From Acidobacteriota bacterium (GTDB lineage Bacteria > Acidobacteriota > Terriglobia > Bryobacterales > Bryobacteraceae), in contig CANIVU010000044.1 in the NCBI GenBank assembly GCA_947470805.1, positions 1 through 64,000 on the forward strand: DNA of 64,000 nt, read 5' to 3'. Made by a program: the position numbers and the translations under genes. Under the pieces are notes generated by a model. The model searched no databases and had not been told where the DNA came from. It worked only from the letters and a program-made list of their open reading frames with translations. Positions 1-64,000 of the stretch are shown here, one piece after another (position 1 is the stretch's first letter; each line of letters begins with the position of its first letter).

Positions 1-37
1 CCGCAGTGGCGAGGAGGAGGAGAATGGCGGTCTTCAC
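1..37 (-). CDS. Start of an exported protein, cut by the window edge
   Basis: A GTG codon at 37-35 overlaps the TGA stop of the upstream cytochrome gene by four bases (GTGA). It opens a frame reading MKTAILLLLATA, a typical start of a Sec signal peptide (one Lys then a hydrophobic run). A GGAG lies nine bases upstream. Only twelve codons are inside the window, so the function cannot be told. The tight overlap says it is co-translated with the cytochrome, which suggests an exported partner such as another redox protein or quinoprotein. Confidence 0.55.
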   Translation of the reverse strand, partial: MKTAILLLLATA

Positions 38-1128
38 TTGATCGACTCCAGGTAGGCAACGATGTCGTGCATGTTCTTGTCGGTGTATTTGTTGAGCAGT
101 TCGATGTGGCCCTGGTAGGGATCGTTCTTTACGACTTTGAGAGAGGCCGAGCGGGTCCAGGTGTGGTATTCACCAGCGGCGTCGCGGAGGGCGACGGAGA
201 AGTCATCCAGGTGGACGAGGACGCCGGAGACGGTCTTCCCATTGGCCGGGGTGACGGCGAGCGTCACCGGTTTGGGCGGGGCGACATTGCGCGCGCCACG
301 GCCGAAGCCGAAGGTTTTGGGGAAGAGGAACTTCTGCTGGAGCATGACGGGTTCATACTTGCGGCCGACGCCGGCAAGATCGCCGGTGACGGAGTGGCAC
401 TTGGCGCAGCCGCCGGCGCCGTTGAAGAACTCCTGGCCGGCCTTAGCGTCGCCGGTGAGGACGTTGATGGGCTGGGAGTACGGTCCGCTGCGAAGGGTGT
501 CGGTCACTTTGAGATGGAGGAAGTGGGAGAGCTCCATGACCTGCACGCCTTCGATGGAAGCCGAGGGGCGGCCGGTGGTGGTGGGGTGTTTCTTGAGCTT
601 GAGGAAGTTGCCGATGGTGGCGCCGTAGCGGTCCTTGAGGACGACGAGGGAGCGGACGATATCGGTGCCCCCCTGCTTGCCGCCGCGGGCGGCGACGCCG
701 TGGCAGCTCATGCATTCGGCGTTGTAGATGGCCTTGCCGCGTTCGGCGGCTTCGGGGTCGACGATGTGGGCATCGTCGGGGCCGGCTCCGATGAAGCCAG
801 CGCCACCGGCGCCGGCGGTACCGGAGCGGGGCGGAAGATTTTTGCCCAGATACTCAACAATTTCGCCGAATTCGGCGGAGCTGGCTTTGGCGCCGCGGGC
901 GACCATGCCGTTGACGACGTTGGACCAATTGTCGCGGGAGTAGCCCTTGCCGGTGACGATTTCAACACCGTGGCAGGTGGCGCCGCAGACGCGCTGAACG
1001 ATCTCCTTTCCCGGGCCGTCAGGCAGCGCGCGAGGGGTGGGGCGGGGCGGGCCGCCGCGTTGTCCTTGAGCCGCGAGGGTTGCGGCAAGGAGGGAAGAAA
1101 GAAGAAGACCACGATACGGGAAGGTCAT
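34..1128 (-). CDS. Exported triheme c-type cytochrome with one CX3CH site
   Basis: 364 residues with an N-terminal signal peptide (about residues 1-20, ending TLAAQG). Three haem attachment sites are visible: CGATCH at 48-53, CMSCH at 139-143 and CAKCH at 241-245. The first has three residues between the cysteines instead of two. The protein is therefore a periplasmic electron carrier with two or three c haems, of the kind acidobacteria place beside PQQ dehydrogenases. The ATG at 1128 has no clear Shine-Dalgarno; a TATAAT lies 25 bases upstream, overlapping the stop of the upstream PLP gene. It overlaps the next exported protein by four bases. The natural electron donor cannot be told from sequence. 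Confidence 0.85.
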   Translation of the reverse strand: MTFPYRGLLLSSLLAATLAAQGQRGGPPRPTPRALPDGPGKEIVQRVCGATCHGVEIVTGKGYSRDNWSNVVNGMVARGAKASSAEFGEIVEYLGKNLPPRSGTAGAGGAGFIGAGPDDAHIVDPEAAERGKAIYNAECMSCHGVAARGGKQGGTDIVRSLVVLKDRYGATIGNFLKLKKHPTTTGRPSASIEGVQVMELSHFLHLKVTDTLRSGPYSQPINVLTGDAKAGQEFFNGAGGCAKCHSVTGDLAGVGRKYEPVMLQQKFLFPKTFGFGRGARNVAPPKPVTLAVTPANGKTVSGVLVHLDDFSVALRDAAGEYHTWTRSASLKVVKNDPYQGHIELLNKYTDKNMHDIVAYLESIK

Positions 1129-1130
1129 TT

Positions 1131-1150
1131 TGGGTCGTCACGAGGACCCA
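1131..1150 (-). promoter_or_regulatory. Short hairpin in the cytochrome leader
   Basis: TGGGTC at 1131-1136 pairs perfectly with GACCCA at 1145-1150 across an eight-base loop. The hairpin lies between the PLP gene stop and the cytochrome ATG, where a ribosome site would be expected. It could attenuate read-through or hold the start region; six base pairs is weak evidence. Confidence 0.3.
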
Positions 1151-1153
1151 CAA

Positions 1154-1159
1154 ATTATA
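1154..1159 (-). promoter_or_regulatory. Candidate -10 box for the cytochrome gene
   Basis: Perfect TATAAT on the minus strand, overlapping the TAA stop of the upstream gene. A start of transcription seven bases on would leave a leader of about 19 bases. No good -35 hexamer is seen at the right spacing. Confidence 0.35.
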
Positions 1160-2402
1160 CCGCTTCGGCGTGGCTGAGAGCGCTTTCAAAGTCGGCCAGG
1201 ATGTCGCGCCAATCTTCGATGCCGATGCTGACGCGGACGAGGCCATCGACGACGCCGGAGAGCTGGAGTTCCTCGTCACTGACGGCGGAATGGGTGGTGG
1301 AACGGGGGTGGCAGACGAGGGTTTCCACGCCGCCGAGGCTGACGGCGTTGCGGGCGATTTTGAGATGGCGGAGGAATTCAAAGGCCGCCGGTTTGCCGCC
1401 GTTGAGGATGAGGGAGAAGATGCCGCCGGGATAGTCGCACTGGGCATCGCGGATGCGGATTTGTTCGGGATCGGTGAAGAGGGAGGGGTAGTAGATCTTC
1501 TTCACGGCCGGGTGGGTGGCAAGACGTTCGGCGATACGCTGCGCATTTTTGGATTGGCGGTTCATGCGCAGGTGGACGGTGGGGAGGCGGGAGTCGAGAA
1601 TCCAACATTCGTCGGGCGCGAGGATGTTGCCGAACAGGCTGCGGCGAGCGCGGATGGGCTTCATGATCTCCGGGTCGCGGGCGAGGGCGACGCCGGCGAG
1701 GATGTCGGAGAAACCGCCGAGGTATTTGGTGGCGGAGTAGATAGCGATGTCGGCGCCGAGTTGGAGGGGGTGTTGGAAGGCGGGGCCGAGGAAGGTGTTA
1801 TCGACCATGACGAGCGGGCGGGGTTCGCGGGCGGCGGCGGAGGCGACGGCGCGGGCGATGTCGGTCATTTTGAGGGTGGGGTTGGCGGGGGATTCGAGCA
1901 GCACGATGCGGCAGTGGGGGGTGTGCTGGATGGCGCTGTCGAGCGCGGCGGAATCGCCGCCGGGGACGGGGACGCCGAGGAGGCCCCAGGGTTCAAGGAA
2001 CTTCTGGATGAGCGACTGCGTGCCGCCGTAGATGGGCACGGTGTAGACGATGGCGTCGCCGGGGCGGGTGTGGGCCATGATGGCGGTCATGATAGCGGCC
2101 ATGCCGGAGTTGAAGACGGCGGCGGCGCGGGCGTGGGATTCGAGCGGAAGCATGTGGGCTTCGACGATTTCGGCGTTGGGGTGATTGAAGCGGGAGTAGA
2201 CGAGGTCGGCCGTTTCGCCGGGTTCGGGCTCGATGCGGCCGCCGAGGATGGCGAAGGCGCGTTCGGCGGCTTCGGGCGAGTCGAAGACGTAGGTGCTGGA
2301 GCGGAAGACGGCGGGACGGGCGGAGCCAACGGAGAGGGCGGGGTCGAAGCCGGCGGTCAGGACGGCGGTGGAGGGGTGGACTTTGCGCTCTTGGTTGCTC
2401 AC
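1155..2402 (-). CDS. Cys/Met metabolism PLP enzyme (cystathionine gamma-synthase/methionine gamma-lyase family)
   Basis: 415 residues, the normal length for this fold-type I PLP family. It has the YSRFNHPN segment (69-76) that reaches the neighbouring active site, the DNTF motif (201-204) with the PLP-ring aspartate, and the Schiff-base lysine K226 in SATKYLGG. A hydrophobic C-terminal domain with the SLGGVETL substrate-site loop follows. Family members perform gamma-replacement or gamma-elimination on homoserine esters, cystathionine or methionine; which reaction applies here cannot be settled from motifs. The start is GTG at 2402, with a TACAAT six bases upstream and no ribosome site, so the message may be leaderless. 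It is divergent from the histidine kinase. Confidence 0.85.
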   Translation of the reverse strand: MSNQERKVHPSTAVLTAGFDPALSVGSARPAVFRSSTYVFDSPEAAERAFAILGGRIEPEPGETADLVYSRFNHPNAEIVEAHMLPLESHARAAAVFNSGMAAIMTAIMAHTRPGDAIVYTVPIYGGTQSLIQKFLEPWGLLGVPVPGGDSAALDSAIQHTPHCRIVLLESPANPTLKMTDIARAVASAAAREPRPLVMVDNTFLGPAFQHPLQLGADIAIYSATKYLGGFSDILAGVALARDPEIMKPIRARRSLFGNILAPDECWILDSRLPTVHLRMNRQSKNAQRIAERLATHPAVKKIYYPSLFTDPEQIRIRDAQCDYPGGIFSLILNGGKPAAFEFLRHLKIARNAVSLGGVETLVCHPRSTTHSAVSDEELQLSGVVDGLVRVSIGIEDWRDILADFESALSHAEAV

Positions 2403-2408
2403 GCCCTG

Positions 2409-2414
2409 ATTGTA
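2409..2414 (-). promoter_or_regulatory. Candidate -10 box for the PLP enzyme gene
   Basis: TACAAT on the minus strand, six bases before the GTG start at 2402. It would place transcription start at or near the initiation codon. The -35 region is not convincing. Confidence 0.35.
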
Positions 2415-2435
2415 GCGGGATTAACTGCCGATGAG

Positions 2436-4205
2436 ATGATTAGCATGGGTTTGACAACCGCACAGCAAGTAGCGCGACAGGCCATGACGGAGCAGATCTC
2501 GCGTCTGGTCCACGGCGTCTATGTTTACGCGAGCATCCTGGTGGTGCTGGTGTGGACGACGCCGTTCGCGGTGGATCACCCGCGCGTGTATTGGGGATGC
2601 GCTGCGTGCATGGCTGGCGGGATGGCGGTGCGTGTGGCGCTGCGGTTTTTCGGGGAGCGGTGGAATGGGGCGTTCCTGGAGACGATGCTGCTGACGGCGG
2701 TGGGTTTGACTTCGGCGCCGAGCGGGTTGTTGTATTTGTGCTCGTTGCTTTATTACGGGTTTGAGGATTGGACGTTCACGGTGCTGATGATCTGGACGGT
2801 GGGGGGAGCGTCGGGCTCCATGGTTTCGTTCGCGCCGACGCTGCGTCTGTTGGTTCTGCACGTGACGTTGTTGCTGGTGCCGGCGCTGGGACTCGGCCTG
2901 TGGCAAGGGGGCACGAAGGGGACCACGTTCGCTATTGGGACGATGGTGCTGCTGGTGTTTTTGTTGACGCAGGGAGTGTGGTTGAACCGGGCCTACATGA
3001 AGCAACTGGAGGACCGGGCAACGGAGGAGGCGCGGCTGCGGGAGTTGGAACTGGCCAAGGCGGCGGCGGAAGCGGCGAATGTGGCGAAGAGTTTATTCCT
3101 GGCCAACATGAGCCACGAGATTCGCACGCCGATGCATGGCGTGATGGGCATGGCGCAGGTGGTGCTGGCCGGGGAGTTGCCGGCCGAGAGCCGGGAGAAC
3201 GTGGAGGCGATTCACGGTGCCAGCGAAACACTGCTGCGGGTGTTGAATGAGATCTTGGATTTTTCCAAGGTGGAAGCGGGGAAGGTGGAGCTGGAGCGGG
3301 TGCCGTTTGCCCTGCGCCGGATGCTGGAAGAGCTGCGGCTGACGGTGCGGCCACTGGCGACGATGAAGGGGTTTCGTTTGGATTGGACCGTGGATGACGC
3401 CGTTCCGGAACGCGCCATCGGGGACGGTGTACGGCTGCGGCAGATTCTGATGAACCTGTTGGGAAACGCGGTGAAGTTTACGACGGCGGGCGCGGTGGGG
3501 TTGCGTGTGGCGAGGGAGCCCGGCGACGCACTGCGACTCACGGTGACCGATAGCGGCATCGGCATTCCCGCGGACAAGCAACAGCTGATCTTCGAAGCCT
3601 TCGCACAGGCCGATGGAACGGTATCGCGACGGTTCGGCGGAACGGGCCTGGGGCTTGCGATTTCGGCCAAGCTGGTGGCGTTGATGGGCGGGCAGTTGAC
3701 GGTGAGTAGCGAAGTAGGGCAAGGGAGCGAGTTTTCGTTCGCGGTTGGCCTGCCGGAGAGCACCGCGGAGCCGGTGGCGACGTCAGAGCAGGCGGCCGCG
3801 CAGGAGCGCCCCGGGCTGCGCCTGCTGTTGGCCGAGGATAACGCGGTGAGCCAGCGGGTGGCTGTCGCCCTGTTGGCGAAGCGAGGGCATCACGTGACGG
3901 TAGTGGAGAACGGCGTGGCGGCGATCGCGGCGTGGGAACGCGACGAGTTCGACGCCCTGTTGATGGACAATCAGATGCCGGAGATGGGCGGCCTGGACGC
4001 GGTACGGGAGATCCGCGCGCGGGAGGAGAGAGAGAACCGGCGGCGGACGCCGGCCGTTATGCTGACGGCGAGTGCGATGCTGGGGGATCGGGAGCGATTC
4101 CTGGACGGGGGAGTCGATGGGTATCTGGCAAAGCCGTTTCATGCCGATGAGCTGTATGCCGCCCTTGCCAAAGTTGCAGCGCCGCCGGGGTGTGCTACTC
4201 AGTAG
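2436..4205 (+). CDS. Membrane hybrid sensor histidine kinase with C-terminal receiver
   Basis: 589 residues from ATG 2436; ATGs at 2445 and 2484 are alternatives because no start has a strong ribosome site. Residues 22-185 hold about six hydrophobic helices, an integral-membrane sensor with no periplasmic domain. A short coiled coil (190-216) leads to the HisKA domain with phospho-acceptor H227 in NMSHEIRTP, then the ATPase domain with N344, DSGIGI (372-377) and GGTGLGLAI (401-409). A receiver domain follows at 461-580 with phospho-acceptor D511 and the KPF lysine near 567. There is no Hpt domain, so the signal must pass to another protein. The signal is unknown. The DJ-1 gene starts three bases after its stop. 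Confidence 0.9.
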   Translation: MISMGLTTAQQVARQAMTEQISRLVHGVYVYASILVVLVWTTPFAVDHPRVYWGCAACMAGGMAVRVALRFFGERWNGAFLETMLLTAVGLTSAPSGLLYLCSLLYYGFEDWTFTVLMIWTVGGASGSMVSFAPTLRLLVLHVTLLLVPALGLGLWQGGTKGTTFAIGTMVLLVFLLTQGVWLNRAYMKQLEDRATEEARLRELELAKAAAEAANVAKSLFLANMSHEIRTPMHGVMGMAQVVLAGELPAESRENVEAIHGASETLLRVLNEILDFSKVEAGKVELERVPFALRRMLEELRLTVRPLATMKGFRLDWTVDDAVPERAIGDGVRLRQILMNLLGNAVKFTTAGAVGLRVAREPGDALRLTVTDSGIGIPADKQQLIFEAFAQADGTVSRRFGGTGLGLAISAKLVALMGGQLTVSSEVGQGSEFSFAVGLPESTAEPVATSEQAAAQERPGLRLLLAEDNAVSQRVAVALLAKRGHHVTVVENGVAAIAAWERDEFDALLMDNQMPEMGGLDAVREIRAREERENRRRTPAVMLTASAMLGDRERFLDGGVDGYLAKPFHADELYAALAKVAAPPGCATQ

Positions 4206-4208
4206 GAC

Positions 4209-4781
4209 ATGAAGATCCTGCAGCTGGTTGGCGATTTCGTGGAAGATTACGAAGTGATGGTTCCGTTTCAGGCCCTGACGATGGTGGGCCACACGGTGCA
4301 CGCGGTTTGCCCGGGGAAGACGGCGGGGCAATCGGTGCGCACGGCGATTCACGATTTCGAAGGCGACCAGACGTATAGCGAGAAGCCGGGTCATAATTTC
4401 AGCTTGAACGCGACGTTCGCGGATGTAGATGCGGCGGCGTACGACGCGTTGGTGGTGTCCGGCGGGCGGGCGCCGGAGTATCTCCGGTTGAACGCGGACG
4501 TCATCGCCATGGTGCGCCATTTCGCGGAGGCCGATAAGCCCATCGCCGCCATCTGCCACGGGCTGCAGATCCTGGCGGCGGCCGACGTACTGCGCGGCAA
4601 GCGGTGTACGGCCTACCCGGCGTGCGGGCCGGAGTGCCGGTTGGCCGGGGCCGATTACGTGGACATTCCGGTGGACCAGGCGGTGACGGACGGCAAGCTG
4701 GTGACCGCTCCCGCATGGCCCGCGCATCCAGCGTGGCTGGCCGCGTTCCTGCAGGTTCTGGGCACGAAGATTACGCTTTAG
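4209..4781 (+). CDS. DJ-1/PfpI family protein
   Basis: 190 residues, the whole length of a single DJ-1/PfpI domain. The nucleophile elbow AICHG is present, with the cysteine near residue 117, and the supporting glutamate near the N-terminus in [10 protein letters not shown]. Members act as cysteine-dependent glyoxalases or deglycases, proteases or chaperones in carbonyl stress; the elbow and the YSEKPGH segment fit the PfpI/YhbO branch. The gene follows the hybrid kinase by three bases, so the two are one transcript, and its stop overlaps that of the convergent RND gene by four bases. Cytoplasmic; no signal peptide. Confidence 0.8.
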
Positions 4782-7700
4782 ATCCCTTCGCCGTCTTCCG
4801 CTTTTCCGCGGCCGGTGGCCTTTTCCATAACGAGGTAGAGTGTCGGCAACACGATCAATGTAAGGATCGTGGCCGACACCAGGCCGCCGATGATAACCAC
4901 CGCCAGCGGCTTCTGCACTTCCGAGCCGATGCCCTTGGAGAGCGCCATCGGCAGCAAGCCGAGCATGGCCAGGCACGACGTCATCAGCACCGTTCGCAAG
5001 CGCACCATGGCGCCTTCGGTGGCGGCTTCGACGACCGTGGCGCCCTTCTCCCGCAGTTCGTTAAAGTAACTGACCATGACGACGCCGTTGAGCACCGCCT
5101 GTCCGAACAGCGCGATGAAACCGATGGCGGCGGACACGCTGAGATGGAGCCCGGTGAAGAGCAACGCGACGATACCGCCGATCATGGCGAACGGCACGTT
5201 GAGCAGGATGAGCGCGGCGTTCTTGAACGACTTGAACGCTTCGAAGAGGATGACGAAAATCAGGAACACGCTGGCCGGGAGAATGATCAGCAACCGCGCC
5301 ATGGCGCGCTCCTGGTTTTCAAATTCGCCGCCCCAGGTGGAGTAGTAGCCCGGAGGAAGCTGGACGTTCTTGCCCACCTTCTCCTTCATCTCCGCCACCA
5401 GGCTGCCCATGTCGCGATCCTTGATGAAGACGCCGATGGCCGACACCGATTTTCCGGACTCGCGGGAGATATTCAGGCTGCCGCTGCGGATGGAAACGTC
5501 GGTGACTTCTTCGAGCGGAATACGTTGCCCGTTGGGAGTATCGACGAGGATCTTCTTGATCGAATTGATGTCCCGGCGCTCGTCCTCTTTCAAGCGGACC
5601 ACGGCGCCAAACTTCTTCTCGCCTTCCCATATTTCGGTGGCTTCTTTGCCGCCGAGGGTGACCTCGATGATGTCCTCGATATCGGCGACATTGAGCCCGT
5701 AGCGAGCGGCTTTCTGGCGGTCGACGGTGATCTGTAACTGCGGCACTTCGCCGAAGCGATCGATGAAGGCGCGGCCCACGCCGCGGACGGCGGTGATGGT
5801 TTTCAGGATCTTCTGCACGTTAGTGCGAAGGATATTGGGATCGTCGCCGAAGACCTTGATGACGATCTGGCCATCGATCTGCGAGATGCTCTCGAGCACG
5901 CTGTCGCGGATGGGCATGGAGACGCTGGGGAACACGCCGGGGATCGAGTCCAGCTCGTCGCTGATCTGTTCCACAAGCTGTTCGCGGGTGATGTTGCGCG
6001 TCCATTGTTCCGGCGGTTTCACACCGACGAACATCTCCACCATGTTGAGCGTTTTGGGGTCAGTACCGTCTTCTGGACGGCCCGCCTGGCTGATGACGGT
6101 TTCCACTTCGGGAAACTTGCGGATCATGCCCCGCACTTTGCGAGCGAACTTGGTGGTCTCGACAATCGAGGTGCCGGGCGACATGGTCATGTTGACCCAC
6201 ATCGTGCCCTCGTTCAATTCGGGCAGGAACTCCGAGCCCAGTCGCGGCACCAGCGTGAGGCTGAAGATAAGCGACGCAACCGCGGCGGCGAGCACCGTAT
6301 AGGGCCGGCCTATGGCGGCCAGCAGAATGGGCTTGTAGATTTTCTTCGCGAAACGAACGACGAAGTTGTCTTCATGCGGCAGCGGCTTGCGCAGGAGGAA
6401 GTAGGCCAGCAGCGGCACCAGCGTCAGCGAGAAGATGAGCGAGCCGATGAGAGCGGAGACGACCGTGTAAGCCATCGGCGCGAAGATGCGGCCTTCGTGG
6501 CGCTGCAGGGCGAAGATCGGCAGATGCGCGGTGATGACGATCAACATGGCGAACAGCGTGGGCCGGCCCACCTGCGCCGCGGCGTCGATGATCTTTTCCT
6601 TGAACGATTCCGGCGTTCGTTCGGAGTGATCCTCCGATAGATTGCGGAAGATGTTTTCAATGACGATCACGGCGCCATCGACGATGATGCCGAAGTCCAT
6701 CGCGCCGAGCGACAGCAGGTTGGCGGGGATGCCTTTGATGGACAGGCCGATGAAGGTGGCCAGCAACGAGAGCGGAATGATGAGCGCCACGATGGCCGCC
6801 GCGCGGAAGTTGCCGAGAAAGACGAACAACACCACGGCCACTAGCACGGCGCCTTCCACCAGGTTCTTGAACACGGTGGTGAGCGTGGTGTTGATCAGCC
6901 ACGTGCGGTCATAAAACGCGTCGATCTTGACGCCCTTTGGTAGCCCAGTGCCGTTCAGTTCGTCAATCCGGTCCCGCACGCCCTTCAGCACTTCCGACGG
7001 GTTTTCGCCTTTGCGCATCAGCACAATGCCGGTGACCACTTCGTCGGAATCATCGCGGCCGACGATGCCCTGCCGCGGCACGAAACTCTGATTGATCGTG
7101 GCGATTTCGTGGACCAGAATCGGCGTGCCTTTCCGCTCGGCCACCACGACGTTGCCCATGTCCTCGGCGGAGCGCAACAGGCCCAGACCACGGATCAGGA
7201 ATTGCTGTTCGCCCTGGTCCACATAGCTGCCGCCGGCGTTGGCGTTGCCGCGTTTGAGCGCCGTGATGACCTGGTTGATCGGGATGTCGTAGGCCTTGGT
7301 TTTGGCGAGATCAAGACTCACTTCGTACTGCTTGATGAAGCCGCCGCGGCTGACCACTTCGGCCACGCCGGGGATAACTTTCAGCGCGCGGGCGACTGTC
7401 CAATCCTGAATGGAACGCAAGTCGGTGGCGCTCAGCCCGCCGCCTTTCAGTTCATAGCGGAAGAGCTCGCCGACCGGCGTCGCTAACGGCGCTAGCTCTG
7501 GTTTCACGCCTTCCGGCAGATCGATGGAATGCAAACGCTCCAGCACCTGCTGGCGGGCGAAGTAGGCGTCGACGTTGTCGTCGAAGGTGATCGGAATGAA
7601 CGACAGGCCAAACTGCGTGTGCGAGAACGTGCGAACCGCGTGCGGGATCCCGCTCAACCCGATCTCCAACGGAATCGTTACCTGCTTCTCCACTTCCTCG

Positions 7701-7873
7701 GCAGCGTGGCCGGGGTAGAGCGTAATGACGATCACCTGCACGTCGGTGACATCGGGGAACGCTTCAATGGGAAGGTTTCGAAATGCCACGACACCGAAGA
7801 CGATGAAGTGGATCATCAACAACGCGAAGAACATCTTCTGGTTGATGGCGAACGAAACAAGTTTTCTGATCAT
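4778..7873 (-). CDS. czcA: Heavy-metal efflux RND pump (CzcA/CusA family)
   Basis: 1031 residues, full length for a heavy-metal RND transporter. The N-terminus [13 protein letters not shown] with the following membrane helix and the segment [12 protein letters not shown] are family hallmarks. Two sets of six C-terminal helices flank two large periplasmic porter loops; the acidic residues in the [19 protein letters not shown] helix are the proton-relay and metal-path positions. It forms the inner-membrane engine of the tripartite complex with the two genes upstream, exporting divalent metals (Zn, Co, Cd, Ni) or Cu/Ag. Metal specificity cannot be read with confidence. It lies 14 bases after the adaptor gene. 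Confidence 0.92.
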
Positions 7874-7887
7874 GGCGGGTCCGGTCT

Positions 7888-9048
7888 TTACTGCTGCTTC
7901 CTGGCTTCCATCTGGCGCAGGAGGAGCGCCCCGGAACTGACAATTTCTTCCCCGGGCCCGACGCCGCTCAGCACACGCATCCGGCCGCCGTCGGCGCCTT
8001 CCGCCTTCACCTCGGCGCGGACAAACTCACTGGCGCCCGCCTTCTTGAACACGTAGCTCTTTTCCCCGATCGCGAAAATGGAGGTTGCCGGCACCAGCAC
8101 GCACTTTTCCGACTCGTTCAAAAACAGCTTCACCGAAGCAAACATCTCCGGCTTCAAATTGCGCGTCGGGTTGGCCACAGTGAAACGCACCTTTACCGTA
8201 CGCGTGTCGCTATCGATGACCTGGGCGATATAGGAAACCTGCGCGTTAAACACGCGGTCCGGATAGGCCGACGTGGTCAACTGCGCCCGCTGGCCCACGC
8301 GCACGTGGCGCATTTCGTGTTCGAAAACATCGGCCAGCGCCCAGAGCGTGGAAAGGTCGGATATGACCACCAGCGGATCATGCTCCGGCTGTACGAATTG
8401 GCCTTCGGTTACGCTGCGTTCGATGACCGTTCCCAAACGCGGGGAGAGGATCGGAATCCGCGGATCCAGCTTGCCCTCGGTCATCGGATTCACGCCTAGA
8501 ATATGCAACGCCTCTTCGGTACGGGCCACGCGGACCTTTGCTTTTTCCACGTCGCGCTGCGCCTGGTCGACGGCCATGCGCGAACCGGCCTGATGGTCGA
8601 ACAGATCCTTGGCCATGCGCTGCGATTTCAACGCCAGCTCCAGGTCCTTGGATTCTTCCAGATAATCCGTCATCGCGGCGGCGGCATCTCGGCTGTTGAG
8701 GAAAAACAGCCGGTCGCCCTTGCGAACTTCGCTGCCCACTTTGACCGCCAACTGCTGCACCTGTCCATTGACGGGGGCGATGATGCGGGCCACTTCGTCT
8801 TCGTTGAACTGCAGCTTGCCGGTGGCCGAAAGCACCACCTGGCGATTCTCCTCATGGACCTGTTCGATCTTGAGGTTGTGCAACATCTCCCCGTCGACCT
8901 TCAACACGGCCATCCCGCCAGCGGAGGTTTTTTCTTCCGTCGCGGCGGGCTTTGTCTCTTCCACCTTCTGCTGCGGGCTTTCCTTCTGGCAGCCACACAG
9001 ACCCAAGGCCAACACCCCGGCGCCGAGCCATCCCATCTGCCTTTTCAC
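7888..9048 (-). CDS. czcB: Periplasmic adaptor lipoprotein of the RND pump (CzcB-like)
   Basis: 386 residues with a lipoprotein leader: MKRQMGWLGAGVLALGLCGC, with the lipidated cysteine next to QKES. The rest follows the membrane-fusion-protein plan: a biotinyl-lipoyl half motif (IIAPVNGQVQQLAVKVGSEV), a helical hairpin around residues 135-185 that contacts the outer-membrane channel, the second lipoyl half (ILSPRLGTVIERSVTEGQFV), then beta-barrel and membrane-proximal domains. It joins the RND pump to the TolC-like channel. The start overlaps the stop of the upstream channel gene by four bases, indicating translational coupling. Confidence 0.9.
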   Translation of the reverse strand: MKRQMGWLGAGVLALGLCGCQKESPQQKVEETKPAATEEKTSAGGMAVLKVDGEMLHNLKIEQVHEENRQVVLSATGKLQFNEDEVARIIAPVNGQVQQLAVKVGSEVRKGDRLFFLNSRDAAAAMTDYLEESKDLELALKSQRMAKDLFDHQAGSRMAVDQAQRDVEKAKVRVARTEEALHILGVNPMTEGKLDPRIPILSPRLGTVIERSVTEGQFVQPEHDPLVVISDLSTLWALADVFEHEMRHVRVGQRAQLTTSAYPDRVFNAQVSYIAQVIDSDTRTVKVRFTVANPTRNLKPEMFASVKLFLNESEKCVLVPATSIFAIGEKSYVFKKAGASEFVRAEVKAEGADGGRMRVLSGVGPGEEIVSSGALLLRQMEARKQQ

Positions 9049-10331
9049 TCGATGATCTCCTTGTTGACGCTGGCATTCAGATTGACCACGGCGCGGCGAT
9101 AGTCCCCCAGCGCCTCCTGATAGCTCTGCATCGAATCATTCAGCGCCCGCTGCGCGTCCAGAAACTCCAGCAACGACGAAGCGCCGGCGCGGTACACGTA
9201 GCCGGCCGTATCGCGCGCCTTTCGGGCGTTGTCCAACAGATCTTTTTCAATGCTCTCGACCAGCTCCCGCGAGGCGACAAACGAGTCGTAGGCGGCGCGT
9301 ACTTCGTTCCGCGCGTTGATCGCGAGTGCTTCCATCTGCCGGGCGTAGAGTTTTTGTTCGGCCTCCACCCGGGCAATCTCGCCCTGGTTTTTGTTGTTGA
9401 CGGCCAGCGGCACGCTGAGGAAGACGCCCATGGAATTCGATGTGCCGTTAATTCCCTGCTGGCGGCGATATTCGGTGCCGTAGGTGTAGTCGGTCTTGGC
9501 GTTGGCCAGTTGCAGTTTCAACTCGGCGACCGAGCGCATCTGGTTCAACCGGACGGTCTGCAACTCGGGCCGGGACTCGATGGCCAGCTGCTCCAGTTTT
9601 TCGACAGGCAGCGTGGCGGGCGCCAGAGGCACCTTCAACTCACCGGCGATATCGATCTTCTGGCCCAACACCTGCGGCCCCAGGAGCGACTGCACGCGTG
9701 TCCGGGCCCGCGTGACGCCTAACTGCGCGCGCTGCACCTGATTCTTGAACTGCAGCATCGCCACGCGCGAACGAACCAGTTCCAACGGAGACACGGAGCC
9801 CGCGTTCACACGCGCTTCATTGATCTGAAACAGCTCCTGATAGTTCTTCAGGATTTCTTCGGCCAGTGTCAGGTTGGCCTTAGCCTGGATCAGGTCGACG
9901 CACGCGGAGATGACCGTGATGCGCAGGTTGCGAATCGCCTCGGCCAGGCGCGCTTCGGCGAGTTGGCGATTGAACTGCGCGGTCTCCACGCGGTACTCGC
10001 GTTTGTGAGCGCGTTCGATGAGGAAGTCGATGCGCGCGTTGATTTCGTTCGGGCCGGCGTTATTGATGCTGTTGTAGCGGGTACCGAGTACGTCGAGGTG
10101 ATCAGCGCCGAGGCTCAGCACGGGATTGGGCTTCAGGCGTGCGGTGATCAGAGTGGCTTCGGCAACCGGGATATTGGCCCGTTCGGCCAGCACGGAGAGG
10201 TTGTTGTCCACGGCCTCGGAAACGGCCTGTGCAATTGTGAGAGTGCGTGCGCCTGACTGGGCGCAGAGTAGAGCGGGGAGCAGCAGTGATAGGGCTGCTT
10301 GTTGGGGAAAGCGAACTTTCAGGAATGACAT
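9045..10331 (-). CDS. czcC: TolC-family outer-membrane channel of the RND pump (CzcC-like)
   Basis: 428 residues with a signal peptide (about 1-25, ending LLCAQS). Two repeats of the outer-membrane efflux protein family are visible, starting at TLTIAQAVSEAVDNN and at ESRPELQTVRLNQM, each long and helical with alanine- and glutamine-rich heptads. It forms the trimeric exit duct. First gene of the czcCBA set. The 45-base gap from the NuoM-like gene upstream holds an AT-rich patch but no clear promoter, so it may also be read from the transporter operon. Confidence 0.88.
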   Translation of the reverse strand: MSFLKVRFPQQAALSLLLPALLCAQSGARTLTIAQAVSEAVDNNLSVLAERANIPVAEATLITARLKPNPVLSLGADHLDVLGTRYNSINNAGPNEINARIDFLIERAHKREYRVETAQFNRQLAEARLAEAIRNLRITVISACVDLIQAKANLTLAEEILKNYQELFQINEARVNAGSVSPLELVRSRVAMLQFKNQVQRAQLGVTRARTRVQSLLGPQVLGQKIDIAGELKVPLAPATLPVEKLEQLAIESRPELQTVRLNQMRSVAELKLQLANAKTDYTYGTEYRRQQGINGTSNSMGVFLSVPLAVNNKNQGEIARVEAEQKLYARQMEALAINARNEVRAAYDSFVASRELVESIEKDLLDNARKARDTAGYVYRAGASSLLEFLDAQRALNDSMQSYQEALGDYRRAVVNLNASVNKEIIE

Positions 10332-10376
10332 CGATCGACGGACGGAGTTCCTTTAAGATATAACGCGGCGGCCATC

Positions 10377-11810
10377 TTAGTGACCAGTCAGAAATGCAAC
10401 CGGATGGCCAAGCGCCTGGCTGATTTCATGCGCGGCGTTGGCACGCAAAGCAACGGCGACGTTCGGCATCATACCGGCCGCGACGATGAAGAAGACGATG
10501 GCGGCCAGTACCCACCGCTCCCGGGGAACCGCGTCGGCGATGCCCTGAATACCTGTGCGCTGGGTACCAGTAAACATGCGGGAGAACAAGCGGAACAGAC
10601 TGACAGCGTTCATCGCCGTCGCCATCGGCAGCAGCAGCCCCACCTGCGGATGGCTGATCAAAGTGCCATGAATGAGGAGATCCTCCGAGCAGAAGCCGAG
10701 AGTGCCAGGCAGACCCACGAGAGCCAGACCACACACGACGAAGAAGACGGCGAGCCGGGGCGTGTATTCCGAAAAACCGAGGTAGTGTTCCGTGGTGAAG
10801 GAACGGTTGAAGCGAACCTCCATCAATCGCAGGACACCGAACAAGCCGGTGGTGGCGACGGCGACGACGACGCAATGGACCAGAGCACCGGTGACGCCTT
10901 CCTGCGTGGCGCTTTCCAGCCCCGCCAGAATGCAAGCCGACTGGCTCAAAACCAGCAGCGCCAGAATGCGGCGGGCGCGAGTTTCGGCCACGGCGCGGAT
11001 GGCGGCGTAGACGGCCGTGAACAGCGCCAGATCGGAAAGGATGGGGAACGTACCCTGCGCGGAAAGCGGGAAGTCCGGAATGACCACACGGGCCAGAAGA
11101 AAGGCACCGAAATGGCCGTTGATGAACAGGCAGACGGGCAGCACGGGTCCGGCTTCAGCGGCGTCTTCAATCCAGGCGTGGGCGGGAAATATGCCCTTGC
11201 GGCAGACGATGGCCACGATCAGCAGGGCGAAGGCGGCCTGGCCACCGTAGTTGTGGCCGGCGAGCGAGGCGATGGAAAACGGCTGCGTGTCGCCACCGGC
11301 CTGCGCCGCGCTGACGATGATCGAAATCGCGCCCACCAACGCGATGCAGGAGGCGGCCAGGCCGGCGCGCGGGCGCCAACTTCCCGTGAAGGGACCGGCG
11401 ATGAAGGGCAGAGCGGAGAGGATCCAGGCGGCGGCCAGAACGATCAGATTGTCGGCTCCGTAGGCGCTGAGTGTGGCGGCCAGGACCAGCAGCGTGGTAC
11501 CGGTGATCTTGGCGCTTGTGTCCCGGCGCGGGGCGAGGATCAGGATGCCGAGCGTCAGCAGCGAATAGAGCACCAGGAACGTTGCGTTCAGGTTGTCGGC
11601 GGTGAACAGGCCCAGCGACCAGGGTTCGGCCAGTTTGGCGTTACCCGCCGCGCTGACTTCCCGAAGGATTTCCAGAGAGCAGAGCGATGCGCCGACGGCG
11701 CCGGCCACGCCGGCCATTCGCGCCCGGGCGTTGTTGGTGAACGCAGCCACCGCGGCAACAGCCGGGATGCCGATGGCGGCGGTGATCAGCGGAAACGAGA
11801 GATCAGCCAT
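10377..11810 (-). CDS. Second NuoM/MrpD-like proton-conducting membrane subunit
   Basis: 477 residues, almost entirely membrane helices (about 14), matching the proton-antiporter M family of complex I and Mrp subunits. The helix with KGIFPAHAWIEDAAEAGPVLP corresponds to the conserved loop of NuoL/M/N, with the lysine and histidines of the proton channel. Its start overlaps the stop of the NuoL-like gene by eight bases (ATGGCTGA). The described two-gene DAB systems have one such subunit; here there are two. It may lengthen the proton path that powers DabA. No other complex I genes are nearby, so a respiratory role is unlikely. Confidence 0.8.
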   Translation of the reverse strand: MADLSFPLITAAIGIPAVAAVAAFTNNARARMAGVAGAVGASLCSLEILREVSAAGNAKLAEPWSLGLFTADNLNATFLVLYSLLTLGILILAPRRDTSAKITGTTLLVLAATLSAYGADNLIVLAAAWILSALPFIAGPFTGSWRPRAGLAASCIALVGAISIIVSAAQAGGDTQPFSIASLAGHNYGGQAAFALLIVAIVCRKGIFPAHAWIEDAAEAGPVLPVCLFINGHFGAFLLARVVIPDFPLSAQGTFPILSDLALFTAVYAAIRAVAETRARRILALLVLSQSACILAGLESATQEGVTGALVHCVVVAVATTGLFGVLRLMEVRFNRSFTTEHYLGFSEYTPRLAVFFVVCGLALVGLPGTLGFCSEDLLIHGTLISHPQVGLLLPMATAMNAVSLFRLFSRMFTGTQRTGIQGIADAVPRERWVLAAIVFFIVAAGMMPNVAVALRANAAHEISQALGHPVAFLTGH

Positions 11811-13149
11811 CGATGGCTCCTTCTTCCTTCACGCCACGGAGCAATACAGCCTGTTTCTCAGCGGGCTCAGCGGTGCCAAGACCCATCCGGTCCAGCTTGG
11901 CGAGCAGGCGGGAGAGCGCCAGCAGGGGCTCCACGAAGCCGCGTTCCAGGATCGTGTCGAGATGGCCGCGATCCATGGCCAGCCGGTAGATCCAAAGCTG
12001 CATGGATTGCGGGAACATGGATTCCAGGTGTTTGCCGGTCTTCTCCAAGTGGCCGCCGGCGGCGGCGTGCACCTGGTGATAGTCGTGCAACATGGACGGG
12101 GCGCGCAGGAACTGCAGCGTCCGGACCATGGCATGGCCGAGGATGTGCATGATGGGTACCCAGGTCCAGCCGAAGCCGATCTCCATAAACACGACGCCAA
12201 CCTGGGCGAGGGCGGCATAGGCGAGTGAGGTCTTGGCGTCGGCACAGGTACGGCCGACGATGGTGCCGTGCACCGCCGTCATCAAACCGATAAGAACAAC
12301 GGCGCCGGAGGCGATGGGGGATTCGATCAGAATCGGTTGGGCCCGCAGCAGCAGGTAGGCGCCGGCGTGGACGGAGATGGCGCCGTAGAAAATGGCGCTC
12401 GACGGCGTGGGGCCTTCCATGGCGCGGGGTAGCCAGCCGGAGAAGGGGACCTGGGCCGATTTGCCCGCGGCGGAGAGCAACAGCAGGAGCCCGATGACGG
12501 TGGCGTCACTGTTGGAAAGGTGGGGCATGCCATCGGCGAACGAGGACGTGTGGGCGTAATGATGCATGGCGAACGCGGCGGTGATGAGGCCGATATCGCA
12601 AGCCCGGTAGACGGTGAAGACGCGCATGGCGCCATCGACGGGGCCTAGCCGGTAGTGGAAGAACGAGATGAGCAGCACCGAGGTGATGCCGACCATTTCC
12701 CAGCCGCCGATAATCAGGTCAAACGAACCGGCCGAGAAGATCAATAGAGCGCCGAAGGCAAACAGGTGCAGCAGAATGTAGAAGCGGGCGAAGCCCGGAT
12801 CACGGTGCAGGTAGGTGGCCGAAAACTGTCCGATGAGGCCGACCAGAATGACGGTCAAGGCCAGGAACGGAAGCGCCAGCCGGTCTCCGAGGAGAACGAG
12901 CGGAAAGTGGTAGTCGTGAACGGTGAACCAGTCGCCCAACGGCACGGCGACGGATTCGACCCCGGCCATGTGCATGGACCACGCCATCCAGGCCACTGCG
13001 GCGGTGGCGGCGGAGTAGACGACCGCTGTGATGCGGGTCAGCGATCGTTCCGGTGCGTCCCAGCCCAACAGCCAGAGAATGGAAAACAGTGCGAACACCA
13101 CGCCGGGCGTGAGCACGACTCCGAGCAGAATGAGTTGCAGTTGCGTCAC
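11803..13149 (-). CDS. dabB: DabB-like NuoL-family membrane subunit
   Basis: 448 residues from a GTG at 13149 that overlaps the stop of dabA (GTGA); the frame is open further upstream but that part is an antisense-type, arginine-rich extension inside dabA. About 12-13 membrane helices with the proton-antiporter motif, including FSGWLPRAMEGPTPSSAIFY, the conserved NuoL segment with the channel lysine replaced in the usual DabB way. In the described DAB systems this subunit is thought to use the proton gradient to drive the carbonic-anhydrase-like DabA. Gene order and coupling to dabA support this role. The C-terminal 60 residues are soluble and charged. Confidence 0.85.
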   Translation of the reverse strand: MTQLQLILLGVVLTPGVVFALFSILWLLGWDAPERSLTRITAVVYSAATAAVAWMAWSMHMAGVESVAVPLGDWFTVHDYHFPLVLLGDRLALPFLALTVILVGLIGQFSATYLHRDPGFARFYILLHLFAFGALLIFSAGSFDLIIGGWEMVGITSVLLISFFHYRLGPVDGAMRVFTVYRACDIGLITAAFAMHHYAHTSSFADGMPHLSNSDATVIGLLLLLSAAGKSAQVPFSGWLPRAMEGPTPSSAIFYGAISVHAGAYLLLRAQPILIESPIASGAVVLIGLMTAVHGTIVGRTCADAKTSLAYAALAQVGVVFMEIGFGWTWVPIMHILGHAMVRTLQFLRAPSMLHDYHQVHAAAGGHLEKTGKHLESMFPQSMQLWIYRLAMDRGHLDTILERGFVEPLLALSRLLAKLDRMGLGTAEPAEKQAVLLRGVKEEGAIDG

Positions 13150-15938
13150 CGGCTGCCCCCGTTTGCGGCGGCGGGCTGAATGCGAGCCATGGGCAGATGT
13201 TCCAGCTTTCCTTGGTACCAGTCGATGGAGGAGGGAGCGGTAGGCAGCGGCTTCACTTCTCCTTCGAGATCGTCGTACCCCTCGTCGCGGCGGATTTGGA
13301 TGCGGCCGGTAGCCGGGTCCATCGTAGCGACGCGGATCCACCGGTTGACGACGAACTCTTTCACCGTCGGATTGGCCATGATGACTTTTTCCAGCCGTTC
13401 CGGCGTGGTTTCGATGACGAACAGGATGCGGACGGGTTCATGGATCTCCACCATTTGGAGCGGCAGACCGGTGCGAAGATCGCTGGCCTGGCCGTTCATG
13501 ACGCCGATCAGGCCGGTGACGTTATGGGGCAGCTTGGTGCCACAACCATAGCGTTCGTTGTCGACGAAGGAGAAGTAGTATTCCAGGCTGATCCCGCCGC
13601 AAACCGGAACCACGGCGCCTAACAGGCGGCCGAGGCTTTCGTTTGCCGGATCGATGTCGGGATCATAGGAAACGAGGAACGCGCGGCGATCGAAAAAGAG
13701 AGTACGGGTAACATCGCGACGGCCGACGATACAGACGGCGTTCGTGCAGTGGCCGTATTCCGGGCGGGGCTGGGCGAGATGCTCGGAGCGCTCCTCGACG
13801 TGCCAGAGAGCGGCGGCCGGGTCAGCATCGTCGGAACAGGATTCAAAGCGCCGGGCGCGCTCATGGGCGCTGCGGGCGCGGGCCAGATCGAGCGAGTGGC
13901 GGATGGCGTTGAGGTCCGGCGCGTGGGAGGGCGGAACCTGTTCGGTATCGAAAAGAACGACATCGTCGCTGCAGGTATCGTGATACCCGCCGACGAACCA
14001 GGTGTCCTGCGGCACGTTGATGCCGCGCGAGACAAGCTCTTTACGCACGTCCGGATGGTTCGCCATGGCGGCGAACAACCGGGCATTGGGACCGCCGCGG
14101 CGGCCGCCGCAAGCGCCGCAATCGTGCGCCGATTCGTGGGGATTATTCAGACTGGTTGACCCATGACCCAGGATGACGACCAAACGGGAAAAGTCCTTGA
14201 TCAAACCGGCCGGGCCCAGTACGCTGGCGACACGATCGGCCTTCTCGGCGATCGCGAAGCCTTGCAGCAACCCGTGCACCGCCTGTTGCGATTCCACGCT
14301 GTCGCGCATGAGCGTGACTTCGGTACGCGGCTCCGGGAAGAAGGCGCGGTTCAATGCTTCACGAAGAAGTCCGTAGCGCCGGGGCGCCAGCACGCGGGCG
14401 ATGAGCGGGACGGAGGTTAACGTTCCCAGCACCGCGGTACTCAATGCACCACGCACCAGGGAGCGGGAGGAGACGAACAAGCCTCTGCTGATCTTGGCCC
14501 AAATCCGGCGGCGGAAGACGCGCTGCTCATGCAGCCCGGCGTCCTCTTCCATGGGACGCTCCATGACGGCGTGTTGCGGCTTGACGACCACGGGGCAGAG
14601 CGCCACGCCATGGGCATCGTCAATTCCCTTGTAGTCAACCGCGACACCGAAGAAGCCGGCGGCGGCGAAGGTCTCCGCCAACGGGTCCACTTCCTCCAAC
14701 GCACGGCGAATGGACTCTTCCCGTTCGTCGATGCAGAAGAACACCTGCGCCACCGGGCGCATGCGGCGCTTTGTTGGCACATACTCCCGGCGGTGGCTGG
14801 CGAGGCCGAGCAGAATTTCCTGTTCATGCCAGCGTTCATACGCCAGATGAAACACGCGACGGCGTTCCAGATGATCGAACGACTCGGCTTCAACCACGAA
14901 TCGCGTCCACCGCTGTGGCGTCCAGCCTTCGATGGTCGAGGCGGAGAACTTCGCCAAGCGGGCCGCGTCGTACAGACTCGCGGCGCGCGCCATGCGCTCC
15001 GCTTCGGGATCCGCGGGAGGCGCGGGGGGCGCGGCTTTCAGATTTTCCGAAGCCACGCTCCCCAACGTGAGGCGAACAGCCAAGTAATCTGCCAGGGAGC
15101 AGGGAACGGGATCGTGGGGGAACAAAGCCGGGTCATTTTCGAGTTGGGCGAAGAGACCGGGCCAGCCGGGCATGGCCAGTAATTCGTCGCGCAAACGCGG
15201 TTCCCAGCTGTTCTGGTCGGGGCCTAGAAATCCGATGACAAGATCTTCGGCACTTACGCCGCTGACGATTTGGCGACGGAACACTTCGTCCAATCCAGAG
15301 AGGCCCTGCGGATAGATCGCCGCCGGCTGCGAGAGCAACTTCCGGACAGCGAGATAGAAGCCTTCTTCGCGACCGGGCATCGGCCAGTACGACATTCCCT
15401 GATCAAGGAATACCGAACAGAGCCGGATGAGCCACGGATGGACGATCTCATCGACGGCGCGGCCCGCCGGTGTACGGACGACTTGCGGCTCTTCGGTCCT
15501 GGCCAGGCAGGACTGGAACAGCGCCCGCAACGCCGGCGAACGGAAATCTTCGGCGAGATCGCCTTCCTCAATGCGCCACGGCGTTCCGACGGCATCGAAG
15601 CTCCGGACACCCGGCGTCAACATCGCCCGCCAAAGCTGGCGGCGTTGGAGACCGGGAACGATTTCGGCATCCACTTCCCTTGCCAAAACCGCGTCGATAT
15701 CCTCTTCCCGAATCCGGCCCTGTGCCATGGCATCCCGGTACTGCGCCTCGGCCATGTAGGGTTCGGTATGAAAAATATTCGACGCCTCCAACACCGCTTT
15801 TTCAAAGGGCAGATGCTGGAAGGCGTGCAGGGTGTTGTGGTGAATGAAGACGCCAATCGGACCCTGCGCAGGCAGGAAATGCGCCACGTGATGAAGCACG
15901 TGGCGCAGATGTTCTTGCGGGTTGGAATGTTCGCTCAA
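13146..15938 (-). CDS. dabA: DabA, zinc-binding DUF2309 subunit of an inorganic-carbon transporter
   Basis: 930 residues starting at TTG 15938, which overlaps the SulP stop (TTGA). The beta-carbonic-anhydrase-like zinc ligands are all present with the published spacing: C402 and D404 in FFCIDEREES, H592 in ILGHGSTS and C607 in HDCGACGG, fifteen residues after the histidine. The N-terminus (HHVAHFLPAQGPIGVFIHHN) and NERYGCGTKLPHNVTGLIGV near 795-815 are DUF2309 signatures. DabA with DabB is known to convert CO2 to bicarbonate vectorially and so load the cell with inorganic carbon. An upstream ATG at 16091 exists but lies inside the SulP frame and adds no conserved sequence. Confidence 0.9.
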   Translation of the reverse strand: MSEHSNPQEHLRHVLHHVAHFLPAQGPIGVFIHHNTLHAFQHLPFEKAVLEASNIFHTEPYMAEAQYRDAMAQGRIREEDIDAVLAREVDAEIVPGLQRRQLWRAMLTPGVRSFDAVGTPWRIEEGDLAEDFRSPALRALFQSCLARTEEPQVVRTPAGRAVDEIVHPWLIRLCSVFLDQGMSYWPMPGREEGFYLAVRKLLSQPAAIYPQGLSGLDEVFRRQIVSGVSAEDLVIGFLGPDQNSWEPRLRDELLAMPGWPGLFAQLENDPALFPHDPVPCSLADYLAVRLTLGSVASENLKAAPPAPPADPEAERMARAASLYDAARLAKFSASTIEGWTPQRWTRFVVEAESFDHLERRRVFHLAYERWHEQEILLGLASHRREYVPTKRRMRPVAQVFFCIDEREESIRRALEEVDPLAETFAAAGFFGVAVDYKGIDDAHGVALCPVVVKPQHAVMERPMEEDAGLHEQRVFRRRIWAKISRGLFVSSRSLVRGALSTAVLGTLTSVPLIARVLAPRRYGLLREALNRAFFPEPRTEVTLMRDSVESQQAVHGLLQGFAIAEKADRVASVLGPAGLIKDFSRLVVILGHGSTSLNNPHESAHDCGACGGRRGGPNARLFAAMANHPDVRKELVSRGINVPQDTWFVGGYHDTCSDDVVLFDTEQVPPSHAPDLNAIRHSLDLARARSAHERARRFESCSDDADPAAALWHVEERSEHLAQPRPEYGHCTNAVCIVGRRDVTRTLFFDRRAFLVSYDPDIDPANESLGRLLGAVVPVCGGISLEYYFSFVDNERYGCGTKLPHNVTGLIGVMNGQASDLRTGLPLQMVEIHEPVRILFVIETTPERLEKVIMANPTVKEFVVNRWIRVATMDPATGRIQIRRDEGYDDLEGEVKPLPTAPSSIDWYQGKLEHLPMARIQPAAANGGSR

Positions 15939-17521
15939 GCAGCCACCACGGGGCGCGCCTTCCGGCGCACGGCCAGTTGATGTTCCGACAACGCTTCGTG
16001 GTCGTCCAACCCAACCAGGATCAGCTTGCGGTCCGTCCAACTCCGTTCCATTCCATGAAGTTTTTCGAGAACCGTGTGGTCCACAACCCACGCGTTATCA
16101 AAATCGATGACTACGGTCTTCACGCTGTCGTCGATGGCCAACAGGCGGGTTTTCAGGCCGAGATAGTTCGTAAAGATGGCGGCTTCATGGACGTAGAGAG
16201 TAAGCTCACTTCCGTTGCGCTCTTCCTTCACGATCGCTTTAAACATCGTGCTGAACCGCGCACCATTCTTCAGGTGCAATGCCATCTTCAGGATTAGGCC
16301 GATGCCAACGCCGATCAACAAATCCGTGGCAAGAGTAATGAGCATGGTGGTGACAAAGAGCAGGAGTTGTTCGGCGCCGATCTTGTACACGTGCACAAAT
16401 TCCTTGGGCGACGCCAATCGGAAGCCCGTATAGATGAGCATACCAGCCAGCGCGGCGAGCGGGATCTTCTGCAACAGGCCGGGGATGAGGGCGAGCGAGG
16501 CGAGCAGGAACAGGCCGTGGAAGAAATTGGACAGGTGGCTCTTGGCGCCGTTGTCGATATTGGCCTTGGAACGGACGATCTCCGAAATCATCGGCAGGCC
16601 GCCGAGTGCGGAGGCGACCGTATTGCCGATGCCGGTGGCCAGCAGGTCTTTGTTCATGTCGCTGGTGCGTTTTTCCGGGTCGAGCGAATCGACGGCGGAG
16701 ACGCTGAGCAGAGATTCGATGCTGCCGACCAGAGCGAACATGACGATGTACTTGATGGAGGCGGCGCTGAAGACGACCGAAAAGTCCGGGAAGGCGATCG
16801 TGCTGGCAAGGGACCCGGGAAGGCGGATGAGGAATTTCGGTCCGATATGGAACAGGTGGTTGGAGAGGTAGTAGTTGTGCTCATGTTCCAGGTCGAAGAG
16901 CAGGCCAATCGGCACGGCGACCAGCAATACCACCATTGGCCCGGGAATCTGGCGAATCCATTTCGCTTTCAGGAGCGGCAGGCCGAATAGGATGAGCAGT
17001 GATAGTAATCCTATGAAGCAAACCTCCGGGTTGAGGTTGAGGATGCTGTGCGGAATTTCGGCCAAAAGGTGGAGCGGTTCCTTCCCTTCCGGGGTAACGC
17101 CCAGCGCCACGTGTGTTTGCTTGGAGATGATGATGACGCCAATGGCGGCCAACATGCCGTGGACCACGGCGGAGGGCATGAGATCGCCGACCGCTCCGGC
17201 TTTCATGAGCGCGAACACGATCTGGATGACACCAGCGATCAAGCCCACGGCGAGTGCCCGTTTATAACCCAGGATATTGTCGCCGGCGCCCAATTCCGTG
17301 ACAGCGCCAAGGGCGATCACGATCAAGCCCGCGGCCGGACCTTTGATGGTCAGCCGGGCGCTGCCCATGAAGGAAACGAGTAGACCACCGATGACCGCCG
17401 TGAGAACGCCGGCAGTCGGCGGGAAGCCGCTCGCCATCGATATGCCGAGGCACAGCGGCAAGGCAATCAAAAAGACGAGAAAGCCCGAGCCGATATCCGA
17501 TTTCAAGGTGCTGGACAACAT
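15935..17521 (-). CDS. SulP-family anion transporter with STAS domain (bicarbonate or sulfate)
   Basis: 528 residues from ATG 17521, with GGAGAG eight bases upstream. The membrane part (1-410) has the SulP signature with GFPPTAGVLTAVIGGLLVSF and the motif RLTIKGPAAGLIVIALGAV that forms the anion site. The cytoplasmic tail (about 430-515) is a STAS domain, recognisable from VKTVVIDFDNAWVVDHTVLE. SulP proteins carry sulfate, bicarbonate or other anions. Its place as first gene of a dabA-dabB operon, coupled by a TTGA overlap, makes bicarbonate the likely cargo; that is inference. The promoter must lie in the 243-base gap to the divergent histidine kinase. Confidence 0.88.
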   Translation of the reverse strand: MLSSTLKSDIGSGFLVFLIALPLCLGISMASGFPPTAGVLTAVIGGLLVSFMGSARLTIKGPAAGLIVIALGAVTELGAGDNILGYKRALAVGLIAGVIQIVFALMKAGAVGDLMPSAVVHGMLAAIGVIIISKQTHVALGVTPEGKEPLHLLAEIPHSILNLNPEVCFIGLLSLLILFGLPLLKAKWIRQIPGPMVVLLVAVPIGLLFDLEHEHNYYLSNHLFHIGPKFLIRLPGSLASTIAFPDFSVVFSAASIKYIVMFALVGSIESLLSVSAVDSLDPEKRTSDMNKDLLATGIGNTVASALGGLPMISEIVRSKANIDNGAKSHLSNFFHGLFLLASLALIPGLLQKIPLAALAGMLIYTGFRLASPKEFVHVYKIGAEQLLLFVTTMLITLATDLLIGVGIGLILKMALHLKNGARFSTMFKAIVKEERNGSELTLYVHEAAIFTNYLGLKTRLLAIDDSVKTVVIDFDNAWVVDHTVLEKLHGMERSWTDRKLILVGLDDHEALSEHQLAVRRKARPVVAA

Positions 17522-17764
17522 TTACACTCTCCGTGATAACCAGGATGGCGGGATTGACGAGATTAACCCATCCCGTCCGGATGGCAGGAGAACCCCCGAT
17601 TCTCAGGGGGGGCTGAAGCACGCGACGGCGGCCCGGATGGGCGAGTTTTTCGGGGCGGTGAATCGTCGATCTCTTGTTTTCAATCACTTACAGGAGGGTC
17701 CTTCAATTTCTCCGGGCCCACGAATGCTGGTACGCATATAGGGCATCCCCTGTAGACTGGAGGG
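17522..17764. promoter_or_regulatory. Divergent regulatory region between SulP and the NarX-like kinase
   Basis: The longest gap in the window, 243 bases, between two outward-facing genes. It must hold promoters for both the carbon-transport operon and the two-component pair. It contains a C5/G7 hairpin at 17593-17612 and AT-rich patches near 17525 and 17675, but I see no confident -35/-10 pair, no tRNA and no known riboswitch. Confidence 0.5.
17593..17612. repeat. Inverted repeat in the SulP/kinase gap
   Basis: CCCCC at 17593-17597 faces a run of seven G at 17606-17612 with an eight-base loop. It sits about 75 bases before the SulP start, on its leader or operator side. It could be an operator or a leader hairpin; no function is shown. 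Confidence 0.3.
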
Positions 17765-18754
17765 ATGTACCGGCTGGTCCCACTGTTCGAACAGAATGTT
17801 CTGCGCATTCTGGCTTTGGGGTTTGCGATGGTGGTGGCGCTGGTGATTGCGGCGGCGTATGTGGGGTATCAGGGGTCGAAGTCGATTCATGAAAACGCCC
17901 AGGAGTTGGTTCGCGGCCATTTTGTGAGTTCGGGGCGCGGGGCGGAGTTGGAAGGGCAGATTGAAAAGCAGTCGCAGGAGCTGCTGGATGAGTTGGAGGG
18001 TGTACTTGGCATCTGCCTCGTGCTGGCGTTCGCCTGCGCCGGGATCACGGTGTATACGACGCGGCGGGCCTTTCGGAGGCTGGAATGGCAGGCCGAGGAG
18101 CTGGACAAAGTATCGTGGCAGATGCTGCAGGACCAGGAGGTGGTGGCGCGTCGGTTTTCGCACGAGATGCATGACGAACTGGGCCAGTCGCTGACCGGAC
18201 TGCGGAGTATGTTGAAGCGGATGGACGGCGCCGATTTTGTGGAGCACCGGGGCGAATGTGTGGAAATTCTGGAAGGGGCTTTGACCGGTGTGCGGGAGTT
18301 AAGCCAGCTGTTGCGGCCGGTGATTTTGGACGATTTCGGGCTGGACGCCGGGCTGCGCTGGCTAACGGAACGGTTTTCGGAACGGACGCAGATTGGGACG
18401 GAGTATTGGTCCTACTGTCCGCGGCGGTTGGCGGATGAACAGGAGACGCAGCTGTTCCGGATTGCGCAGGAAGCGCTGACAAACGTAGCGCGGCATTCGG
18501 GTGCGACTGAGGTCATCATCCGATTGGATACCAGCGGGGACCGTGTGTTGCTGCGGATTGAGGATAATGGGCGGGGTATGCCAGAGGAAGTCCAGAAGAA
18601 GCCGAGTCTGGGATTGGTTGGGATGCGGGCACGGGCACGGCACGTCGGCGGAGAATTCAGCACGGCGAATAAAAAACAAGGGGGATTACGGGTGGAAGTT
18701 AAAGCGCCAGCGAAATTTGCGGAGCCGGGAGACGGCGATGTTGCCTCAGAATAA
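17765..18754 (+). CDS. NarX-type sensor histidine kinase
   Basis: 329 residues. Two membrane helices (about 13-34 and 78-98) enclose a periplasmic segment of only about 43 residues. A linker leads to a HisKA_3 dimerisation domain with FSHEMHDELGQSL, the phospho-acceptor being H136. The ATPase domain shows the EDNGRGMP motif and GLGMR-like GLVGMRARA. This is the sensor class that pairs with NarL-type regulators, and the regulator gene starts inside its last codons. It is transcribed divergently from the SulP/Dab operon, so it may sense or control that system. GGAGGG sits unusually close to the ATG. Confidence 0.88.
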   Translation: MYRLVPLFEQNVLRILALGFAMVVALVIAAAYVGYQGSKSIHENAQELVRGHFVSSGRGAELEGQIEKQSQELLDELEGVLGICLVLAFACAGITVYTTRRAFRRLEWQAEELDKVSWQMLQDQEVVARRFSHEMHDELGQSLTGLRSMLKRMDGADFVEHRGECVEILEGALTGVRELSQLLRPVILDDFGLDAGLRWLTERFSERTQIGTEYWSYCPRRLADEQETQLFRIAQEALTNVARHSGATEVIIRLDTSGDRVLLRIEDNGRGMPEEVQKKPSLGLVGMRARARHVGGEFSTANKKQGGLRVEVKAPAKFAEPGDGDVASE

Positions 18755-19385
18755 GAAGACGCGAATTCTGTTGGTGGACGATCATACCGTGGTTCGAAAG
18801 GGCATTCGAATGATCCTCTCCGCGCAGCCGGACCTGGAGGTTGTAGCGGAGGCGAAGAACGGGCTGGAGGCGGTGACGGAGGCGGAGAGGACGCAGCCGG
18901 ATGTCGTCATTATGGACGTCAACATGGAAGGCCTGAACGGGATTGAAGGGGCGCGGCGGATTGGAGAGATTTGTCCGCGGACGCGGGTACTGGCTCTGAG
19001 TATGCACCGGGATGCGGTGTATGTGCGGGAGATGCTGCGGGCCGGGGCGAAGGGGTATCTGGTGAAAGATGCCGACGACGATGCGTTGTTGGACGCAGTG
19101 CGGGCGGTGGCGCGGGGGGAGGCGTATTTGAGCCCGTCGGTGGCCGATGCGGTGTTGACCGATTACCGGAAGCATGTGACGAACCCGGTGGACCTGCTGA
19201 CGGCGCGCGAGCGGGAGGTGCTGCAGTTGATCGCCGAGGGGAAGACGAACAAGGACATTGCGAACCAGTTGAGCTTGAGCGTTTATACAGTGGAGGCGCA
19301 CCGGAGCCGGCTGATGGAGAAGTTGAACCTGCATTCGACGGGCGATCTGGTGCGATTTGCGATTCGAAATGGCTTTATCAGTTAG
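18738..19385 (+). CDS. NarL/FixJ-type response regulator
   Basis: 215 residues from ATG 18738, with GGGAG eight bases upstream; the start overlaps the kinase gene by 17 bases. The receiver has DD at 14-15, phospho-acceptor D60 in VVIMDVNMEG, and K near 109 in GYLVKDAD. The C-terminal LuxR-type HTH (about 150-210) includes LTAREREVLQLIAEGKTNKD and the recognition helix VYTVEAHRSRLMEKL. It is a DNA-binding output for the preceding kinase. Likely targets include its own region and the divergent SulP/Dab operon; this is inference from position. Confidence 0.92.
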   Translation: MLPQNKKTRILLVDDHTVVRKGIRMILSAQPDLEVVAEAKNGLEAVTEAERTQPDVVIMDVNMEGLNGIEGARRIGEICPRTRVLALSMHRDAVYVREMLRAGAKGYLVKDADDDALLDAVRAVARGEAYLSPSVADAVLTDYRKHVTNPVDLLTAREREVLQLIAEGKTNKDIANQLSLSVYTVEAHRSRLMEKLNLHSTGDLVRFAIRNGFIS

Positions 19386-19986
19386 GCAGTTTATCGGGTT
19401 GTTGGCGGGCGGCCGGCTGTTGGCAGCGGGGAGGCGGCGGTATCTGCGTCCGGGGGATGAATCGGCTGGGGATGCTGCGTTTGTGCGGTTTTTGGGGGAG
19501 TTGCGGCGAGTTGTGGCCGGGAAAGATGAGGCTGGGTTGCGGCGGTTGTGCGCGGCGGATGTGATAACCGGGGTGGATATGGCACCGGGGCCGGAGGAGT
19601 TGGTGAAGCGGATGCGGGCGGGGGGTTGGGTGGAGTTGGCGGTGACTCTGGGGATGGGCGCGGCGCGGTATGAGAAGGGCTTTGCGATGCCGTATTTGTT
19701 TGCGAAATTTCCGGAGGATTTGGAATCGACCGAGCATGTGGTGACGGTGCGGGCAGGGGCGGTGTTGCGGGCATCGGCCGGGGGGGCCGTGGTTTGTCCC
19801 CTGGATTTTGACATTTTGCGGGTTCGGGAGTTTAAGGCGGGGGCGGCATGGTTGGCGGCGGAGCGGCTGGATGGGCCGAAGGGAGTTGTGGCGGCGGCGG
19901 ATGTGCGGAGTTTGGGTGCGCCGCGGGTGTTTTTTGAGAAGCGGGGCGGGGCTTGGAAGGTGTCGGCGTGGGGCGGCGGGGCGTAG
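19369..19986 (+). CDS. Unknown protein with a bacterial SH3-like segment
   Basis: 205 residues from ATG 19369, overlapping the regulator gene by 17 bases (a TTG at 19357 is also in frame). The N-terminus has one hydrophobic stretch (QFIGLLAGGRLLAAG) that may be a weak signal. The middle segment FPEDLESTEHVVTVRAGAVL followed by LRASAGGAVVCPLDFDILRV resembles exported bacterial SH3-type domains, which bind peptidoglycan or peptides. It ends VFFEKRGGAWKVSAW, a final beta strand seen in the same family. The codons are extremely G-rich at position three. I do not recognise a specific function. Its overlap with the regulator puts it in the same transcript. Confidence 0.6.
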   Translation: MALSVRQFIGLLAGGRLLAAGRRRYLRPGDESAGDAAFVRFLGELRRVVAGKDEAGLRRLCAADVITGVDMAPGPEELVKRMRAGGWVELAVTLGMGAARYEKGFAMPYLFAKFPEDLESTEHVVTVRAGAVLRASAGGAVVCPLDFDILRVREFKAGAAWLAAERLDGPKGVVAAADVRSLGAPRVFFEKRGGAWKVSAWGGGA

Positions 19987-20044
19987 CGAGAAAGTTGCAC
20001 CGGGGGGCGGGGCGGGTTCATCGAACGGTCAGGAGAAATGAACC

Positions 20045-20479
20045 ATGATTGTGCGTAAATCGCAGGCGGAGTGGAAGGGCGACTTGAAGACCGGCGCGGG
20101 GAATATCGCGTTTGGCAGCGGCGCCTATACGGGGCCGTACTCGTTTCAGTCGCGTTTTGAGAGCGGCACCGGGACGAATCCGGAAGAACTGATTGCGGCG
20201 GCGCATGCGGGCTGCTTTTCGATGGCGTTTTCGTTTGCGATGCAGTTGGCGGGGTTGACGCCGACGCGAGTGCATACGACGGCGGCGGTGAAATTGGAAC
20301 CGGCAGCGGGTGGCGGGTTTTCGATTACGGCGATCGATTTAGTGACCGAGGGCGTGGTTCCGGGGATTGCCGATGAGCAGTTCCAGGCGATTGCGGCCGA
20401 TGCGAAGGCGAATTGTCCGATTTCGAAGGCGCTGGCGGCGGTGCCGATTTCGCTGCGAGCGACGCTGGTTAGCGAATAG
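20045..20479 (+). CDS. osmC: OsmC-family peroxiredoxin
   Basis: 144 residues, full length for OsmC. The peroxidatic cysteine C57 lies in AAAHAGCFSMA and the resolving cysteine C124 in KANCPISKAL, with the arginine and glutamate (NPEELI) that complete the site. OsmC proteins reduce organic hydroperoxides using lipoylated proteins. Cytoplasmic homodimer. An AGGAGA lies eight bases before the ATG. It stands alone after a 58-base gap from the SH3-like gene and converges on mnmE with 47 bases between. Confidence 0.9.
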   Translation: MIVRKSQAEWKGDLKTGAGNIAFGSGAYTGPYSFQSRFESGTGTNPEELIAAAHAGCFSMAFSFAMQLAGLTPTRVHTTAAVKLEPAAGGGFSITAIDLVTEGVVPGIADEQFQAIAADAKANCPISKALAAVPISLRATLVSE

Positions 20480-20526
20480 GCTCAGGCGTTTCCGGTAGCA
20501 CGGCCCTGTGGAGAAGCTGTGGAAAT

Positions 20527-21870
20527 CTACTTGCCGATGCAGAAGGTGGAGAAGATCCGGTTCAGGATGTCGTCGGCGGTGGTTTTGCCGGTGATGGCGT
20601 CCAGGGGGTGGAGGGCGCCGTAGAGATCCAGGAGGAGCATCTCGTGGGGGATATGCTCCTCTACCGCTAACTGCGCGCATCGGAGGGCGCCCGCGCACTC
20701 CTGCAATAGCTGCTCTTGGCGGAGCGAGGTGATGAAGGCGAACTCGTGCTCCGCCTGCGCGGCGTGGCCGATTGCTTTTAACACCGCTTCTTTGAGTTCT
20801 TCCAGGCCGGTCCCGGTGGCGGCGGAGACGGCGACGGCTCCCGGGGGGAGAACGGCGGCGGCGGGTAGATCCGATTTGTTCGCGACTACGATGTGGCGGC
20901 CTTGGGCGGTGGCGCGGTTGAGAATTTCTTCGTCGCCCGTAGTGAGTTCCGATGACGAGTCGAGGACGACCAGCGTCAAATCGGCGTCGGCCATGGCTTG
21001 GAGGGAACGCTCGATGCCGAGGGATTCCACCAGATCGCTGCCGGCGCGGATGCCGGCGGTGTCGACAAAACGAACGGGGACGCCGCCAAGGGCGACCGTC
21101 TCGCTGACGAGGTCGCGGGTGGTGCCGGGGATGTCGGTCACGATGGCGCGATCCTGCTCCAACAGGCGGTTGAACAACGAACTCTTGCCGACATTGGGGC
21201 GGCCGACGATGGCGAGCGAGACGCCGTTGTGCACCAAACGGCCGTAGTTGAAGCTACGAACGAGCTTTTCGACGGAGGCTGTGAGCGGGTTGAGGCGGGC
21301 GAGAATGGCTTCGGGGGGAGCGACCGAAATATCGTCTTCGGCGAAATCGATGCCGGCTTCGAGGAGCGCGATCAGCTCCAAGAGCTGGGTTTTGAGGGGG
21401 GTTAGCAGGCGCGCGACGGAGCCTTCCACCTGACGGGCGGCGACGCGGGCCTGATAAAGAGTCGTTGCGTCGATGAGGTCGCGGACGGCTTCGGCTTGGG
21501 GGAGGTCGATGCGGCCGTGGACGAAGGCACGTAACGTGAACTCGCCCGATTCGGCGAGGCGGGCGCCGTGGCGGCAGGCTTGCTCCACGCAAAAGCGCAG
21601 CACGACGGGCGCGCCATGGCAGGCGATTTCAACGACGTCTTCGGCGGTGTAGCTACGGGGGGCAGCGAACCAGGTGGCGACTACTTGATCGACCACTGCA
21701 CCCGAATCATCGATCAGCTCGCCCAGGCTGGCATGGCGTGGGACCCACTCGGTTCCCGGCGAAAAGCGCAGGAGAGCGGAGGCGACATCGCGGGCCGAAT
21801 CGCCAGAGATGCGCACGATTCCGATCCCTCCGCGGCCCGGCGGAGTGGCAATGGCTACTATCGTTTCCAC
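20527..21870 (-). CDS. mnmE: tRNA modification GTPase MnmE
   Basis: 447 residues. The N-terminal domain opens with [20 protein letters not shown], the formyl-THF-binding fold. The inserted G domain has G1 GRPNVGKS (223-230), the DIPGTTRD switch (246-253), DTAG (270-273) and NKSD. The protein ends CIGK, with the essential C-terminal cysteine. With MnmG it makes the cmnm5 group on wobble uridines. It is the last gene of the rpmH cluster, six bases after jag. Confidence 0.97.
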
Positions 21871-21876
21871 GGGTTC

Positions 21877-22551
21877 TTAGGTATTGCGCGGACGCGGGCC
21901 ACGGCGCGGGCCGGAGCCGCCGGGACCACCGGGACCGCGACGGTCGCGATCGCGGCCGCCACCACGGCGGTCGTCCCGATCCCGGTCGCGCGGATCGTCG
22001 GGACGATGGGGGCGCGGCGCGGGCTTCAACACGATGTTGGTCGGAGCCGGCATATCGGCACGATAGATGACCACTTGGCGGATGGGACCGACGCCGAAAC
22101 TTTCACTTTTCACCCGCTCCTCGCCGCGAAGGGCAAGGTGGATGATGCGGCGTTCGCGGCTGGTCATCGGGTTGAACTGGAAATGTTCGCCGGTCTTAAT
22201 GACCCGTTCGGCGGCGGTTTGGGCTGTCATCCGAAGCTCTTCGATGCGCATGACGCGATAGTCATTGGCGTCGAAGCAGATCAGGGCGTGTTCGTCGGAG
22301 GGAACGTCGAGAATCTCGATGGTCAGGTGCTCCAAGGCGAGCATGAGCTCGGCTTTGTTCGCCAGCAGCAGATCCACATCCTGCCCGCTGAACTGCACCA
22401 TCAAATGCGGATCCTCAATTTCCGGATGAATGGTCCGGCCGGCCACCACATCGAACTTCATTTCCAGGTGCGCGGCCGCGAGGACGGGCTCCAGAAACTG
22501 GCGGATACGAGGTCCGTGTTCTTCGACTGTGTATTTGCGGGGGCCACTCAT
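21877..22551 (-). CDS. jag: Jag/KhpB-like KH-R3H RNA-binding protein
   Basis: 224 residues from ATG 22551; an upstream in-frame ATG at 22662 lies inside yidC. A KH-like domain covers about 70-140 and an R3H domain follows with FNPMTSRERRIIHLAL, where the R and H bind single-stranded nucleic acid. The C-terminal 45 residues are a low-complexity tail of Arg, Gly, Asp and Pro (RDRDDRRGGGRDRDRRGPGG), which is unusual for Jag and looks like an RGG-type RNA-binding tail. Jag usually sits with yidC and is linked to cell-wall synthesis control. It starts 25 bases after yidC. Confidence 0.88.
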   Translation of the reverse strand: MSGPRKYTVEEHGPRIRQFLEPVLAAAHLEMKFDVVAGRTIHPEIEDPHLMVQFSGQDVDLLLANKAELMLALEHLTIEILDVPSDEHALICFDANDYRVMRIEELRMTAQTAAERVIKTGEHFQFNPMTSRERRIIHLALRGEERVKSESFGVGPIRQVVIYRADMPAPTNIVLKPAPRPHRPDDPRDRDRDDRRGGGRDRDRRGPGGPGGSGPRRGPRPRNT

Positions 22552-22576
22552 ACCGTTGTCCGAATCCAAACTCCTG

Positions 22577-24262
22577 CTATTTACCCTTTTTCTTAGCCGC
22601 GGGTTGCGGCGCTGGGGAGGCAGGTATGATCTTGTTGAACAATAACTGCTTTCCGATGCCAAACAGGTTTCCGGTAAGCCAGTATAACACCAGACCGGCG
22701 GAGGCGTTATAGAACAGGAACCCCATCATGAGCGGCATGAGCAGCATCATGCGCGCCTGCGACGGATCCATGCCGCTGGCAGGCGTCATCTTCTGCAGAT
22801 AAAACTGACTGCCGATCATCAGTAGCGGCAGGATGCGGACAGGAATTGTCTCCGGCTGACTGAGGTCATGCACCCAATACCAAGGCGTCCCGCGCAGTTC
22901 GATCGCGACATTCAACACCTTATAAAAACCGATGAAGAATGGGAACTGCAGCAACATGGGAACACAGCCGCCGGCCGGGTTTACGCCGTGCTTGTTATAG
23001 AGGTCCATTACCTCTTTGTTCTGATCCTGCTTCTTCGGATCGTTGAAGCCGACACCTTTGTACTTATCGTTGATCCGCTGAATTTCCGGCTGCAACGACT
23101 GCATCTTCTTCATCGACTTCATGCTCGACAGGCTGAGCGGGATCAGAGCCGTGTTGATGACGATGGTGAGAAGAATGATGGACCAACCCCAGTTATGAAC
23201 GACGTTGGCATCGAGCCAGCGGAGGGCGGCGAAGAGCGGGCGGCCGATCCAGCCGAACCAACCCCAATCGACTAACGACACCAGGCGCTTATCGGTTTCC
23301 CCGAGCAGATCGAGATCCTTGGGACCGACGAACATGGTGAACTGGTTGCGGCCGGCGATGCTCAGCCCAGCGCCGACGAAGGGCATGAAGTCCTTGGACT
23401 TGGCGGGGTACGGCAGAGAATCGGAGAGGGCGGTTAGCTCAATCGTTTGGCCGGGCTTGGGCAGGGCGACGGCGGCGAAGTACTGATCCTGCAAACCGGC
23501 GAAGACGTAGCTGCCGGCGTTGGTGATGGGACCGTCCTTCGCCTTGGCGCTTTCGAAGGTCGTAGGGGACGAATCGCTGGGCGGGAGGTAGACGGCGAAC
23601 TGGGCGGCGTAGGCTTTGGGCACCGTGTGGTCGCCAAAACCGCCGCGCCAGATGAGAGCGTGGGTAAGGTTGACGTTCTTCTCGGAGATCGCGCTATCGA
23701 CTTCAGCGAGGTAGCGGCCGGGGGTGAAGCGGAAGGACTTGTGGGCGACGGTGGCGCCATCTGCGTAGTTGAACGTGATGCCGTCGGCAGCGCGGGTGAC
23801 GGTGAAGAGCTTTTCGTTCAGGTCCGCGGAGGGTTTCTGGTCCTTGTACTGATAGGTAAAGGGCCGGGTGCCGAGTTGGGTGGCGTTTTCGTCGTTGACC
23901 AGATTGAGCAGTTTGCCGGTGGCGTCCTTGAATTTCTTCAGTTCCCATTCCATGACAACGGCGCCTTTGTTGGAGAACTTGACGCGGTAGAGATCGTTTT
24001 CAAAGACCGGGAATTCGGCCTGCTGGGCGACCTGGACGGCGGGGGCGCCATCGGCAGGCGCCGCGGCGGCGGCAGCGGGCGCGGGGGTACCGGCGGGAGC
24101 GGCATCCTGCTTCTTGGCCGTTTCCGCGGCCTTCTTCTGCTGAGCCGCCGGGGTGGGCGACTTCGGCAGCAGGTACTGCGAGACGAAAATGACGGCGCCC
24201 ATGAGGACGAACGCCAGCAGCAGACGCTGCTCCATCGAAAAATCTTTTTTGCCTTCAGCCAT
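22577..24262 (-). CDS. yidC: Membrane protein insertase YidC
   Basis: 561 residues. N-terminal membrane anchor (about 12-30), then an alanine/proline-rich linker, then the large periplasmic beta-supersandwich domain (about 80-350). The conserved insertase core (about 355-540) has five helices, with the hairpin SLSSMKSMKKMQSLQPEIQR and the GGCVPMLLQFPFFIGFYKVL segment. It inserts and folds inner-membrane proteins with or without SecYEG. The gene follows yidD by 59 bases in the standard rpmH-rnpA-yidD-yidC order. Confidence 0.97.
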   Translation of the reverse strand: MAEGKKDFSMEQRLLLAFVLMGAVIFVSQYLLPKSPTPAAQQKKAAETAKKQDAAPAGTPAPAAAAAAPADGAPAVQVAQQAEFPVFENDLYRVKFSNKGAVVMEWELKKFKDATGKLLNLVNDENATQLGTRPFTYQYKDQKPSADLNEKLFTVTRAADGITFNYADGATVAHKSFRFTPGRYLAEVDSAISEKNVNLTHALIWRGGFGDHTVPKAYAAQFAVYLPPSDSSPTTFESAKAKDGPITNAGSYVFAGLQDQYFAAVALPKPGQTIELTALSDSLPYPAKSKDFMPFVGAGLSIAGRNQFTMFVGPKDLDLLGETDKRLVSLVDWGWFGWIGRPLFAALRWLDANVVHNWGWSIILLTIVINTALIPLSLSSMKSMKKMQSLQPEIQRINDKYKGVGFNDPKKQDQNKEVMDLYNKHGVNPAGGCVPMLLQFPFFIGFYKVLNVAIELRGTPWYWVHDLSQPETIPVRILPLLMIGSQFYLQKMTPASGMDPSQARMMLLMPLMMGFLFYNASAGLVLYWLTGNLFGIGKQLLFNKIIPASPAPQPAAKKKGK

Positions 24263-24321
24263 GGGTTGGAACTCTTATGGTCGCAGAATTTCTATTGATG
24301 CAGATCTTCTATTGATCCAGA

Positions 24322-24534
24322 TCAATGAACAGGGTCGTAGCCGCCCTGGTGGAAAGGATGGCAGCGGCCGAGCCGTTTGAGGCCCAACCAAACGCCGCGA
24401 ATGGCGCCGTATTGAGTGACGGCGTCCATCATGTACTCCGAACAGGTCGGCCGGAAGCGGCAGGCCGAGGGCAGCCAGGGAGAGATGGCGGCCTTGTAAA
24501 AACGCAAAAGGGCGAGAACGATCACGCTCGGCAT
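24322..24534 (-). CDS. yidD: Membrane protein insertion efficiency factor YidD
   Basis: 70 residues with the whole family signature: [20 protein letters not shown], then [20 protein letters not shown] and the C-terminal [11 protein letters not shown] with its conserved cysteines. It is a small membrane-associated protein that aids YidC-dependent insertion. The ATG at 24534 lies 13 bases inside the end of rnpA, so the two are translationally coupled. The longer open frame here (to 24541) is a different reading frame. Confidence 0.95.
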
Positions 24535-24938
24535 CGTTCAATCAGCCTTTCCAGTTGACGGGTCAGGTCGGCGAGCGGGGCTTCGGCCGCGGCCCGGCGG
24601 GGATTGAGAACGATATCGAGAGCGGGATCGATCAACGCCAGACGAGTGCGCAACTGCTCGCGGATGCGACGGCGGATCCGGTTACGTATCACGGCCTTAC
24701 CAACGGCACGGGGGATCGTGAAGCCAATGCGCGGGCCGGCTTCGCGAGGGGTGTCCGGGCTTGTCCCGGGTGCGGAAGTTTGCCGGAGCAGAAAAGCCAC
24801 AAAGTATGGACACGAAAAACGGCTGCCGTTGTCGTAGACCTTACGGAATTCTACGGACTTCAGCAGCCGGCTGTCTTTGGTAAACCGGTGAACGCCTTTA
24901 CTCGTTGGAGTGGGAGGCACGGACGGCGCGTTCGTCAC
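24522..24938 (-). CDS. rnpA: Ribonuclease P protein component, overlapping rpmH
   Basis: 138 residues from GTG 24938. The core has [20 protein letters not shown], then [20 protein letters not shown] followed by IRRRIRE, the RNR motif that binds P RNA. GTG 24938 or GTG 24920 are the only sensible starts, because downstream of the rpmH stop the next codons of the conserved core contain no start; either choice makes the gene overlap rpmH (41 or 23 bases). A GGAAG ten bases before GTG 24938 favours that one. The N-terminal 14 residues are a proline-rich extension caused by the overlap. Confidence 0.92.
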
Positions 24939-25074
24939 TGACCGTCAACTTCCAACGGCCACGAGCCCGGCGACGGGCGAGGACGGCGCGACCATTCTTC
25001 GTCTGCATGCGCGACCGGAACCCGTGGGTCTTGGCGCGGTGACGGTTATTCGGCTGAAATGTACGCTTCGGCAT
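24898..25074 (-). CDS. rpmH: 50S ribosomal protein L34
   Basis: 58 residues, too short for most ORF screens. It begins [20 protein letters not shown] and continues [27 protein letters not shown], a textbook L34. The C-terminal tail [11 protein letters not shown] is about ten residues longer than usual and is the part that overlaps rnpA in another frame. AGGAAAG lies just before the ATG. First gene of the rpmH-rnpA-yidD-yidC-jag-mnmE operon. Confidence 0.97.
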
Positions 25075-25138
25075 TACTCTTTCCTGTTCTCGGCAGTAGG
25101 GACAAACCTAGCCGTGGACGCAGTGCGCCCAAAGCTTG

Positions 25139-25168
25139 AGTATACGGGATTCGGGTAACGTTCGGCAA
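25139..25168 (-). promoter_or_regulatory. Promoter of the rpmH operon
   Basis: On the minus strand TTGCCG (25168-25163) and TATACT (25144-25139) are separated by 18 bases, four and five matches to the sigma-70 consensus. The start of transcription would be near 25132, giving a leader of about 58 bases before rpmH. This is the best -35/-10 pair in the window. Confidence 0.6.
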
Positions 25169-25199
25169 CTGGGAGTATCTTAGATTCAGAAGGTACCTC

Positions 25200-26762
25200 A
25201 TGCAACGCAAGACGAAGTGGCTGCTGGCGGCGGCGTTTTTAGGACTGCCCGCGGCTGGCGGATTGACGCTGTTGTACCTGGCCAAGCAGCACGCGTCGAA
25301 GATTGAGCCCTACATTCGGGACCAAGCGGTGGCGTATCTGCGCGACCGGTTCCATGCCGAGGTGGAGATTGCGGATCTGCGGATCGACATTCCGGCGCTG
25401 TCGCCAGTGAAGTTGTATTTGAGCCAGGGGCGGGGCGTGATGGCGAGCGTAACGGGGCAGGGCATTCTGCTGAAGAAGAATGCGAATCTGCTGTTCCGGA
25501 TGCAGACGATGCGGTTCGAGATCGACCTGGGGCAGTTGAGCTTGCCGCACAAGGGCGTGACACGCGTGATGCTGGACGGCGTGGAGATCGTGATTCCGCC
25601 GAAAGGCGAGGGCGGGGCTGGGAAGGCGGGCGGCGGGTCGGGCGCGCGGAGCGATGTGACGATTGGGGAGATCCTGATTACCAATGCGAAGCTGATTATT
25701 TCGCCTCGGGACAAGACGCGGATTCCCCTGGAGTTCCCGCTTTACCAGGTTCGGCTGATGGACGCCGGGCTGGACGCGCCGATGCGCTATGAGGCGCAGA
25801 TGCGGAACGCCAAGCCGCCGGGCGAGGTGACGGCGACCGGGCACTTCGGGCCCTGGCAGTGGGACGAGGCCGGGGAGACGGCGTTGGACGGGGAGTTCAA
25901 GTTTGAACGGGCGAATCTCGGCGTATTTTCGGCGATTGGGGGGATTCTGCAGTCCACGGGGACGTTTGCGGGGAAGCTGAACGATTTTCTGGCGAAGGGC
26001 GAGGCGACGGTGCCGGATTTCTATTTGAAGGCCTCCGGGAACAAGTTGCCGCTGGCGGTGAAGTACGAGGTGCAGGTGGATGGGACGAATGGGAATACGG
26101 TGTTGAAGCCGGTGCATGGGCGGCTTGGCAAAACGTCGTTTGTGACGAGCGGGGGGATTGTGAAGCATGACGGCGACCAGCGGCGGACGATTGCGCTGGA
26201 CGTGAACATGCCGGCTGGGCGGCTGGAGGATGTGTTGTTGTTGGCGATGAAGGGCGGGGAGCCGTTTATGTCGGGGAAACTGCAGATGAAGAGCAAGATT
26301 CTGCTGCCGCCGTTGAGCGGGAAGGTGATTGAGAAGCTGCGGCTGAGTGGGGATTTTGTGATAACGGACGCGAAGTTTTTGCGGACGCAGATCCAGGACC
26401 GGATCGATAAGATGAGCCGGCAGGCGCAGGGGCAGCCGAAGAATGAGGGGATTGATGAGGTTGTCAGCGGGATGAGTGGGAAGTTTGAATTGGCGAATGA
26501 GTTGATTACGTTACGGGAGCTGGCGTTTGGGATTCCGGGGGCGGATTTGAGTCTGAACGGGACGTACAACCTGGACAATGAGGTGATCGATTTTCACGGC
26601 GACTTGCGACTGCAGGCGAAACTGTCGCAGACGCAAACGGGGTGGAAGCGGTGGGCGTTGAAGCCGGTGGATCCGTTCTTCGCGAAGAACGGGGCGGGGT
26701 TGTATACGAAGATCAAGATTGTGGGGACGCGGAAGGAGCCGCAGTTTGGGCGGGAGAAGTAG
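25200..26762 (+). CDS. AsmA-like envelope protein
   Basis: 520 residues. An uncleaved N-terminal membrane anchor (about 7-28, WLLAAAFLGLPAAGGLTLLY) is followed by a long beta-rich periplasmic region. The segment DRFHAEVEIADLRID and the C-terminal LNGTYNLDNEVIDFHGDLRL are the start and end motifs of AsmA/DUF748-type proteins, which form repeating beta-groove bridges that move phospholipids to the outer membrane. Length is in the short AsmA range. AAGG precedes the ATG by seven bases. It stands alone, divergent from rpmH and three bases from the convergent CorA-like gene. Confidence 0.75.
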   Translation: MQRKTKWLLAAAFLGLPAAGGLTLLYLAKQHASKIEPYIRDQAVAYLRDRFHAEVEIADLRIDIPALSPVKLYLSQGRGVMASVTGQGILLKKNANLLFRMQTMRFEIDLGQLSLPHKGVTRVMLDGVEIVIPPKGEGGAGKAGGGSGARSDVTIGEILITNAKLIISPRDKTRIPLEFPLYQVRLMDAGLDAPMRYEAQMRNAKPPGEVTATGHFGPWQWDEAGETALDGEFKFERANLGVFSAIGGILQSTGTFAGKLNDFLAKGEATVPDFYLKASGNKLPLAVKYEVQVDGTNGNTVLKPVHGRLGKTSFVTSGGIVKHDGDQRRTIALDVNMPAGRLEDVLLLAMKGGEPFMSGKLQMKSKILLPPLSGKVIEKLRLSGDFVITDAKFLRTQIQDRIDKMSRQAQGQPKNEGIDEVVSGMSGKFELANELITLRELAFGIPGADLSLNGTYNLDNEVIDFHGDLRLQAKLSQTQTGWKRWALKPVDPFFAKNGAGLYTKIKIVGTRKEPQFGREK

Positions 26763-26765
26763 GGG

Positions 26766-28412
26766 TTAGCCGCCGGTACGGAGACTGAACCACCGGTGGC
26801 GCTTGGTCGGCGCGTTGCGATCCCGCAGGATGAAGCGGTAGTCGCGCCAGTTGACGGCGACGAGATAGATTCCGAGCGTGATGATGCTCATGGTGATGAG
26901 CGTCACCACGGCGACGGCGCCGAGATGGACGCCGATCGTGTCCGCTTCCGGCTTGAAGAAATACCGCTCGAACATATGGCCGAAGTTCATGCCGAAGAAG
27001 CCGGTGAGCACCGCGCCCGCGCCGAAGATCATGCTGAGCATGGCCAGGCGGTTGACGGCTTCGGTGGAGCGCTGCTGGTTGTACTCGTTCAGCGCGGCGT
27101 TCATGTTCGCCAGCTCCTCTTCGATCTGCACGCGGAGCTCTTCGACTCGATACGCCCGGCACTGCATCTGGAAGTGCTCGATCTCCTCGTCTTTATTGGC
27201 TAATTCGTCGAAGTACCAGTAGTTGGAGAAGTTCAGGAATTCGTTGCGGAGGTCGGTGGCGATTTCGACGTTCTGGCGTTCCAGGCGGCCGACGGCGAGG
27301 TTTTCATACAGGCGCCGGGACACGAGCGCGACGGATTCGGCGAAGTCGAGCAGCGTGGCGCGGTAGAAGAGCGCGACGATGGCCATGAGGTAGTAGCGGC
27401 CGGCGAACATGCGCTCGATGAGGTTGCCTTCCTGGGCGAGGTGGAGGCCGCGGTCGGTGACGCCGAGGGCGAGGGTGACGTTGGAATAGCGCGTGAAACC
27501 GTAGTAGGTGCCTTCGTGGGCCCAGCGGCGGTAGCAGTGCTCCTTCATCTGCTGGCGCGTGAACTCGGGATCGTAGCGGAAGCCTTCGCCATCGCGGTCG
27601 ACGTAGAGGAAGCGGCTGAAGAGGTGCTCCACTTTTTCGGGCGTGCCGAAGCCGGGGTCGACGGCCATGTAGGAGTAGGGGATCATGCGCTCGTCGAAGA
27701 TCTGTTCGTATTCGAGCGTGTCGTAATTCAGGAAGTAGAGCAGAGACTGGATGACTTTCGAGAGCGGCGGCTGGAACTGGACGATGGCACCGTGTTCAAA
27801 CGTCTCTTCGGCAAGGGTCTCTTCGCCGACGGTAAGTTTGGACGATACGGGGACGCGGCCTTCGCGGCGCTGGCGGCCGGAGGTGGGGTAGACCTTGCGC
27901 ATCATCTCGTTCATCCAGAGGGCTTCGCGGACGGAGCAGTTAGCGCGTTCAACGCCGATGGAGAGGATGCCGACGCCGTTGGCGAACAGGAAGAGACGGA
28001 GGTCTGTGATGGGGACGGCGCAGGAGCGGTTGCGGACGTCGGCGGCTTGCCACAGCAGGGGGAGCGTCTGCGGGAGCATCATTTCGTAGACGCGGAGGAG
28101 GGTGGCTTGATCGCTGGACTTGGTGTCGAAGAAGACGCGGCGGACGAAGGGATGGAAGAAGACCATGTCCTGGTAGGCGCGCGAATCGAGATCGAATTCG
28201 GAATAGGAGGCGCGGCGCCAACCGCCGAGGCGGCTGCGGACAGGGGATTCGGTGGCGCAGTTTTCGGAACGCAACCAGTCGTCGAGGCCATCGATCCAGC
28301 TGCGCAGGGGCGGCCAGAAATCGGGGTGCGCGGTGGCGACCACTTCCTTATCGATGACGAATGGAAAGAGGAAATAGGTTTCGAGTTGAAGGACGGGCTT
28401 CCCCACGCTCAC
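26766..28412 (-). CDS. Large CorA-like protein with GMN motif
   Basis: 548 residues. Two C-terminal membrane helices surround GFFGMNFG, with the GMN of CorA channels at 474-476, then a helix of about 500-522 and a basic tail. A long helix before them (about 400-460, with LRVQIEEELANMNAALNEY) matches the CorA stalk. The first 400 residues are a soluble domain far larger than normal CorA (usual total 310-370) and I do not recognise it; it is rich in Tyr, Phe and Arg. Mg2+ or other divalent uptake is the family role, but the N-domain suggests a regulated or different function. Divergent from ThuA with only 27 bases between. Confidence 0.65.
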   Translation of the reverse strand: MSVGKPVLQLETYFLFPFVIDKEVVATAHPDFWPPLRSWIDGLDDWLRSENCATESPVRSRLGGWRRASYSEFDLDSRAYQDMVFFHPFVRRVFFDTKSSDQATLLRVYEMMLPQTLPLLWQAADVRNRSCAVPITDLRLFLFANGVGILSIGVERANCSVREALWMNEMMRKVYPTSGRQRREGRVPVSSKLTVGEETLAEETFEHGAIVQFQPPLSKVIQSLLYFLNYDTLEYEQIFDERMIPYSYMAVDPGFGTPEKVEHLFSRFLYVDRDGEGFRYDPEFTRQQMKEHCYRRWAHEGTYYGFTRYSNVTLALGVTDRGLHLAQEGNLIERMFAGRYYLMAIVALFYRATLLDFAESVALVSRRLYENLAVGRLERQNVEIATDLRNEFLNFSNYWYFDELANKDEEIEHFQMQCRAYRVEELRVQIEEELANMNAALNEYNQQRSTEAVNRLAMLSMIFGAGAVLTGFFGMNFGHMFERYFFKPEADTIGVHLGAVAVVTLITMSIITLGIYLVAVNWRDYRFILRDRNAPTKRHRWFSLRTGG

Positions 28413-28415
28413 CTT

Positions 28416-28428
28416 CGTTATGATAACG
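28416..28428. promoter_or_regulatory. 13-bp palindrome in the CorA-like/ThuA gap
   Basis: CGTTAT-G-ATAACG, a perfect six-plus-one-plus-six palindrome, fills half of the 27-base gap between two divergent genes. It overlaps a plus-strand -10-like TATGAT (28419-28424), 15 bases before the ThuA ATG. This is the layout of an operator over a promoter. Confidence 0.4.
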
Positions 28429-28439
28429 TCCCAATTGCC

Positions 28440-29171
28440 ATGCGCCTATTTCTTTGGGTTTTCGTGCTGGGGAGTTTGTGGGGACAGAACACCGGGGCGG
28501 TGTTTCAGACGTGGAAGAGGCCGCGGGCGCTGGCGCTCGTGGGCGACCGGTATCACAGCCCGGTGTATATCCGCGAAGGGCTGTCGAAGGCGTTGATGGA
28601 GGAGAACATTCCGGTGACGTTTATTGAGAACGTCGCCATGTTGAGCGCGGAGAGTTTGAAGGAACATCAGCTGTTGATCATTCTGCGCGACGGAATGAAC
28701 TGGCCCAATGGCTACGACAAGCCGCCGGTGAAGTGGATGACCGATGCGCAGCAGCAGGCCATTTGGGACTTTGTCCACGGCGGCGGCGGGTTCCTGGCGT
28801 TGCACAATTCGCAGGGGATTTATCCCGAGGGCGGGCTCTACTACAAGCTGTTCGGCGGGGACTACGGCGGGCACCCGAAGCCGTACGATTTCACGGTGCG
28901 CGTGGAGGACAAATCGCACCCGGTGACGGCGGGGGTGAACGACTATATAGCGTTTGATGAGCAGCACACCGTGAAGTATTACCTGGACAAAGAACACATG
29001 CTGCTGCGGACCATTGCGCCGGATAACCTGGCCGCGGCCGGCGGCTGGTGGCGAGAGATGGGCAAGGGGCGGTTCGTGTATTTATCGCCGGGCCATACGC
29101 CACAGGCGCTGAATCATCCGATGATGCAGCGCCTGATGCGGAATGCGGCGAAGTGGCTGGTGCGGGATTAG
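28440..29171 (+). CDS. Exported ThuA-domain protein
   Basis: 243 residues from ATG 28440; the frame is open for 1 kb upstream but that part is antisense to the CorA-like gene. A short signal peptide (MRLFLWVFVLGSLWGQ) is followed by one ThuA domain, a class I glutamine-amidotransferase-like fold: GDRYHSPVYIREGL, the strand VHGGGGFLALHNSQG, GGHPKPYDFTV, and the late YLSPGHTPQALNHP with LMRNAAKWL. ThuA proteins act on sugars or glycosides; the exact reaction is not settled for most. No ribosome site is seen, so the transcript may be nearly leaderless. It converges on the ABM gene with a four-base overlap. Confidence 0.8.
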   Translation: MRLFLWVFVLGSLWGQNTGAVFQTWKRPRALALVGDRYHSPVYIREGLSKALMEENIPVTFIENVAMLSAESLKEHQLLIILRDGMNWPNGYDKPPVKWMTDAQQQAIWDFVHGGGGFLALHNSQGIYPEGGLYYKLFGGDYGGHPKPYDFTVRVEDKSHPVTAGVNDYIAFDEQHTVKYYLDKEHMLLRTIAPDNLAAAGGWWREMGKGRFVYLSPGHTPQALNHPMMQRLMRNAAKWLVRD

Positions 29172-29560
29172 ATCTGATCGTAGAGCACGGCGGTGAAGCC
29201 CTTCACCTTGAAGGTGCCTTCGATGGTGGGCCACGCGCGCTGGTGGTCGTCGGACTTCACCCAGTTCAGGCGGTCCTGTTCGGAGCGGAAGTTGATCACC
29301 AGGCGGTAGTTGGAGCCCTCGGGGGCCTTGCCGGCTTTGGCTTCGCGAAGCTTCAGCAGGTAGACGTGAATGTAGCCGGGCTGCTTGGCCATGGCGGGCT
29401 TGAAGATGTCTTTGAAGTTCTTCTTCAGCTCTTTTTCCTTGGCCGGGTCAACCATCATGTCGACGTGCAACTGGATGGTTTCGTCGGCGGGTTTCTTCGA
29501 CTGCGCGTTGAGGGCGGTGAGCGATGCCAGTGCGGCGGTAACGGCTTTGCGGCGGTTCAT
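29168..29560 (-). CDS. Exported small ABM/Dabb-fold protein
   Basis: 130 residues. N-terminal leader MNRRKAVTAALASLTALNAQ is Sec- or Tat-like (two arginines). The mature part has the ferredoxin-like alpha-beta barrel of the antibiotic-biosynthesis monooxygenase class: IQLHVDMMVDPAKEKELKKN, the helix into PGYIHVYLLKLR, and YRLVINFRSEQDRLNWVKS. Such proteins are oxidases, isomerases or lactonase partners. It is the last gene of a five-gene sugar-acid operon, 15 bases after the SMP-30 gene. The exact role is not known. Confidence 0.65.
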   Translation of the reverse strand: MNRRKAVTAALASLTALNAQSKKPADETIQLHVDMMVDPAKEKELKKNFKDIFKPAMAKQPGYIHVYLLKLREAKAGKAPEGSNYRLVINFRSEQDRLNWVKSDDHQRAWPTIEGTFKVKGFTAVLYDQI

Positions 29561-29575
29561 AATTGATAGTCCTTC

Positions 29576-30604
29576 CTACTTGAGTTTGATGCGGTAGACG
29601 GAGGTGCGGGCGGTCATCCACAGCACGGTGCCGTCTTCGGCCCAGCCCACATTGGCGGGCACTTCGGTGGGTTTAATGGAGCCCAGGTGCTTGCCCTCGG
29701 CATTGAAAATCCAGACGCCGCCGGGGCCGGTGGCCCAGACGTTGCCCTTGCTATCGACCTTCAATCCGTCGGGCAATCCTTCGCTCTGTTCGGCGGTCAC
29801 ATCGGCGAAGACGCGGCCCGGTCCGAGCGTGCCGTCTTCCAGCACCGGGAACTTCATCCAGGTCTTGCGGGCTGCGTCGGAATTGGCGACGTAGAGCCAC
29901 TTTTCGTCGGGCGAAAAGGCGATGCCGTTGGGGCGGGTCATTTCCTTGTTCAGGAGCGTGAGTTTGCCACCCTGCAGGCGATAGATGCCGTTAAAGGCGA
30001 GTTCTTTCTTGGGATCTTCGTCGCCTTTGGTGAGGCCATAGGGAGGGTCGGTAAAGTACAGCGCGCCGTCGGATTTGAAGACGAGATCGTTGGGGCTGTT
30101 GAGCTTCTTGCCTTCGAAGCGGTCGACCAGCGTGGTGATGACGCCGGCCTTGTTGCGGCGGGCGATGCGGCGGTTGCCGTGCTGACAGATGAGGACGTTG
30201 CCGTCTTTATCGAACGTCATGCCGTTGGGGCCGATGAAGGCGCCTTCGGGGGCGTCCTTACCGTCGTACCCGGCGGGTTTCAGGATTTCGGTGACGGTCC
30301 CATCGGGCGCCAATTGGCGGGTCACGTTGCCCTGTACGTCGCTGAACCAGAGGTTCCCGGAATCCTTGAACCAGAGCGGGCCTTCAGTGAACTGGAAGCC
30401 ACCGGCGACCTTTTCGATTTTGGCGGCGGCGGGGACCAGGGCGTCGAGCGCGGGATCGACACGCAGGATGCCGCCCGCGCCGGCGGGCTGTGCTTCCGGC
30501 TTAGCCCGCGCCGTTGCCTTCTTTTCTTCGGGGACCTTGTCGGGACCGGAGGAGCAGGAGGACAGCAGAGCGAACGAGGCGACTGCGGCGAGTGCGAATT
30601 TCAT
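29576..30604 (-). CDS. SMP-30/gluconolactonase-family lipoprotein
   Basis: 342 residues. The leader MKFALAAVASFALLSSC has a lipobox with C17. The mature part is a six-bladed propeller of the SMP-30 family, with GGFQFTEGPLWFKDSGNLWF, the metal-site NSPNDLVFKSDGALYFTDPP, RPNGIAFSPDEKWLYVANSD and GLPDGLKVDSKGNVWATGPG. Members hydrolyse sugar lactones. Outer- or inner-membrane-attached on the periplasmic side. It lies 18 bases after the small upstream gene and in the same operon as a rhamnonate-dehydratase-like enolase, which suggests lactone then acid handling. Confidence 0.88.
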   Translation of the reverse strand: MKFALAAVASFALLSSCSSGPDKVPEEKKATARAKPEAQPAGAGGILRVDPALDALVPAAAKIEKVAGGFQFTEGPLWFKDSGNLWFSDVQGNVTRQLAPDGTVTEILKPAGYDGKDAPEGAFIGPNGMTFDKDGNVLICQHGNRRIARRNKAGVITTLVDRFEGKKLNSPNDLVFKSDGALYFTDPPYGLTKGDEDPKKELAFNGIYRLQGGKLTLLNKEMTRPNGIAFSPDEKWLYVANSDAARKTWMKFPVLEDGTLGPGRVFADVTAEQSEGLPDGLKVDSKGNVWATGPGGVWIFNAEGKHLGSIKPTEVPANVGWAEDGTVLWMTARTSVYRIKLK

Positions 30605-30622
30605 AGATGGGACTCCGAGAGG

Positions 30623-31012
30623 TTATCGCTTTTGGCGAGCCGCGTCGAGGGCGGCGTTGACGAGAATTTTCAGGAACGCATCGTCGTCGCGGCGAACGGC
30701 GGGGCGTTGCGGGTCGAGGCGGCGATAGTCATAGGTCAGCAACTCGGTGAAGGAACCGGCTTCCAGGCCGTAGGCTTCGTTGAGCCGCGTGATGTTGTAG
30801 CCGTACAGGTCTTTCAGGAACTGCACGTATTGCTGTTTGGCCGGCGCTTCCTCCGGCCATTGGCGAACGGCGCGCACCCACTCCCGCGCGGGCGCGGGCC
30901 GAAACTCGATCTCTTCTCCAGCGGCCACTTTCAACTTGGAAAGGAACGCGGGATCGAACGGGTCCGGCCACGGCGCGAGCGAGATGACGACGAGTGCGGC
31001 CGCCAGGATCAA
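30623..31012 (-). CDS. Small exported protein of unknown function with a GH42-like helix
   Basis: 129 residues from TTG 31012, overlapping the enolase stop (TTGA). Hydrophobic leader ILAAALVVISLAPW. The segment YVQFLKDLYGYNITRLNEAY resembles the helix of GH42/agarase-type glycosidases where a lone Trp/Tyr helix carries the pattern FLK-YG-LN-AYG, but there is no barrel and no catalytic residue. It may be a stand-alone fragment of such a domain or an unrelated helical protein. Located between the dehydratase and the lactonase in the same operon. Confidence 0.6.
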   Translation of the reverse strand: MILAAALVVISLAPWPDPFDPAFLSKLKVAAGEEIEFRPAPAREWVRAVRQWPEEAPAKQQYVQFLKDLYGYNITRLNEAYGLEAGSFTELLTYDYRRLDPQRPAVRRDDDAFLKILVNAALDAARQKR

Positions 31013-32238
31013 CCGACGACCTCGATGTCCCAGCCCCAGCCCGGACGGTCGTGCGGACGCATGTAGATGCCGTCCGAACCGCGGGAGATCTGGTAGTTTT
31101 CTTCGAAGATCTGGGTGACTTCCTTCGGCCCGCCAGGGGGCGGCAGGAAGAGTTCCGACCACGGCGCGTTGACGTGGGAGATGCTGAAGTGAATCGACCC
31201 GTTCAGCCCGCCGCCGTGCGGAATAACGGGGATATCGTAAGCCGACGCCATGGCGGCGATGCGGCGCAACTCGGTTAACCCGCCGCACCATTGGATATCG
31301 GGCTGCCAGATGGCGGCGCCGTTGGCTTCCAGCAGATAGCGGAAACCGTAGCGGCCGTATTCGTGTTCGCCGGTGGCGATTCGCGTGGATTTCAGGCCGG
31401 TGTTCAGGCGGCCGAAGCCGGCGTAATCGTGCGGCTGCAGCACCTCTTCCATCCAGTAAATCCGGTAGGGCGCCAGCATTTCAGCCATCTCGATGGTGTA
31501 GCGCTCCGTCCACGCCATCCAGCAATCCAGCATGATTTCACCGTCCGGGCCCAGCGCCGCGCGGGCACGCTTGACGAGCTCGACGTTCTCCTTCATGCCG
31601 GCGCGGCCGCTGGCCGGCCCGTGCGGAATAGCGAGTTTCAGCATCTTGTAGCCGAACTCGACGTGCTGCTCAATGTCGTTGCCCGTACAATAGGCCGGCA
31701 CGCGATCCTTGGTTTCGCCGCCCAACAGGCGGTAAACAGGCTGGTTCAGCGCCTTGCCGACGATGTCCCACAGCGCCATGTCGAAGCCGCTGATGGCGTT
31801 CATGGTCACGCCCATGCGGCCGTAGGACATGGTGGAACGCCAGCAGATATCCCAGTTGCGCTCGATGTCGAACGGGTCGCGGCCCATCATCAGTTTGGCC
31901 AGGTGGCCGGTGACGACCTGGCCGCCGCCCGGACCGCCGTTGCCATAGCCCTTGATGCCCTTATCGGTGGTGACTTCCACCGTGAAACTGGGCACATTGG
32001 TCGCGGCGAACAGATCGCGGCGCGGCTTGAATTCCGGGTAGATCGACATCGGATTCGCCACTTCCACGAACTGCGTGGACCAGGCGCCATCGGCCGGTTT
32101 ATAGGTGGGATACGGCTTGCGGGGCCGCGTCTTGACGATCTTGATATCGGTAATCTTGAGCTTGCTCTTCTCCTGCGCCCAGGCGAGCGCGGGCAGCGCC
32201 GGGGCTGCCGCCAGAGTGAGAAAATCGCGACGTTTCAT
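31009..32238 (-). CDS. Tat-exported enolase-superfamily dehydratase, L-rhamnonate dehydratase-like
   Basis: 409 residues from ATG 32238, with a four-base ATGA overlap with the upstream gene. The leader MKRRDFLTLAAAPALPALAW is Tat-type (RRDFL). The enolase fold follows: metal ligands D238 in IMLDCWMAW, E264 in YWMEEVLQP and E291 in ATGEHEYG, the QPDIQWCGGLTE segment (312-323) and the catalytic histidine H341 in VIPHGGG. LDCWM, the EE pair and WCGGLT match L-rhamnonate dehydratases closely. The reaction would be dehydration of a 6-deoxy aldonate to a 2-keto-3-deoxy acid. Export is unusual for this family, whose known members are cytoplasmic. Confidence 0.82.
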   Translation of the reverse strand: MKRRDFLTLAAAPALPALAWAQEKSKLKITDIKIVKTRPRKPYPTYKPADGAWSTQFVEVANPMSIYPEFKPRRDLFAATNVPSFTVEVTTDKGIKGYGNGGPGGGQVVTGHLAKLMMGRDPFDIERNWDICWRSTMSYGRMGVTMNAISGFDMALWDIVGKALNQPVYRLLGGETKDRVPAYCTGNDIEQHVEFGYKMLKLAIPHGPASGRAGMKENVELVKRARAALGPDGEIMLDCWMAWTERYTIEMAEMLAPYRIYWMEEVLQPHDYAGFGRLNTGLKSTRIATGEHEYGRYGFRYLLEANGAAIWQPDIQWCGGLTELRRIAAMASAYDIPVIPHGGGLNGSIHFSISHVNAPWSELFLPPPGGPKEVTQIFEENYQISRGSDGIYMRPHDRPGWGWDIEVVG

Positions 32239-32894
32239 TTCTTGGTCACCTTTACGTTTCGGAAATGTCCAACGGTTCCAGGCCCGATCCACAGTCCAAC
32301 CCGGCCCTTCCACGCGCCCTGCTTTAAATCGTTCACAATCAGCGTCGGCTGCGCATTGCCATGCACGAACAACCGGGCCTTCACGCCGTCTACTTCGATG
32401 CGTACGCGGGTCCATTCGCCGGGCACCAGATCCACGTAGCTTTCGTACTTTTCGGGTTCTTCTTTTCGCAACCGGCTCCAGGTCCACGCCGGGTGGGAGA
32501 TGTACTGCACGGAATGATTGCGGCGCACCTGGTCATCGGCACGGCCGTTGGTGGGCCGCAGGTAAAATGCATCGAATTTGGCCGTATCTTCGCCAACTCG
32601 AAACGCAACGCCCACAAAGCCTCGCGCGCCCTGCACGGCGCCGCCGCCGGGTTCGCCGCTGATCTCGGCTTCAATCGTGCCGTTCTCAAACCCGGATACC
32701 GGCAGTAGGAGCAGGCGGTCTTCGTTGCCATCGGCGGCGCCGGCTGGTTCCACCAGCCGAATGCCCTTCTTGCCTTTGTGCGTCACCGCCTCAGCCACCA
32801 CTTTGTTGGCGCGCAGCCCCTCCATCGTTTCCAGGGGAAACGTCTGCGCAATAGCCAGCAACGGCAGGCCGAGATACAAGAACAAGCCACGCAT
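32235..32894 (-). CDS. Exported jelly-roll (LamG/DUF1080-like) protein
   Basis: 219 residues with a clear signal peptide (MRGLFLYLGLPLLAIAQ). The mature part is one concanavalin-like beta sandwich: GFENGTIEAEISG, FVGVAFRVGEDTAKFDAFYL, PGEWTRVRIEVDGVKARLFV and the closing strand GRVGLWIGPGTVGHFRNVKV. This is the pattern of DUF1080/3-keto-disaccharide hydrolase and LamG sugar-binding domains. No catalytic residues can be assigned. First gene of the operon ending with the ABM protein; a TATAAG lies 11 bases before the ATG. Confidence 0.72.
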   Translation of the reverse strand: MRGLFLYLGLPLLAIAQTFPLETMEGLRANKVVAEAVTHKGKKGIRLVEPAGAADGNEDRLLLLPVSGFENGTIEAEISGEPGGGAVQGARGFVGVAFRVGEDTAKFDAFYLRPTNGRADDQVRRNHSVQYISHPAWTWSRLRKEEPEKYESYVDLVPGEWTRVRIEVDGVKARLFVHGNAQPTLIVNDLKQGAWKGRVGLWIGPGTVGHFRNVKVTKK

Positions 32895-32896
32895 CG

Positions 32897-32945
32897 CAGA
32901 ATCATCTTATACGAAACGCGCGCGGCGGGACGGCATGCGATTCTG
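32897..32945. promoter_or_regulatory. Divergent promoter region framed by an inverted repeat
   Basis: CAGAATC (32897-32903) and GATTCTG (32939-32945) form a perfect seven-base inverted repeat, each arm directly before one of two divergent start codons (32894 and 32947). Between them a minus-strand TATAAG (32911-32906) is a -10 candidate for the jelly-roll gene. The arms could be a shared operator. Confidence 0.35.
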
Positions 32946-32946
32946 A

Positions 32947-34029
32947 ATGGAGATGGATCTCGGAAAATGGGCCACAGAACATAAGATCCCCGATGCGGTT
33001 GCCATGGTGGCGCGTGCGGATGAGGAACTCTTTCGCGACACGCATGGCGAAGCGGAAGCGGATACGATCTTCGCCATCGCCTCCATGACCAAGGCCATCA
33101 CGACTACCGCCGCCATGCAGTTGGTGGAACGGGGCAAGCTTTCGCTCGATGCGCCCATCGGCGGCGAACTGACCGATATGCCGGTGCTCGAAGGCTTCGA
33201 TGCAACCGGTGCTCCGCGGTTCAGCGCGGCCCGATACAGCCCGACGTTGCGCCAGCTGTTGGCCCACACGGCAGGGTTCGCCTATCCCTGGAACCACGCG
33301 TTGCTGAAGCAATATGGCACGATTGATCGGCCCTTTCTGATTCACGAGCCCGGCACGCGCTGGTACTACGGCATCAACATCGATTGGGTGGGCCGGTTCG
33401 TCGAATCGGTCAGCGGACAGACGCTGGAGGCCTATCTCCGGGAGCACATCCTGCAACCGCTTGGCATGCGCGAAACCTCGTTTCTACTGCCCCCGGAGAA
33501 GCTCCCGCGCCTGGCCCGCAACTATCAACGCGACGACGATGGCACGCTCCAACTCCAACCGCGCGTGCAACCACCGGTCCCCCCATTTTTCAACGGCGGT
33601 GGTGGGCTGTTCTCCACCGCGCCGGACTATCTGCGCTTCACGCAGATGATCCTCCGACGCGGGCTCGCCGCCAACGGCGAACGAATCCTCAGCGAGGCCT
33701 CCATCAGCGAAATGGCGAAGAACCAGACCGGTTCGCTCGACGCCGGGCGCATCTACACCACCATGCCCACGCGCTCCCGCAATGTCGATTTCCATCCCGG
33801 CGCACACGACCAGTTCGGCCTGGGCTTCCTGATCAACCCCGCGCCCTACGCCAACGGCCGCTCCGCCGGCAGTCTGGCCTGGGGCGGCATCCGCAACACG
33901 TTCTATTGGATCGACCCTGCCCGCGGCATCGCCGCCGTGTTGCTGATGCAGTTCCAACCCTTCTGCGACGCCGCCGCCATGGGCCTCTTACGCTCCTTCG
34001 AAACCGCTATTTACAACGAACTCGTATGA
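32947..34029 (+). CDS. Serine hydrolase of the beta-lactamase/esterase family
   Basis: 360 residues. The nucleophile motif SMTK at 46-49 (in FAIASMTKAITTTA) and a later tyrosine in RWYYGINIDW fit class C beta-lactamase-like esterases (family VIII). The segment NGGGGLFSTAPDYLRF is also standard. No signal peptide is visible, so the enzyme is probably cytoplasmic, and ester hydrolysis is more likely than drug resistance. Its stop overlaps the next gene's ATG (ATGA). It is divergent from the sugar-acid operon, 52 bases apart. Confidence 0.85.
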   Translation: MEMDLGKWATEHKIPDAVAMVARADEELFRDTHGEAEADTIFAIASMTKAITTTAAMQLVERGKLSLDAPIGGELTDMPVLEGFDATGAPRFSAARYSPTLRQLLAHTAGFAYPWNHALLKQYGTIDRPFLIHEPGTRWYYGINIDWVGRFVESVSGQTLEAYLREHILQPLGMRETSFLLPPEKLPRLARNYQRDDDGTLQLQPRVQPPVPPFFNGGGGLFSTAPDYLRFTQMILRRGLAANGERILSEASISEMAKNQTGSLDAGRIYTTMPTRSRNVDFHPGAHDQFGLGFLINPAPYANGRSAGSLAWGGIRNTFYWIDPARGIAAVLLMQFQPFCDAAAMGLLRSFETAIYNELV

Positions 34030-34841
34030 CCTTCCTGCTCGCCGCCGCGCTCAGCCACGTCCTCATCATCGGTGTCGACGGCCTCTCTTCCGACGGTGTC
34101 CGCAACGCCGATACACCGAACATCCACAAGCTCATGGACCGCGGCGCCTGGACGCTCAAATCGCGCGGTGTCATGCCCACAGTGAGCTCCCCGAACTGGA
34201 TGTCGTTGCTCGCTGGCGCCGGGCCCGAAATGCACGGTGTGCACTCGAACGAATGGGAGCGGTTCAACTTCAAAATCGCCCCAGCCTGCAAAGGGCCGGA
34301 GGGCATTTTCCCGGGGATTTTTGGTGTGATTCACCAACAGCGCCCCCAAGCCAATCTCGCCGCCATCCATGACTGGCAGGGCTTCGGACGCCTCGTCGAA
34401 AAGACCGCGGCCAACCATGTCCAACACGTCAAAGGTTCACCGGAAGCGACCGCCGCCGCCATCGCCTACTGGAAGCAGAACAAGCCGCTGCTGCTGTGGG
34501 TCCACCTGGACGACGTCGATCACGCCGGCCACGGCAAAACGTGGGAAGGACCGGAATACAAGGCGGCCGTGACAACCATCGACGGCCTGATCGGCCAACT
34601 CGTCGCCACCGTACCCGCGAACGAGACGCTGATCGTCCTGGTCGCCGACCACGGCGGCACCGGAACCAAACACGGAAGCGACACGACGAATGAACTGGAA
34701 GTGCCGCTGATCTTCGCCAGCCCCGGCATCACCCCGGGAGAGATCACCACCCGCACGCGCAACATCGACATGGCGCCCACGGTGATCAAGGCACTGGGAC
34801 TACAGCCTCACGCCTGCTGGGAAGGCGCGCCGTTGAGGTGA
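34026..34841 (+). CDS. Exported type I phosphodiesterase/alkaline-phosphatase-fold enzyme
   Basis: 271 residues from ATG 34026, coupled by ATGA to the serine hydrolase. A short leader (MTFLLAAALSHVLII) leads into VDGLSSDGV. The nucleophile region PTVSSPNWMSLLAGAGPEMH, HLDDVDHAGHG and VADHGGTGTKHGSDTTNELE give the metal ligands of the nucleotide pyrophosphatase/phosphodiesterase superfamily. It is short (usual 380-450 residues), lacking the middle insertion. The substrate could be a phosphodiester or nucleotide. Its last 34 bases overlap the end of the convergent isochorismatase fusion. Confidence 0.82.
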   Translation: MTFLLAAALSHVLIIGVDGLSSDGVRNADTPNIHKLMDRGAWTLKSRGVMPTVSSPNWMSLLAGAGPEMHGVHSNEWERFNFKIAPACKGPEGIFPGIFGVIHQQRPQANLAAIHDWQGFGRLVEKTAANHVQHVKGSPEATAAAIAYWKQNKPLLLWVHLDDVDHAGHGKTWEGPEYKAAVTTIDGLIGQLVATVPANETLIVLVADHGGTGTKHGSDTTNELEVPLIFASPGITPGEITTRTRNIDMAPTVIKALGLQPHACWEGAPLR

Positions 34842-35797
34842 GCCTCCAGCACCGGCCGGTACGTCGCAAAGCCCGGCGCTGCGTGCGAGGCCTGGCGCGC
34901 CTGCTCTTCAAAATGGCGCATCCGCAGCAGAGTAAAGCTGATCGAACGATCACTGAACACCGATGCTTCGTGTTCCGACATCGGCCCGCCTAGCTCCCCG
35001 ATCCACTGCAAATCTTCCGCCGACAAACTCCCCCGCGTCGCCTCCCGCGCGGCCAGATATCGCAGCGTTTCGCCTCGTTGTTCCACCATCGCGCAGACGT
35101 TTTCGCCAAAGCCCAACGAGCGCAAGAACGACGGCGCAAATCGGCGCGCCACGTCGGACAACAACGCCGCCAGTACCGTCGAATCGCCCGCATTCGTCTT
35201 CCGCGCCGCCTCCGCCGCCCGCAACGCCACATCCATCGGCGCCGCCGCGAAATGGCTTTCGAAGAACCCGCTCACCACCCGCGCCGAAGTGGTGATGGTG
35301 GCGTACTCACCCTCCAGGTGCGACAGCGACATGTCGTGCACGTCTTGCGCCGTCCAGCGGCCTTTGCCGAAGGTGAAGCAGGCATCCTCCACCAGATACA
35401 TGGAGAACCCCAGATCCCCGCCCGCACGCACCGTGGACTCCACGGAATTGTTCGTGATCACGCCGCAAACGAAAACGCGCGATGCCTGCGCAGCCCGCAA
35501 ACGCTCCGCCAAATCGGTGCTCGCGAAAGCATTGCACGTCGTTTTCCCAAGCACCGTTTCCCCGGCCAACGGCGCCGTCTCCGGCTTGAAATCGTGGCCG
35601 GCCTGGCCCGGCCGATACGTGGAATTCGGCTCCCGTGAATCGTGCCGCACATGAAAGAGCGGCCAACCCAACTGGCGCCACAATGCCAGCATTCGGCGCC
35701 CACGAGATTCGGCGTGCGGGTGGTTCCGCACGCCCCAGGAAGGATCGTCAATCGCCTTTTGCAGGTCGATCAACACAAGTGCCGGCGCACCGTTCAT
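34808..35797 (-). CDS. Isochorismatase-like domain fused to a metal-less Phn-HD domain
   Basis: 329 residues. Residues 1-180 are an isochorismatase-type hydrolase with D11 and K85, but the nucleophile cysteine position holds S118 (VCGVITNNSVESTVRAG). Residues 185-325 match the HD domain of phosphonate-degradation operons (PhnZ type) in the ALL-D helix, the LRYLAARE helix, the GGPMSEHEASVF motif and the closing YRPVLEAHL, but the metal ligands are gone: the HD pair reads SD (204-205) and the HVAAKRYL histidine and lysine read RGETLRYL. The HD half is thus probably non-catalytic and regulatory or structural. It follows ridA by nine bases. Confidence 0.75.
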   Translation of the reverse strand: MNGAPALVLIDLQKAIDDPSWGVRNHPHAESRGRRMLALWRQLGWPLFHVRHDSREPNSTYRPGQAGHDFKPETAPLAGETVLGKTTCNAFASTDLAERLRAAQASRVFVCGVITNNSVESTVRAGGDLGFSMYLVEDACFTFGKGRWTAQDVHDMSLSHLEGEYATITTSARVVSGFFESHFAAAPMDVALRAAEAARKTNAGDSTVLAALLSDVARRFAPSFLRSLGFGENVCAMVEQRGETLRYLAAREATRGSLSAEDLQWIGELGGPMSEHEASVFSDRSISFTLLRMRHFEEQARQASHAAPGFATYRPVLEAHLNGAPSQQA

Positions 35798-35806
35798 CGG
35801 TCCGCC

Positions 35807-36193
35807 TTACACTTTGGGTTTATACGCCACGCAGTCAATTTCCACTTTCATGACCTTGTTGGCGAACTTGCATTCCACGGTCGTGCGCGCCGGTTTGTTC
35901 TCACCAAAGAACTCTCCGTACACGCCATTCATCGCGCCAAAGTCCCCGCCGTCCCGAAGGAAAACGGAGCACTTCACCACGTCAGCCATGGACGCGCCGG
36001 CAGCTTCCAGAATCTGCCGGATGTTGTTCAGCACCAGACGCGTTTCGTGTTCGATGTCGCCGAACGAGAACTCGTTGGTGGCCGGATCGATCGGGCCTTG
36101 GCCCGACACATAAATGAAGTCGCCCGCGCGCACCGCGTGGGAGTAAGGCCCACGCGGCGCGACGGCGCCCGGAATGTTGTAGCGTTCGATCAT
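35807..36193 (-). CDS. ridA: RidA-family enamine/imine deaminase
   Basis: 128 residues from ATG 36193; the longer open frame to 36430 is antisense to the next gene and basic in composition. The RidA signature is full: PYSHAVRAGDFIYVSGQGPI, ETRLVLNNIRQILEAAGASM, and PARTTVECK with the arginine that holds the substrate carboxylate. RidA hydrolyses reactive 2-aminoacrylate and related imines formed by PLP enzymes. Cytoplasmic trimer. Four bases after the NYN gene and nine before the isochorismatase fusion, all co-directional. Confidence 0.92.
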   Translation of the reverse strand: MIERYNIPGAVAPRGPYSHAVRAGDFIYVSGQGPIDPATNEFSFGDIEHETRLVLNNIRQILEAAGASMADVVKCSVFLRDGGDFGAMNGVYGEFFGENKPARTTVECKFANKVMKVEIDCVAYKPKV

Positions 36194-36197
36194 AGAT

Positions 36198-37610
36198 TTA
36201 CTCCACCGGCTTGCGGGCGCGGGGACGGCGAACCGTCGTGGACGCATTGGCCGAACCGCCAGCGGCGGCTTTCTTCGTCGTGGTGCGTTTGCGTGCGGTA
36301 CCGCGCTTGGGCTTTTCGTCCTCTTCCGGTTCCTGAGAGGCTGCTTCGGCGAATGCTTCAACGGCCGGCACTTCGGTGCCTTCGTTAACAGAGGGGGCAA
36401 CCGGCGCTTCGGCACTGGGCTCCGGAGCATGACGCCGCGGAACGAGTTCGGCGCCCGGATAGGCGATCAGGCCGCGAATCGCATCGGCTTCCACGCGAAC
36501 CAGATAGTTGTCCTGAGCGAAATTGAGAAATTCGCCGAACGACTGGAATCCGTACTTCTGCGCGTCGAAGGTCGGGTGAATTTTGGTCATCCAACCGGCC
36601 AGGTCGTCGGCGGTCGCGCCGTCTTCCAGGTCCAGCTTGTAGATGTCCACCACTTGGCGCAACATCGGCAGCGCTTCGTCCTTCTTCGGCGCGGCAACGG
36701 CTTCCGACACCTGCTTCACTTCAATCGTCTTGCGGCCTTCCGGACCGGTGGTGGCCAGGTACCCGTTGGTCTCCAGCTTGTCCACGAAATCGGAGAAGGA
36801 GCCCGTGCCGTAGGCCCGTTCGTTAAAGCTCGGGTCCAGCTGCAACATGGTGCTCTTCAAGAGCCCCAACTGCGGCTGCACACCGCGGCGGCGCAGAGTG
36901 GCCAGCGCGCGTTCCACCAGCGGCAGAGCGTGCGGCAGGTCCAGCGGAGCCGGGCGGCGATGGTCGCGTCCGCCACGGCGATGGTCGCCATGAAGGGCTT
37001 GCGCGGCGGCCTGCGCGGCCTGTCCCTGTTGGGCAGCGGCGACGGCGGCCGGCGAGGAAGCGGCCAGCAGCGCGGTGGCCGAAGGAATCGGCGTCGGGCG
37101 CGGCTTGTCGATCGGCATCATCTCCCGCGGCGGGAACTTGGAATCGTCCAGCAGCGATTCGTAGGAGATGAACTCGTGGCAATTCTGCTGCAGAATCGTC
37201 GAAGTGAACGCCTTGCCGCCGACGATGTAGATCGTCTTGCCGTAAGCCTTCAGCTTGTTCACCAACGGGATGAAATCGCTATCGCCGCTGATAATGGCAA
37301 ACGAGTTCACGTTCTTGTGCGTGAAGGCCATTTCCAGCGCGTCCAGGGCGAGGTTAATATCCGCGCCGTTTTTATCGCCGCGCGGGGATGGCAGCCGTTG
37401 CACCATCTGCACAGCATTCTCCGCCATCTGGCGAACCGCGCCTTCCTGGCGCGACCAGTTGGCGTAGGCGAACTTGGCGACAATGTCGCCACGTTCTTTC
37501 AGAGCATCGAGGCAAAGGGAAACAGCAAACTCGCGGCGGAGCGTGCTCTTCACACCAATCTCGATGTTGTCGTAGTCAACAAATACAGCTATATTCTGTC
37601 GTTCCTGCAT
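36198..37610 (-). CDS. NYN-domain nuclease with two LOTUS (OST-HTH) domains
   Basis: 470 residues. The N-terminal NYN (PIN-like) RNase domain (5-155) has acidic residues D12 and D14 in FVDYDNIE, D84 in KNGADINLAL, and D110 and D112 in ISGDSDF, forming the metal site. A Pro/Ala linker with a Gly-Arg patch follows. Two winged-helix LOTUS domains then appear: about 225-290 with AYGTGSFSDFVDKLE, and about 312-375 with KYGFQSFGEFLNFA. The last 40 residues are Lys/Arg-rich. This is the layout of animal MARF1/limkain-b1 and of some bacterial NYN-OST proteins, pointing to RNA binding and cleavage. The RNA target is unknown. Confidence 0.88.
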   Translation of the reverse strand: MQERQNIAVFVDYDNIEIGVKSTLRREFAVSLCLDALKERGDIVAKFAYANWSRQEGAVRQMAENAVQMVQRLPSPRGDKNGADINLALDALEMAFTHKNVNSFAIISGDSDFIPLVNKLKAYGKTIYIVGGKAFTSTILQQNCHEFISYESLLDDSKFPPREMMPIDKPRPTPIPSATALLAASSPAAVAAAQQGQAAQAAAQALHGDHRRGGRDHRRPAPLDLPHALPLVERALATLRRRGVQPQLGLLKSTMLQLDPSFNERAYGTGSFSDFVDKLETNGYLATTGPEGRKTIEVKQVSEAVAAPKKDEALPMLRQVVDIYKLDLEDGATADDLAGWMTKIHPTFDAQKYGFQSFGEFLNFAQDNYLVRVEADAIRGLIAYPGAELVPRRHAPEPSAEAPVAPSVNEGTEVPAVEAFAEAASQEPEEDEKPKRGTARKRTTTKKAAAGGSANASTTVRRPRARKPVE

Positions 37611-37648
37611 GTAGGGGTCCTAATGCTGGGTGTTGGCGGTGCCTTTGT

Positions 37649-38047
37649 TCACAACGGCCTGACGGCCGAGCGGATAAACGACACGATCTCTTCTAACGAA
37701 GATCCGGGGGGAAATACCGCTGCCACACCGAGCTCTTTCAACTTCAATCCGTCCTCGTCGGGGATGATCCCTCCGGCGATAACGGCAACATCTTCCATCT
37801 GATTCTGGCGTAGGAGCTCCAAAACGCGAGGCACAATGGCCATATGCGCACCAGAGAGAATCGATAGGCCAATTACCTGGACATCTTCCTGCAGCGCGGC
37901 CTGGACGATCATTTCTGGCGTCTGCCGGAGGCCGGTGTAAATGACCTCCATACCCGCGTCGCGGAGTGCCCGTGCAATAACCTTGGCGCCTCTATCGTGG
38001 CCATCAAGCCCCGGCTTCGCGACAAGTACCCGGATTCGACTCTCCAT
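37649..38047 (-). CDS. Stand-alone B12-binding domain (methylmalonyl-CoA mutase C-terminal type)
   Basis: 132 residues, all one cobalamin-binding Rossmann-like domain. The DXHXXG motif is present as LDGHDRGAK (14-19), with the SxL signature ISLSGAH-like GLSILSGAH and the GG of [10 protein letters not shown] that cradle the dimethylbenzimidazole tail. It matches the small C-terminal domain of methylmalonyl-CoA mutase, which in some bacteria is a separate chain. The large catalytic chain is not in this window, so it may pair with a distant mutase or act as a B12 carrier. It sits 24 bases after the GH29 gene. Confidence 0.88.
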
Positions 38048-38071
38048 CCGCTTGTCAAAGTGTAACTCAAT

Positions 38072-39367
38072 TTAGAGGGCCACCTCGACCACCGTGTCAA
38101 TCTCGTTCCGCCCGCCCTCCGGCAAGTGCAGCAACAACCCGTTGTCCACCGGCTGAACACGCACCGGCGCGCCACCCATCACACGTGCCGACTGCACCTT
38201 CCTCCCCAGCGCCGGAATCGCCAGCATCCGGTCCGGCCAATCCAACAAATGGACGTAAACCTTGTTCCCCTTCGCCGTCGTCACGCCCCACGGCCGCGGC
38301 CCCACCGGCCCGCCGCGCGTGCCGTAAATCGACTCGCCATATGTGCCCAGCCATGTGCCAATTTCCTTCAGCCGCGCCGAGAACTCATCCTGTATCGTCC
38401 CGTCCGGCTTCGGCCCCACGTTCAACAGGAAGTTCGCATTGCTCCCCGCCGCGCGGATCAGCGTATGCAACAGCTGCTTCGTGCTCTTCAGCTTTCTCTC
38501 ATTCGGGTTATACCCCCACGCCACGCCAATCGTGTCGCAAGTCTCCAGCGGCAACTTGCCAATCTTCGCCTCGCCGCTGAACCCCGCCGCATTCTGCCCT
38601 GGCAGGTCTTTCTCGAACATCTGAAAGTCCTCGCCCTCAAACGGTGCCAGATGATGGTTGTTCCCGATCAACGCCTGCGGCTGCAGTTTGTGGATCAGGT
38701 CGTAAGTCTTCCGCAACCGCCAATCGGCATCTTTGCGATCCCAGATCCCGTCAAACCAGATGCCGCCAATCTCGCCATAGTTCGTCAACAGTTCCGTCAA
38801 CTGCGCGTCCATGAAATCCAGATAGCGGTTGAAGTCTCCGCTCTGCGCGCGGCCCGACGCCTGCCCCGTCCGCCCGCGCGGGAAGTAGTCCGGATGCGTC
38901 CAGTCCAGATGCGAATGGTAGAAGAACAGCTTCACCCCCTGGTTGCGGCACTCGGCCGCCAACGCCTGCAACGGGTCTTTGCCATACGGCGTCGTGTCCA
39001 CAATGTTCCACTTGCTCTGCTTCGTGCCCCACATCGCGAAGCCGTCGTGATGCTTGCTCGTAATGGTGATGTACTTCTGCCCCGCGTTCTTCACGGTGGC
39101 CACCCATTCGGCGGCGTTGAAATTCACCGGGTTGAACCGCGCCGGCAGCGTCTGGTAATCCGACGCCGTCATCTTGTCATTATTCATCACCCATTCGCCC
39201 TTACCCAGGACCGAGTAAACGCCCCAGTGAACAAACAGGCCGAACTTCGCATCCTGAAACCATTCGCGGGCCTTCAGGTTGGAGGCGGAAGGTTCATAAG
39301 GCGCGGCGGGCAGCGCAAGGCTGGAGGCGGCGGCGCCGGCAAGTTGGAGAGCAGTGCGGCGGGTCAT
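38072..39367 (-). CDS. Exported GH29 alpha-L-fucosidase
   Basis: 431 residues with a Tat-type leader (MTRRTALQLAGAAASSLALP). The GH29 barrel shows WFQDAKFGLFVHWGVYSVLG, YITITSKHHDGFAMW, the nucleophile aspartate D206 in GGIWFDGIWD and the C-terminal GSNANFLLNVGPKPDG. It removes terminal alpha-L-fucose from glycans in the periplasm. About 50 residues of beta sandwich follow the barrel. It belongs with the nearby NHL propeller and sugar isomerase genes, all on the minus strand, as part of glycan use. Confidence 0.92.
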   Translation of the reverse strand: MTRRTALQLAGAAASSLALPAAPYEPSASNLKAREWFQDAKFGLFVHWGVYSVLGKGEWVMNNDKMTASDYQTLPARFNPVNFNAAEWVATVKNAGQKYITITSKHHDGFAMWGTKQSKWNIVDTTPYGKDPLQALAAECRNQGVKLFFYHSHLDWTHPDYFPRGRTGQASGRAQSGDFNRYLDFMDAQLTELLTNYGEIGGIWFDGIWDRKDADWRLRKTYDLIHKLQPQALIGNNHHLAPFEGEDFQMFEKDLPGQNAAGFSGEAKIGKLPLETCDTIGVAWGYNPNERKLKSTKQLLHTLIRAAGSNANFLLNVGPKPDGTIQDEFSARLKEIGTWLGTYGESIYGTRGGPVGPRPWGVTTAKGNKVYVHLLDWPDRMLAIPALGRKVQSARVMGGAPVRVQPVDNGLLLHLPEGGRNEIDTVVEVAL

Positions 39368-39410
39368 AGCACCCCCAGTCTACGCCCGCGCGCGCAGCAT
39401 TACCTCCGGG

Positions 39411-39635
39411 TCACGGTTTCAGCACACCGATCGGCCCTGACATTACGGTAAGAACTCTCTCCATACGGGTGGTATCCGGGTCATAGCCGTTGAATACCTG
39501 CCTCGTCAATTCCAACGCTTCGAGCCGCTCCGCGATCGACCTCGTCTGCCAGTAAGCGTTGGCGTCCGAAGGCGTTTCGGTCGTGACAACCGGCATCACC
39601 GTGCGGTCCATCCGCATCTCGTCGAATAAAGCCAT
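39411..39635 (-). CDS. Small unknown protein
   Basis: 74 residues. The segment SIAERLEALELTRQVFNGYD continuing PDTTRMERVLTV resembles small proteins that usually precede a nucleotidyltransferase gene, but no such partner is present here. Helical, acidic, no signal peptide. Six bases after the NHL gene and 43 bases before GH29, so likely on the same transcript. Function unknown. Confidence 0.5.
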   Translation of the reverse strand: MALFDEMRMDRTVMPVVTTETPSDANAYWQTRSIAERLEALELTRQVFNGYDPDTTRMERVLTVMSGPIGVLKP

Positions 39636-39641
39636 TCCAGC

Positions 39642-40559
39642 CTAATTCTGCCAGGCAAACTTCTGCACGCGCCAGTTCTTGATCTCCGCCGCATAAATCG
39701 CGCCGGTCGAATCCACCGCCATATGGTGCACAAAATCAAACCGCCCCGGAATCTTCCCGTACTGCCCGTAAGTCCCCAACACCTGCCCCTCCATGTTCAC
39801 TTTCACGATCCGGTTGTTATACCCATCGCAAATGTACATGGCCTCTTCCTTCTGGTTATACGCCAGGCCCCACGGCGAACCCAGGTTCTTCCAAACCCGC
39901 AGCAGCTTGCCCTCAGGCGAATAGATCTGCACGCGCCGGTTCTCCCGGTCAGCCAGATAAATCAGCCCGCGCGCGTCGATCGCCACATCGTGCACCGTGT
40001 CAAACTCGCCTTCCGCCGTGCCCTTCTTCCCGCCGATCTGCATCATGAATTCGCCGTTCTTATTGAACTTCACCGCACGCGAATTCACATACCCATCGGA
40101 CACCCAGAAATCCCCGTTCGGCAGAAACGCAATGCCCGTCGGCCGGTTGAACGCGTCCTTCGACGTGTTATCCCCAGGCTGCGCGCCCGCGTTGCCGATC
40201 ACCATCAGCAACTTCCCTTCGCGCGTCCATTTCTTCACCGAATGGCCGAAGACATCGACGGTCCAGACATTCCCATCCGGATCGATCTTAATGCCGTGCG
40301 ACGCCGCCACCGGCATGTTCTCCCAGGCGTCCAGCAACTTGCCCGTCTTATCGAACTTCATCACCGGATTCTTGCTCCGGTTGAACACCCAGACGTTATC
40401 GTCCTTGTCGGTCGCCACGCCCGAACACTCGCCGATGTACATCCCCTTGGGCAGCTTCGCCCAATCGCCAATCAGCTTGATCGGCAACGCCGGACCCGTC
40501 GCCAACTGCGCAAAAACCATCGCGGCCGCGCCGCACGCCAGCAGGAGTATTCGCTTCAT
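39642..40559 (-). CDS. Exported NHL-repeat beta-propeller
   Basis: 305 residues with a signal peptide (MKRILLLACGAAAMVFAQ). Six blades carry the NHL pattern: GMYIGECSGVATDKDDNVWV, MPVAASHGIKIDPDGNVWTV, FNRPTGIAFLPNGDFWVSDG, FDTVHDVAIDARGLIYLADR, SPWGLAYNQKEEAMYICDGY and VHHMAVDSTGAIYAAEIKNW. It resembles the peptidyl-hydroxyglycine amidating lyase propeller without its full catalytic set. Such periplasmic propellers in acidobacteria are common and mostly unassigned; a binding role is more likely than catalysis. Confidence 0.8.
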   Translation of the reverse strand: MKRILLLACGAAAMVFAQLATGPALPIKLIGDWAKLPKGMYIGECSGVATDKDDNVWVFNRSKNPVMKFDKTGKLLDAWENMPVAASHGIKIDPDGNVWTVDVFGHSVKKWTREGKLLMVIGNAGAQPGDNTSKDAFNRPTGIAFLPNGDFWVSDGYVNSRAVKFNKNGEFMMQIGGKKGTAEGEFDTVHDVAIDARGLIYLADRENRRVQIYSPEGKLLRVWKNLGSPWGLAYNQKEEAMYICDGYNNRIVKVNMEGQVLGTYGQYGKIPGRFDFVHHMAVDSTGAIYAAEIKNWRVQKFAWQN

Positions 40560-40604
40560 CGTGCCCGCTAGTATACAAGCCGGGCACGATGAAACGAAAC
40601 AGAA

Positions 40605-41654
40605 CTACTTCAATCCCAGAATCCGGCGGTTCCGCGCCGAATCGGAATCCGCGCCCGCGAAATCGTCGAACGCCTTCGCCGGCACATCGATCAGGTGGGA
40701 CGCGATGAACGGTGCGCCTTCCGCGGCGCCCTGCGAGCTGTCTTTGAAGCAGCATTCCCACTCCAACACGGCCCACGAGCTATACCCGCCCGCCGTCAGC
40801 CGCGAAAAGATCTGCTTGAAGTCCACCTGTCCGTCGCCCAGCGAACGGAAGCGGCCCGGGCGCTCTTTCCAACCCAGATACCCGCCATACACGCCGCTCT
40901 TGGCCGACGGCCGGAACTCGGCGTCCTTCACGTGGAACGCCTTGATCTTCGACGCGTAGATGTCAATAAAGCCCACATAATCCATGCACTGCAGAATGAA
41001 GTGCGAAGGATCGTAGTTGATGTTCACGCGCGTGTGGTTCCCCGTCGCTTCCAGGAACTGCTCGAACGTCGCGCCATCGTACAGGTCCTCGCCCGGATGC
41101 AGCTCATAGGCGAAGTCGACGCCGTGCTCATCGGCGCAATCCAGAATCGGCTTCCACCGCTTCGCCAATTCCTTGAACCCCTCTTCCACCAGCCCGCCCG
41201 GCCGCTGCGGCCACGGGTAGATGAACGGCCACATCAACGCGCCCGAAAACGACGGCGTCACCGGCAATCCCAAATTCGCCGAAGCCTTAATCACCAGCTT
41301 CAGCTGCTCGGTCGCCCACGCGCTCCGCGCGGCCGGATCGCCATGCACCTGCGGCGCGGCGAAGATGTCGAACATCTCGTCGTAGGCCGGGTGCGAAGCC
41401 ACCAGCTGGCCCTGTAGATGCGAAGCCAGTTCGGTGATCTCCAGACCGTTCGTCTGGCCCTTCAAATCGTCGCAATACGCTTTCGATTCAGCCGCCTTGG
41501 CCAAATCCATAATCCGGCTGTCCCACGAGGGAAGCTGGACGCCTTTATAACCAAGGGACTTCGCCCAGGCCGTGATGGCGGGCAAAGAATTGAACGGGGC
41601 TGCATCGCCCATAAACTGGGCCAGGAAGATGGCGGGGCCTTTAATCTGAGACAT
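40605..41654 (-). CDS. Sugar phosphate isomerase/epimerase (TIM barrel)
   Basis: 349 residues from ATG 41654; an ATG at 41714 adds 20 poorly conserved residues. The AP-endonuclease-2-like barrel has GYKGVQLPSWDSR, the FAYELHPGEDLYDG strand with a metal-ligand glutamate, INYDPSHFILQCMDYV with Asp and His ligands, IKAFHVKDAEFRPS and YSSWAVLEWECCF. Members are hexulose or inositol isomerases, epimerases or dehydratases using a divalent metal. Cytoplasmic. The promoter lies in the 116-base gap to the divergent TonB receptor. Confidence 0.88.
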   Translation of the reverse strand: MSQIKGPAIFLAQFMGDAAPFNSLPAITAWAKSLGYKGVQLPSWDSRIMDLAKAAESKAYCDDLKGQTNGLEITELASHLQGQLVASHPAYDEMFDIFAAPQVHGDPAARSAWATEQLKLVIKASANLGLPVTPSFSGALMWPFIYPWPQRPGGLVEEGFKELAKRWKPILDCADEHGVDFAYELHPGEDLYDGATFEQFLEATGNHTRVNINYDPSHFILQCMDYVGFIDIYASKIKAFHVKDAEFRPSAKSGVYGGYLGWKERPGRFRSLGDGQVDFKQIFSRLTAGGYSSWAVLEWECCFKDSSQGAAEGAPFIASHLIDVPAKAFDDFAGADSDSARNRRILGLK

Positions 41655-41729
41655 AGCTGCCCTATCGTACGCCAAAATACCGCATATCCGCACTCTGTAA
41701 CGAATTTGTGACAATTAGAGAACATGCCT

Positions 41730-41755
41730 GACATAGGAGGCCGATACCCTATGTC
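41730..41755 (+). promoter_or_regulatory. 8-bp inverted repeat before the TonB receptor start
   Basis: GACATAGG (41730-41737) and CCTATGTC (41748-41755) are perfect inverted copies with a ten-base spacer. They end five bases before the GGAG ribosome site of the TonB receptor gene. A regulator-binding site or a leader hairpin would both fit. Confidence 0.45.
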
Positions 41756-41770
41756 CATGAGGAGTCTCTT

Positions 41771-44700
41771 TTGCTGAAACGATTAACACTCTGTTGTGCC
41801 CTGTTCGCCAGCCTTTTGCTGGCCCAATTCGATACCGCGCAAGTGCTCGGTACAATTCTTGATGCTTCCGGCCTCGCCTTGACCGAAAGCGATGTCACAC
41901 TCACCAACCTCCAAACCGGTGTCCAACAGAAAACCAAGTCCGACGCCTCCGGTGCCTATCATTTCGCCAACGTCAAAGCCGGCGAATACAAACTCGAAGC
42001 CGGCGCCAAAGGCTTCAAATCCGCAGTTGCCAACCGCTTCACCGTCACCGTCAACGCCCGTCAGCGCGTCGACCTCAAACTCGAAATCGGCTCCACCGCC
42101 GAAAGCATCACCATCAACGATGCCGTCGCGGCTCTCGAAACCGACACCTCTTCCCGCGGCACCGTCGTCGGCCGCCAGCAGGTCGTGAATCTGCCCCTGA
42201 ACGGCCGCTCGTACGCCGATCTGGCTCTCCTCGCCCCCGGCGTCCGCCGCTCCGACATCAGCTCCTCCCGCGACGCCTCTTTCAACGTCAACGGCATGCG
42301 CTCCTCGCAAAACAACTTCGTCATCGATGGCGTCGACAACAACTCCTACGGCACCTCCAACCAGGGCTTCTCCAATCAAGTCGTCCAGCTCTCGCCCGAT
42401 TCCGTCCAGGAGTTCCGCCTCGAAACCAACAACTTCTCCGCCGAATTCGGCCGCGCTGGTGGCGCCATCATCAACGCCTCCATCCGCTCCGGCACCAACC
42501 AGTTCCACGGCGCTGCCTGGGAGTACCTCCGCAACACCGCCCTCAACGCCACCGGCTTCTTCAAACCGGTCAACAACCAGAAACCCGTCCTGATCCAGAA
42601 CCAGTTCGGCGGCGCGTTCGGCGGCCCGATCAAGAAGGACAAAATGTTCTTCTTCGTCGATTACGAAGGTTACCGCCGCACGTCCAAAACCATCCAGTTC
42701 TCCACGCTTCCCACCATGGAACAGCGCGCCGGCAACCTCGGGATCGCCGTCCGTAACCCCATCACCGGGACCATCTACTCCAACGGCATCATCCCCGCCG
42801 CGGACATGACCGCCTGGTCCAAGGAAATCCTCGCCGGCCTCCCCGCCGTCAACCGCCCGGGCCTGTCGAACAACTACGAGTTCCAGCCCCGCCGCACGGA
42901 CCAGAACGACAAAGGCGATGCCCGCTACGACCACTACTTCAACTCCAAGTGGACCGCCTTCGCCCGCTACTCCCACCGCTTGATGAACAACTTCGAGCCC
43001 CCGGCCATCCCTGGCCCCATGGGCGGTAACTCCAACGGCACCGTCCGCGTCCGCAACATCCAGGGCGCTTTCGGCACCACCTGGAACGTCAATCCCACCA
43101 GCCTCGTCGAATTCCGCCTCGGCGTCTCCGCCGTGCAGGGCGGCAAGTTCCCGGTCTTCGTCGGCGAACCCACTCTCGCCAGCAAATTCAATCTGGCCAA
43201 CGCGCCCAACGACCCCCGCTATACCGGCGGTCTTTACTCCCAAGGCATTAACAGCTACACCCAGTTTGGCGTCCAGGGTTCCAATCCTCAATTCCAAAAC
43301 CCCAACGTCTTCAACCCCAAGGTGAACTACTCCAAGATCGCCGGCCGCCACTCTCTGAAAGCCGGCTGGGAGTATCAGAGCATCGGCACCGAGATTGACG
43401 ACTTCAACCCCAAGTCCGGCGGTGATTCCTACTCCGGCCGTTTCTCCCAGGTGCCCGGCACCCCAACCAACAACCTCCAGTTCCTGGCCGACTTCATGTT
43501 CGGTGCCCGCAGCGCCTACACGCTCAACACCGCCAACATCGTCAACCTCCGCCAGTGGATGCACTTCTTCTACTTCCAGGACGATTTCAAAATCTCCAAG
43601 AAGCTCACGCTCAACCTCGGCGTACGCTACGAAGTCGCCACGCCGCAGTTTGAAAACACGAATGCCATGTCGAACTTCGACCCCGCCAGCGGCACCATCA
43701 TCCAGGCCAAAGACGGCTCGATCTACGATCGCGCTCTTGTCAAAATGGACAAGAACAACTGGGCCCCGCGCCTCGGTTTTTCTTACACTTTGTTCAACAA
43801 AACCGTCCTCCGCGGCGCCTACGGCGTCAGCTACATCCATTTCAACCGCATGGGCGGCGAGAACCTCCTCGCCTACAACCTGCCCTTCGTCCTGAACCCC
43901 ATCGTGGACTCGCAGCTGCCTCCGGTGGTCGCCAACGGCCAGCCCCTCTGCACCAGTGCCAACCAGGCCCCCGGCGCCTGCTTCCGCACTACGGAACAGG
44001 GCTACCCGAACAACTTCCTCACCCTCGCCAACGTCAAGCAGGTCAACGTGCGGACGAACTACATCCCCACCGACCTCCGCACCGCCTACAACCAGAACTG
44101 GCACTTCTCCATCCAACAGGATCTGGGCAAGGGCTGGATCGCTGACTTCGGCTACGTCGGCACCAAGGCTGACAAGCTGATGATCCTCGGCGACTACAAC
44201 CAGGCCCGTCCCAACAACGTTGGCGAAGGCCTCTCGCTCCAGGCCCGCCGGCCCCTCCAGGCCTTCGGCTACATCCAGGCAGCCTTCAACGGCGGCTTCC
44301 TCGATTACCACGCCTTCCAGAACAAGATCGAGCGCCGCTTCAGCGGTGGCCTCTACTTCCTGAACTCCTTCACCTGGTCCAAGGCCATCGATAATGCCAG
44401 CGGTCACCTCGAAACCGCCAACGGCGACAACAGCCGCGTCAACTACCGCGCCCTCGATCAGGAAAAGGGTCTCGGCGGGTATGACCAGCCCTTCAACAAC
44501 ACCACCACCATGCTCTGGGATCTCCCTTACGGCAAGGGTCGCCGCTGGGGCTCCAGCTCGAACGCCCTCGCCGATGGCATCCTCGGCGGCTGGCGCCTGA
44601 CGGCGATCAACTTCGCCACCTCCGGCACCCCCGTCAATCTCACCTATGGCCCCTCGTCCACCTTCCAGGTTTCCGGCGCGCCCAACTATCGCCCGAACAT

Positions 44701-45037
44701 CTCCGGCAATCCCGTCCTGCCCGAAGGCCAGCGTACCGTCCAGCAGTGGCTCAACCCGGCCACCGTCTCCATCCCGACGGACATCACCAAACCCTTCGGC
44801 AACGCCGGCCGCAACATCGTTCGCGCGCCGTCGTACCACAACATGAACTTCGGCCTCCACAAGGACTTCCGCGTCAGCGAAACCCACAAGGTCGAATTCC
44901 GCATGGAAGCCTTCAACTTCTTCAACAAAACCAACCTCGGAGCTCCCAACGGCAACCGCTCGGCCGGCAACTTCGGGTCCATCACCAGCACGCAGCCCGC
45001 GCGCGAAATTCAATTCGCGCTCCGCTACGCGTTCTAG
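41771..45037 (+). CDS. Oar-like TonB-dependent receptor with CarboxypepD_reg domain
   Basis: 1088 residues from TTG 41771, with GGAG six bases upstream and no ATG in a better place. Signal peptide MLKRLTLCCALFASLLLA. Residues 22-105 form a carboxypeptidase-regulatory-like beta sandwich (DAQVLGTILDASGLALTES and GAYHFANVKAGEYKLEA). The plug (about 125-240) has VVNLPLNGRSYADLALLAPG and FVIDGVDNNSYG; the barrel follows to the terminal F in ALRYAF. No TonB box is obvious near the N-terminus. This is the Oar/SusC-like type abundant in Solibacter relatives, thought to import oligosaccharides or other large solutes. Codons end mostly in C, unlike the plus-strand genes before 30 kb. Confidence 0.93.
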   Translation: MLKRLTLCCALFASLLLAQFDTAQVLGTILDASGLALTESDVTLTNLQTGVQQKTKSDASGAYHFANVKAGEYKLEAGAKGFKSAVANRFTVTVNARQRVDLKLEIGSTAESITINDAVAALETDTSSRGTVVGRQQVVNLPLNGRSYADLALLAPGVRRSDISSSRDASFNVNGMRSSQNNFVIDGVDNNSYGTSNQGFSNQVVQLSPDSVQEFRLETNNFSAEFGRAGGAIINASIRSGTNQFHGAAWEYLRNTALNATGFFKPVNNQKPVLIQNQFGGAFGGPIKKDKMFFFVDYEGYRRTSKTIQFSTLPTMEQRAGNLGIAVRNPITGTIYSNGIIPAADMTAWSKEILAGLPAVNRPGLSNNYEFQPRRTDQNDKGDARYDHYFNSKWTAFARYSHRLMNNFEPPAIPGPMGGNSNGTVRVRNIQGAFGTTWNVNPTSLVEFRLGVSAVQGGKFPVFVGEPTLASKFNLANAPNDPRYTGGLYSQGINSYTQFGVQGSNPQFQNPNVFNPKVNYSKIAGRHSLKAGWEYQSIGTEIDDFNPKSGGDSYSGRFSQVPGTPTNNLQFLADFMFGARSAYTLNTANIVNLRQWMHFFYFQDDFKISKKLTLNLGVRYEVATPQFENTNAMSNFDPASGTIIQAKDGSIYDRALVKMDKNNWAPRLGFSYTLFNKTVLRGAYGVSYIHFNRMGGENLLAYNLPFVLNPIVDSQLPPVVANGQPLCTSANQAPGACFRTTEQGYPNNFLTLANVKQVNVRTNYIPTDLRTAYNQNWHFSIQQDLGKGWIADFGYVGTKADKLMILGDYNQARPNNVGEGLSLQARRPLQAFGYIQAAFNGGFLDYHAFQNKIERRFSGGLYFLNSFTWSKAIDNASGHLETANGDNSRVNYRALDQEKGLGGYDQPFNNTTTMLWDLPYGKGRRWGSSSNALADGILGGWRLTAINFATSGTPVNLTYGPSSTFQVSGAPNYRPNISGNPVLPEGQRTVQQWLNPATVSIPTDITKPFGNAGRNIVRAPSYHNMNFGLHKDFRVSETHKVEFRMEAFNFFNKTNLGAPNGNRSAGNFGSITSTQPAREIQFALRYAF

Positions 45038-45054
45038 TCACGAACCAACAAACC

Positions 45055-45091
45055 CAACGGCCCTCCGCCCTACCCGGGCGGAGGGCCGTTG
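45055..45091. terminator. Bidirectional hairpin terminator, 16-bp perfect stem
   Basis: 45055-45070 and 45076-45091 are perfect inverted copies (CAACGGCCCTCCGCCC and its complement) around a five-base loop TACCC. It lies between the stop codons of two convergent genes, 17 bases after the TonB receptor and touching the stop of the TadZ-like gene. The T-run after it is weak on both strands, so it may also act as an RNA 3-prime protecting hairpin. Confidence 0.85.
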
Positions 45092-46249
45092 TCATTCCAT
45101 CATCCGTCCCAGCTTCTGCAACAACGAAAACCGGCCCTGTTTCTGCGCCCCTTCCGGCAACCCGCCCAACCTCTCCGCCAGCGCCTTGCATCCACGAGCG
45201 AACGGAGCCTCGTCCACTACCAGCCGCGAGCCCATCACCGCCGACCGGATTCGCGCGTAATCGTTCGGCAGCGCCGCGAACACAGGCCGTTCCAGCACCT
45301 TTTCCGCGTCCTTTTCCGTCAACCCGCCCCGCTCATAGCGGTTCAATATCACATGGATCCGGGACTGTGGCACCTCGCAATCCTCTAGCTCCATGCACCG
45401 GTACAGTGCCATCTTCAAGGACGGCAATTCCGGCGTGCAGACGATCATGACGCCCCGTGCGTTCCGTACAATCTCAGCCGTCGCCTCGTTCACCACCTCC
45501 GGCAAATCCGCCACCACAAAGTCATACCGGTCCTGCACGAATCGCAGCAACTGGTAGTATTCGGCCCAGGTCGGCAGGTGCCCCCGATGCGCTGGATCCG
45601 CCAGAACCATATCCAGGCCGAAGGCCGATTCACAATACTGCCTCCAACCTAGCTCCGTCATCTCACCCGCCGCCTGCAACGCCCCCGCCATCCCATGCTT
45701 CGCCTGCAAGTCCAGCAGGATCGAAAACACGCCGCTCCGCCGGTCCCCTTCCAACAGCAGCGTCGACCGGCCGAACTCGTTCGCCATCGCCGCCGCCGTA
45801 TGCAGCGCCACCGTCGAACAACCGCTCCCCGCCTTTGCCGGCATGAACGCCAGGATGTTCTGGTTTGTCACCGGATGGTCGCGGTGCAGCCCCTCGTAAA
45901 CAGTCCACACCAGGTCCTGTGGCGAAAACGGATCCGTGAGTAAATCCTGTATCCCCGCGGCGCTGAACGCGGCCAGTTGCCCCATCGTCCAATCTGGCCG
46001 GAATCCCACCGGCAGCACCCGGACCGCATACCGCTGCAGCTCCGTCAGGATCCCGGACACCGCCGCCCATTCGCCGATGTCGATCAGCAACACCTCGACG
46101 TCCGTCGCGCGAATCGCACGAACCACCTCGGATGCGTCCGGGTGCGACCTGTTTCGGTAGACCAGCCGGAACAATCTGGTCTCGTCCAGCATCTGGGCGA
46201 TCGCCTCCGCGGCGATCGCATTGGAAGTCACCAGCGCAACTGTAAGCAA
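45092..46249 (-). CDS. TadZ/CpaE-like receiver-plus-ATPase protein
   Basis: 385 residues from TTG 46249; the frame is open 1.5 kb further but that part is antisense to the nitrilase gene. Residues 1-120 look like an atypical receiver domain (D57 in LLIDIGEW). Residues 130-370 are a MinD/ParA-type ATPase with a divergent P-loop KAGSGCSTV (139-147): the signature lysine is K139 but the usual second lysine is C144. FVVADLPEVVN is the Walker B strand. TadZ/CpaE place the Tad pilus at the cell pole; no tad genes are nearby. A perfect TATAAT lies 18 bases before the start. Confidence 0.78.
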   Translation of the reverse strand: MLTVALVTSNAIAAEAIAQMLDETRLFRLVYRNRSHPDASEVVRAIRATDVEVLLIDIGEWAAVSGILTELQRYAVRVLPVGFRPDWTMGQLAAFSAAGIQDLLTDPFSPQDLVWTVYEGLHRDHPVTNQNILAFMPAKAGSGCSTVALHTAAAMANEFGRSTLLLEGDRRSGVFSILLDLQAKHGMAGALQAAGEMTELGWRQYCESAFGLDMVLADPAHRGHLPTWAEYYQLLRFVQDRYDFVVADLPEVVNEATAEIVRNARGVMIVCTPELPSLKMALYRCMELEDCEVPQSRIHVILNRYERGGLTEKDAEKVLERPVFAALPNDYARIRSAVMGSRLVVDEAPFARGCKALAERLGGLPEGAQKQGRFSLLQKLGRMME

Positions 46250-46267
46250 GGTACCTACCCTGTCCCC

Positions 46268-46273
46268 ATTATA
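46268..46273 (-). promoter_or_regulatory. -10 box of the TadZ-like gene
   Basis: Perfect TATAAT on the minus strand, in the 66-base gap between the TadZ-like gene and the divergent nitrilase gene. The leader would be about 12 bases. No clear -35 hexamer at 17 bases. Confidence 0.45.
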
Positions 46274-46315
46274 GTCCTTCCCATCGCCCGTGGATAGATC
46301 TGCTACGTTGTCACC

Positions 46316-47617
46316 ATGCGCCTTTTCGTGCTGGCTCTCCTCGCCTTCTCCCTCCACGCCGAAGTCCTCCTCCAGGAATCCGCCTTCCGCCCCCATCCCT
46401 TCGGCTGGACCACCTGGAGCCAGCGCCCGGAAACCAAGCCCCGCGCCTTTGTCGATACCAGCGTTGGCCGCGAAAAGCCTGGGTCCCTCGCTATCAACGG
46501 CGCCTCCAACGCCGCGGCCTACGGCGGCTGGCGCAAACAAATTCAAAACGTGAAGCCCGGCGAATGGCTCCGCTTCCAGGCCTCCTACAAAGCCGAATCC
46601 GTCTCCGCCGAAAACTGGCAAATCGTCGCCCGCCTCGACTGGCAGACAGCCGATGGCAAACGCGCCGGCGATCCCGATTACATGCCCTGGACCCGCCGCG
46701 CCGGCGCCTGGAGTGACCTCTCTGGCGAAGCCCAGGCCCCCGCCAACGCCGCCTCCGTCTACCTCGAACTCTTCCTCGCCAACGCCCCGCAGGGCACCGT
46801 CTGGTGGGACAACATCGTCGTCGAACGCATCCCCCCGCCCGCCGCCCGCAAGGTCAACGTAGCCACCGTCAACCTCCGCCCCCGCAACACCGCCGGCTCC
46901 GCCGAAAGCGTCGCCCAGTTCATCGCCGCCATCGAAAAATCGGTCCCCGCCAAAACCGATGTCATCCTCCTCCCTGAAGGCATCACCGTCGTCGGCACCA
47001 CCAAGGCCTACACCGAAGTCGGCGAATCCATCCCCGGCCCCACAACCAAATCCCTCGGCGAAATCGCCAAAGCCCGCAAGGCCTACATCGTAGCCGGCAT
47101 CTACGAACGCGAAGGACAAACGGTCTACAACACCGCCGTCCTCATCGATCGCAACGGCGCCGTCGCCGGCAAATATCGCAAGGTCTACCTCCCCCGCGAA
47201 GAGGTCGAGCGCGGCCTCACTCCCGGCACCCACTTCCCCGTCTTCGAAACCGATTTCGGCAAGGTCGGCCTCATGATCTGCTACGACGTCTTCTTCGCCG
47301 AACCCGCCCGCGCCCTCGCCAACCAAGGCGCCGACATGATCCTCATGCCCATCTGGGGCGGCGACGAAACCCTCGCCAAAGCCCGCGCCATCGAAAACGG
47401 CGTCTTCCTCATCACCAGCGGCTACGACCATCCCACCTACGTCATGGACCCCTTCGGCGAACGCCTCTCCCAGGCCCGCGAACAGGGCACCGCCGCCACC
47501 GCCACCATCGATCTGGCCAAGCACTACCGCTGGCAGTGGCTGGGCGAAATGCGCACCCGCCGCCTGAAAGAACTCCGCATGGACGTAGCGGTCCCGCAGC
47601 CCGGCCTCGTGCGCTAG
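46316..47617 (+). CDS. Exported nitrilase-family hydrolase with N-terminal jelly roll
   Basis: 433 residues. Signal peptide MRLFVLALLAFSLHA. Residues 20-172 form a carbohydrate-binding-module-like beta sandwich (GGWRKQIQNVKPGEWLRFQA and GTVWWDNIVVERI). The CN-hydrolase domain (178-433) has the full triad: E221 in VILLPEG, K289 in KYRKVYLP and C322 in LMICYDVFF. It cleaves a carbon-nitrogen bond of an amide or nitrile, outside the cytoplasm. Nitrilases are rarely exported, and the fused sandwich suggests action at a polymer. Four bases before the POTRA-like gene, so it may belong to the same transcript as the outer-membrane cluster. Confidence 0.85.
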   Translation: MRLFVLALLAFSLHAEVLLQESAFRPHPFGWTTWSQRPETKPRAFVDTSVGREKPGSLAINGASNAAAYGGWRKQIQNVKPGEWLRFQASYKAESVSAENWQIVARLDWQTADGKRAGDPDYMPWTRRAGAWSDLSGEAQAPANAASVYLELFLANAPQGTVWWDNIVVERIPPPAARKVNVATVNLRPRNTAGSAESVAQFIAAIEKSVPAKTDVILLPEGITVVGTTKAYTEVGESIPGPTTKSLGEIAKARKAYIVAGIYEREGQTVYNTAVLIDRNGAVAGKYRKVYLPREEVERGLTPGTHFPVFETDFGKVGLMICYDVFFAEPARALANQGADMILMPIWGGDETLAKARAIENGVFLITSGYDHPTYVMDPFGERLSQAREQGTAATATIDLAKHYRWQWLGEMRTRRLKELRMDVAVPQPGLVR

Positions 47618-47621
47618 CCCC

Positions 47622-48338
47622 ATGCAGCCCGCCGCCCTCCTGGCCTGTATCGCCACGCTCACCGCCGCCGTTCCCTGCGCCCCCGCCACCGGTCGCAACG
47701 CCTCCGCGCTCTGCGTCGCCATCACCGTCAAGGGCGGCCAAATCACCCCCGCCGAATTCACCTTCGCCCCCTCCGCCGCCTACAAATCCACCGCCGGCCC
47801 AGGGTTCTTCAAACTGGCTCAAACCGAAATCGCCAAACTCGCCAACCCCTGCAACCCCCTCCTCGCCCAGGGAGCTAAACCCGCCCCCGCCTTCTGCAAG
47901 GCCGATTCCGCCTGGCCCGCATACACCACCCAATTCCTCGCCCTCGCCGCCACCCTCGAACGGACCGATCAAGCCTCCAACATCCTCTCCGAAGCCGGCG
48001 TCTTCCGCCCCCTCGCCCTCGCCTATCACACCACCCCTTTGCTCTTCTCCGCCGTCAACGCCGAAGCCGGCATCCTCACCTTCCGCCTCCCGGACCCCCT
48101 CGATCCCCGCACGAAAGACACCTTCCAAATCGAACTCCGCGGCACCCCCAACGACGACACCAGCAACCGCCGCATCGTCCAAATCCGTCAACTCCTGAGC
48201 CCCCTCCGCAACCAGGCCTTCTGCCACAGCCGCATCCGCGCCCGCCTCCAGGCCTTCTACAAGAAACTCAAAATCCCCATCGACATCGTCCAACTCGACC
48301 CCCAAGGCCCGCTGCTAATCATTCAGGAAAAGCCATGA
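47622..48338 (+). CDS. Exported POTRA-like paralogue of the next gene's N-terminus
   Basis: 238 residues with a signal peptide (MQPAALLACIATLTAAVP). It has no close family I know, but matches the N-terminal part of the Omp85 protein encoded next: NILSEAGVFR at 120-129 against NILSVAGLFR at 112-121, and IVQIRQLLSPL against ITQLRDWLRPL, with similar spacing. The second motif has the shape of a POTRA domain. Two extra cysteine pairs (C19/C31 and C77/C92) suggest disulfides. So it is a soluble periplasmic POTRA-type partner of the barrel. Its stop overlaps the next ATG (ATGA). Confidence 0.6.
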   Translation: MQPAALLACIATLTAAVPCAPATGRNASALCVAITVKGGQITPAEFTFAPSAAYKSTAGPGFFKLAQTEIAKLANPCNPLLAQGAKPAPAFCKADSAWPAYTTQFLALAATLERTDQASNILSEAGVFRPLALAYHTTPLLFSAVNAEAGILTFRLPDPLDPRTKDTFQIELRGTPNDDTSNRRIVQIRQLLSPLRNQAFCHSRIRARLQAFYKKLKIPIDIVQLDPQGPLLIIQEKP

Positions 48339-50440
48339 AATACTGGCTCCTCGCCGCCTGCCTCGCCCTCCACGCCCAGGACTGCCCCGCCGGCCGCTAC
48401 TGCGCCACGCTCGGCATCAAGGACGGCCGCGTCGTCCGCACCAGCCCGCCCCAACCGCTCGACCCGAATTTCGACGCCCAACTCGCCAAACTCCCCAAGC
48501 CCTACCGCCTCGCCCTCACCGCCGACGACCAAGCCCTCGACGACGCCGGCCAACGCCCCAGCGTCGCGGCCCTGAAAACATTCCCCTCCGGCACCATCGC
48601 CGACTACTACACCGCCCTCCAAGCCTGGTGCGATGCCGCCCCCAACAACTGCCAGGCCGCCGCCGATAACATCCTCTCCGTCGCCGGCCTCTTCCGCGCC
48701 TTCTCGGGCTACCAGGATGCCGGCCTCCTCTTCAACGTGGAGTCCGACGAACTCAACCTCGAAACCGGCCGCGTCGTCTTCCGCGTCGCCCCCAACTTCA
48801 ACGCGGACACGGTCTCGATCGTTGATCTCCCCAAAGCCCGCATCACCCAACTTCGCGATTGGCTCCGACCCCTGAACGGCAAACTCTGGAACCGCACCGC
48901 CGTCGCCGCCCGCCTGCTCACCTTCTACAGCGCCCTCGGCCTCGACCCCCAAATCTCCTCCGATATCGAACAAAACTCCATCCAAATCCTTGAAGGCTCG
49001 CGCATCCAGGGCATCGCCTTCCCCTTCGGTCTCCCCGTAAAAGGCACCACAACAAACTGGGACAAAGTCGATCAAGCCCTCTACGCCGCCCTCCCCGACA
49101 AGGACTTCCGCACCGGTTACCTCCCCCGCCGCGACGCCATTCGCGCCAAGCTCGAAGCCACCGACACCCCCGACCTCACCTACGACACAGACCTCCAAAT
49201 CCCCCTCAACCAAGCCCCTTATCTCAGCCGTCTCCGCCTCCCCACCCAACAGCTTCTCCTCCAGCAAAGCGGCTTCTCCCTCGCCGTCACCACCCCCGTC
49301 ACCAAGCTCGTCAATAACGTCCAATACTCGCTCGCCTACTACCGTCTGGAAGACATCTCCGCCGCCCCGCCCATAGCCACCGCCGTCACCCCAGCCCCGG
49401 CGGCAGCCGACGCCAACGGCCACATCACCCCCACCGCCGCCACCGTCCTCCCCAGCCAGGCCCCGCCCATCAAAACCACCGCCGCCGATTGCATCGACGA
49501 TCCCGGCCAAAAACCCAAAACCCGCTACGCCGGCTTCGGCATCACCTACAAACCCGGCCAGGGCCTCCGCGCCTTCGGCCTCGCCCAGCAGAATTTCTCC
49601 AACTCCGGCCTCTCCGTCCGCGCCGGCCAGGGCGGCCCCGGCACCCCGCTCGCCACCGCCAACTTCACTACCGATTACATCGCTTTCTCCCGCCTCCACC
49701 GCCGCCTCGCCTTCTCCCTCCAAGGCGGTACCGACACCGAAGCCAACCGCTACCTCACCGGCGCCAAACAGAACGAACAACGCACCGGCGCCCGCGCCCG
49801 CCTCGAGCTGGAACTCTTCCGCGACCGCAACGGCCACCTCCTGAAATTCTTCACCGAGCCCGCCCGCACGAAAATCACCCTCGGCACCATCAGCACCACC
49901 AACACCATCGATCTCGGCGCCGTCCACCTCTACGAATCCAGCGGCTCCCCCTACCCCTGGACCTGGCGCTTCGAACCCACCCTCCGCTGGGGCGTGGAAA
50001 CCGCAACCGTCCAACAACACCAGCGCGCCTCCGCCACCGCCCGCTTCCACCGCCAGCTGCCCAAAGGCTGGGCCACCGATATCGCCGCCCAAGCCGCCTT
50101 TGCCAGCGCCTCCACGCCAATCTTCGATCAGCCCTCCCTGGGCGGCGCCGATAGCCTCCGCGGCTTCCGTCGCGACGACGCCGTTGCCATCCGCCTCTGG
50201 ACCCTCCAGCCCGAACTCTGGGCCCCCGTCTATACCAATCTCTTCCTCGCCGCCTTCCACGACATCGGCAACGCCGGCGACCTTTCCGCCACGCCCCGCC
50301 GCGGCCCCGGCCTCGGCCTGCGCTACGTCGCCGGCCCCGCCGTCCTCCGCCTCGATTGGGCCTACGGCCTCGGCCCCGCCGCCACCGGGGGCAGTCGCGG
50401 TAAATTCTATTTCAGCGTCACCACCAATCTGCCCTACTAG
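48335..50440 (+). CDS. Omp85-family outer-membrane protein
   Basis: 701 residues. Signal peptide MKYWLLAACLALHAQ. Residues 95-330 look like two POTRA domains. An Ala/Pro linker (about 345-385) leads into a C-terminal beta barrel. The L6 motif LGGADSLRGFRRDD (602-615), with the RGF that locks inside Omp85 barrels, and the end GPGLGLRY then LRLDWAYGLG and KFYFSVTTNLPY are hallmarks of BamA, TamA and FhaC-type proteins. It is shorter than BamA and not in a bam locus, so it is likely a dedicated transporter or assembly factor. It follows its POTRA-like paralogue by overlap and precedes a beta-rich protein by 18 bases. Confidence 0.78.
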   Translation: MKYWLLAACLALHAQDCPAGRYCATLGIKDGRVVRTSPPQPLDPNFDAQLAKLPKPYRLALTADDQALDDAGQRPSVAALKTFPSGTIADYYTALQAWCDAAPNNCQAAADNILSVAGLFRAFSGYQDAGLLFNVESDELNLETGRVVFRVAPNFNADTVSIVDLPKARITQLRDWLRPLNGKLWNRTAVAARLLTFYSALGLDPQISSDIEQNSIQILEGSRIQGIAFPFGLPVKGTTTNWDKVDQALYAALPDKDFRTGYLPRRDAIRAKLEATDTPDLTYDTDLQIPLNQAPYLSRLRLPTQQLLLQQSGFSLAVTTPVTKLVNNVQYSLAYYRLEDISAAPPIATAVTPAPAAADANGHITPTAATVLPSQAPPIKTTAADCIDDPGQKPKTRYAGFGITYKPGQGLRAFGLAQQNFSNSGLSVRAGQGGPGTPLATANFTTDYIAFSRLHRRLAFSLQGGTDTEANRYLTGAKQNEQRTGARARLELELFRDRNGHLLKFFTEPARTKITLGTISTTNTIDLGAVHLYESSGSPYPWTWRFEPTLRWGVETATVQQHQRASATARFHRQLPKGWATDIAAQAAFASASTPIFDQPSLGGADSLRGFRRDDAVAIRLWTLQPELWAPVYTNLFLAAFHDIGNAGDLSATPRRGPGLGLRYVAGPAVLRLDWAYGLGPAATGGSRGKFYFSVTTNLPY

Positions 50441-50458
50441 ACCCCCAAGGAAACCTGT

Positions 50459-51574
50459 ATGCCCAACACCTTCAAACTCGGCGCCTTCACCCTCGATACC
50501 CAAGGCAACGTCCTCCAAGGCGGCACCTGGAAGACCCTCGCTGACAACAAAATCAGCGTCACCACCGACGATGGCGCCTCCCAGTCCTTCGCCGTCGCCT
50601 GGCGTTTCACAACGGACAATCAGCTCATCCTCTCCAGCGCCGGCGCCGACCTCTGCAACTGGAATCCGGATGCCACAGTCACCCCCAAATTCACGACGTC
50701 CAAAGCCGTCCTCACCGTCCAGCCCGACGTCCTCAACCCCTTCTCCTTCGACCTCCGCGGCAAGTGGAATCTGAACGCCACGCACGACCTCACCTTCACC
50801 ACGCCCGACGGCGTCGTCTCCACCATCAAAGGCATCGTCAACTCCCCCGACAGCAAGTTCATCTTCCTCTTCAACGCCACCAACCGCCCGCTCCTCAAAC
50901 ACAAGCTCAACTTCGCCGGCGCCTGGGGCAACGCCCCCGCCGGCGGCGGCCAACTCCAGTTCACTTACACTACCGAAACCGGCACCGCCATCTTCACCCT
51001 CCCCGGCAACGTCAGCATCAAAAAGTCCACCAACCAGCTCAGCTACCAGTATCAAAAGGGGGGCCCGCAATCCATCGATTTCCAGGGCACCCTCCTCGTC
51101 AATGAGGATTTCACCGTCAGCTATCAGTTCAGCCGCCGCCTGGCCGAAAACGGCGACGAACAAACCGCGGAAAGCACCATCTCCATCGGCGCCCAGTTCC
51201 AAAAGAACAGCTTCACCGGCGACCTCGAACTGACCCTAAAAAAGGCCGACGGCTCCCTCGGCGCCACAACCCTCGCCCTCACCGGCACCTTCGTCGGCAC
51301 CATCGGCAAAACCAACGTCGCCGTCGGCTTCCAGTTCACCCAGGTCCGCGACGGCCAGTCCGTCACCAACACCATCGCCTTCGGCGGCCGCGTGCAGTTC
51401 ACCAACGGAACCCTGGAGTTCTCATTCCTGGCCAACTCCGCCACCAAGACCATCACCCTCTCCGTCGGCACCGACATCAAGCTCGGCCCCGCCAACGTCG
51501 ATGCCAAACTCAACGTCGACATGGGCGGCGGCACCGTCCAAGGCGTGACGTTCCTGTTAGGCGTGTCCTTCTAA
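50459..51574 (+). CDS. Beta-rich protein of unknown function, possible client of the Omp85 protein
   Basis: 371 residues with no signal peptide. Nearly all of it is alternating beta-strand sequence rich in Thr, Ser, Asn and Gly, with repeating strand-turn units (for example TISIGAQFQKNSFTGDLELT and TIAFGGRVQFTNGTLEFSF). It ends in VTFLLGVSF, with the terminal Phe typical of outer-membrane barrels, although there is no leader to reach the periplasm. AAGGAA precedes the ATG well. It could be a barrel missing its leader, or a cytoplasmic beta-solenoid. The same transcript as the POTRA-like and Omp85 genes suggests it is their substrate or partner. No known family recognised. Confidence 0.6.
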   Translation: MPNTFKLGAFTLDTQGNVLQGGTWKTLADNKISVTTDDGASQSFAVAWRFTTDNQLILSSAGADLCNWNPDATVTPKFTTSKAVLTVQPDVLNPFSFDLRGKWNLNATHDLTFTTPDGVVSTIKGIVNSPDSKFIFLFNATNRPLLKHKLNFAGAWGNAPAGGGQLQFTYTTETGTAIFTLPGNVSIKKSTNQLSYQYQKGGPQSIDFQGTLLVNEDFTVSYQFSRRLAENGDEQTAESTISIGAQFQKNSFTGDLELTLKKADGSLGATTLALTGTFVGTIGKTNVAVGFQFTQVRDGQSVTNTIAFGGRVQFTNGTLEFSFLANSATKTITLSVGTDIKLGPANVDAKLNVDMGGGTVQGVTFLLGVSF

Positions 51575-52122
51575 CGCTTCGTCCGCCAAACAGTCAGATA
51601 CTTCTTCCGATACTTCTCATCCATCTCGGTGCCAATCAACTCCAGCGACATCTCCCGCACCCCATCGTCGTTCGTGTGCGCATGAATCGTCTGCAGCACC
51701 ACCGTGATGTCATAGCGAATCAACGTGCAATTCTTCTCCGCCGCGCACTCCACAAACCGGTTGCGCAGCCCCGTCAGCACCAGCTTCTGATTCGCCGCGC
51801 CAACAATCGCAACCTTCCACAGCGATTCCAGCGCATGCCGCGCCGTCACAAATCGCTCGTCCCGCGTAACATTCAATAGAAACGGGAACGCCCGCGCCAT
51901 CCGCCCCTCAGGATCACTTTGGGCCAGGTTGGCAAGCACCTGCGCCGCAATCGCCCGGCGCCGATTGTCCTTATCGGCGCACGTCTTTACGATGTCATCC
52001 CAGATCTCATACGCCCACGGCACCGGCGCCACCGTCAGCGCCATCAGCTCCTGAAACGCCTCGTTCTGCAGAGTCTTATCGGTGCTGTGAAGCTTGGCGA
52101 GCGCGGTTCCAGGAGCAGGCAT
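51571..52122 (-). CDS. HEAT-like helical repeat protein
   Basis: 183 residues from ATG 52122; an upstream ATG at 52236 is possible but adds unconserved sequence. All-helical with repeats like LQNEAFQELMALTVAPVPWA, AIAAQVLANLAQSDPEGRMA and FVTARHALESLWKVAIVGAA. This is the HEAT/armadillo pattern used for protein binding. No signal peptide. It converges on the beta-rich gene with a four-base overlap and is divergent from the HAF gene. Specific role unknown. Confidence 0.65.
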   Translation of the reverse strand: MPAPGTALAKLHSTDKTLQNEAFQELMALTVAPVPWAYEIWDDIVKTCADKDNRRRAIAAQVLANLAQSDPEGRMARAFPFLLNVTRDERFVTARHALESLWKVAIVGAANQKLVLTGLRNRFVECAAEKNCTLIRYDITVVLQTIHAHTNDDGVREMSLELIGTEMDEKYRKKYLTVWRTKR

Positions 52123-52275
52123 CCCATTGATTGAATCACCCGGGTCGACCTCGCCACAACCCCGAGAATTCTGTTCCAGGGGAGACGCCGGATTGTCCAA
52201 GACGTCTGGGGAGTATCCGGCCACTCTTCGCACCATAGACCTTGGCCGTAATTTGAACCTTTTAGGAGCGTAGGA

Positions 52276-54813
52276 ATGAATATTCCACGTCGAAGTTTGT
52301 CCGCATGGGGAAGGTTGCCCATATTGGGCGGCGCCCTTTTTTTGCTGACCGGAGCATCCGCGATCAGCCAGCAGTACCACCTGATTGATGTGACGCCGAC
52401 GTCCATCGTCCCAGCCGGCAGGCTCACCGCGGCAACACGCGGCAGGCAGGTCGGGGGCGGTCCAATCTCCGATCCAGCAGCCTATCTGTTTACGGGGAAC
52501 TCCATCACCAGCGTGAGTCTAACGCCCTTTGGCTACTGGGCCGCCAGCGCCTTGGCCATCTCCTCCGACGGACAACAGCAGTGTGGTTGGGGGACCGGGT
52601 TTGCTCTATCCAACGAAGCCCGCGCCGTCATGTGGAGCAGCTCAGCGGCTTCGTTTGTGGAGTTGGGCGCCAGCGGCTATCCGTTTTCGTACTGCACCGG
52701 CATCGATAACAGTGTCCAGGTCGGCTTCGCCCGAAACAGCTATGCGCTCGCAACGGCGCAACACGCCTACTTGTGGCGCGGCTCGGTGTTTACCGCCGTC
52801 GATCTCCATCCCGCAACCGTCACTCCTTTCTCCCGCGCCAACGCCATTCGCGGGAATGACCAGGTCGGCTATATTTCCAACGTCGCCTACTCGCACGAAG
52901 ACCAGCCCGGGTTCCACACCACCAGCCGCGCCTACCGCTGGTCCGGCACCGCGGCCAGCGCCGTCAGCCTGCATCCGGCAGGTTTCGATGCCTCCGAAGC
53001 CATCGCCACCAACGGTACCCAACAAGCTGGCTGGGGCTACCTGGCCGGCTCGGCCACACCCGAACACGCGCTCGTCTGGGCCGGTTCCGCCGCCAGCGTG
53101 ACCGACCTCCATCCCGCTGGCTTCACAACCAGCCGGGTGAACGCCCTCAGCACCACCATGCAGGCCGGCGAGGCCTGGGTCGGCACGCCATTCGCGCCTG
53201 GTTCCATCCGCCACGCCCTGGCCTGGTCGGGGAACGCCGGAAGCGTAGTGGATCTGAATGCATTCCTGCCGGCCGGGTACACGCACGCGCTGGCAACCGG
53301 AATCGATGAGGATGGCAACGTCGTCGGCTATGCCTACAACGATACGAGTTCGGCCGGTCATGGCGCCTTCGCCCCCGGGGATTCGATCGCGGTAATCTTC
53401 GCCCCCGGTCCGGGACCCGCCGTGCAGGTTTCCTCCGTCGTGGCGGATCCCGCGCCAGTGGCTCCAGGCACCATCGACCAGATGGGTGTCAGCCCCGGCA
53501 CCGTTGTGAACATCACCGTGAACCTCAGCGCGCCCGCCCCGGCCGGCGGAACGGCGTTGACCTTCCGCAGCACCAACCTGAACCTGGCCGCCACGCCAGC
53601 TAGCCTGGTCATCCCGGAAGGCGCCTCCAGTGCCACCTTCCCCTTGCCCACCTTCATGGCCGTTGCCTACCGGACTTCCGTGGAAACGCGAATCTACGCC
53701 ACCGACGGCGGCAACAGCAAATTTGCCTCAGTCGTAGTAACCCCCGTGGTCACGCCGGCCAGCATCAGCGCTCCCGCCGTCGAAGGTGGGTTCGCCACTA
53801 CCGGCACCGTCACCTTGAAGGTGCCCGCCCAGGGAACTGGCGCGGTTGTCTCCCTCGCCAGCGGAAATCCGGCCCTGGTCACTCTGCCCGCAACGGTAAC
53901 TGTGGCGAAGAACTTCACCACGGCCACCTTTCCCGTCAGCACCACCGCTGTTGCGGCCGCCACGTCCGTTCCGTTTACAGCAACGTTCAACGGCGTTACG
54001 GTCTCGGGTTCGGTTTCGCTAAGCCCGGCCCCCGCGCTGACGCTGACAAGCCTGAATGTCCCCTCCGTGGTGGGCGGAAAGACAACAACGGGTTCGGTAA
54101 CGCTGAACACCTTCCCGCGCGCCGCCGCTGGCGCCGTGGTTTCCCTGGTTAGCAGCGACGCCGGCACCCTGCCGGTTCCCGCAACCGTAACCGTTCCGCA
54201 AGGCGCTACGGTCGTCAATTTCCCGATCGTCTCCAAGAGCACGAGCACGCTGAAAACGGTGACGGTAACGGCCACATTGAACGGCTCAACCGCCACCACC
54301 GTCGTCACGGTGAACCCCACACCCACGGTGACCATCAGCCAGGCGGACTTCGCCCTGGATACGATGCTGCTGAAGATCCATGCCGACACCTCGTACCTGG
54401 CCGATAGCGTCCTGACGTTCGGCGTCGATGGCGGCGGACCCATCGGAACTCTCCAGTTCGAACTGGGAACGTTCAAGGGTTCGATGGTGCTCGCCACGGC
54501 GCCGCGGACGGTAACCGTGTGGAACTCCAACGGCGGCCAGGCGACGTTGAAGGTAACAGTGACCGGAGCTGCCGGTGGCGGCGGTGGCGGTGCTGCGGCC
54601 ACCTACAAAATCAGCGTCTCCAAAAACGGCAAGGGGAGTGTGACCGCCAGTCCAGCGGCTGCTTCCTACGCCCCAGGCACGGTCGTCACTCTCACCGCCA
54701 CGCCGGACCCCGGCTCGCCCTGGGTCGGCTGGGGCGGCGCCTGCTCCGGCACGGCGGCAACCTGCACGTTGACGATGAACAGCGACCTGTCGGTAACCGC
54801 TAACTTCCGTTAG
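52276..54813 (+). CDS. Large secreted HAF/Ig/InlB-type repeat protein
   Basis: 845 residues with a signal peptide (about 1-33, ending TGASAISQ). Residues 35-365 hold HAF-like propeller repeats, seen as ALVWAGSAASVTDLHPAGF and its variants. Residues 380-740 are several Ig-like sandwiches, two of them near copies (FATTGTVTLKVPAQGTGAVV and KTTTGSVTLNTFPRAAAGAV). A Gly-rich hinge leads to the C-terminal divergent InlB B-type repeat (YKISVSKNGKGSVTASPAAA to LTMNSDLSVTANF). A surface or secreted adhesion-type protein. A strong AGGAG/AGGA stretch lies before the ATG. It converges on the SRPBCC gene with a 14-base overlap. Confidence 0.78.
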   Translation: MNIPRRSLSAWGRLPILGGALFLLTGASAISQQYHLIDVTPTSIVPAGRLTAATRGRQVGGGPISDPAAYLFTGNSITSVSLTPFGYWAASALAISSDGQQQCGWGTGFALSNEARAVMWSSSAASFVELGASGYPFSYCTGIDNSVQVGFARNSYALATAQHAYLWRGSVFTAVDLHPATVTPFSRANAIRGNDQVGYISNVAYSHEDQPGFHTTSRAYRWSGTAASAVSLHPAGFDASEAIATNGTQQAGWGYLAGSATPEHALVWAGSAASVTDLHPAGFTTSRVNALSTTMQAGEAWVGTPFAPGSIRHALAWSGNAGSVVDLNAFLPAGYTHALATGIDEDGNVVGYAYNDTSSAGHGAFAPGDSIAVIFAPGPGPAVQVSSVVADPAPVAPGTIDQMGVSPGTVVNITVNLSAPAPAGGTALTFRSTNLNLAATPASLVIPEGASSATFPLPTFMAVAYRTSVETRIYATDGGNSKFASVVVTPVVTPASISAPAVEGGFATTGTVTLKVPAQGTGAVVSLASGNPALVTLPATVTVAKNFTTATFPVSTTAVAAATSVPFTATFNGVTVSGSVSLSPAPALTLTSLNVPSVVGGKTTTGSVTLNTFPRAAAGAVVSLVSSDAGTLPVPATVTVPQGATVVNFPIVSKSTSTLKTVTVTATLNGSTATTVVTVNPTPTVTISQADFALDTMLLKIHADTSYLADSVLTFGVDGGGPIGTLQFELGTFKGSMVLATAPRTVTVWNSNGGQATLKVTVTGAAGGGGGGAAATYKISVSKNGKGSVTASPAAASYAPGTVVTLTATPDPGSPWVGWGGACSGTAATCTLTMNSDLSVTANFR

Positions 54814-55504
54814 CGATCGCCTGCAGCCACTGTTGCCAGTCCGGTTGGACGGCCGGTGTGTCTCCGAAGTCGTAGGTGCGGAGACACACCACCGTCTGCT
54901 TCCCCATCGGCATCGCAAAAAGGTGGACCACCATCGCAGGCGCAAGCAGAATCCGCTGGCACGTCGCGACATACGCCAGCGCTCCGCTGAACGGCAGTTT
55001 CGCCGTCAGCCGGTCCCAAACCTCGGCGGCCGGCTTCGGCGTCACAGCCATGAACTGCGATGTACTCGCATACCGTCCCGGGAAATGCCGCAGGTACAAA
55101 ACCAACAGCCGGAAGTAGTCCGGCCAGCCGGCTTCGACCGATTCCAACTGCCTGTCCCACTCGTCCGTCTCGGTGGGCAAGCTATGAACCACGCGCACAA
55201 CACAGCCGCCGCCAGGCCTCGCCTCAACACACCACTCCGTCTCGAGCGAAGGGCCATTCGGGTCGAACCCATCGCTCTCCGCCACAAACCGCCGCGGCGG
55301 ATCCCACTCCGTCAGAAGCGCAACCGACTCCATCCCCGGCCCGAACTCAGAGACGATCGTCCCATCCGCCCGCATGTCCGTCGGCACAAACCAACTGGTC
55401 ACACCCGGGCCCGTGGCGATCGCGTCCCACACCTCTTCAGCCGTGCCCGGAACCTCGGCTTCGGCTTGCACAAAGTGGCGGCCAGACTCTCTCCGAATAC
55501 TCAT
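54800..55504 (-). CDS. SRPBCC (START/Aha1-like) domain protein
   Basis: 234 residues. Residues 5-145 form one SRPBCC ligand-binding fold: FVQAEAEVPGTAEEVWDAIA, VTSWFVPTDMRADGTIVSEF, TEWDPPRRFVAES and VEAGWPDYFRLLVLYLRHFP. The second half (150-234) looks like a half-length second lobe. These proteins bind hydrophobic ligands or act as co-chaperones; no catalytic function can be assigned. Cytoplasmic. It stands alone, 40 bases downstream of the PPi-PEPCK candidate stop and probably on its transcript. Confidence 0.75.
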   Translation of the reverse strand: MSIRRESGRHFVQAEAEVPGTAEEVWDAIATGPGVTSWFVPTDMRADGTIVSEFGPGMESVALLTEWDPPRRFVAESDGFDPNGPSLETEWCVEARPGGGCVVRVVHSLPTETDEWDRQLESVEAGWPDYFRLLVLYLRHFPGRYASTSQFMAVTPKPAAEVWDRLTAKLPFSGALAYVATCQRILLAPAMVVHLFAMPMGKQTVVCLRTYDFGDTPAVQPDWQQWLQAIANGS

Positions 55505-55544
55505 CTTGTACCCAGACCTTTCCTAGGTGACTGTCACCCAGGAA

Positions 55545-58500
55545 TTATCTGGCATGCGACGGGTCAGCGCCAATCGTGCCCACCAACTCCTCCAGGTACT
55601 CCGGCGCGTGCACCCGAGCCTGCTGCAATCGAGCCGTAGCCAGCAGCGTAGGCACATCAATGCCAATCGCGCCTTCCCGCTGGAAATCCTCCAACGCAAT
55701 CACATGCCGGTTCCACAATGCCTTATCGACAGTCTGCTTCGCCACCAGCCGCTGCCGGTACCAATCGCTCGCCAGCATCGACTCACGCGTGAACAGCCCG
55801 CGGAACGCGGCATCGTTAATCGACATCCCCTCGTAATGGCCGTACGCCATGATGTGCAACAACGCCTTCAACGGCGGGCAAGCCAGCTCCACACCGCCAT
55901 CCTCAAAGTAGTTCAACGCCACCCGCCGCTGCGTCTCCACAATGGCGTGAATCCCCTCGGCAAACAACGCCTCGTCCTGGATCTCCGGCCGCAGCAAATG
56001 CTCCGGGAAAACAGTGCCAGGAACCTCAAAGATGCGGCCCAGGAAGCGGTCCACAAACAGCGGCGAGATGCGATACCCCAGCCGGCTCGCCAAAACAGTC
56101 TGCCCGTTGTACTCGTAATCCTGGACCTTTTCCAGATACCCGTTGGCGATTAGGAACGCAGGCTCCCGCTCGGGAACGCGCATCCGGCACCAGATCTCCG
56201 GCACCAGCAAACTCACGTCGTGATCCACCTGAATCTTCGGCCCCACGCACCCGGCCGAAGTCGTAAATCCGGGATACTCCGTCAATATCGCGGAGACCAG
56301 CGCATTGTTGCAATCCACCACCGGCAGCAGGGCATTGAACGGACCCTTGGTCAACGCGCCCTCGCTGCCGAACCCCGTCGTCGCCGGCGATTTCCCGGTC
56401 AGCGACGAAATGAACTCCATGAACAGTTCCGGCAATTCCTGATAGTGAATCGGCCCATAAACCGCCAGCGCCGGCAGATTAATCGAAGGATCAGGCGGAT
56501 TGTTCCGCCGCCCAGCCAGCACCGCATTCACCGGAAACTGGACCGGACTCCCCGCCGGAATCTCGCGCTCCAACCGCGCCACCATCTCGGCGATGTGCGA
56601 CTCGCGCGGATTCGCCAGATCGGGCCGCCGCTGCAAATAGCGCGGGTTCTGCGATGGCTTCCCATTCACCATCCGCGGATGCGCCGACGAGACAACATAC
56701 GCCTCGCCCTGCGTCGGAGCAAAGTCCTCCAACAGCTTCTTCATCGGCGGCGTGAACCGGTCCATCTCCGTCACGTGATCCACCATCGTGGTCACCATCG
56801 CCGGCGTCAACGGCTCGTAGTTCGAAATGAACGTGCCCGGACTCGCCATATCCGCTTCCGCCTGCGCATCGGCGCCCCGGTGAATTGCGTCGTCCGGCCG
56901 CTGGAACAGCAGCTTTTCGCAGTTGATCAGCAGCTTAACGGATGGATTCGTAATCTCCGGGTCCAACCCCGAAAGCCGCCCGCGCGGCACCACCGCCGAC
57001 GCCGTAATATCGTCCTCCACCTGCACCTTCACGGAAGGATAAAAATCCGGACGCAGCTTAAAAATCCGCCAAGCGCCCTCTTTGTCGAACCCAACGCGCA
57101 GGTAATTACTCACCAACAGCTCATGCTCAAACTTCAGCTCATGGCCCATCGAACCATTGATCCGGTCCACAGTAAAGTGCTCCGCCCAGTTGTCGCCCCA
57201 CTCCGGCCGGTAGTACCGCTTCACCGTAAACACCAGCTGCCGCGTCGTCTGGTGCAACCCGCGCAACCAGTTGTTGTAGAAATCGTTGTACTCCGCCGAC
57301 GGCGTCAGCAGCTGAATCACCGAGCCCAGCGAACGCTCCGGACTCAGAATCGGCCGGCGGCTCCGATCATCCGGCAGCCGGTTCTTGTAGATGGCCGAAA
57401 AGTCCATTTTCAGGATCTGCGCCACCTGCTCCATATCGGCCTTGAAGTCTTTAATAAACACCGGCCCGCGCAACAGCACATTGGAAAGCGACTTCGAAAT
57501 TTCCGACTTCCCGCCCCCCGAAACCGTGCAAGGCTTATGGCACAACGTACCGCGCGGCCGCACGCCGATCAACCGCCAAGCGCGCCCCGAAAGCTGCTTC
57601 TCCATCTGTACCCGGAAGCCCGATGGCAGCACATACGCGTTGCCCGGCCGCAGCGACAGCCGCTGCTCCACGCCGTTCTGATCCCAACTCACAAACCCCG
57701 TGCGCAGCCGGAAAATCGAGTTCTCCGGCAAGTAGAACAGCGTGTCGTAACGCCGGTCGATCGCGTACCCCTCCGGCTGTCGAACAGCCAGATCCCCCAA
57801 CAGCGCCAGCGCCTGCTCAAGCGAGCCTTTCTTCAAACTGACAGTCTGTTCGGCGTAAAACTCCTGGCCCAGAATGTAGGTGGCAAAAGCGATCGCGCCA
57901 CCAGCATGCTCCTCCTCCGCGATCCCATACAGATTCGCGGCAAAGCTGATCTGGGTTTTCACTTCCTTCTTGCAATAGCCGTAGTAGTTATCAGCGATGA
58001 TCGTCACCATCACGCCGTGATGATCGCGCGCGCAAATCTTGAACGCGCTGCCACCGTTGTAGCGTTCGTCCTCGCTCTCCCACGCCATGCCGTCGCGGAT
58101 CTGCCGCGGCGTAGCCTCGGAGACATGCGGCAACCCGAGATCTTTCTTCTTCAGCCCCACCAGATGCGGCGCCAGAATCACACAACCCGTGTGCCCGGTC
58201 CAATGCAAAACATCCAACCCGGCGTCATTCTCCGGCAACTGCGGATCCCCGCCATTGCCGAAAATCGACTCCACAAAATCCAAATTGCTGACCAGACTCC
58301 CCGGCGCGAAGAACCGCGTCTCCATCGTCTTCTGCGGCTCATCGCCCGCCGCCGGACAAACCACCGGACGCAACAGCAGCGAAACAAACAGCCGCGCCTT
58401 GTTCTCCTGATTGGCGGTGAAGGGAAGCGTCAGCGAATCCTCCGGCGGCGTCAGCGCGGCCTGCAGCAAGGTCGCGAACGCGCGCTTCGGAACCGCCTGC

Positions 58501-58943
58501 TTATCAGCGGGAACGGGAAACCCTCCCTCGACAATATGGAAAACACCCTTCGTCGTCCGACGATCGCTGACCGGGTTATGCAGAATCCCCTGCGCCGTGC
58601 GATAGGAGCGCAGATAAGGCGACGTGAAACTGGCACCCTTGAACGGAATGGACAGGATCCGGCCCAGCCCCGCGCGGTCCAGGACAAGCGTCCGCCCCGG
58701 CAGCCGCGGCACCGGATCGCCAAGCTCCCGCAAATAGCTATCCAGGAAGTGCTGAATGCGCGTGTCGGCGGGGCAAAGGTAGTCCTTCAGCAGCCGGACT
58801 TTGTTCTCGTAATTCCGAAGTAGCGGGCGGGCAACGTCGACGAAATCGTCGTCCCCGGCAATGCGGTCGAGCGGTTGGCCCATGACCGCCAATTTCAAGC
58901 TCAGATAGCGAAGGAGTTCCGCCGAATCGGGTGATGAAAACAT
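55545..58943 (-). CDS. Very large cytosolic protein, probably PPi-type PEP carboxykinase
   Basis: 1132 residues (about 127 kDa), no signal peptide or membrane helix. The length and several motifs agree with the pyrophosphate-dependent PEP carboxykinases found in Entamoeba and Propionibacterium: a P-loop-like TVSGGGKSEISKS (473-485), YNGGSAFKICARDHHGVMVT (295-314), DNYYGYCKKEVKTQISFAAN (318-337) and LDVLHWTGHTGCVILAPH (243-260). Such enzymes interconvert oxaloacetate plus PPi with PEP, CO2 and Pi, without a nucleotide. I make the call from recalled family features, not from an alignment, so a different giant hydrolase or kinase remains possible. Divergent from the small lipoprotein gene, 91 bases apart. 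Confidence 0.55.
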   Translation of the reverse strand: MFSSPDSAELLRYLSLKLAVMGQPLDRIAGDDDFVDVARPLLRNYENKVRLLKDYLCPADTRIQHFLDSYLRELGDPVPRLPGRTLVLDRAGLGRILSIPFKGASFTSPYLRSYRTAQGILHNPVSDRRTTKGVFHIVEGGFPVPADKQAVPKRAFATLLQAALTPPEDSLTLPFTANQENKARLFVSLLLRPVVCPAAGDEPQKTMETRFFAPGSLVSNLDFVESIFGNGGDPQLPENDAGLDVLHWTGHTGCVILAPHLVGLKKKDLGLPHVSEATPRQIRDGMAWESEDERYNGGSAFKICARDHHGVMVTIIADNYYGYCKKEVKTQISFAANLYGIAEEEHAGGAIAFATYILGQEFYAEQTVSLKKGSLEQALALLGDLAVRQPEGYAIDRRYDTLFYLPENSIFRLRTGFVSWDQNGVEQRLSLRPGNAYVLPSGFRVQMEKQLSGRAWRLIGVRPRGTLCHKPCTVSGGGKSEISKSLSNVLLRGPVFIKDFKADMEQVAQILKMDFSAIYKNRLPDDRSRRPILSPERSLGSVIQLLTPSAEYNDFYNNWLRGLHQTTRQLVFTVKRYYRPEWGDNWAEHFTVDRINGSMGHELKFEHELLVSNYLRVGFDKEGAWRIFKLRPDFYPSVKVQVEDDITASAVVPRGRLSGLDPEITNPSVKLLINCEKLLFQRPDDAIHRGADAQAEADMASPGTFISNYEPLTPAMVTTMVDHVTEMDRFTPPMKKLLEDFAPTQGEAYVVSSAHPRMVNGKPSQNPRYLQRRPDLANPRESHIAEMVARLEREIPAGSPVQFPVNAVLAGRRNNPPDPSINLPALAVYGPIHYQELPELFMEFISSLTGKSPATTGFGSEGALTKGPFNALLPVVDCNNALVSAILTEYPGFTTSAGCVGPKIQVDHDVSLLVPEIWCRMRVPEREPAFLIANGYLEKVQDYEYNGQTVLASRLGYRISPLFVDRFLGRIFEVPGTVFPEHLLRPEIQDEALFAEGIHAIVETQRRVALNYFEDGGVELACPPLKALLHIMAYGHYEGMSINDAAFRGLFTRESMLASDWYRQRLVAKQTVDKALWNRHVIALEDFQREGAIGIDVPTLLATARLQQARVHAPEYLEELVGTIGADPSHAR

Positions 58944-59034
58944 GCAGCGATGGCCTCTCTGGTGGCAGCAGCGACAGGGCCCCTGGCAAAACTCCAGTTT
59001 AGCGGATGGGGCGGGATCACAGAGAATAGAACAG

Positions 59035-59529
59035 ATGCGACTTGCCGCAGCTTTGCTATTCCTGGTGCTAGGCGGATGCAGCGCCTTGGTGGCCCCGATT
59101 TATACGTCGGCGGCGCCGGATGGGGTGCGGAAAGTCATGGTAAAAGAGAGCGGGTGTTTTGCCGACTGTGCCGTGGATGTGGTGCTGGCCGGGAAGTGGA
59201 TGAATACAACGATTGCATCGGAAACAGACTGCCTCGTCGAGTTCGCCCACGCCGCCTGGAAAGGTACCGTCGTCTCGGTCTTTATTGATGGTTTCTGGTG
59301 CGGCCAAATCCGCGTAGCCTACGACACAGCCACCGGAAAGCCCATCAACTTCGCCTCCACCGAAGACTGGCTGCGCCGCGACATCGTCTCCGCCTACAAA
59401 ATCACCCCGCAGGAATTGGCAACGAAAGACGGAAACGTCCTGGCCTGGGTAACCTACGATGGCGACGGAAAAGCCCGCCGCGCCACCAGGGAATTCCAAG
59501 CCCGCCATCGAAAGCGGCCGCGGCAATAA
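59035..59529 (+). CDS. Small exported lipoprotein
   Basis: 164 residues from ATG 59035; the longer frame to 58942 lacks a leader. MRLAAALLFLVLGGC gives a lipobox with C15. The mature part has four more cysteines (ESGCFADCAVD and DCLVEF, FWCGQI) that may form disulfides. No family recognised. It ends in a Lys/Arg stretch (RHRKRPRQ). Its stop lies within a hairpin at 59514-59540. Confidence 0.65.
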   Translation: MRLAAALLFLVLGGCSALVAPIYTSAAPDGVRKVMVKESGCFADCAVDVVLAGKWMNTTIASETDCLVEFAHAAWKGTVVSVFIDGFWCGQIRVAYDTATGKPINFASTEDWLRRDIVSAYKITPQELATKDGNVLAWVTYDGDGKARRATREFQARHRKRPRQ

Positions 59530-59540
59530 ACCACGGCCGC
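59514..59540. terminator. Hairpin between convergent lipoprotein and glgP genes
   Basis: GCGGCCGCGG (59514-59523) pairs with CCACGGCCGC (59531-59540) with one mismatch around a seven-base loop that holds the lipoprotein stop codon. Possible shared terminator; no T-run follows. Confidence 0.4.
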
Positions 59541-59550
59541 CCCGAATAAA

Positions 59551-62205
59551 CTACCCGCGCGACCCCATATCGCTCGACCGCCCGCCCGCCGCCGGAATAT
59601 AGGAATGGAGCACATAATCCATCACCATCCGGTTGGCATTGAACCGCCAGCCCAGCGTGCGAATCGTCCGCTTCATCCGCTTAATCCACCCGCGAGGCAA
59701 CCCGTCGCTATCCCGGTTATAGAAGAGCGGAATCACCTCGTCGCGCAGCGTATGATACAGGTCCTCCGCATCCCGCGTATCGTGCACATCCATGTTCGAA
59801 TGCGTCCGCCCGGTGCCGATCGAGAACCCGTTCAACCCGTCGTAGGCCTCCGCCCACCATCCATCCAACACCGATAAATTCAGCCCCCCGTTCAACACCA
59901 CCTTCTGCCCCGACGTGCCCGACGCCTCCAACGGCCGCCGCGGATTGTTCAACCACACATCCACGCCCTGCACCAGGAACCGCCCCACGTTAATGTCGTA
60001 ATCCTCAACAAAAACGAACTTATCGGCAAACCGCGGCTGCCGCATCAGGTTCGCAATCTCCTGCAAAACCCGCTTGCCCGGCTCATCGTGTGGATGCGCC
60101 TTCCCGGCAAACACAAACTGCACCGGCCGGTTCAAGTCGTTCACCATCGCCGCCAACCGCTCAATATCGCGCAACACCAAATTGGCCCGCTTATACGTCG
60201 CGAACCGCCGCGCAAACCCGATCGTCAGCGCATCCGGACTCAGCACTTTCCCCAACTTGGCAATCACCTCCGGCGCCTCGCCGCGGTTGGTCGATTGCTG
60301 CTTCGCGCGCCGCCGCACAAACTCAATCAGCCGCGATTTCAACGCCAAATGCGTCTCCCACAGCTCCCCATCGTCGACGTTCTCAATCCCCTCCCAAATG
60401 TGCGCCTCGCCGCTATGTTCGTGCCAGTTCGCGCCCAAGTGGCGATCGTACAAACGGAACATCTGCGGCGCCAGCCACGACGGCACATGGACGCCATTGG
60501 TGATATGCCCAATCGGCACCTGGTCCTCGTGCTTGCCCGGAAACAGCCCCGTCCACATCTGCCGCGAGACTTCCCCATGCAGCGCCGAAACCGCGTTCAT
60601 CCGCCGCGAATTCTTCATGCCCAGCACGGTCATGCAGAAGTCCTCGTGGTGCCCGTTGTGCTCGCGCCCCATGTTCATCAGGTCGTCGTGCGACAACCCC
60701 AGCGCATCGCGCAACGGCCCCAAGTGCTCCTCAATCAGCCCGGCATTAAACCGGTCATGACCCGCCGGAACCGGCGTATGCGTCGTAAACACAACCTCCC
60801 GCGCAATGTAAGGAACGGCCTGGTGGAACCCAATCCCCTCTTCCTCCATCCGGTTCCGAATCGCCTCCAGAACCACAAACGCCGAGTGGCCCTCGTTCAA
60901 ATGCAACACGCCCGGCGTCACGCCCATCGCCTTCAACGCGCGGAACCCGCCCACGCCCAACAACAGCTCCTGCCGGATCCGCACCCGCCCATCGCCGCCA
61001 TACAATCGCGACGTCAACTGCCGGTCCTCCGGCGCATTCCCCTCGACGTTCGAATCCAGCAACAACAGGTCAATCCGGCCCACCTTCACCCGCCAGACCT
61101 TCGCCTTAATGGAGCCGTTCCGCGTGAAAATCTCCACCGCGACCGGCGCCCCGTCCTTGCCAATCGCCGGCTCCATCGGCAGCTGATTGATATCGGTCAG
61201 CAAGTACTCCTCGCACTGCCAGCCGTTACTGTCCAGGTACTGCCGGAAATACCCCTGGCTGTAGAACAGCCCAATCGCAATCAAAGGAATGTCCAGGTCC
61301 GACGCGCTCTTCACGTGGTCCCCGGCCAACACCCCCAACCCGCCCGAGTAAATCGGCAGCGACTCGTGAATCCCAAACTCGGCCGAAAAGTAAGCCACCG
61401 GTCGCGGCCGCAGCACACCGGCATGCGTCGCGCCCCACGTCCGGTCCGCCTTCAAATACTCCTGCTGCCGCCGATACGCGTAGTTGATCCGCCCATGCAG
61501 CACCAACTCCCCAGCCCGCTGCTCCAACATCTCCAGCGGCGTCGCATTCAGCAGCGCCACCGAGTTATGATTGATCGCCCGCCACCGCGCCGGATCCAGA
61601 TCCCGGAACAGCGCCGTCGATTCCTGATCCCAGCTCCACCACAGGTTCCGCGCCAACCCCCACAGCTTCTCCTGCGAAGGCGCAATGAAACGGTCCAACG
61701 TCCGCGCCTCGCTCACAATCGGAGCCACCTGCGCCGCCGCCGCCGTAAACGTCTGAATCTCGGCTTCGTCAAAAGTCCGCGGCGTCGAAGTCTGCAGCAC
61801 AATCACGCCCTGCAACACGCCGCGGTCAATCAGCGGCACGCCCAGGAACGACTGGCACGCGTCCTCCCCCGCCTCGGGAAAGTATTTGAACCGCGGATGC
61901 CGCGACGCCTGTTCCACCGCCACCGGCCGCAAGCTCTCCGCCACCAGCCCCGCAAGGCCTTCTTTCAAAGACATCCGCAACGTGCCAACGCACTCACGCT
62001 TCAACCCCAGCGTCGCCGCCAGCACCAGATTCGCGCGATCCGGTTCCAGCAAATACGCGGAACACACATCGGCGTTGAATCGATTCGCAATCAACGCCAC
62101 AACATTCGTAAGAGTTTCGACAGGTTTGCCACCTTCGTGGACGAGGTTTTCAATCTCCTCAAGCGTCAACACGTAGGCGGTAGATCCGTCATTCGGACTC
62201 TGCAT
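59551..62205 (-). CDS. glgP: Alpha-glucan phosphorylase with N-terminal GAF domain
   Basis: 884 residues from ATG 62205; a GTG at 62256 would add 17. Residues 15-165 are a GAF domain (ALIANRFNADVCSAYLLEPD and FLGVPLIDRGVLQGVIVLQT), a small-molecule sensor. The rest is a short-type (GT35) phosphorylase beginning with the DUF3417 segment (LWGLARNLWWSWDQESTALF), then FSAEFGIHESLPIYSGGLGV, GVLHLNEGHSAFVVLEAI and the PLP lysine in ASGTSGQKVVLNGGLNLSVL. It degrades glycogen or maltodextrin with phosphate to glucose-1-phosphate. The GAF domain suggests allosteric control, perhaps like the GAF of the nitrogen PTS enzyme PtsP. It is in the same direction as the CHAT gene, 75 bases downstream. Confidence 0.9.
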   Translation of the reverse strand: MQSPNDGSTAYVLTLEEIENLVHEGGKPVETLTNVVALIANRFNADVCSAYLLEPDRANLVLAATLGLKRECVGTLRMSLKEGLAGLVAESLRPVAVEQASRHPRFKYFPEAGEDACQSFLGVPLIDRGVLQGVIVLQTSTPRTFDEAEIQTFTAAAAQVAPIVSEARTLDRFIAPSQEKLWGLARNLWWSWDQESTALFRDLDPARWRAINHNSVALLNATPLEMLEQRAGELVLHGRINYAYRRQQEYLKADRTWGATHAGVLRPRPVAYFSAEFGIHESLPIYSGGLGVLAGDHVKSASDLDIPLIAIGLFYSQGYFRQYLDSNGWQCEEYLLTDINQLPMEPAIGKDGAPVAVEIFTRNGSIKAKVWRVKVGRIDLLLLDSNVEGNAPEDRQLTSRLYGGDGRVRIRQELLLGVGGFRALKAMGVTPGVLHLNEGHSAFVVLEAIRNRMEEEGIGFHQAVPYIAREVVFTTHTPVPAGHDRFNAGLIEEHLGPLRDALGLSHDDLMNMGREHNGHHEDFCMTVLGMKNSRRMNAVSALHGEVSRQMWTGLFPGKHEDQVPIGHITNGVHVPSWLAPQMFRLYDRHLGANWHEHSGEAHIWEGIENVDDGELWETHLALKSRLIEFVRRRAKQQSTNRGEAPEVIAKLGKVLSPDALTIGFARRFATYKRANLVLRDIERLAAMVNDLNRPVQFVFAGKAHPHDEPGKRVLQEIANLMRQPRFADKFVFVEDYDINVGRFLVQGVDVWLNNPRRPLEASGTSGQKVVLNGGLNLSVLDGWWAEAYDGLNGFSIGTGRTHSNMDVHDTRDAEDLYHTLRDEVIPLFYNRDSDGLPRGWIKRMKRTIRTLGWRFNANRMVMDYVLHSYIPAAGGRSSDMGSRG

Positions 62206-62280
62206 GGCAAGGGTACCCCTTTGGAAGTTATTGATTCTTAACGACGGGGTTGCCACAGCGACGGAGCCGTAGGACTCCTT

Positions 62281-64000
62281 TCAGTGTAGGGGTTCGGTGC
62301 CGCCAGGCGCAAACGACGTATGCAGGCCCGTGAATATGAACGGAGCCCAGTAGTACGGATGGCTCCACCGCGGATTCTTCGTCATCGCAATCTTGGCCTG
62401 CCGCAACGCCTCGTGCCGCGCAACCCCGCGTGTCAGGTTCTTGTAGAAATTCGTCATCAGCTCCGCCGTGGCGGCGTCGTTGACGTTCCATAAACTGACA
62501 ACAAGGCTCTGCGCGCCGGCGTAGAAAAACGCCCGCGTCAGACTCTGCACCCCCTCCCCCGCCAGCAACTTGCCAAGCCCGGTCTGACACGCCGACAGCG
62601 TCACCAGATCGGCGTTCATCCGCAGCAGCATCACCTCGTGCGCCTGCAAAACGCCGTCTTCGTTCTCCCCCGGCGTCAGCACGATGCCGGACCGCGACGG
62701 GTTGGCCTCGTCAAAGTACCCATGGGCCGCCAGATGGATGTAGCGATACGGGGTAAGGTCGGTGGCCTTCAGAGCGGCCTCCCCGGCGTTGACCCCTAAG
62801 AACACCTTGCTCGTCGCAAACAGCTGCTGAATCGCGCCCACCTCCGCGCGCGTATTCGGCAACCGCGTAAAGTCGAACCCGCGTTCGGCCAACAACGTCG
62901 GAGCCTTCTCAAACGCCGGGTCGGCCAGCGCCAGCAGCGATTGCCCCGGCCCCCTCCGGGGCCGCTCCGCAATTGCGTTCAGCGTGGAAGCCGACGGCGC
63001 GTAGGCGATGCGGAAACGGTGCAGCAACCGCCCGCCGTGTGCGGGCAACGCCTCGAAGGGCAGGTAAGCAAGGGCGCCATCCGGCACCAACGTCAACTCG
63101 GCCACGCCTCCCAGCACCGGCTCCAACGGAGCCAGCAGAATCTTGTACAGCGCCGCCGCCTCGGCGTCCAGCCGCGCCTGTGCCGATCGCGCCGTCAGCG
63201 CATTGACAGGCTGCGCCGCCAGCTTTCGAAACGCCTCAATACGCGGCTCAATCTCCCCCCGCCCGGGCAGCGTAGCCCCATGAATCTGCTTCCCGGTAAT
63301 CGCCCAAACAAAGGACTGCTTTTCACCCAATGCGAATTCGATCAGCGCCGAACCCGGCGCCAGCTGGCCCTGTATGGACCGCGCCGTAGCAATCGGCCCA
63401 TACTGCCCGGCGGCGTAGCGGTTCCCGGCCCGTCGCAGCTCAATTTGGAACAGGTCGAACTCCCGCTCCGCCCCGCTCAACTGCTGCTCCAACTCGCGCC
63501 GTCGCGCCGCCGGAAGGTTCGGCCGGAACAGCAACCGCTGCGTCGCCGTGATAGCGCCGATCAGCTGCTCCTCCCGCCCTGCCTGTTCGGCGGAGAGGTC
63601 CTGTCGAAGCTCCGTCCGCGCCTCGCCCATCATCTCCACCAGGCTGCGCGCCCGCGCCTTCTCCGCCGCATTGAACGCGCGTTCGGTATGCCCCAGGCGC
63701 ATCAGGATCGCGGTATGCAGGTCCACCCGGTCCGCCCGCGCCGCCCGAAATGTGGCGCGAAGAGCGGAGCTCGCAACCGCGCCCCGCATCGATTCCGCAA
63801 TCCGCGCGGACTCTTCAATCAGCGGCAGCGCCTCCGCATCGGACGAAGCCGCCGCCGCCAGCAGCGCCAACGTCTTCGACTGTTCGTCCGGACTCCCAAT
63901 CTCGCGAAACATCTGCAGCGCTTCGTTCAACAGCGCCTGCGGTTGCGCCGTCGTGCGGGCCAGGCACTGCAAGTTCGCGGCAATCAATGCGCGGGAGTTG
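62281..64000 (-). CDS. CHAT-domain protease-like protein, 5-prime end outside the window
   Basis: 573 residues inside the window, frame open to the edge at 64000, so the start is missing. The N-terminal part is helical with TPR-like or coiled-coil segments (MMGEARTELRQDLSAEQAG). The C-terminal CHAT domain has the catalytic pair, His in YIHLAAHGYFDE and Cys in VTLSACQTGLG, plus GAQSLVVSLWNVND and HPYYWAPFIFTG. CHAT proteins are caspase-like proteases, often with TPR repeats upstream, used in signalling and phage defence. No defence partner is seen on the window side; upstream genes could change this reading. Confidence 0.88.
   Translation of the reverse strand, partial: NSRALIAANLQCLARTTAQPQALLNEALQMFREIGSPDEQSKTLALLAAAASSDAEALPLIEESARIAESMRGAVASSALRATFRAARADRVDLHTAILMRLGHTERAFNAAEKARARSLVEMMGEARTELRQDLSAEQAGREEQLIGAITATQRLLFRPNLPAARRRELEQQLSGAEREFDLFQIELRRAGNRYAAGQYGPIATARSIQGQLAPGSALIEFALGEKQSFVWAITGKQIHGATLPGRGEIEPRIEAFRKLAAQPVNALTARSAQARLDAEAAALYKILLAPLEPVLGGVAELTLVPDGALAYLPFEALPAHGGRLLHRFRIAYAPSASTLNAIAERPRRGPGQSLLALADPAFEKAPTLLAERGFDFTRLPNTRAEVGAIQQLFATSKVFLGVNAGEAALKATDLTPYRYIHLAAHGYFDEANPSRSGIVLTPGENEDGVLQAHEVMLLRMNADLVTLSACQTGLGKLLAGEGVQSLTRAFFYAGAQSLVVSLWNVNDAATAELMTNFYKNLTRGVARHEALRQAKIAMTKNPRWSHPYYWAPFIFTGLHTSFAPGGTEPLH

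Follow-up and report, generated by a model that had tools for sequence, protein, structure and literature searches.

A SulP-DabA-DabB-NuoM-like operon that appears to represent a distinct DAB subfamily with a shortened DabB

The stretch of Acidobacteriota DNA that we analyzed (64,000 nucleotides, hereafter the window) carries an operon that, judged by its residues and subunit make-up, belongs to a distinct subfamily of DAB systems, with working parts other than those of the solved DAB2. The gene order is already documented in the main-text passages of a 2017 paper (PMC5700660). The subfamily status of the SulP-DabA-DabB-NuoM-like operon is what we did not find in the literature.

Profile matches placed the four genes consecutively on the minus strand, from 17521 to 10377. 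Every junction overlaps, as a preliminary description of the window had claimed: SulP and DabA share TTGA, DabA and DabB share GTGA, and DabB and the NuoM-like gene share the 8 nt ATGGCTGA. The score of the NuoM-like gene against the NuoM model TIGR01972 lies below that model's curated cut-off.

Features of the operon and the divergent regulatory genes, with the profile matches that identify them
Feature	Coordinates	Strand	Basis
SulP (SLC26) family anion transporter, operon gene 1	15935..17521	-	PF00916 E 4.5e-59
DabA, DabA-first type, 930 aa, TTG start inferred	13146..15938	-	PF10070 E 4.3e-230
Short DabB, 448 aa, GTG start, NuoL-like TM1-11, without TM12-15	11803..13149	-	PF00361 E 2.3e-33
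NuoM-like second membrane subunit ("NuoM2"), 477 aa	10377..11810	-	PF00361 E 2e-27; TIGR01972 E 3.7e-38
HisKA_3 sensor kinase, divergent from operon	17765..18754	+	Pfam HisKA_3/HATPase_c
NarL/LuxR-type response regulator, partner of the kinase	18738..19385	+	Response_reg and GerE

Linkage was scored in the loci of the best 80 of 461 relatives of the window DabA (L007-L086), so the linkage counts describe kin of the window. Two further sets came from the family profile, not from the window protein: 30 Planctomycetota loci out of 47 listed matches, and 25 Bacteroidota loci from 25 matches. The DabA table comprised 142 rows, one of them the Halothiobacillus neapolitanus piece and seven of them second readings of places already present (L111, L115, L118, L119, L120, L143 and L156). 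Removing the duplicates and H. neapolitanus left 107 DabA-first rows, 22 DabB-first rows and 5 of unread order. In a tree of 45 sampled DabA-first rows, the window and the 22 DabB-first rows, built in quick mode with fragments dropped and with a tool warning on long branches and uneven letter make-up, the PF10070 DabA sequences split into two clades, DabA-first and DabB-first.

The zinc ligands reported in the preliminary description, C402, D404, H592 and C607 (numbered from the inferred TTG start), are present and align with C351, D353, H524 and C539 of H. neapolitanus DabA2; with R406 they make up the zinc site of the window DabA. Their published spacing is only partly reproduced: the C-to-D (2) and H-to-C (15) distances equal those of DabA2, but D-to-H is 188 versus 171. 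The Cys, His and Cys ligands and the Asp-Arg dyad are kept in 83/83 DabA-first DabA proteins. Compared with DabA2, the DabA-first active site shows the changes S356E and L658H. The finger glutamate, Glu444, is found in 0/107 distinct DabA-first rows (4 gaps) versus 20/22 distinct DabB-first rows, and the window has Ala502 there. Position 658, described as strictly Leu across 150 homologues, is His in 105 of the 107 distinct DabA-first rows (His730 in the window) and Leu in all 22 distinct DabB-first rows.

DabB was scored in 74/76 loci among the best 80 of 461 relatives; in the two others, L066 and L068, it lies in open frames overlapping DabA. While the DabB of DAB2 has 15 TM helices, the DabA-first DabB lacks the last four (TM12-15). 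Among 79 separate DabB tails, 72 contained no hydrophobic segment and 7 contained one; the window tail has none, and the printed part of DabB2 has four. The interface Glu of NuoL, at DabB position 151, is kept in 80/80 readable DabA-first rows and in 29/29 from the other samples, and is absent from 20/20 DabB-first rows (19 distinct genes). The DabA-first DabB also keeps the equivalents of DAB2 Asp185, Lys235, Lys310 and His339 and differs from DAB2 by H260Y and K347R; the window protein has E151, R182, D185, K230, Y255 and R343. The view of the operon as an extended two-gene DAB core thus survives in that a DabA/DabB-type system is joined by a second antiporter-type subunit, but a separate subfamily is the better description, because DabB lacks its C-terminal helices and DabA lacks the DAB2 coupling glutamate.

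We agree with the earlier assignment of this second proton-antiporter-type subunit to the system. A NuoM-like gene follows DabB in 63/64 loci with enough flank, and in the remaining one it is fused (best 80 of 461 relatives). Its N-terminal half is degenerate, with the Glu144 equivalent in 0/67 proteins (one gap); this, like the shortness of DabB, had gone unremarked. The C-terminal half of the window protein has E376 at the position of NuoM Glu407, and across the 67 proteins this TM12 site is E in 35, Q in 15, D in 7 and another residue or a gap in 10 (E/D/Q in 57/67). The interface Glu is therefore kept in DabB and lost in the NuoM-like subunit, a reciprocal pattern. The proposed two-subunit proton path holds in that both subunits appear to contribute; since Glu144 is missing from the NuoM-like subunit, the two seem to form a single path. 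We considered the gene as a complex I member and rejected this, given the linkage to DabB and a separate nuoLMN set on contig C55; the genome has six PF00361 matches, three on C55, one on C1 and two in this operon.

Long DabB forms that end like the NuoM-like C-terminal half occur in L081, in 10 Bacteroidota loci (L157-L166) and in L167 and L168. In the Bacteroidota proteins, the NuoM-like profile scores only modestly at the C-terminal end (36-56 bits) and matches the DabB N-terminal half as well (26-48 bits), so that this C-terminal half may instead be a native NuoL-type end that has diverged. By its sequence, only the L081 protein is firmly a DabB joined to a NuoM-like C-terminal half. In a further DabA-first group (L169-L171), DabB is long but matches that half hardly at all. 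An assembly error at L081 was thought unlikely, as a similar DabB length and end appear in 12 other contigs, though with modest scores. The AF2 model of the L081 fusion had a mean pLDDT of 88.2 and a pTM of 0.90, and the 50 Foldseek matches listed gave no superposition of its fused C-terminal half onto NuoL TM12-16, with rmsd values of 19-23 A and TM scores (by query length) of 0.43-0.51.

The first gene had been described as a SulP transporter with a STAS domain. PF00916 bears out the SulP assignment, but no Pfam match to STAS was found even at E 5, although two full-length SulP-family models extend into the tail of the protein, reaching residues 494 and 505. The closest solved structure is 6ki1, an entry titled "Low affinity sulfate transporter", which we take to be the BicA transporter. 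Asp258 and Thr262, presumably the functional site of BicA-type Na+/HCO3- SulP proteins, are Glu and Ser in the window SulP, and the Asp258 position is also Glu in 48/48 other SulP matches at the loci, whether adjacent or not. The window SulP is probably an accessory member that moves bicarbonate or another anion. A survey of the four-gene order, suggested earlier, bore out the position of the NuoM-like gene after DabB, but SulP was adjacent in only 44/69 loci (best 80 of 461 relatives) and is optional in the system. A kinase-regulator pair was linked to the operon in 22 of these 80 loci.

The window has no RuBisCO gene, as had been noted, and none was found genome-wide at E 0.01. Among 32 host genomes hand-picked from the 80 loci, RuBisCO was present in 3 and a beta-CA in 30. 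The window genome has three beta-CA-family matches and, on contig C22, a simple pairing of SulP with a beta-CA. Elsewhere, SulP and beta-CA genes share a gene run with the system (L058, L081 and L163), and in L005 a beta-CA gene adjoins DabA. In CO2-concentrating mechanisms, a cytosolic CA drains the accumulated bicarbonate pool. Anaplerosis is a possible fate of the carbon, and the three beta-CA-family matches weigh against a bicarbonate pool.

We favor, with a probability of roughly 0.55, the view that the operon encodes a second type of DAB system: a CO2 hydratase that stands alone, coupled to the membrane through an arm shared by two subunits. In its favor are the invariant zinc site and Asp-Arg dyad, the linkage of the NuoM-like gene, the long DabB forms, the confidence values of the L081 model, the reciprocal residue pattern, and the gene runs that contain both SulP and beta-CA. 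CO2 would reach the cytoplasmic zinc site of DabA and be hydrated to bicarbonate, driven by the proton motive force through the two-subunit membrane arm, whose subunits would lie side by side as NuoM and NuoL do in complex I. Protons would move from the TM12 acid in the C-terminal half of the NuoM-like subunit into the short DabB, along its Glu151/Arg182-Asp185/Lys230 network, and exit on the cytoplasmic side beneath DabA. The DabB face that lacks TM12-15 would be covered by the DabA finger, which would give no proton-carrying glutamate. SulP, where present, would move bicarbonate or a counter-anion, and the two-component system may tune expression of the operon. Published work on DAB2 supports both CO2 as its substrate and its coupling to protons (PMC13144422). 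E444 of DabA and H260 and K347 of DabB, all needed in DAB2, are changed here, so coupling could work otherwise than in DAB2, or not at all. Further observations stand against the mechanism: the fused C-terminal half of the L081 model does not superpose on NuoL TM12-16, the profile scores of the Bacteroidota DabB ends are modest, the long DabB of L169-L171 shows almost no such match, the TM12 acid is not invariant in the NuoM-like subunit (n=67), and the beta-CA of most host genomes surveyed would undo cytosolic bicarbonate accumulation. A bolder reading, which we hold tentatively and at less than even odds, is that PF10070 comprises two ancient and mechanistically different vectorial carbonic anhydrases. 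The DabA-first type, without the finger glutamate, would use one lateral path made of the C-terminal half of a NuoM-like subunit and the N-terminal half of a truncated NuoL-like subunit; this minimal two-module proton path, complex-I-like but free of redox chemistry, would drive a zinc site with a beta-CA-type transition-state histidine.

Several other readings must be set against a coupled hydratase. It is unlikely, but the strongest of these alternatives, that the DabA of this subfamily behaves as a more conventional beta-type CA, active spontaneously, with the arm using its proton for pH balance or running the reaction from bicarbonate to CO2. The His at the canonical Gln/His position (658) and the loss of Glu444 favor this, as do the beta-CAs elsewhere in 30/32 genomes, which argue against a pool-building role; yet L658Q in DAB2 brought no CA activity in vitro, and the conserved membrane partner implies coupling. 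We consider somewhat less likely still a bicarbonate carrier powered by Na+ or H+, with DabA as a bound CA-like domain and SulP as the partner carrier. A role as Na+/HCO3- symporter has been proposed for MpsAB (PMC13144422), and the adjacency of SulP in 44/69 loci fits a carrier, but the invariance of the zinc site and Asp-Arg dyad (83/83) points to catalysis, and DAB2 gave no sodium-stress relief and functioned sodium-free (PMC13144422).

The S356E and L658H changes and the neighbor from the sulfate-permease family would suit a different small substrate, such as carbonyl sulfide or carbon disulfide. Both compounds are substrates of other beta-CA-fold enzymes. The CA zinc set is fully conserved, however, and beta-CA genes lie in the same gene run or beside DabA in the four loci named above, which makes this reading improbable. 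Most improbable is that the NuoM-like subunit serves another complex and is merely co-transcribed with the DAB genes: its identity of about 23% to the same genome's NuoM and its matches to NuoM models would agree with this, but the 63/64 linkage (best 80 of 461), the L081 fusion to DabB and the separate nuoLMN set speak against it.

The coupling of proton flow to CO2 hydration in DAB systems is still being worked out, and the one example solved so far gives a single DabA glutamate a key role. A subfamily without that glutamate, and with a shortened DabB and a NuoM-type half, is a natural experiment on the DAB2 model. Lateral proton transfer from one antiporter-like module to another, a key question for complex I, could also be studied here on a very small scale, and active CO2 handling would extend to bacteria mostly without RuBisCO.

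Like DAB2 (DabA2-DabB2 of H. neapolitanus; PDB 9rd0, 9rd8 and 9rd9), the system has a PF10070 subunit, in which the zinc ligands and the Asp-Arg dyad are unchanged, and a NuoL-like membrane subunit with the same four Asp, Lys and His equivalents. It differs in the missing Glu444 and the Ser356 to Glu and Leu658 to His changes of DabA, in a DabB without TM12-15 that has Glu151, Tyr for His260 and Arg for Lys347, and in the extra NuoM-like subunit. DAB2-type residues go with DabB-first order, whereas here DabA lies upstream of DabB. With the broad DAC/DAB/Mps family of DIC-accumulating complexes it shares the PF10070 large subunit, an adjacent PF00361 NuoL-type subunit, and the Cys, His and Cys zinc ligands with the Asp-Arg dyad. 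The COGNAT paper (Klimchuk et al., 2017, PMC5700660) presents the same gene order as "clade C" ybcC operons, in which ybcC (DabA) lies upstream of a NuoL homologue and COG0659 (SulP) and COG1008 (NuoM) are frequent neighbors; its main-text passages propose an exergonic reaction pumping ions out, give neither function nor fold, and differ from our account in that residue swaps, truncation, long DabB forms and the regulator were not found in them.

MpsAB of Staphylococcus aureus likewise pairs PF10070 with a NuoL homologue and supplies inorganic carbon in a heterotroph; the parts of its description available to us mention no NuoM-like subunit, a distinction by description, not by sequence. Cyanobacterial NDH-1MS is similar in outline, a resemblance and not membership, in that CO2 hydration is coupled to a NuoL-/NuoM-type membrane arm, presumably NdhF3/NdhD3, but it is attached to a redox complex, and its carbonic-anhydrase part is another protein family. 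Unlike NuoM of respiratory complex I, the window NuoM-like gene stands outside a nuo cluster with NuoL and NuoN, and unlike BicA-type Na+/HCO3- transporters the window SulP lacks the Asp258/Thr262 site. Finally, SulP-CA pairs and fusions (Felce and Saier 2004, as cited in the passages of PMC6458275 that we consulted) also tie a SulP carrier genetically to a beta-CA, whereas the CA-like partner here is DabA with a putative proton-conducting arm.

The four operon genes were said in the preliminary description to overlap at every junction, and they do, with TTGA, GTGA and ATGGCTGA read in order. From the SulP-DabA overlap we inferred a TTG start for DabA, giving a protein of 930 residues that includes R406. 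With this start the claimed C402, D404, H592 and C607 are all present, and in the alignment with H. neapolitanus DabA2 these four and R406 fall on its zinc ligands and Asp-Arg dyad, residues whose roles are described with the DAB2 (DabA2-DabB2) structure (PMC13144422). No Pfam match at E 5 was obtained for the STAS domain assigned to the window SulP. Genes for an RND efflux pump, an adaptor and an outer-membrane protein lie beside the operon at 4778-10331, a cluster common to only one of the relatives' loci, L008.

Genes of the operon and the adjoining regulatory pair in the window
Feature	Position	Strand	Place
SulP transporter	17521-15935	minus	first in transcription order
DabA	15938-13146	minus	second in transcription order
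NuoL-type DabB	13149-11803	minus	third in transcription order
NuoM-type gene	11810-10377	minus	fourth in transcription order
HisKA_3 sensor kinase	17765-18754		beside operon
NarL-type regulator	18738-19385		beside operon

We scanned GTDB genomes with the window DabA and kept the best 80 of 461 relatives. DabA sequences were added with the Pfam profile from three phylum samples. That of the window's own phylum comprised 297 genomes; of 246 Planctomycetota genomes 32 had a match, and 30 loci were taken from 47 matches; of 345 Bacteroidota genomes 23 had one, giving 25 loci. After removal of seven places read twice, the rows comprised 107 with DabA upstream of DabB (DabA-first), 22 with the reverse order (DabB-first) and 5 of unreadable order. 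The family, PF10070, is uncommon in the sample of the window's phylum, being found in 5 of the 297 genomes, the window genome included. Two PF10070 frames of ~590 residues (G508:C1:3629368-3630900 and G565:C1:2595114-2596643) matched only the profile ends, the middle being missing.

The two gene orders correspond to two kinds of DabA (positions in DAB2 numbering). Glu444 was found in none of the 107 DabA-first rows (4 gaps), while His658 was present in 105, the other two having an Asn and a gap from a split frame, and Glu356 in 100. DabB-first DabA had Leu658 and Ser356 in 22/22 rows and Glu444 in 20/22 (Ser in the other two). The alignment is anchored around 444 because Gly447, three columns on, is invariant in both sets (110/110 and 24/24, counted before the last duplicates were dropped). 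Within the DabA-first finger, Hnea 425 to 461, no column had an acidic residue among its three commonest. A DabA tree of 46 DabA-first and 22 DabB-first rows separated the sets by one branch with SH-aLRT 100, in a quick-mode run for which the tool flagged long branches and uneven letter make-up. In this tree, which is a gene tree and implies no taxonomy, the closest neighbours of the window DabA came from Bryobacterales and Solibacteraceae.

According to the DAB2 study, Glu444 belongs to a finger that DabA inserts into DabB, and Ala or Gln there abolished in vivo activity; Leu658 replaces the transition-state-stabilising Gln/His of beta-CAs, is strict in 150 homologues and tolerates several substitutions, and L658Q gave no spontaneous activity (PMC13144422). 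DabA-first DabA therefore does without the coupling glutamate and has a canonical-type residue at 658, and the 150-homologue sample presumably missed this subfamily.

For the window DabB the match to NuoL (8e9g_L) was stronger, at E 1.6e-44, than that to DabB2, at E 6.1e-27. The NuoL match stops at about residue 360, and the DabB end weakly matches the end of one NuoL. By a simple hydropathy count, separate DabA-first tails had no hydrophobic 19-residue stretch past the last channel helix in 72/79 cases and one in 7/79; the count was four in DabB2, the host's second DabB on contig C1 and L003, three in L004 and five in NuoL. Glu151, as in NuoL, and Tyr260 and Arg347 were present in all 80 readable DabA-first rows (the 81st is cut off). 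The Planctomycetota and Bacteroidota DabA-first DabB agreed (Glu151 and Tyr260 29/29, Arg347 27/27 readable). DabB-first DabB from these two samples had a non-acidic 151, His260 and Lys347 in 20/20 rows, representing 19 distinct genes. In DAB2, alanine at DabB 260 or 347 is reported as impairing, and Glu at 151 halved growth yield (PMC13144422). Ten Bacteroidota DabB-first DabB (L132-L136, L138, L140-L142 and L150) lack R182, D185 and K235 in the alignment; L137 is unaffected.

In all 64 loci where the downstream flank reaches 2.8 kb or more, a NuoM-like part follows DabB, in 63 as a separate gene and in L081 fused to it. The NuoM-like protein never has Glu at the Glu144 site (0/67, one gap; L076 has a Glu nearby), usually has Arg for Lys234 (61/67) and Gln for His322 (57/67), and at the Glu407 site has E in 35, Q in 15 and D in 7 of the 67 rows. 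The L081 DabB end, preceded by a short-form-like DabB tail, shares 22-44% identity with the NuoM-like C-halves compared. The AF2 model of this fusion (mean pLDDT 88.2, pTM 0.90) aligned with NuoL in Foldseek over ~690 columns with rmsd near 20 Å and TM about 0.5, and in this superposition the C-half therefore lies elsewhere than NuoL TM12-16.

Long DabB frames of 623-657 residues occur in ten other Bacteroidota DabA-first loci (L157-L166) and in Planctomycetota L167 and L168. They retain E151/Y260/R347, their ends score 36-61 bits against the NuoM-like profile, and 11/12 have a TM12 Glu within a G-E-D motif. Because the profile also matches their N-half (22-48 bits), a diverged native NuoL-type end is possible. 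In L167 and L168 (and G522), all from Planctomycetota, two DabA-first systems stand divergently, back to back. A further group, made up of L169-L171 and the second system in each of L167 and L168, has DabB frames of 667-669 residues; these have their own C-terminal helices, carry a W-E motif in those displayed and give little or no C-half profile score.

Of the 69 loci whose upstream flank reaches 1.7 kb or more, 44 have an adjacent SulP gene, placed upstream in 32, divergently in 9 and downstream in 3. The window SulP and 48/48 other SulP matches at the loci, some not DabA-adjacent, have Glu at the BicA Asp258 position. Genes for beta-CA lie within the same gene run in L058, L081 and L163 (SulP-CA-DabA-DabB), directly upstream of DabA in L005 and nearby in L033 and L064, a tally that is a lower bound from a single CA query. 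The kinase and NarL-type regulator pair is linked to the operon in 22/80 loci. It is divergent in near kin and L041, precedes the operon in the same direction in L033, L034, L038 and L071, and comes directly 3' of the NuoM-like gene in L039, L043, L045, L047, L051, L053 and L054. The window pair (17765-19385) is a candidate CO2- or bicarbonate-responsive two-component system.

The RuBisCO absence noted for the window extends to the whole genome (8.7 Mb, 220 contigs; listed completeness 100%, contamination 3.1%), with zero matches at E 0.01. This genome has three beta-CA family matches and a separate nuoL/M/N set on C55. A second DAB pair, of DabB-first type, lies on C1 (44400-48100; L001, L174) and carries Glu444 and Leu658. 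On C22 (L093, L096, L173) one of the beta-carbonic anhydrase genes lies directly beside a SulP gene, and C31 (L095) encodes a divergent beta-CA-like protein that matches only part of the profile and has a hydrophobic N-terminus resembling a signal peptide. Of 32 host genomes hand-picked from the 80 loci, 3 have RuBisCO and 30 have beta-CA, which indicates that these hosts are mostly without a Calvin cycle. The system might feed anaplerotic carboxylases, but ordinary CA could already meet that need in most hosts, so low-CO2 growth or pH balance is an equally possible role.

The operon neighbourhood was already published, together with the suggestion of an energy-linked complex (PMC5700660), and DAC and SulP genes have been counted among autotrophs (PMC10880623). 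Among open-access papers listed for the family and for its NuoM and SulP links, we found no further description of the DabA-first subfamily. The search thus covered mainly open-access work, and priority is not certain.

The NuoL Glu144 pair faces NuoM. This pair is placed near the subunit interface in complex I (PMC13144422). A subunit without a neighbour on its Glu144-type face would have no need of that Glu. From the residue patterns and the L081 fusion we infer that the NuoM-like C-half would be set against DabB, and that one lateral proton path may run over both. DabA-first DabB, with both the interface Glu and a second subunit, fits this rule, as does the NuoM-like protein, in which the Glu is gone and nothing lies beyond. 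DabB-first DabB fits it as well, having no interface Glu and, in the described DAB2, no second subunit.
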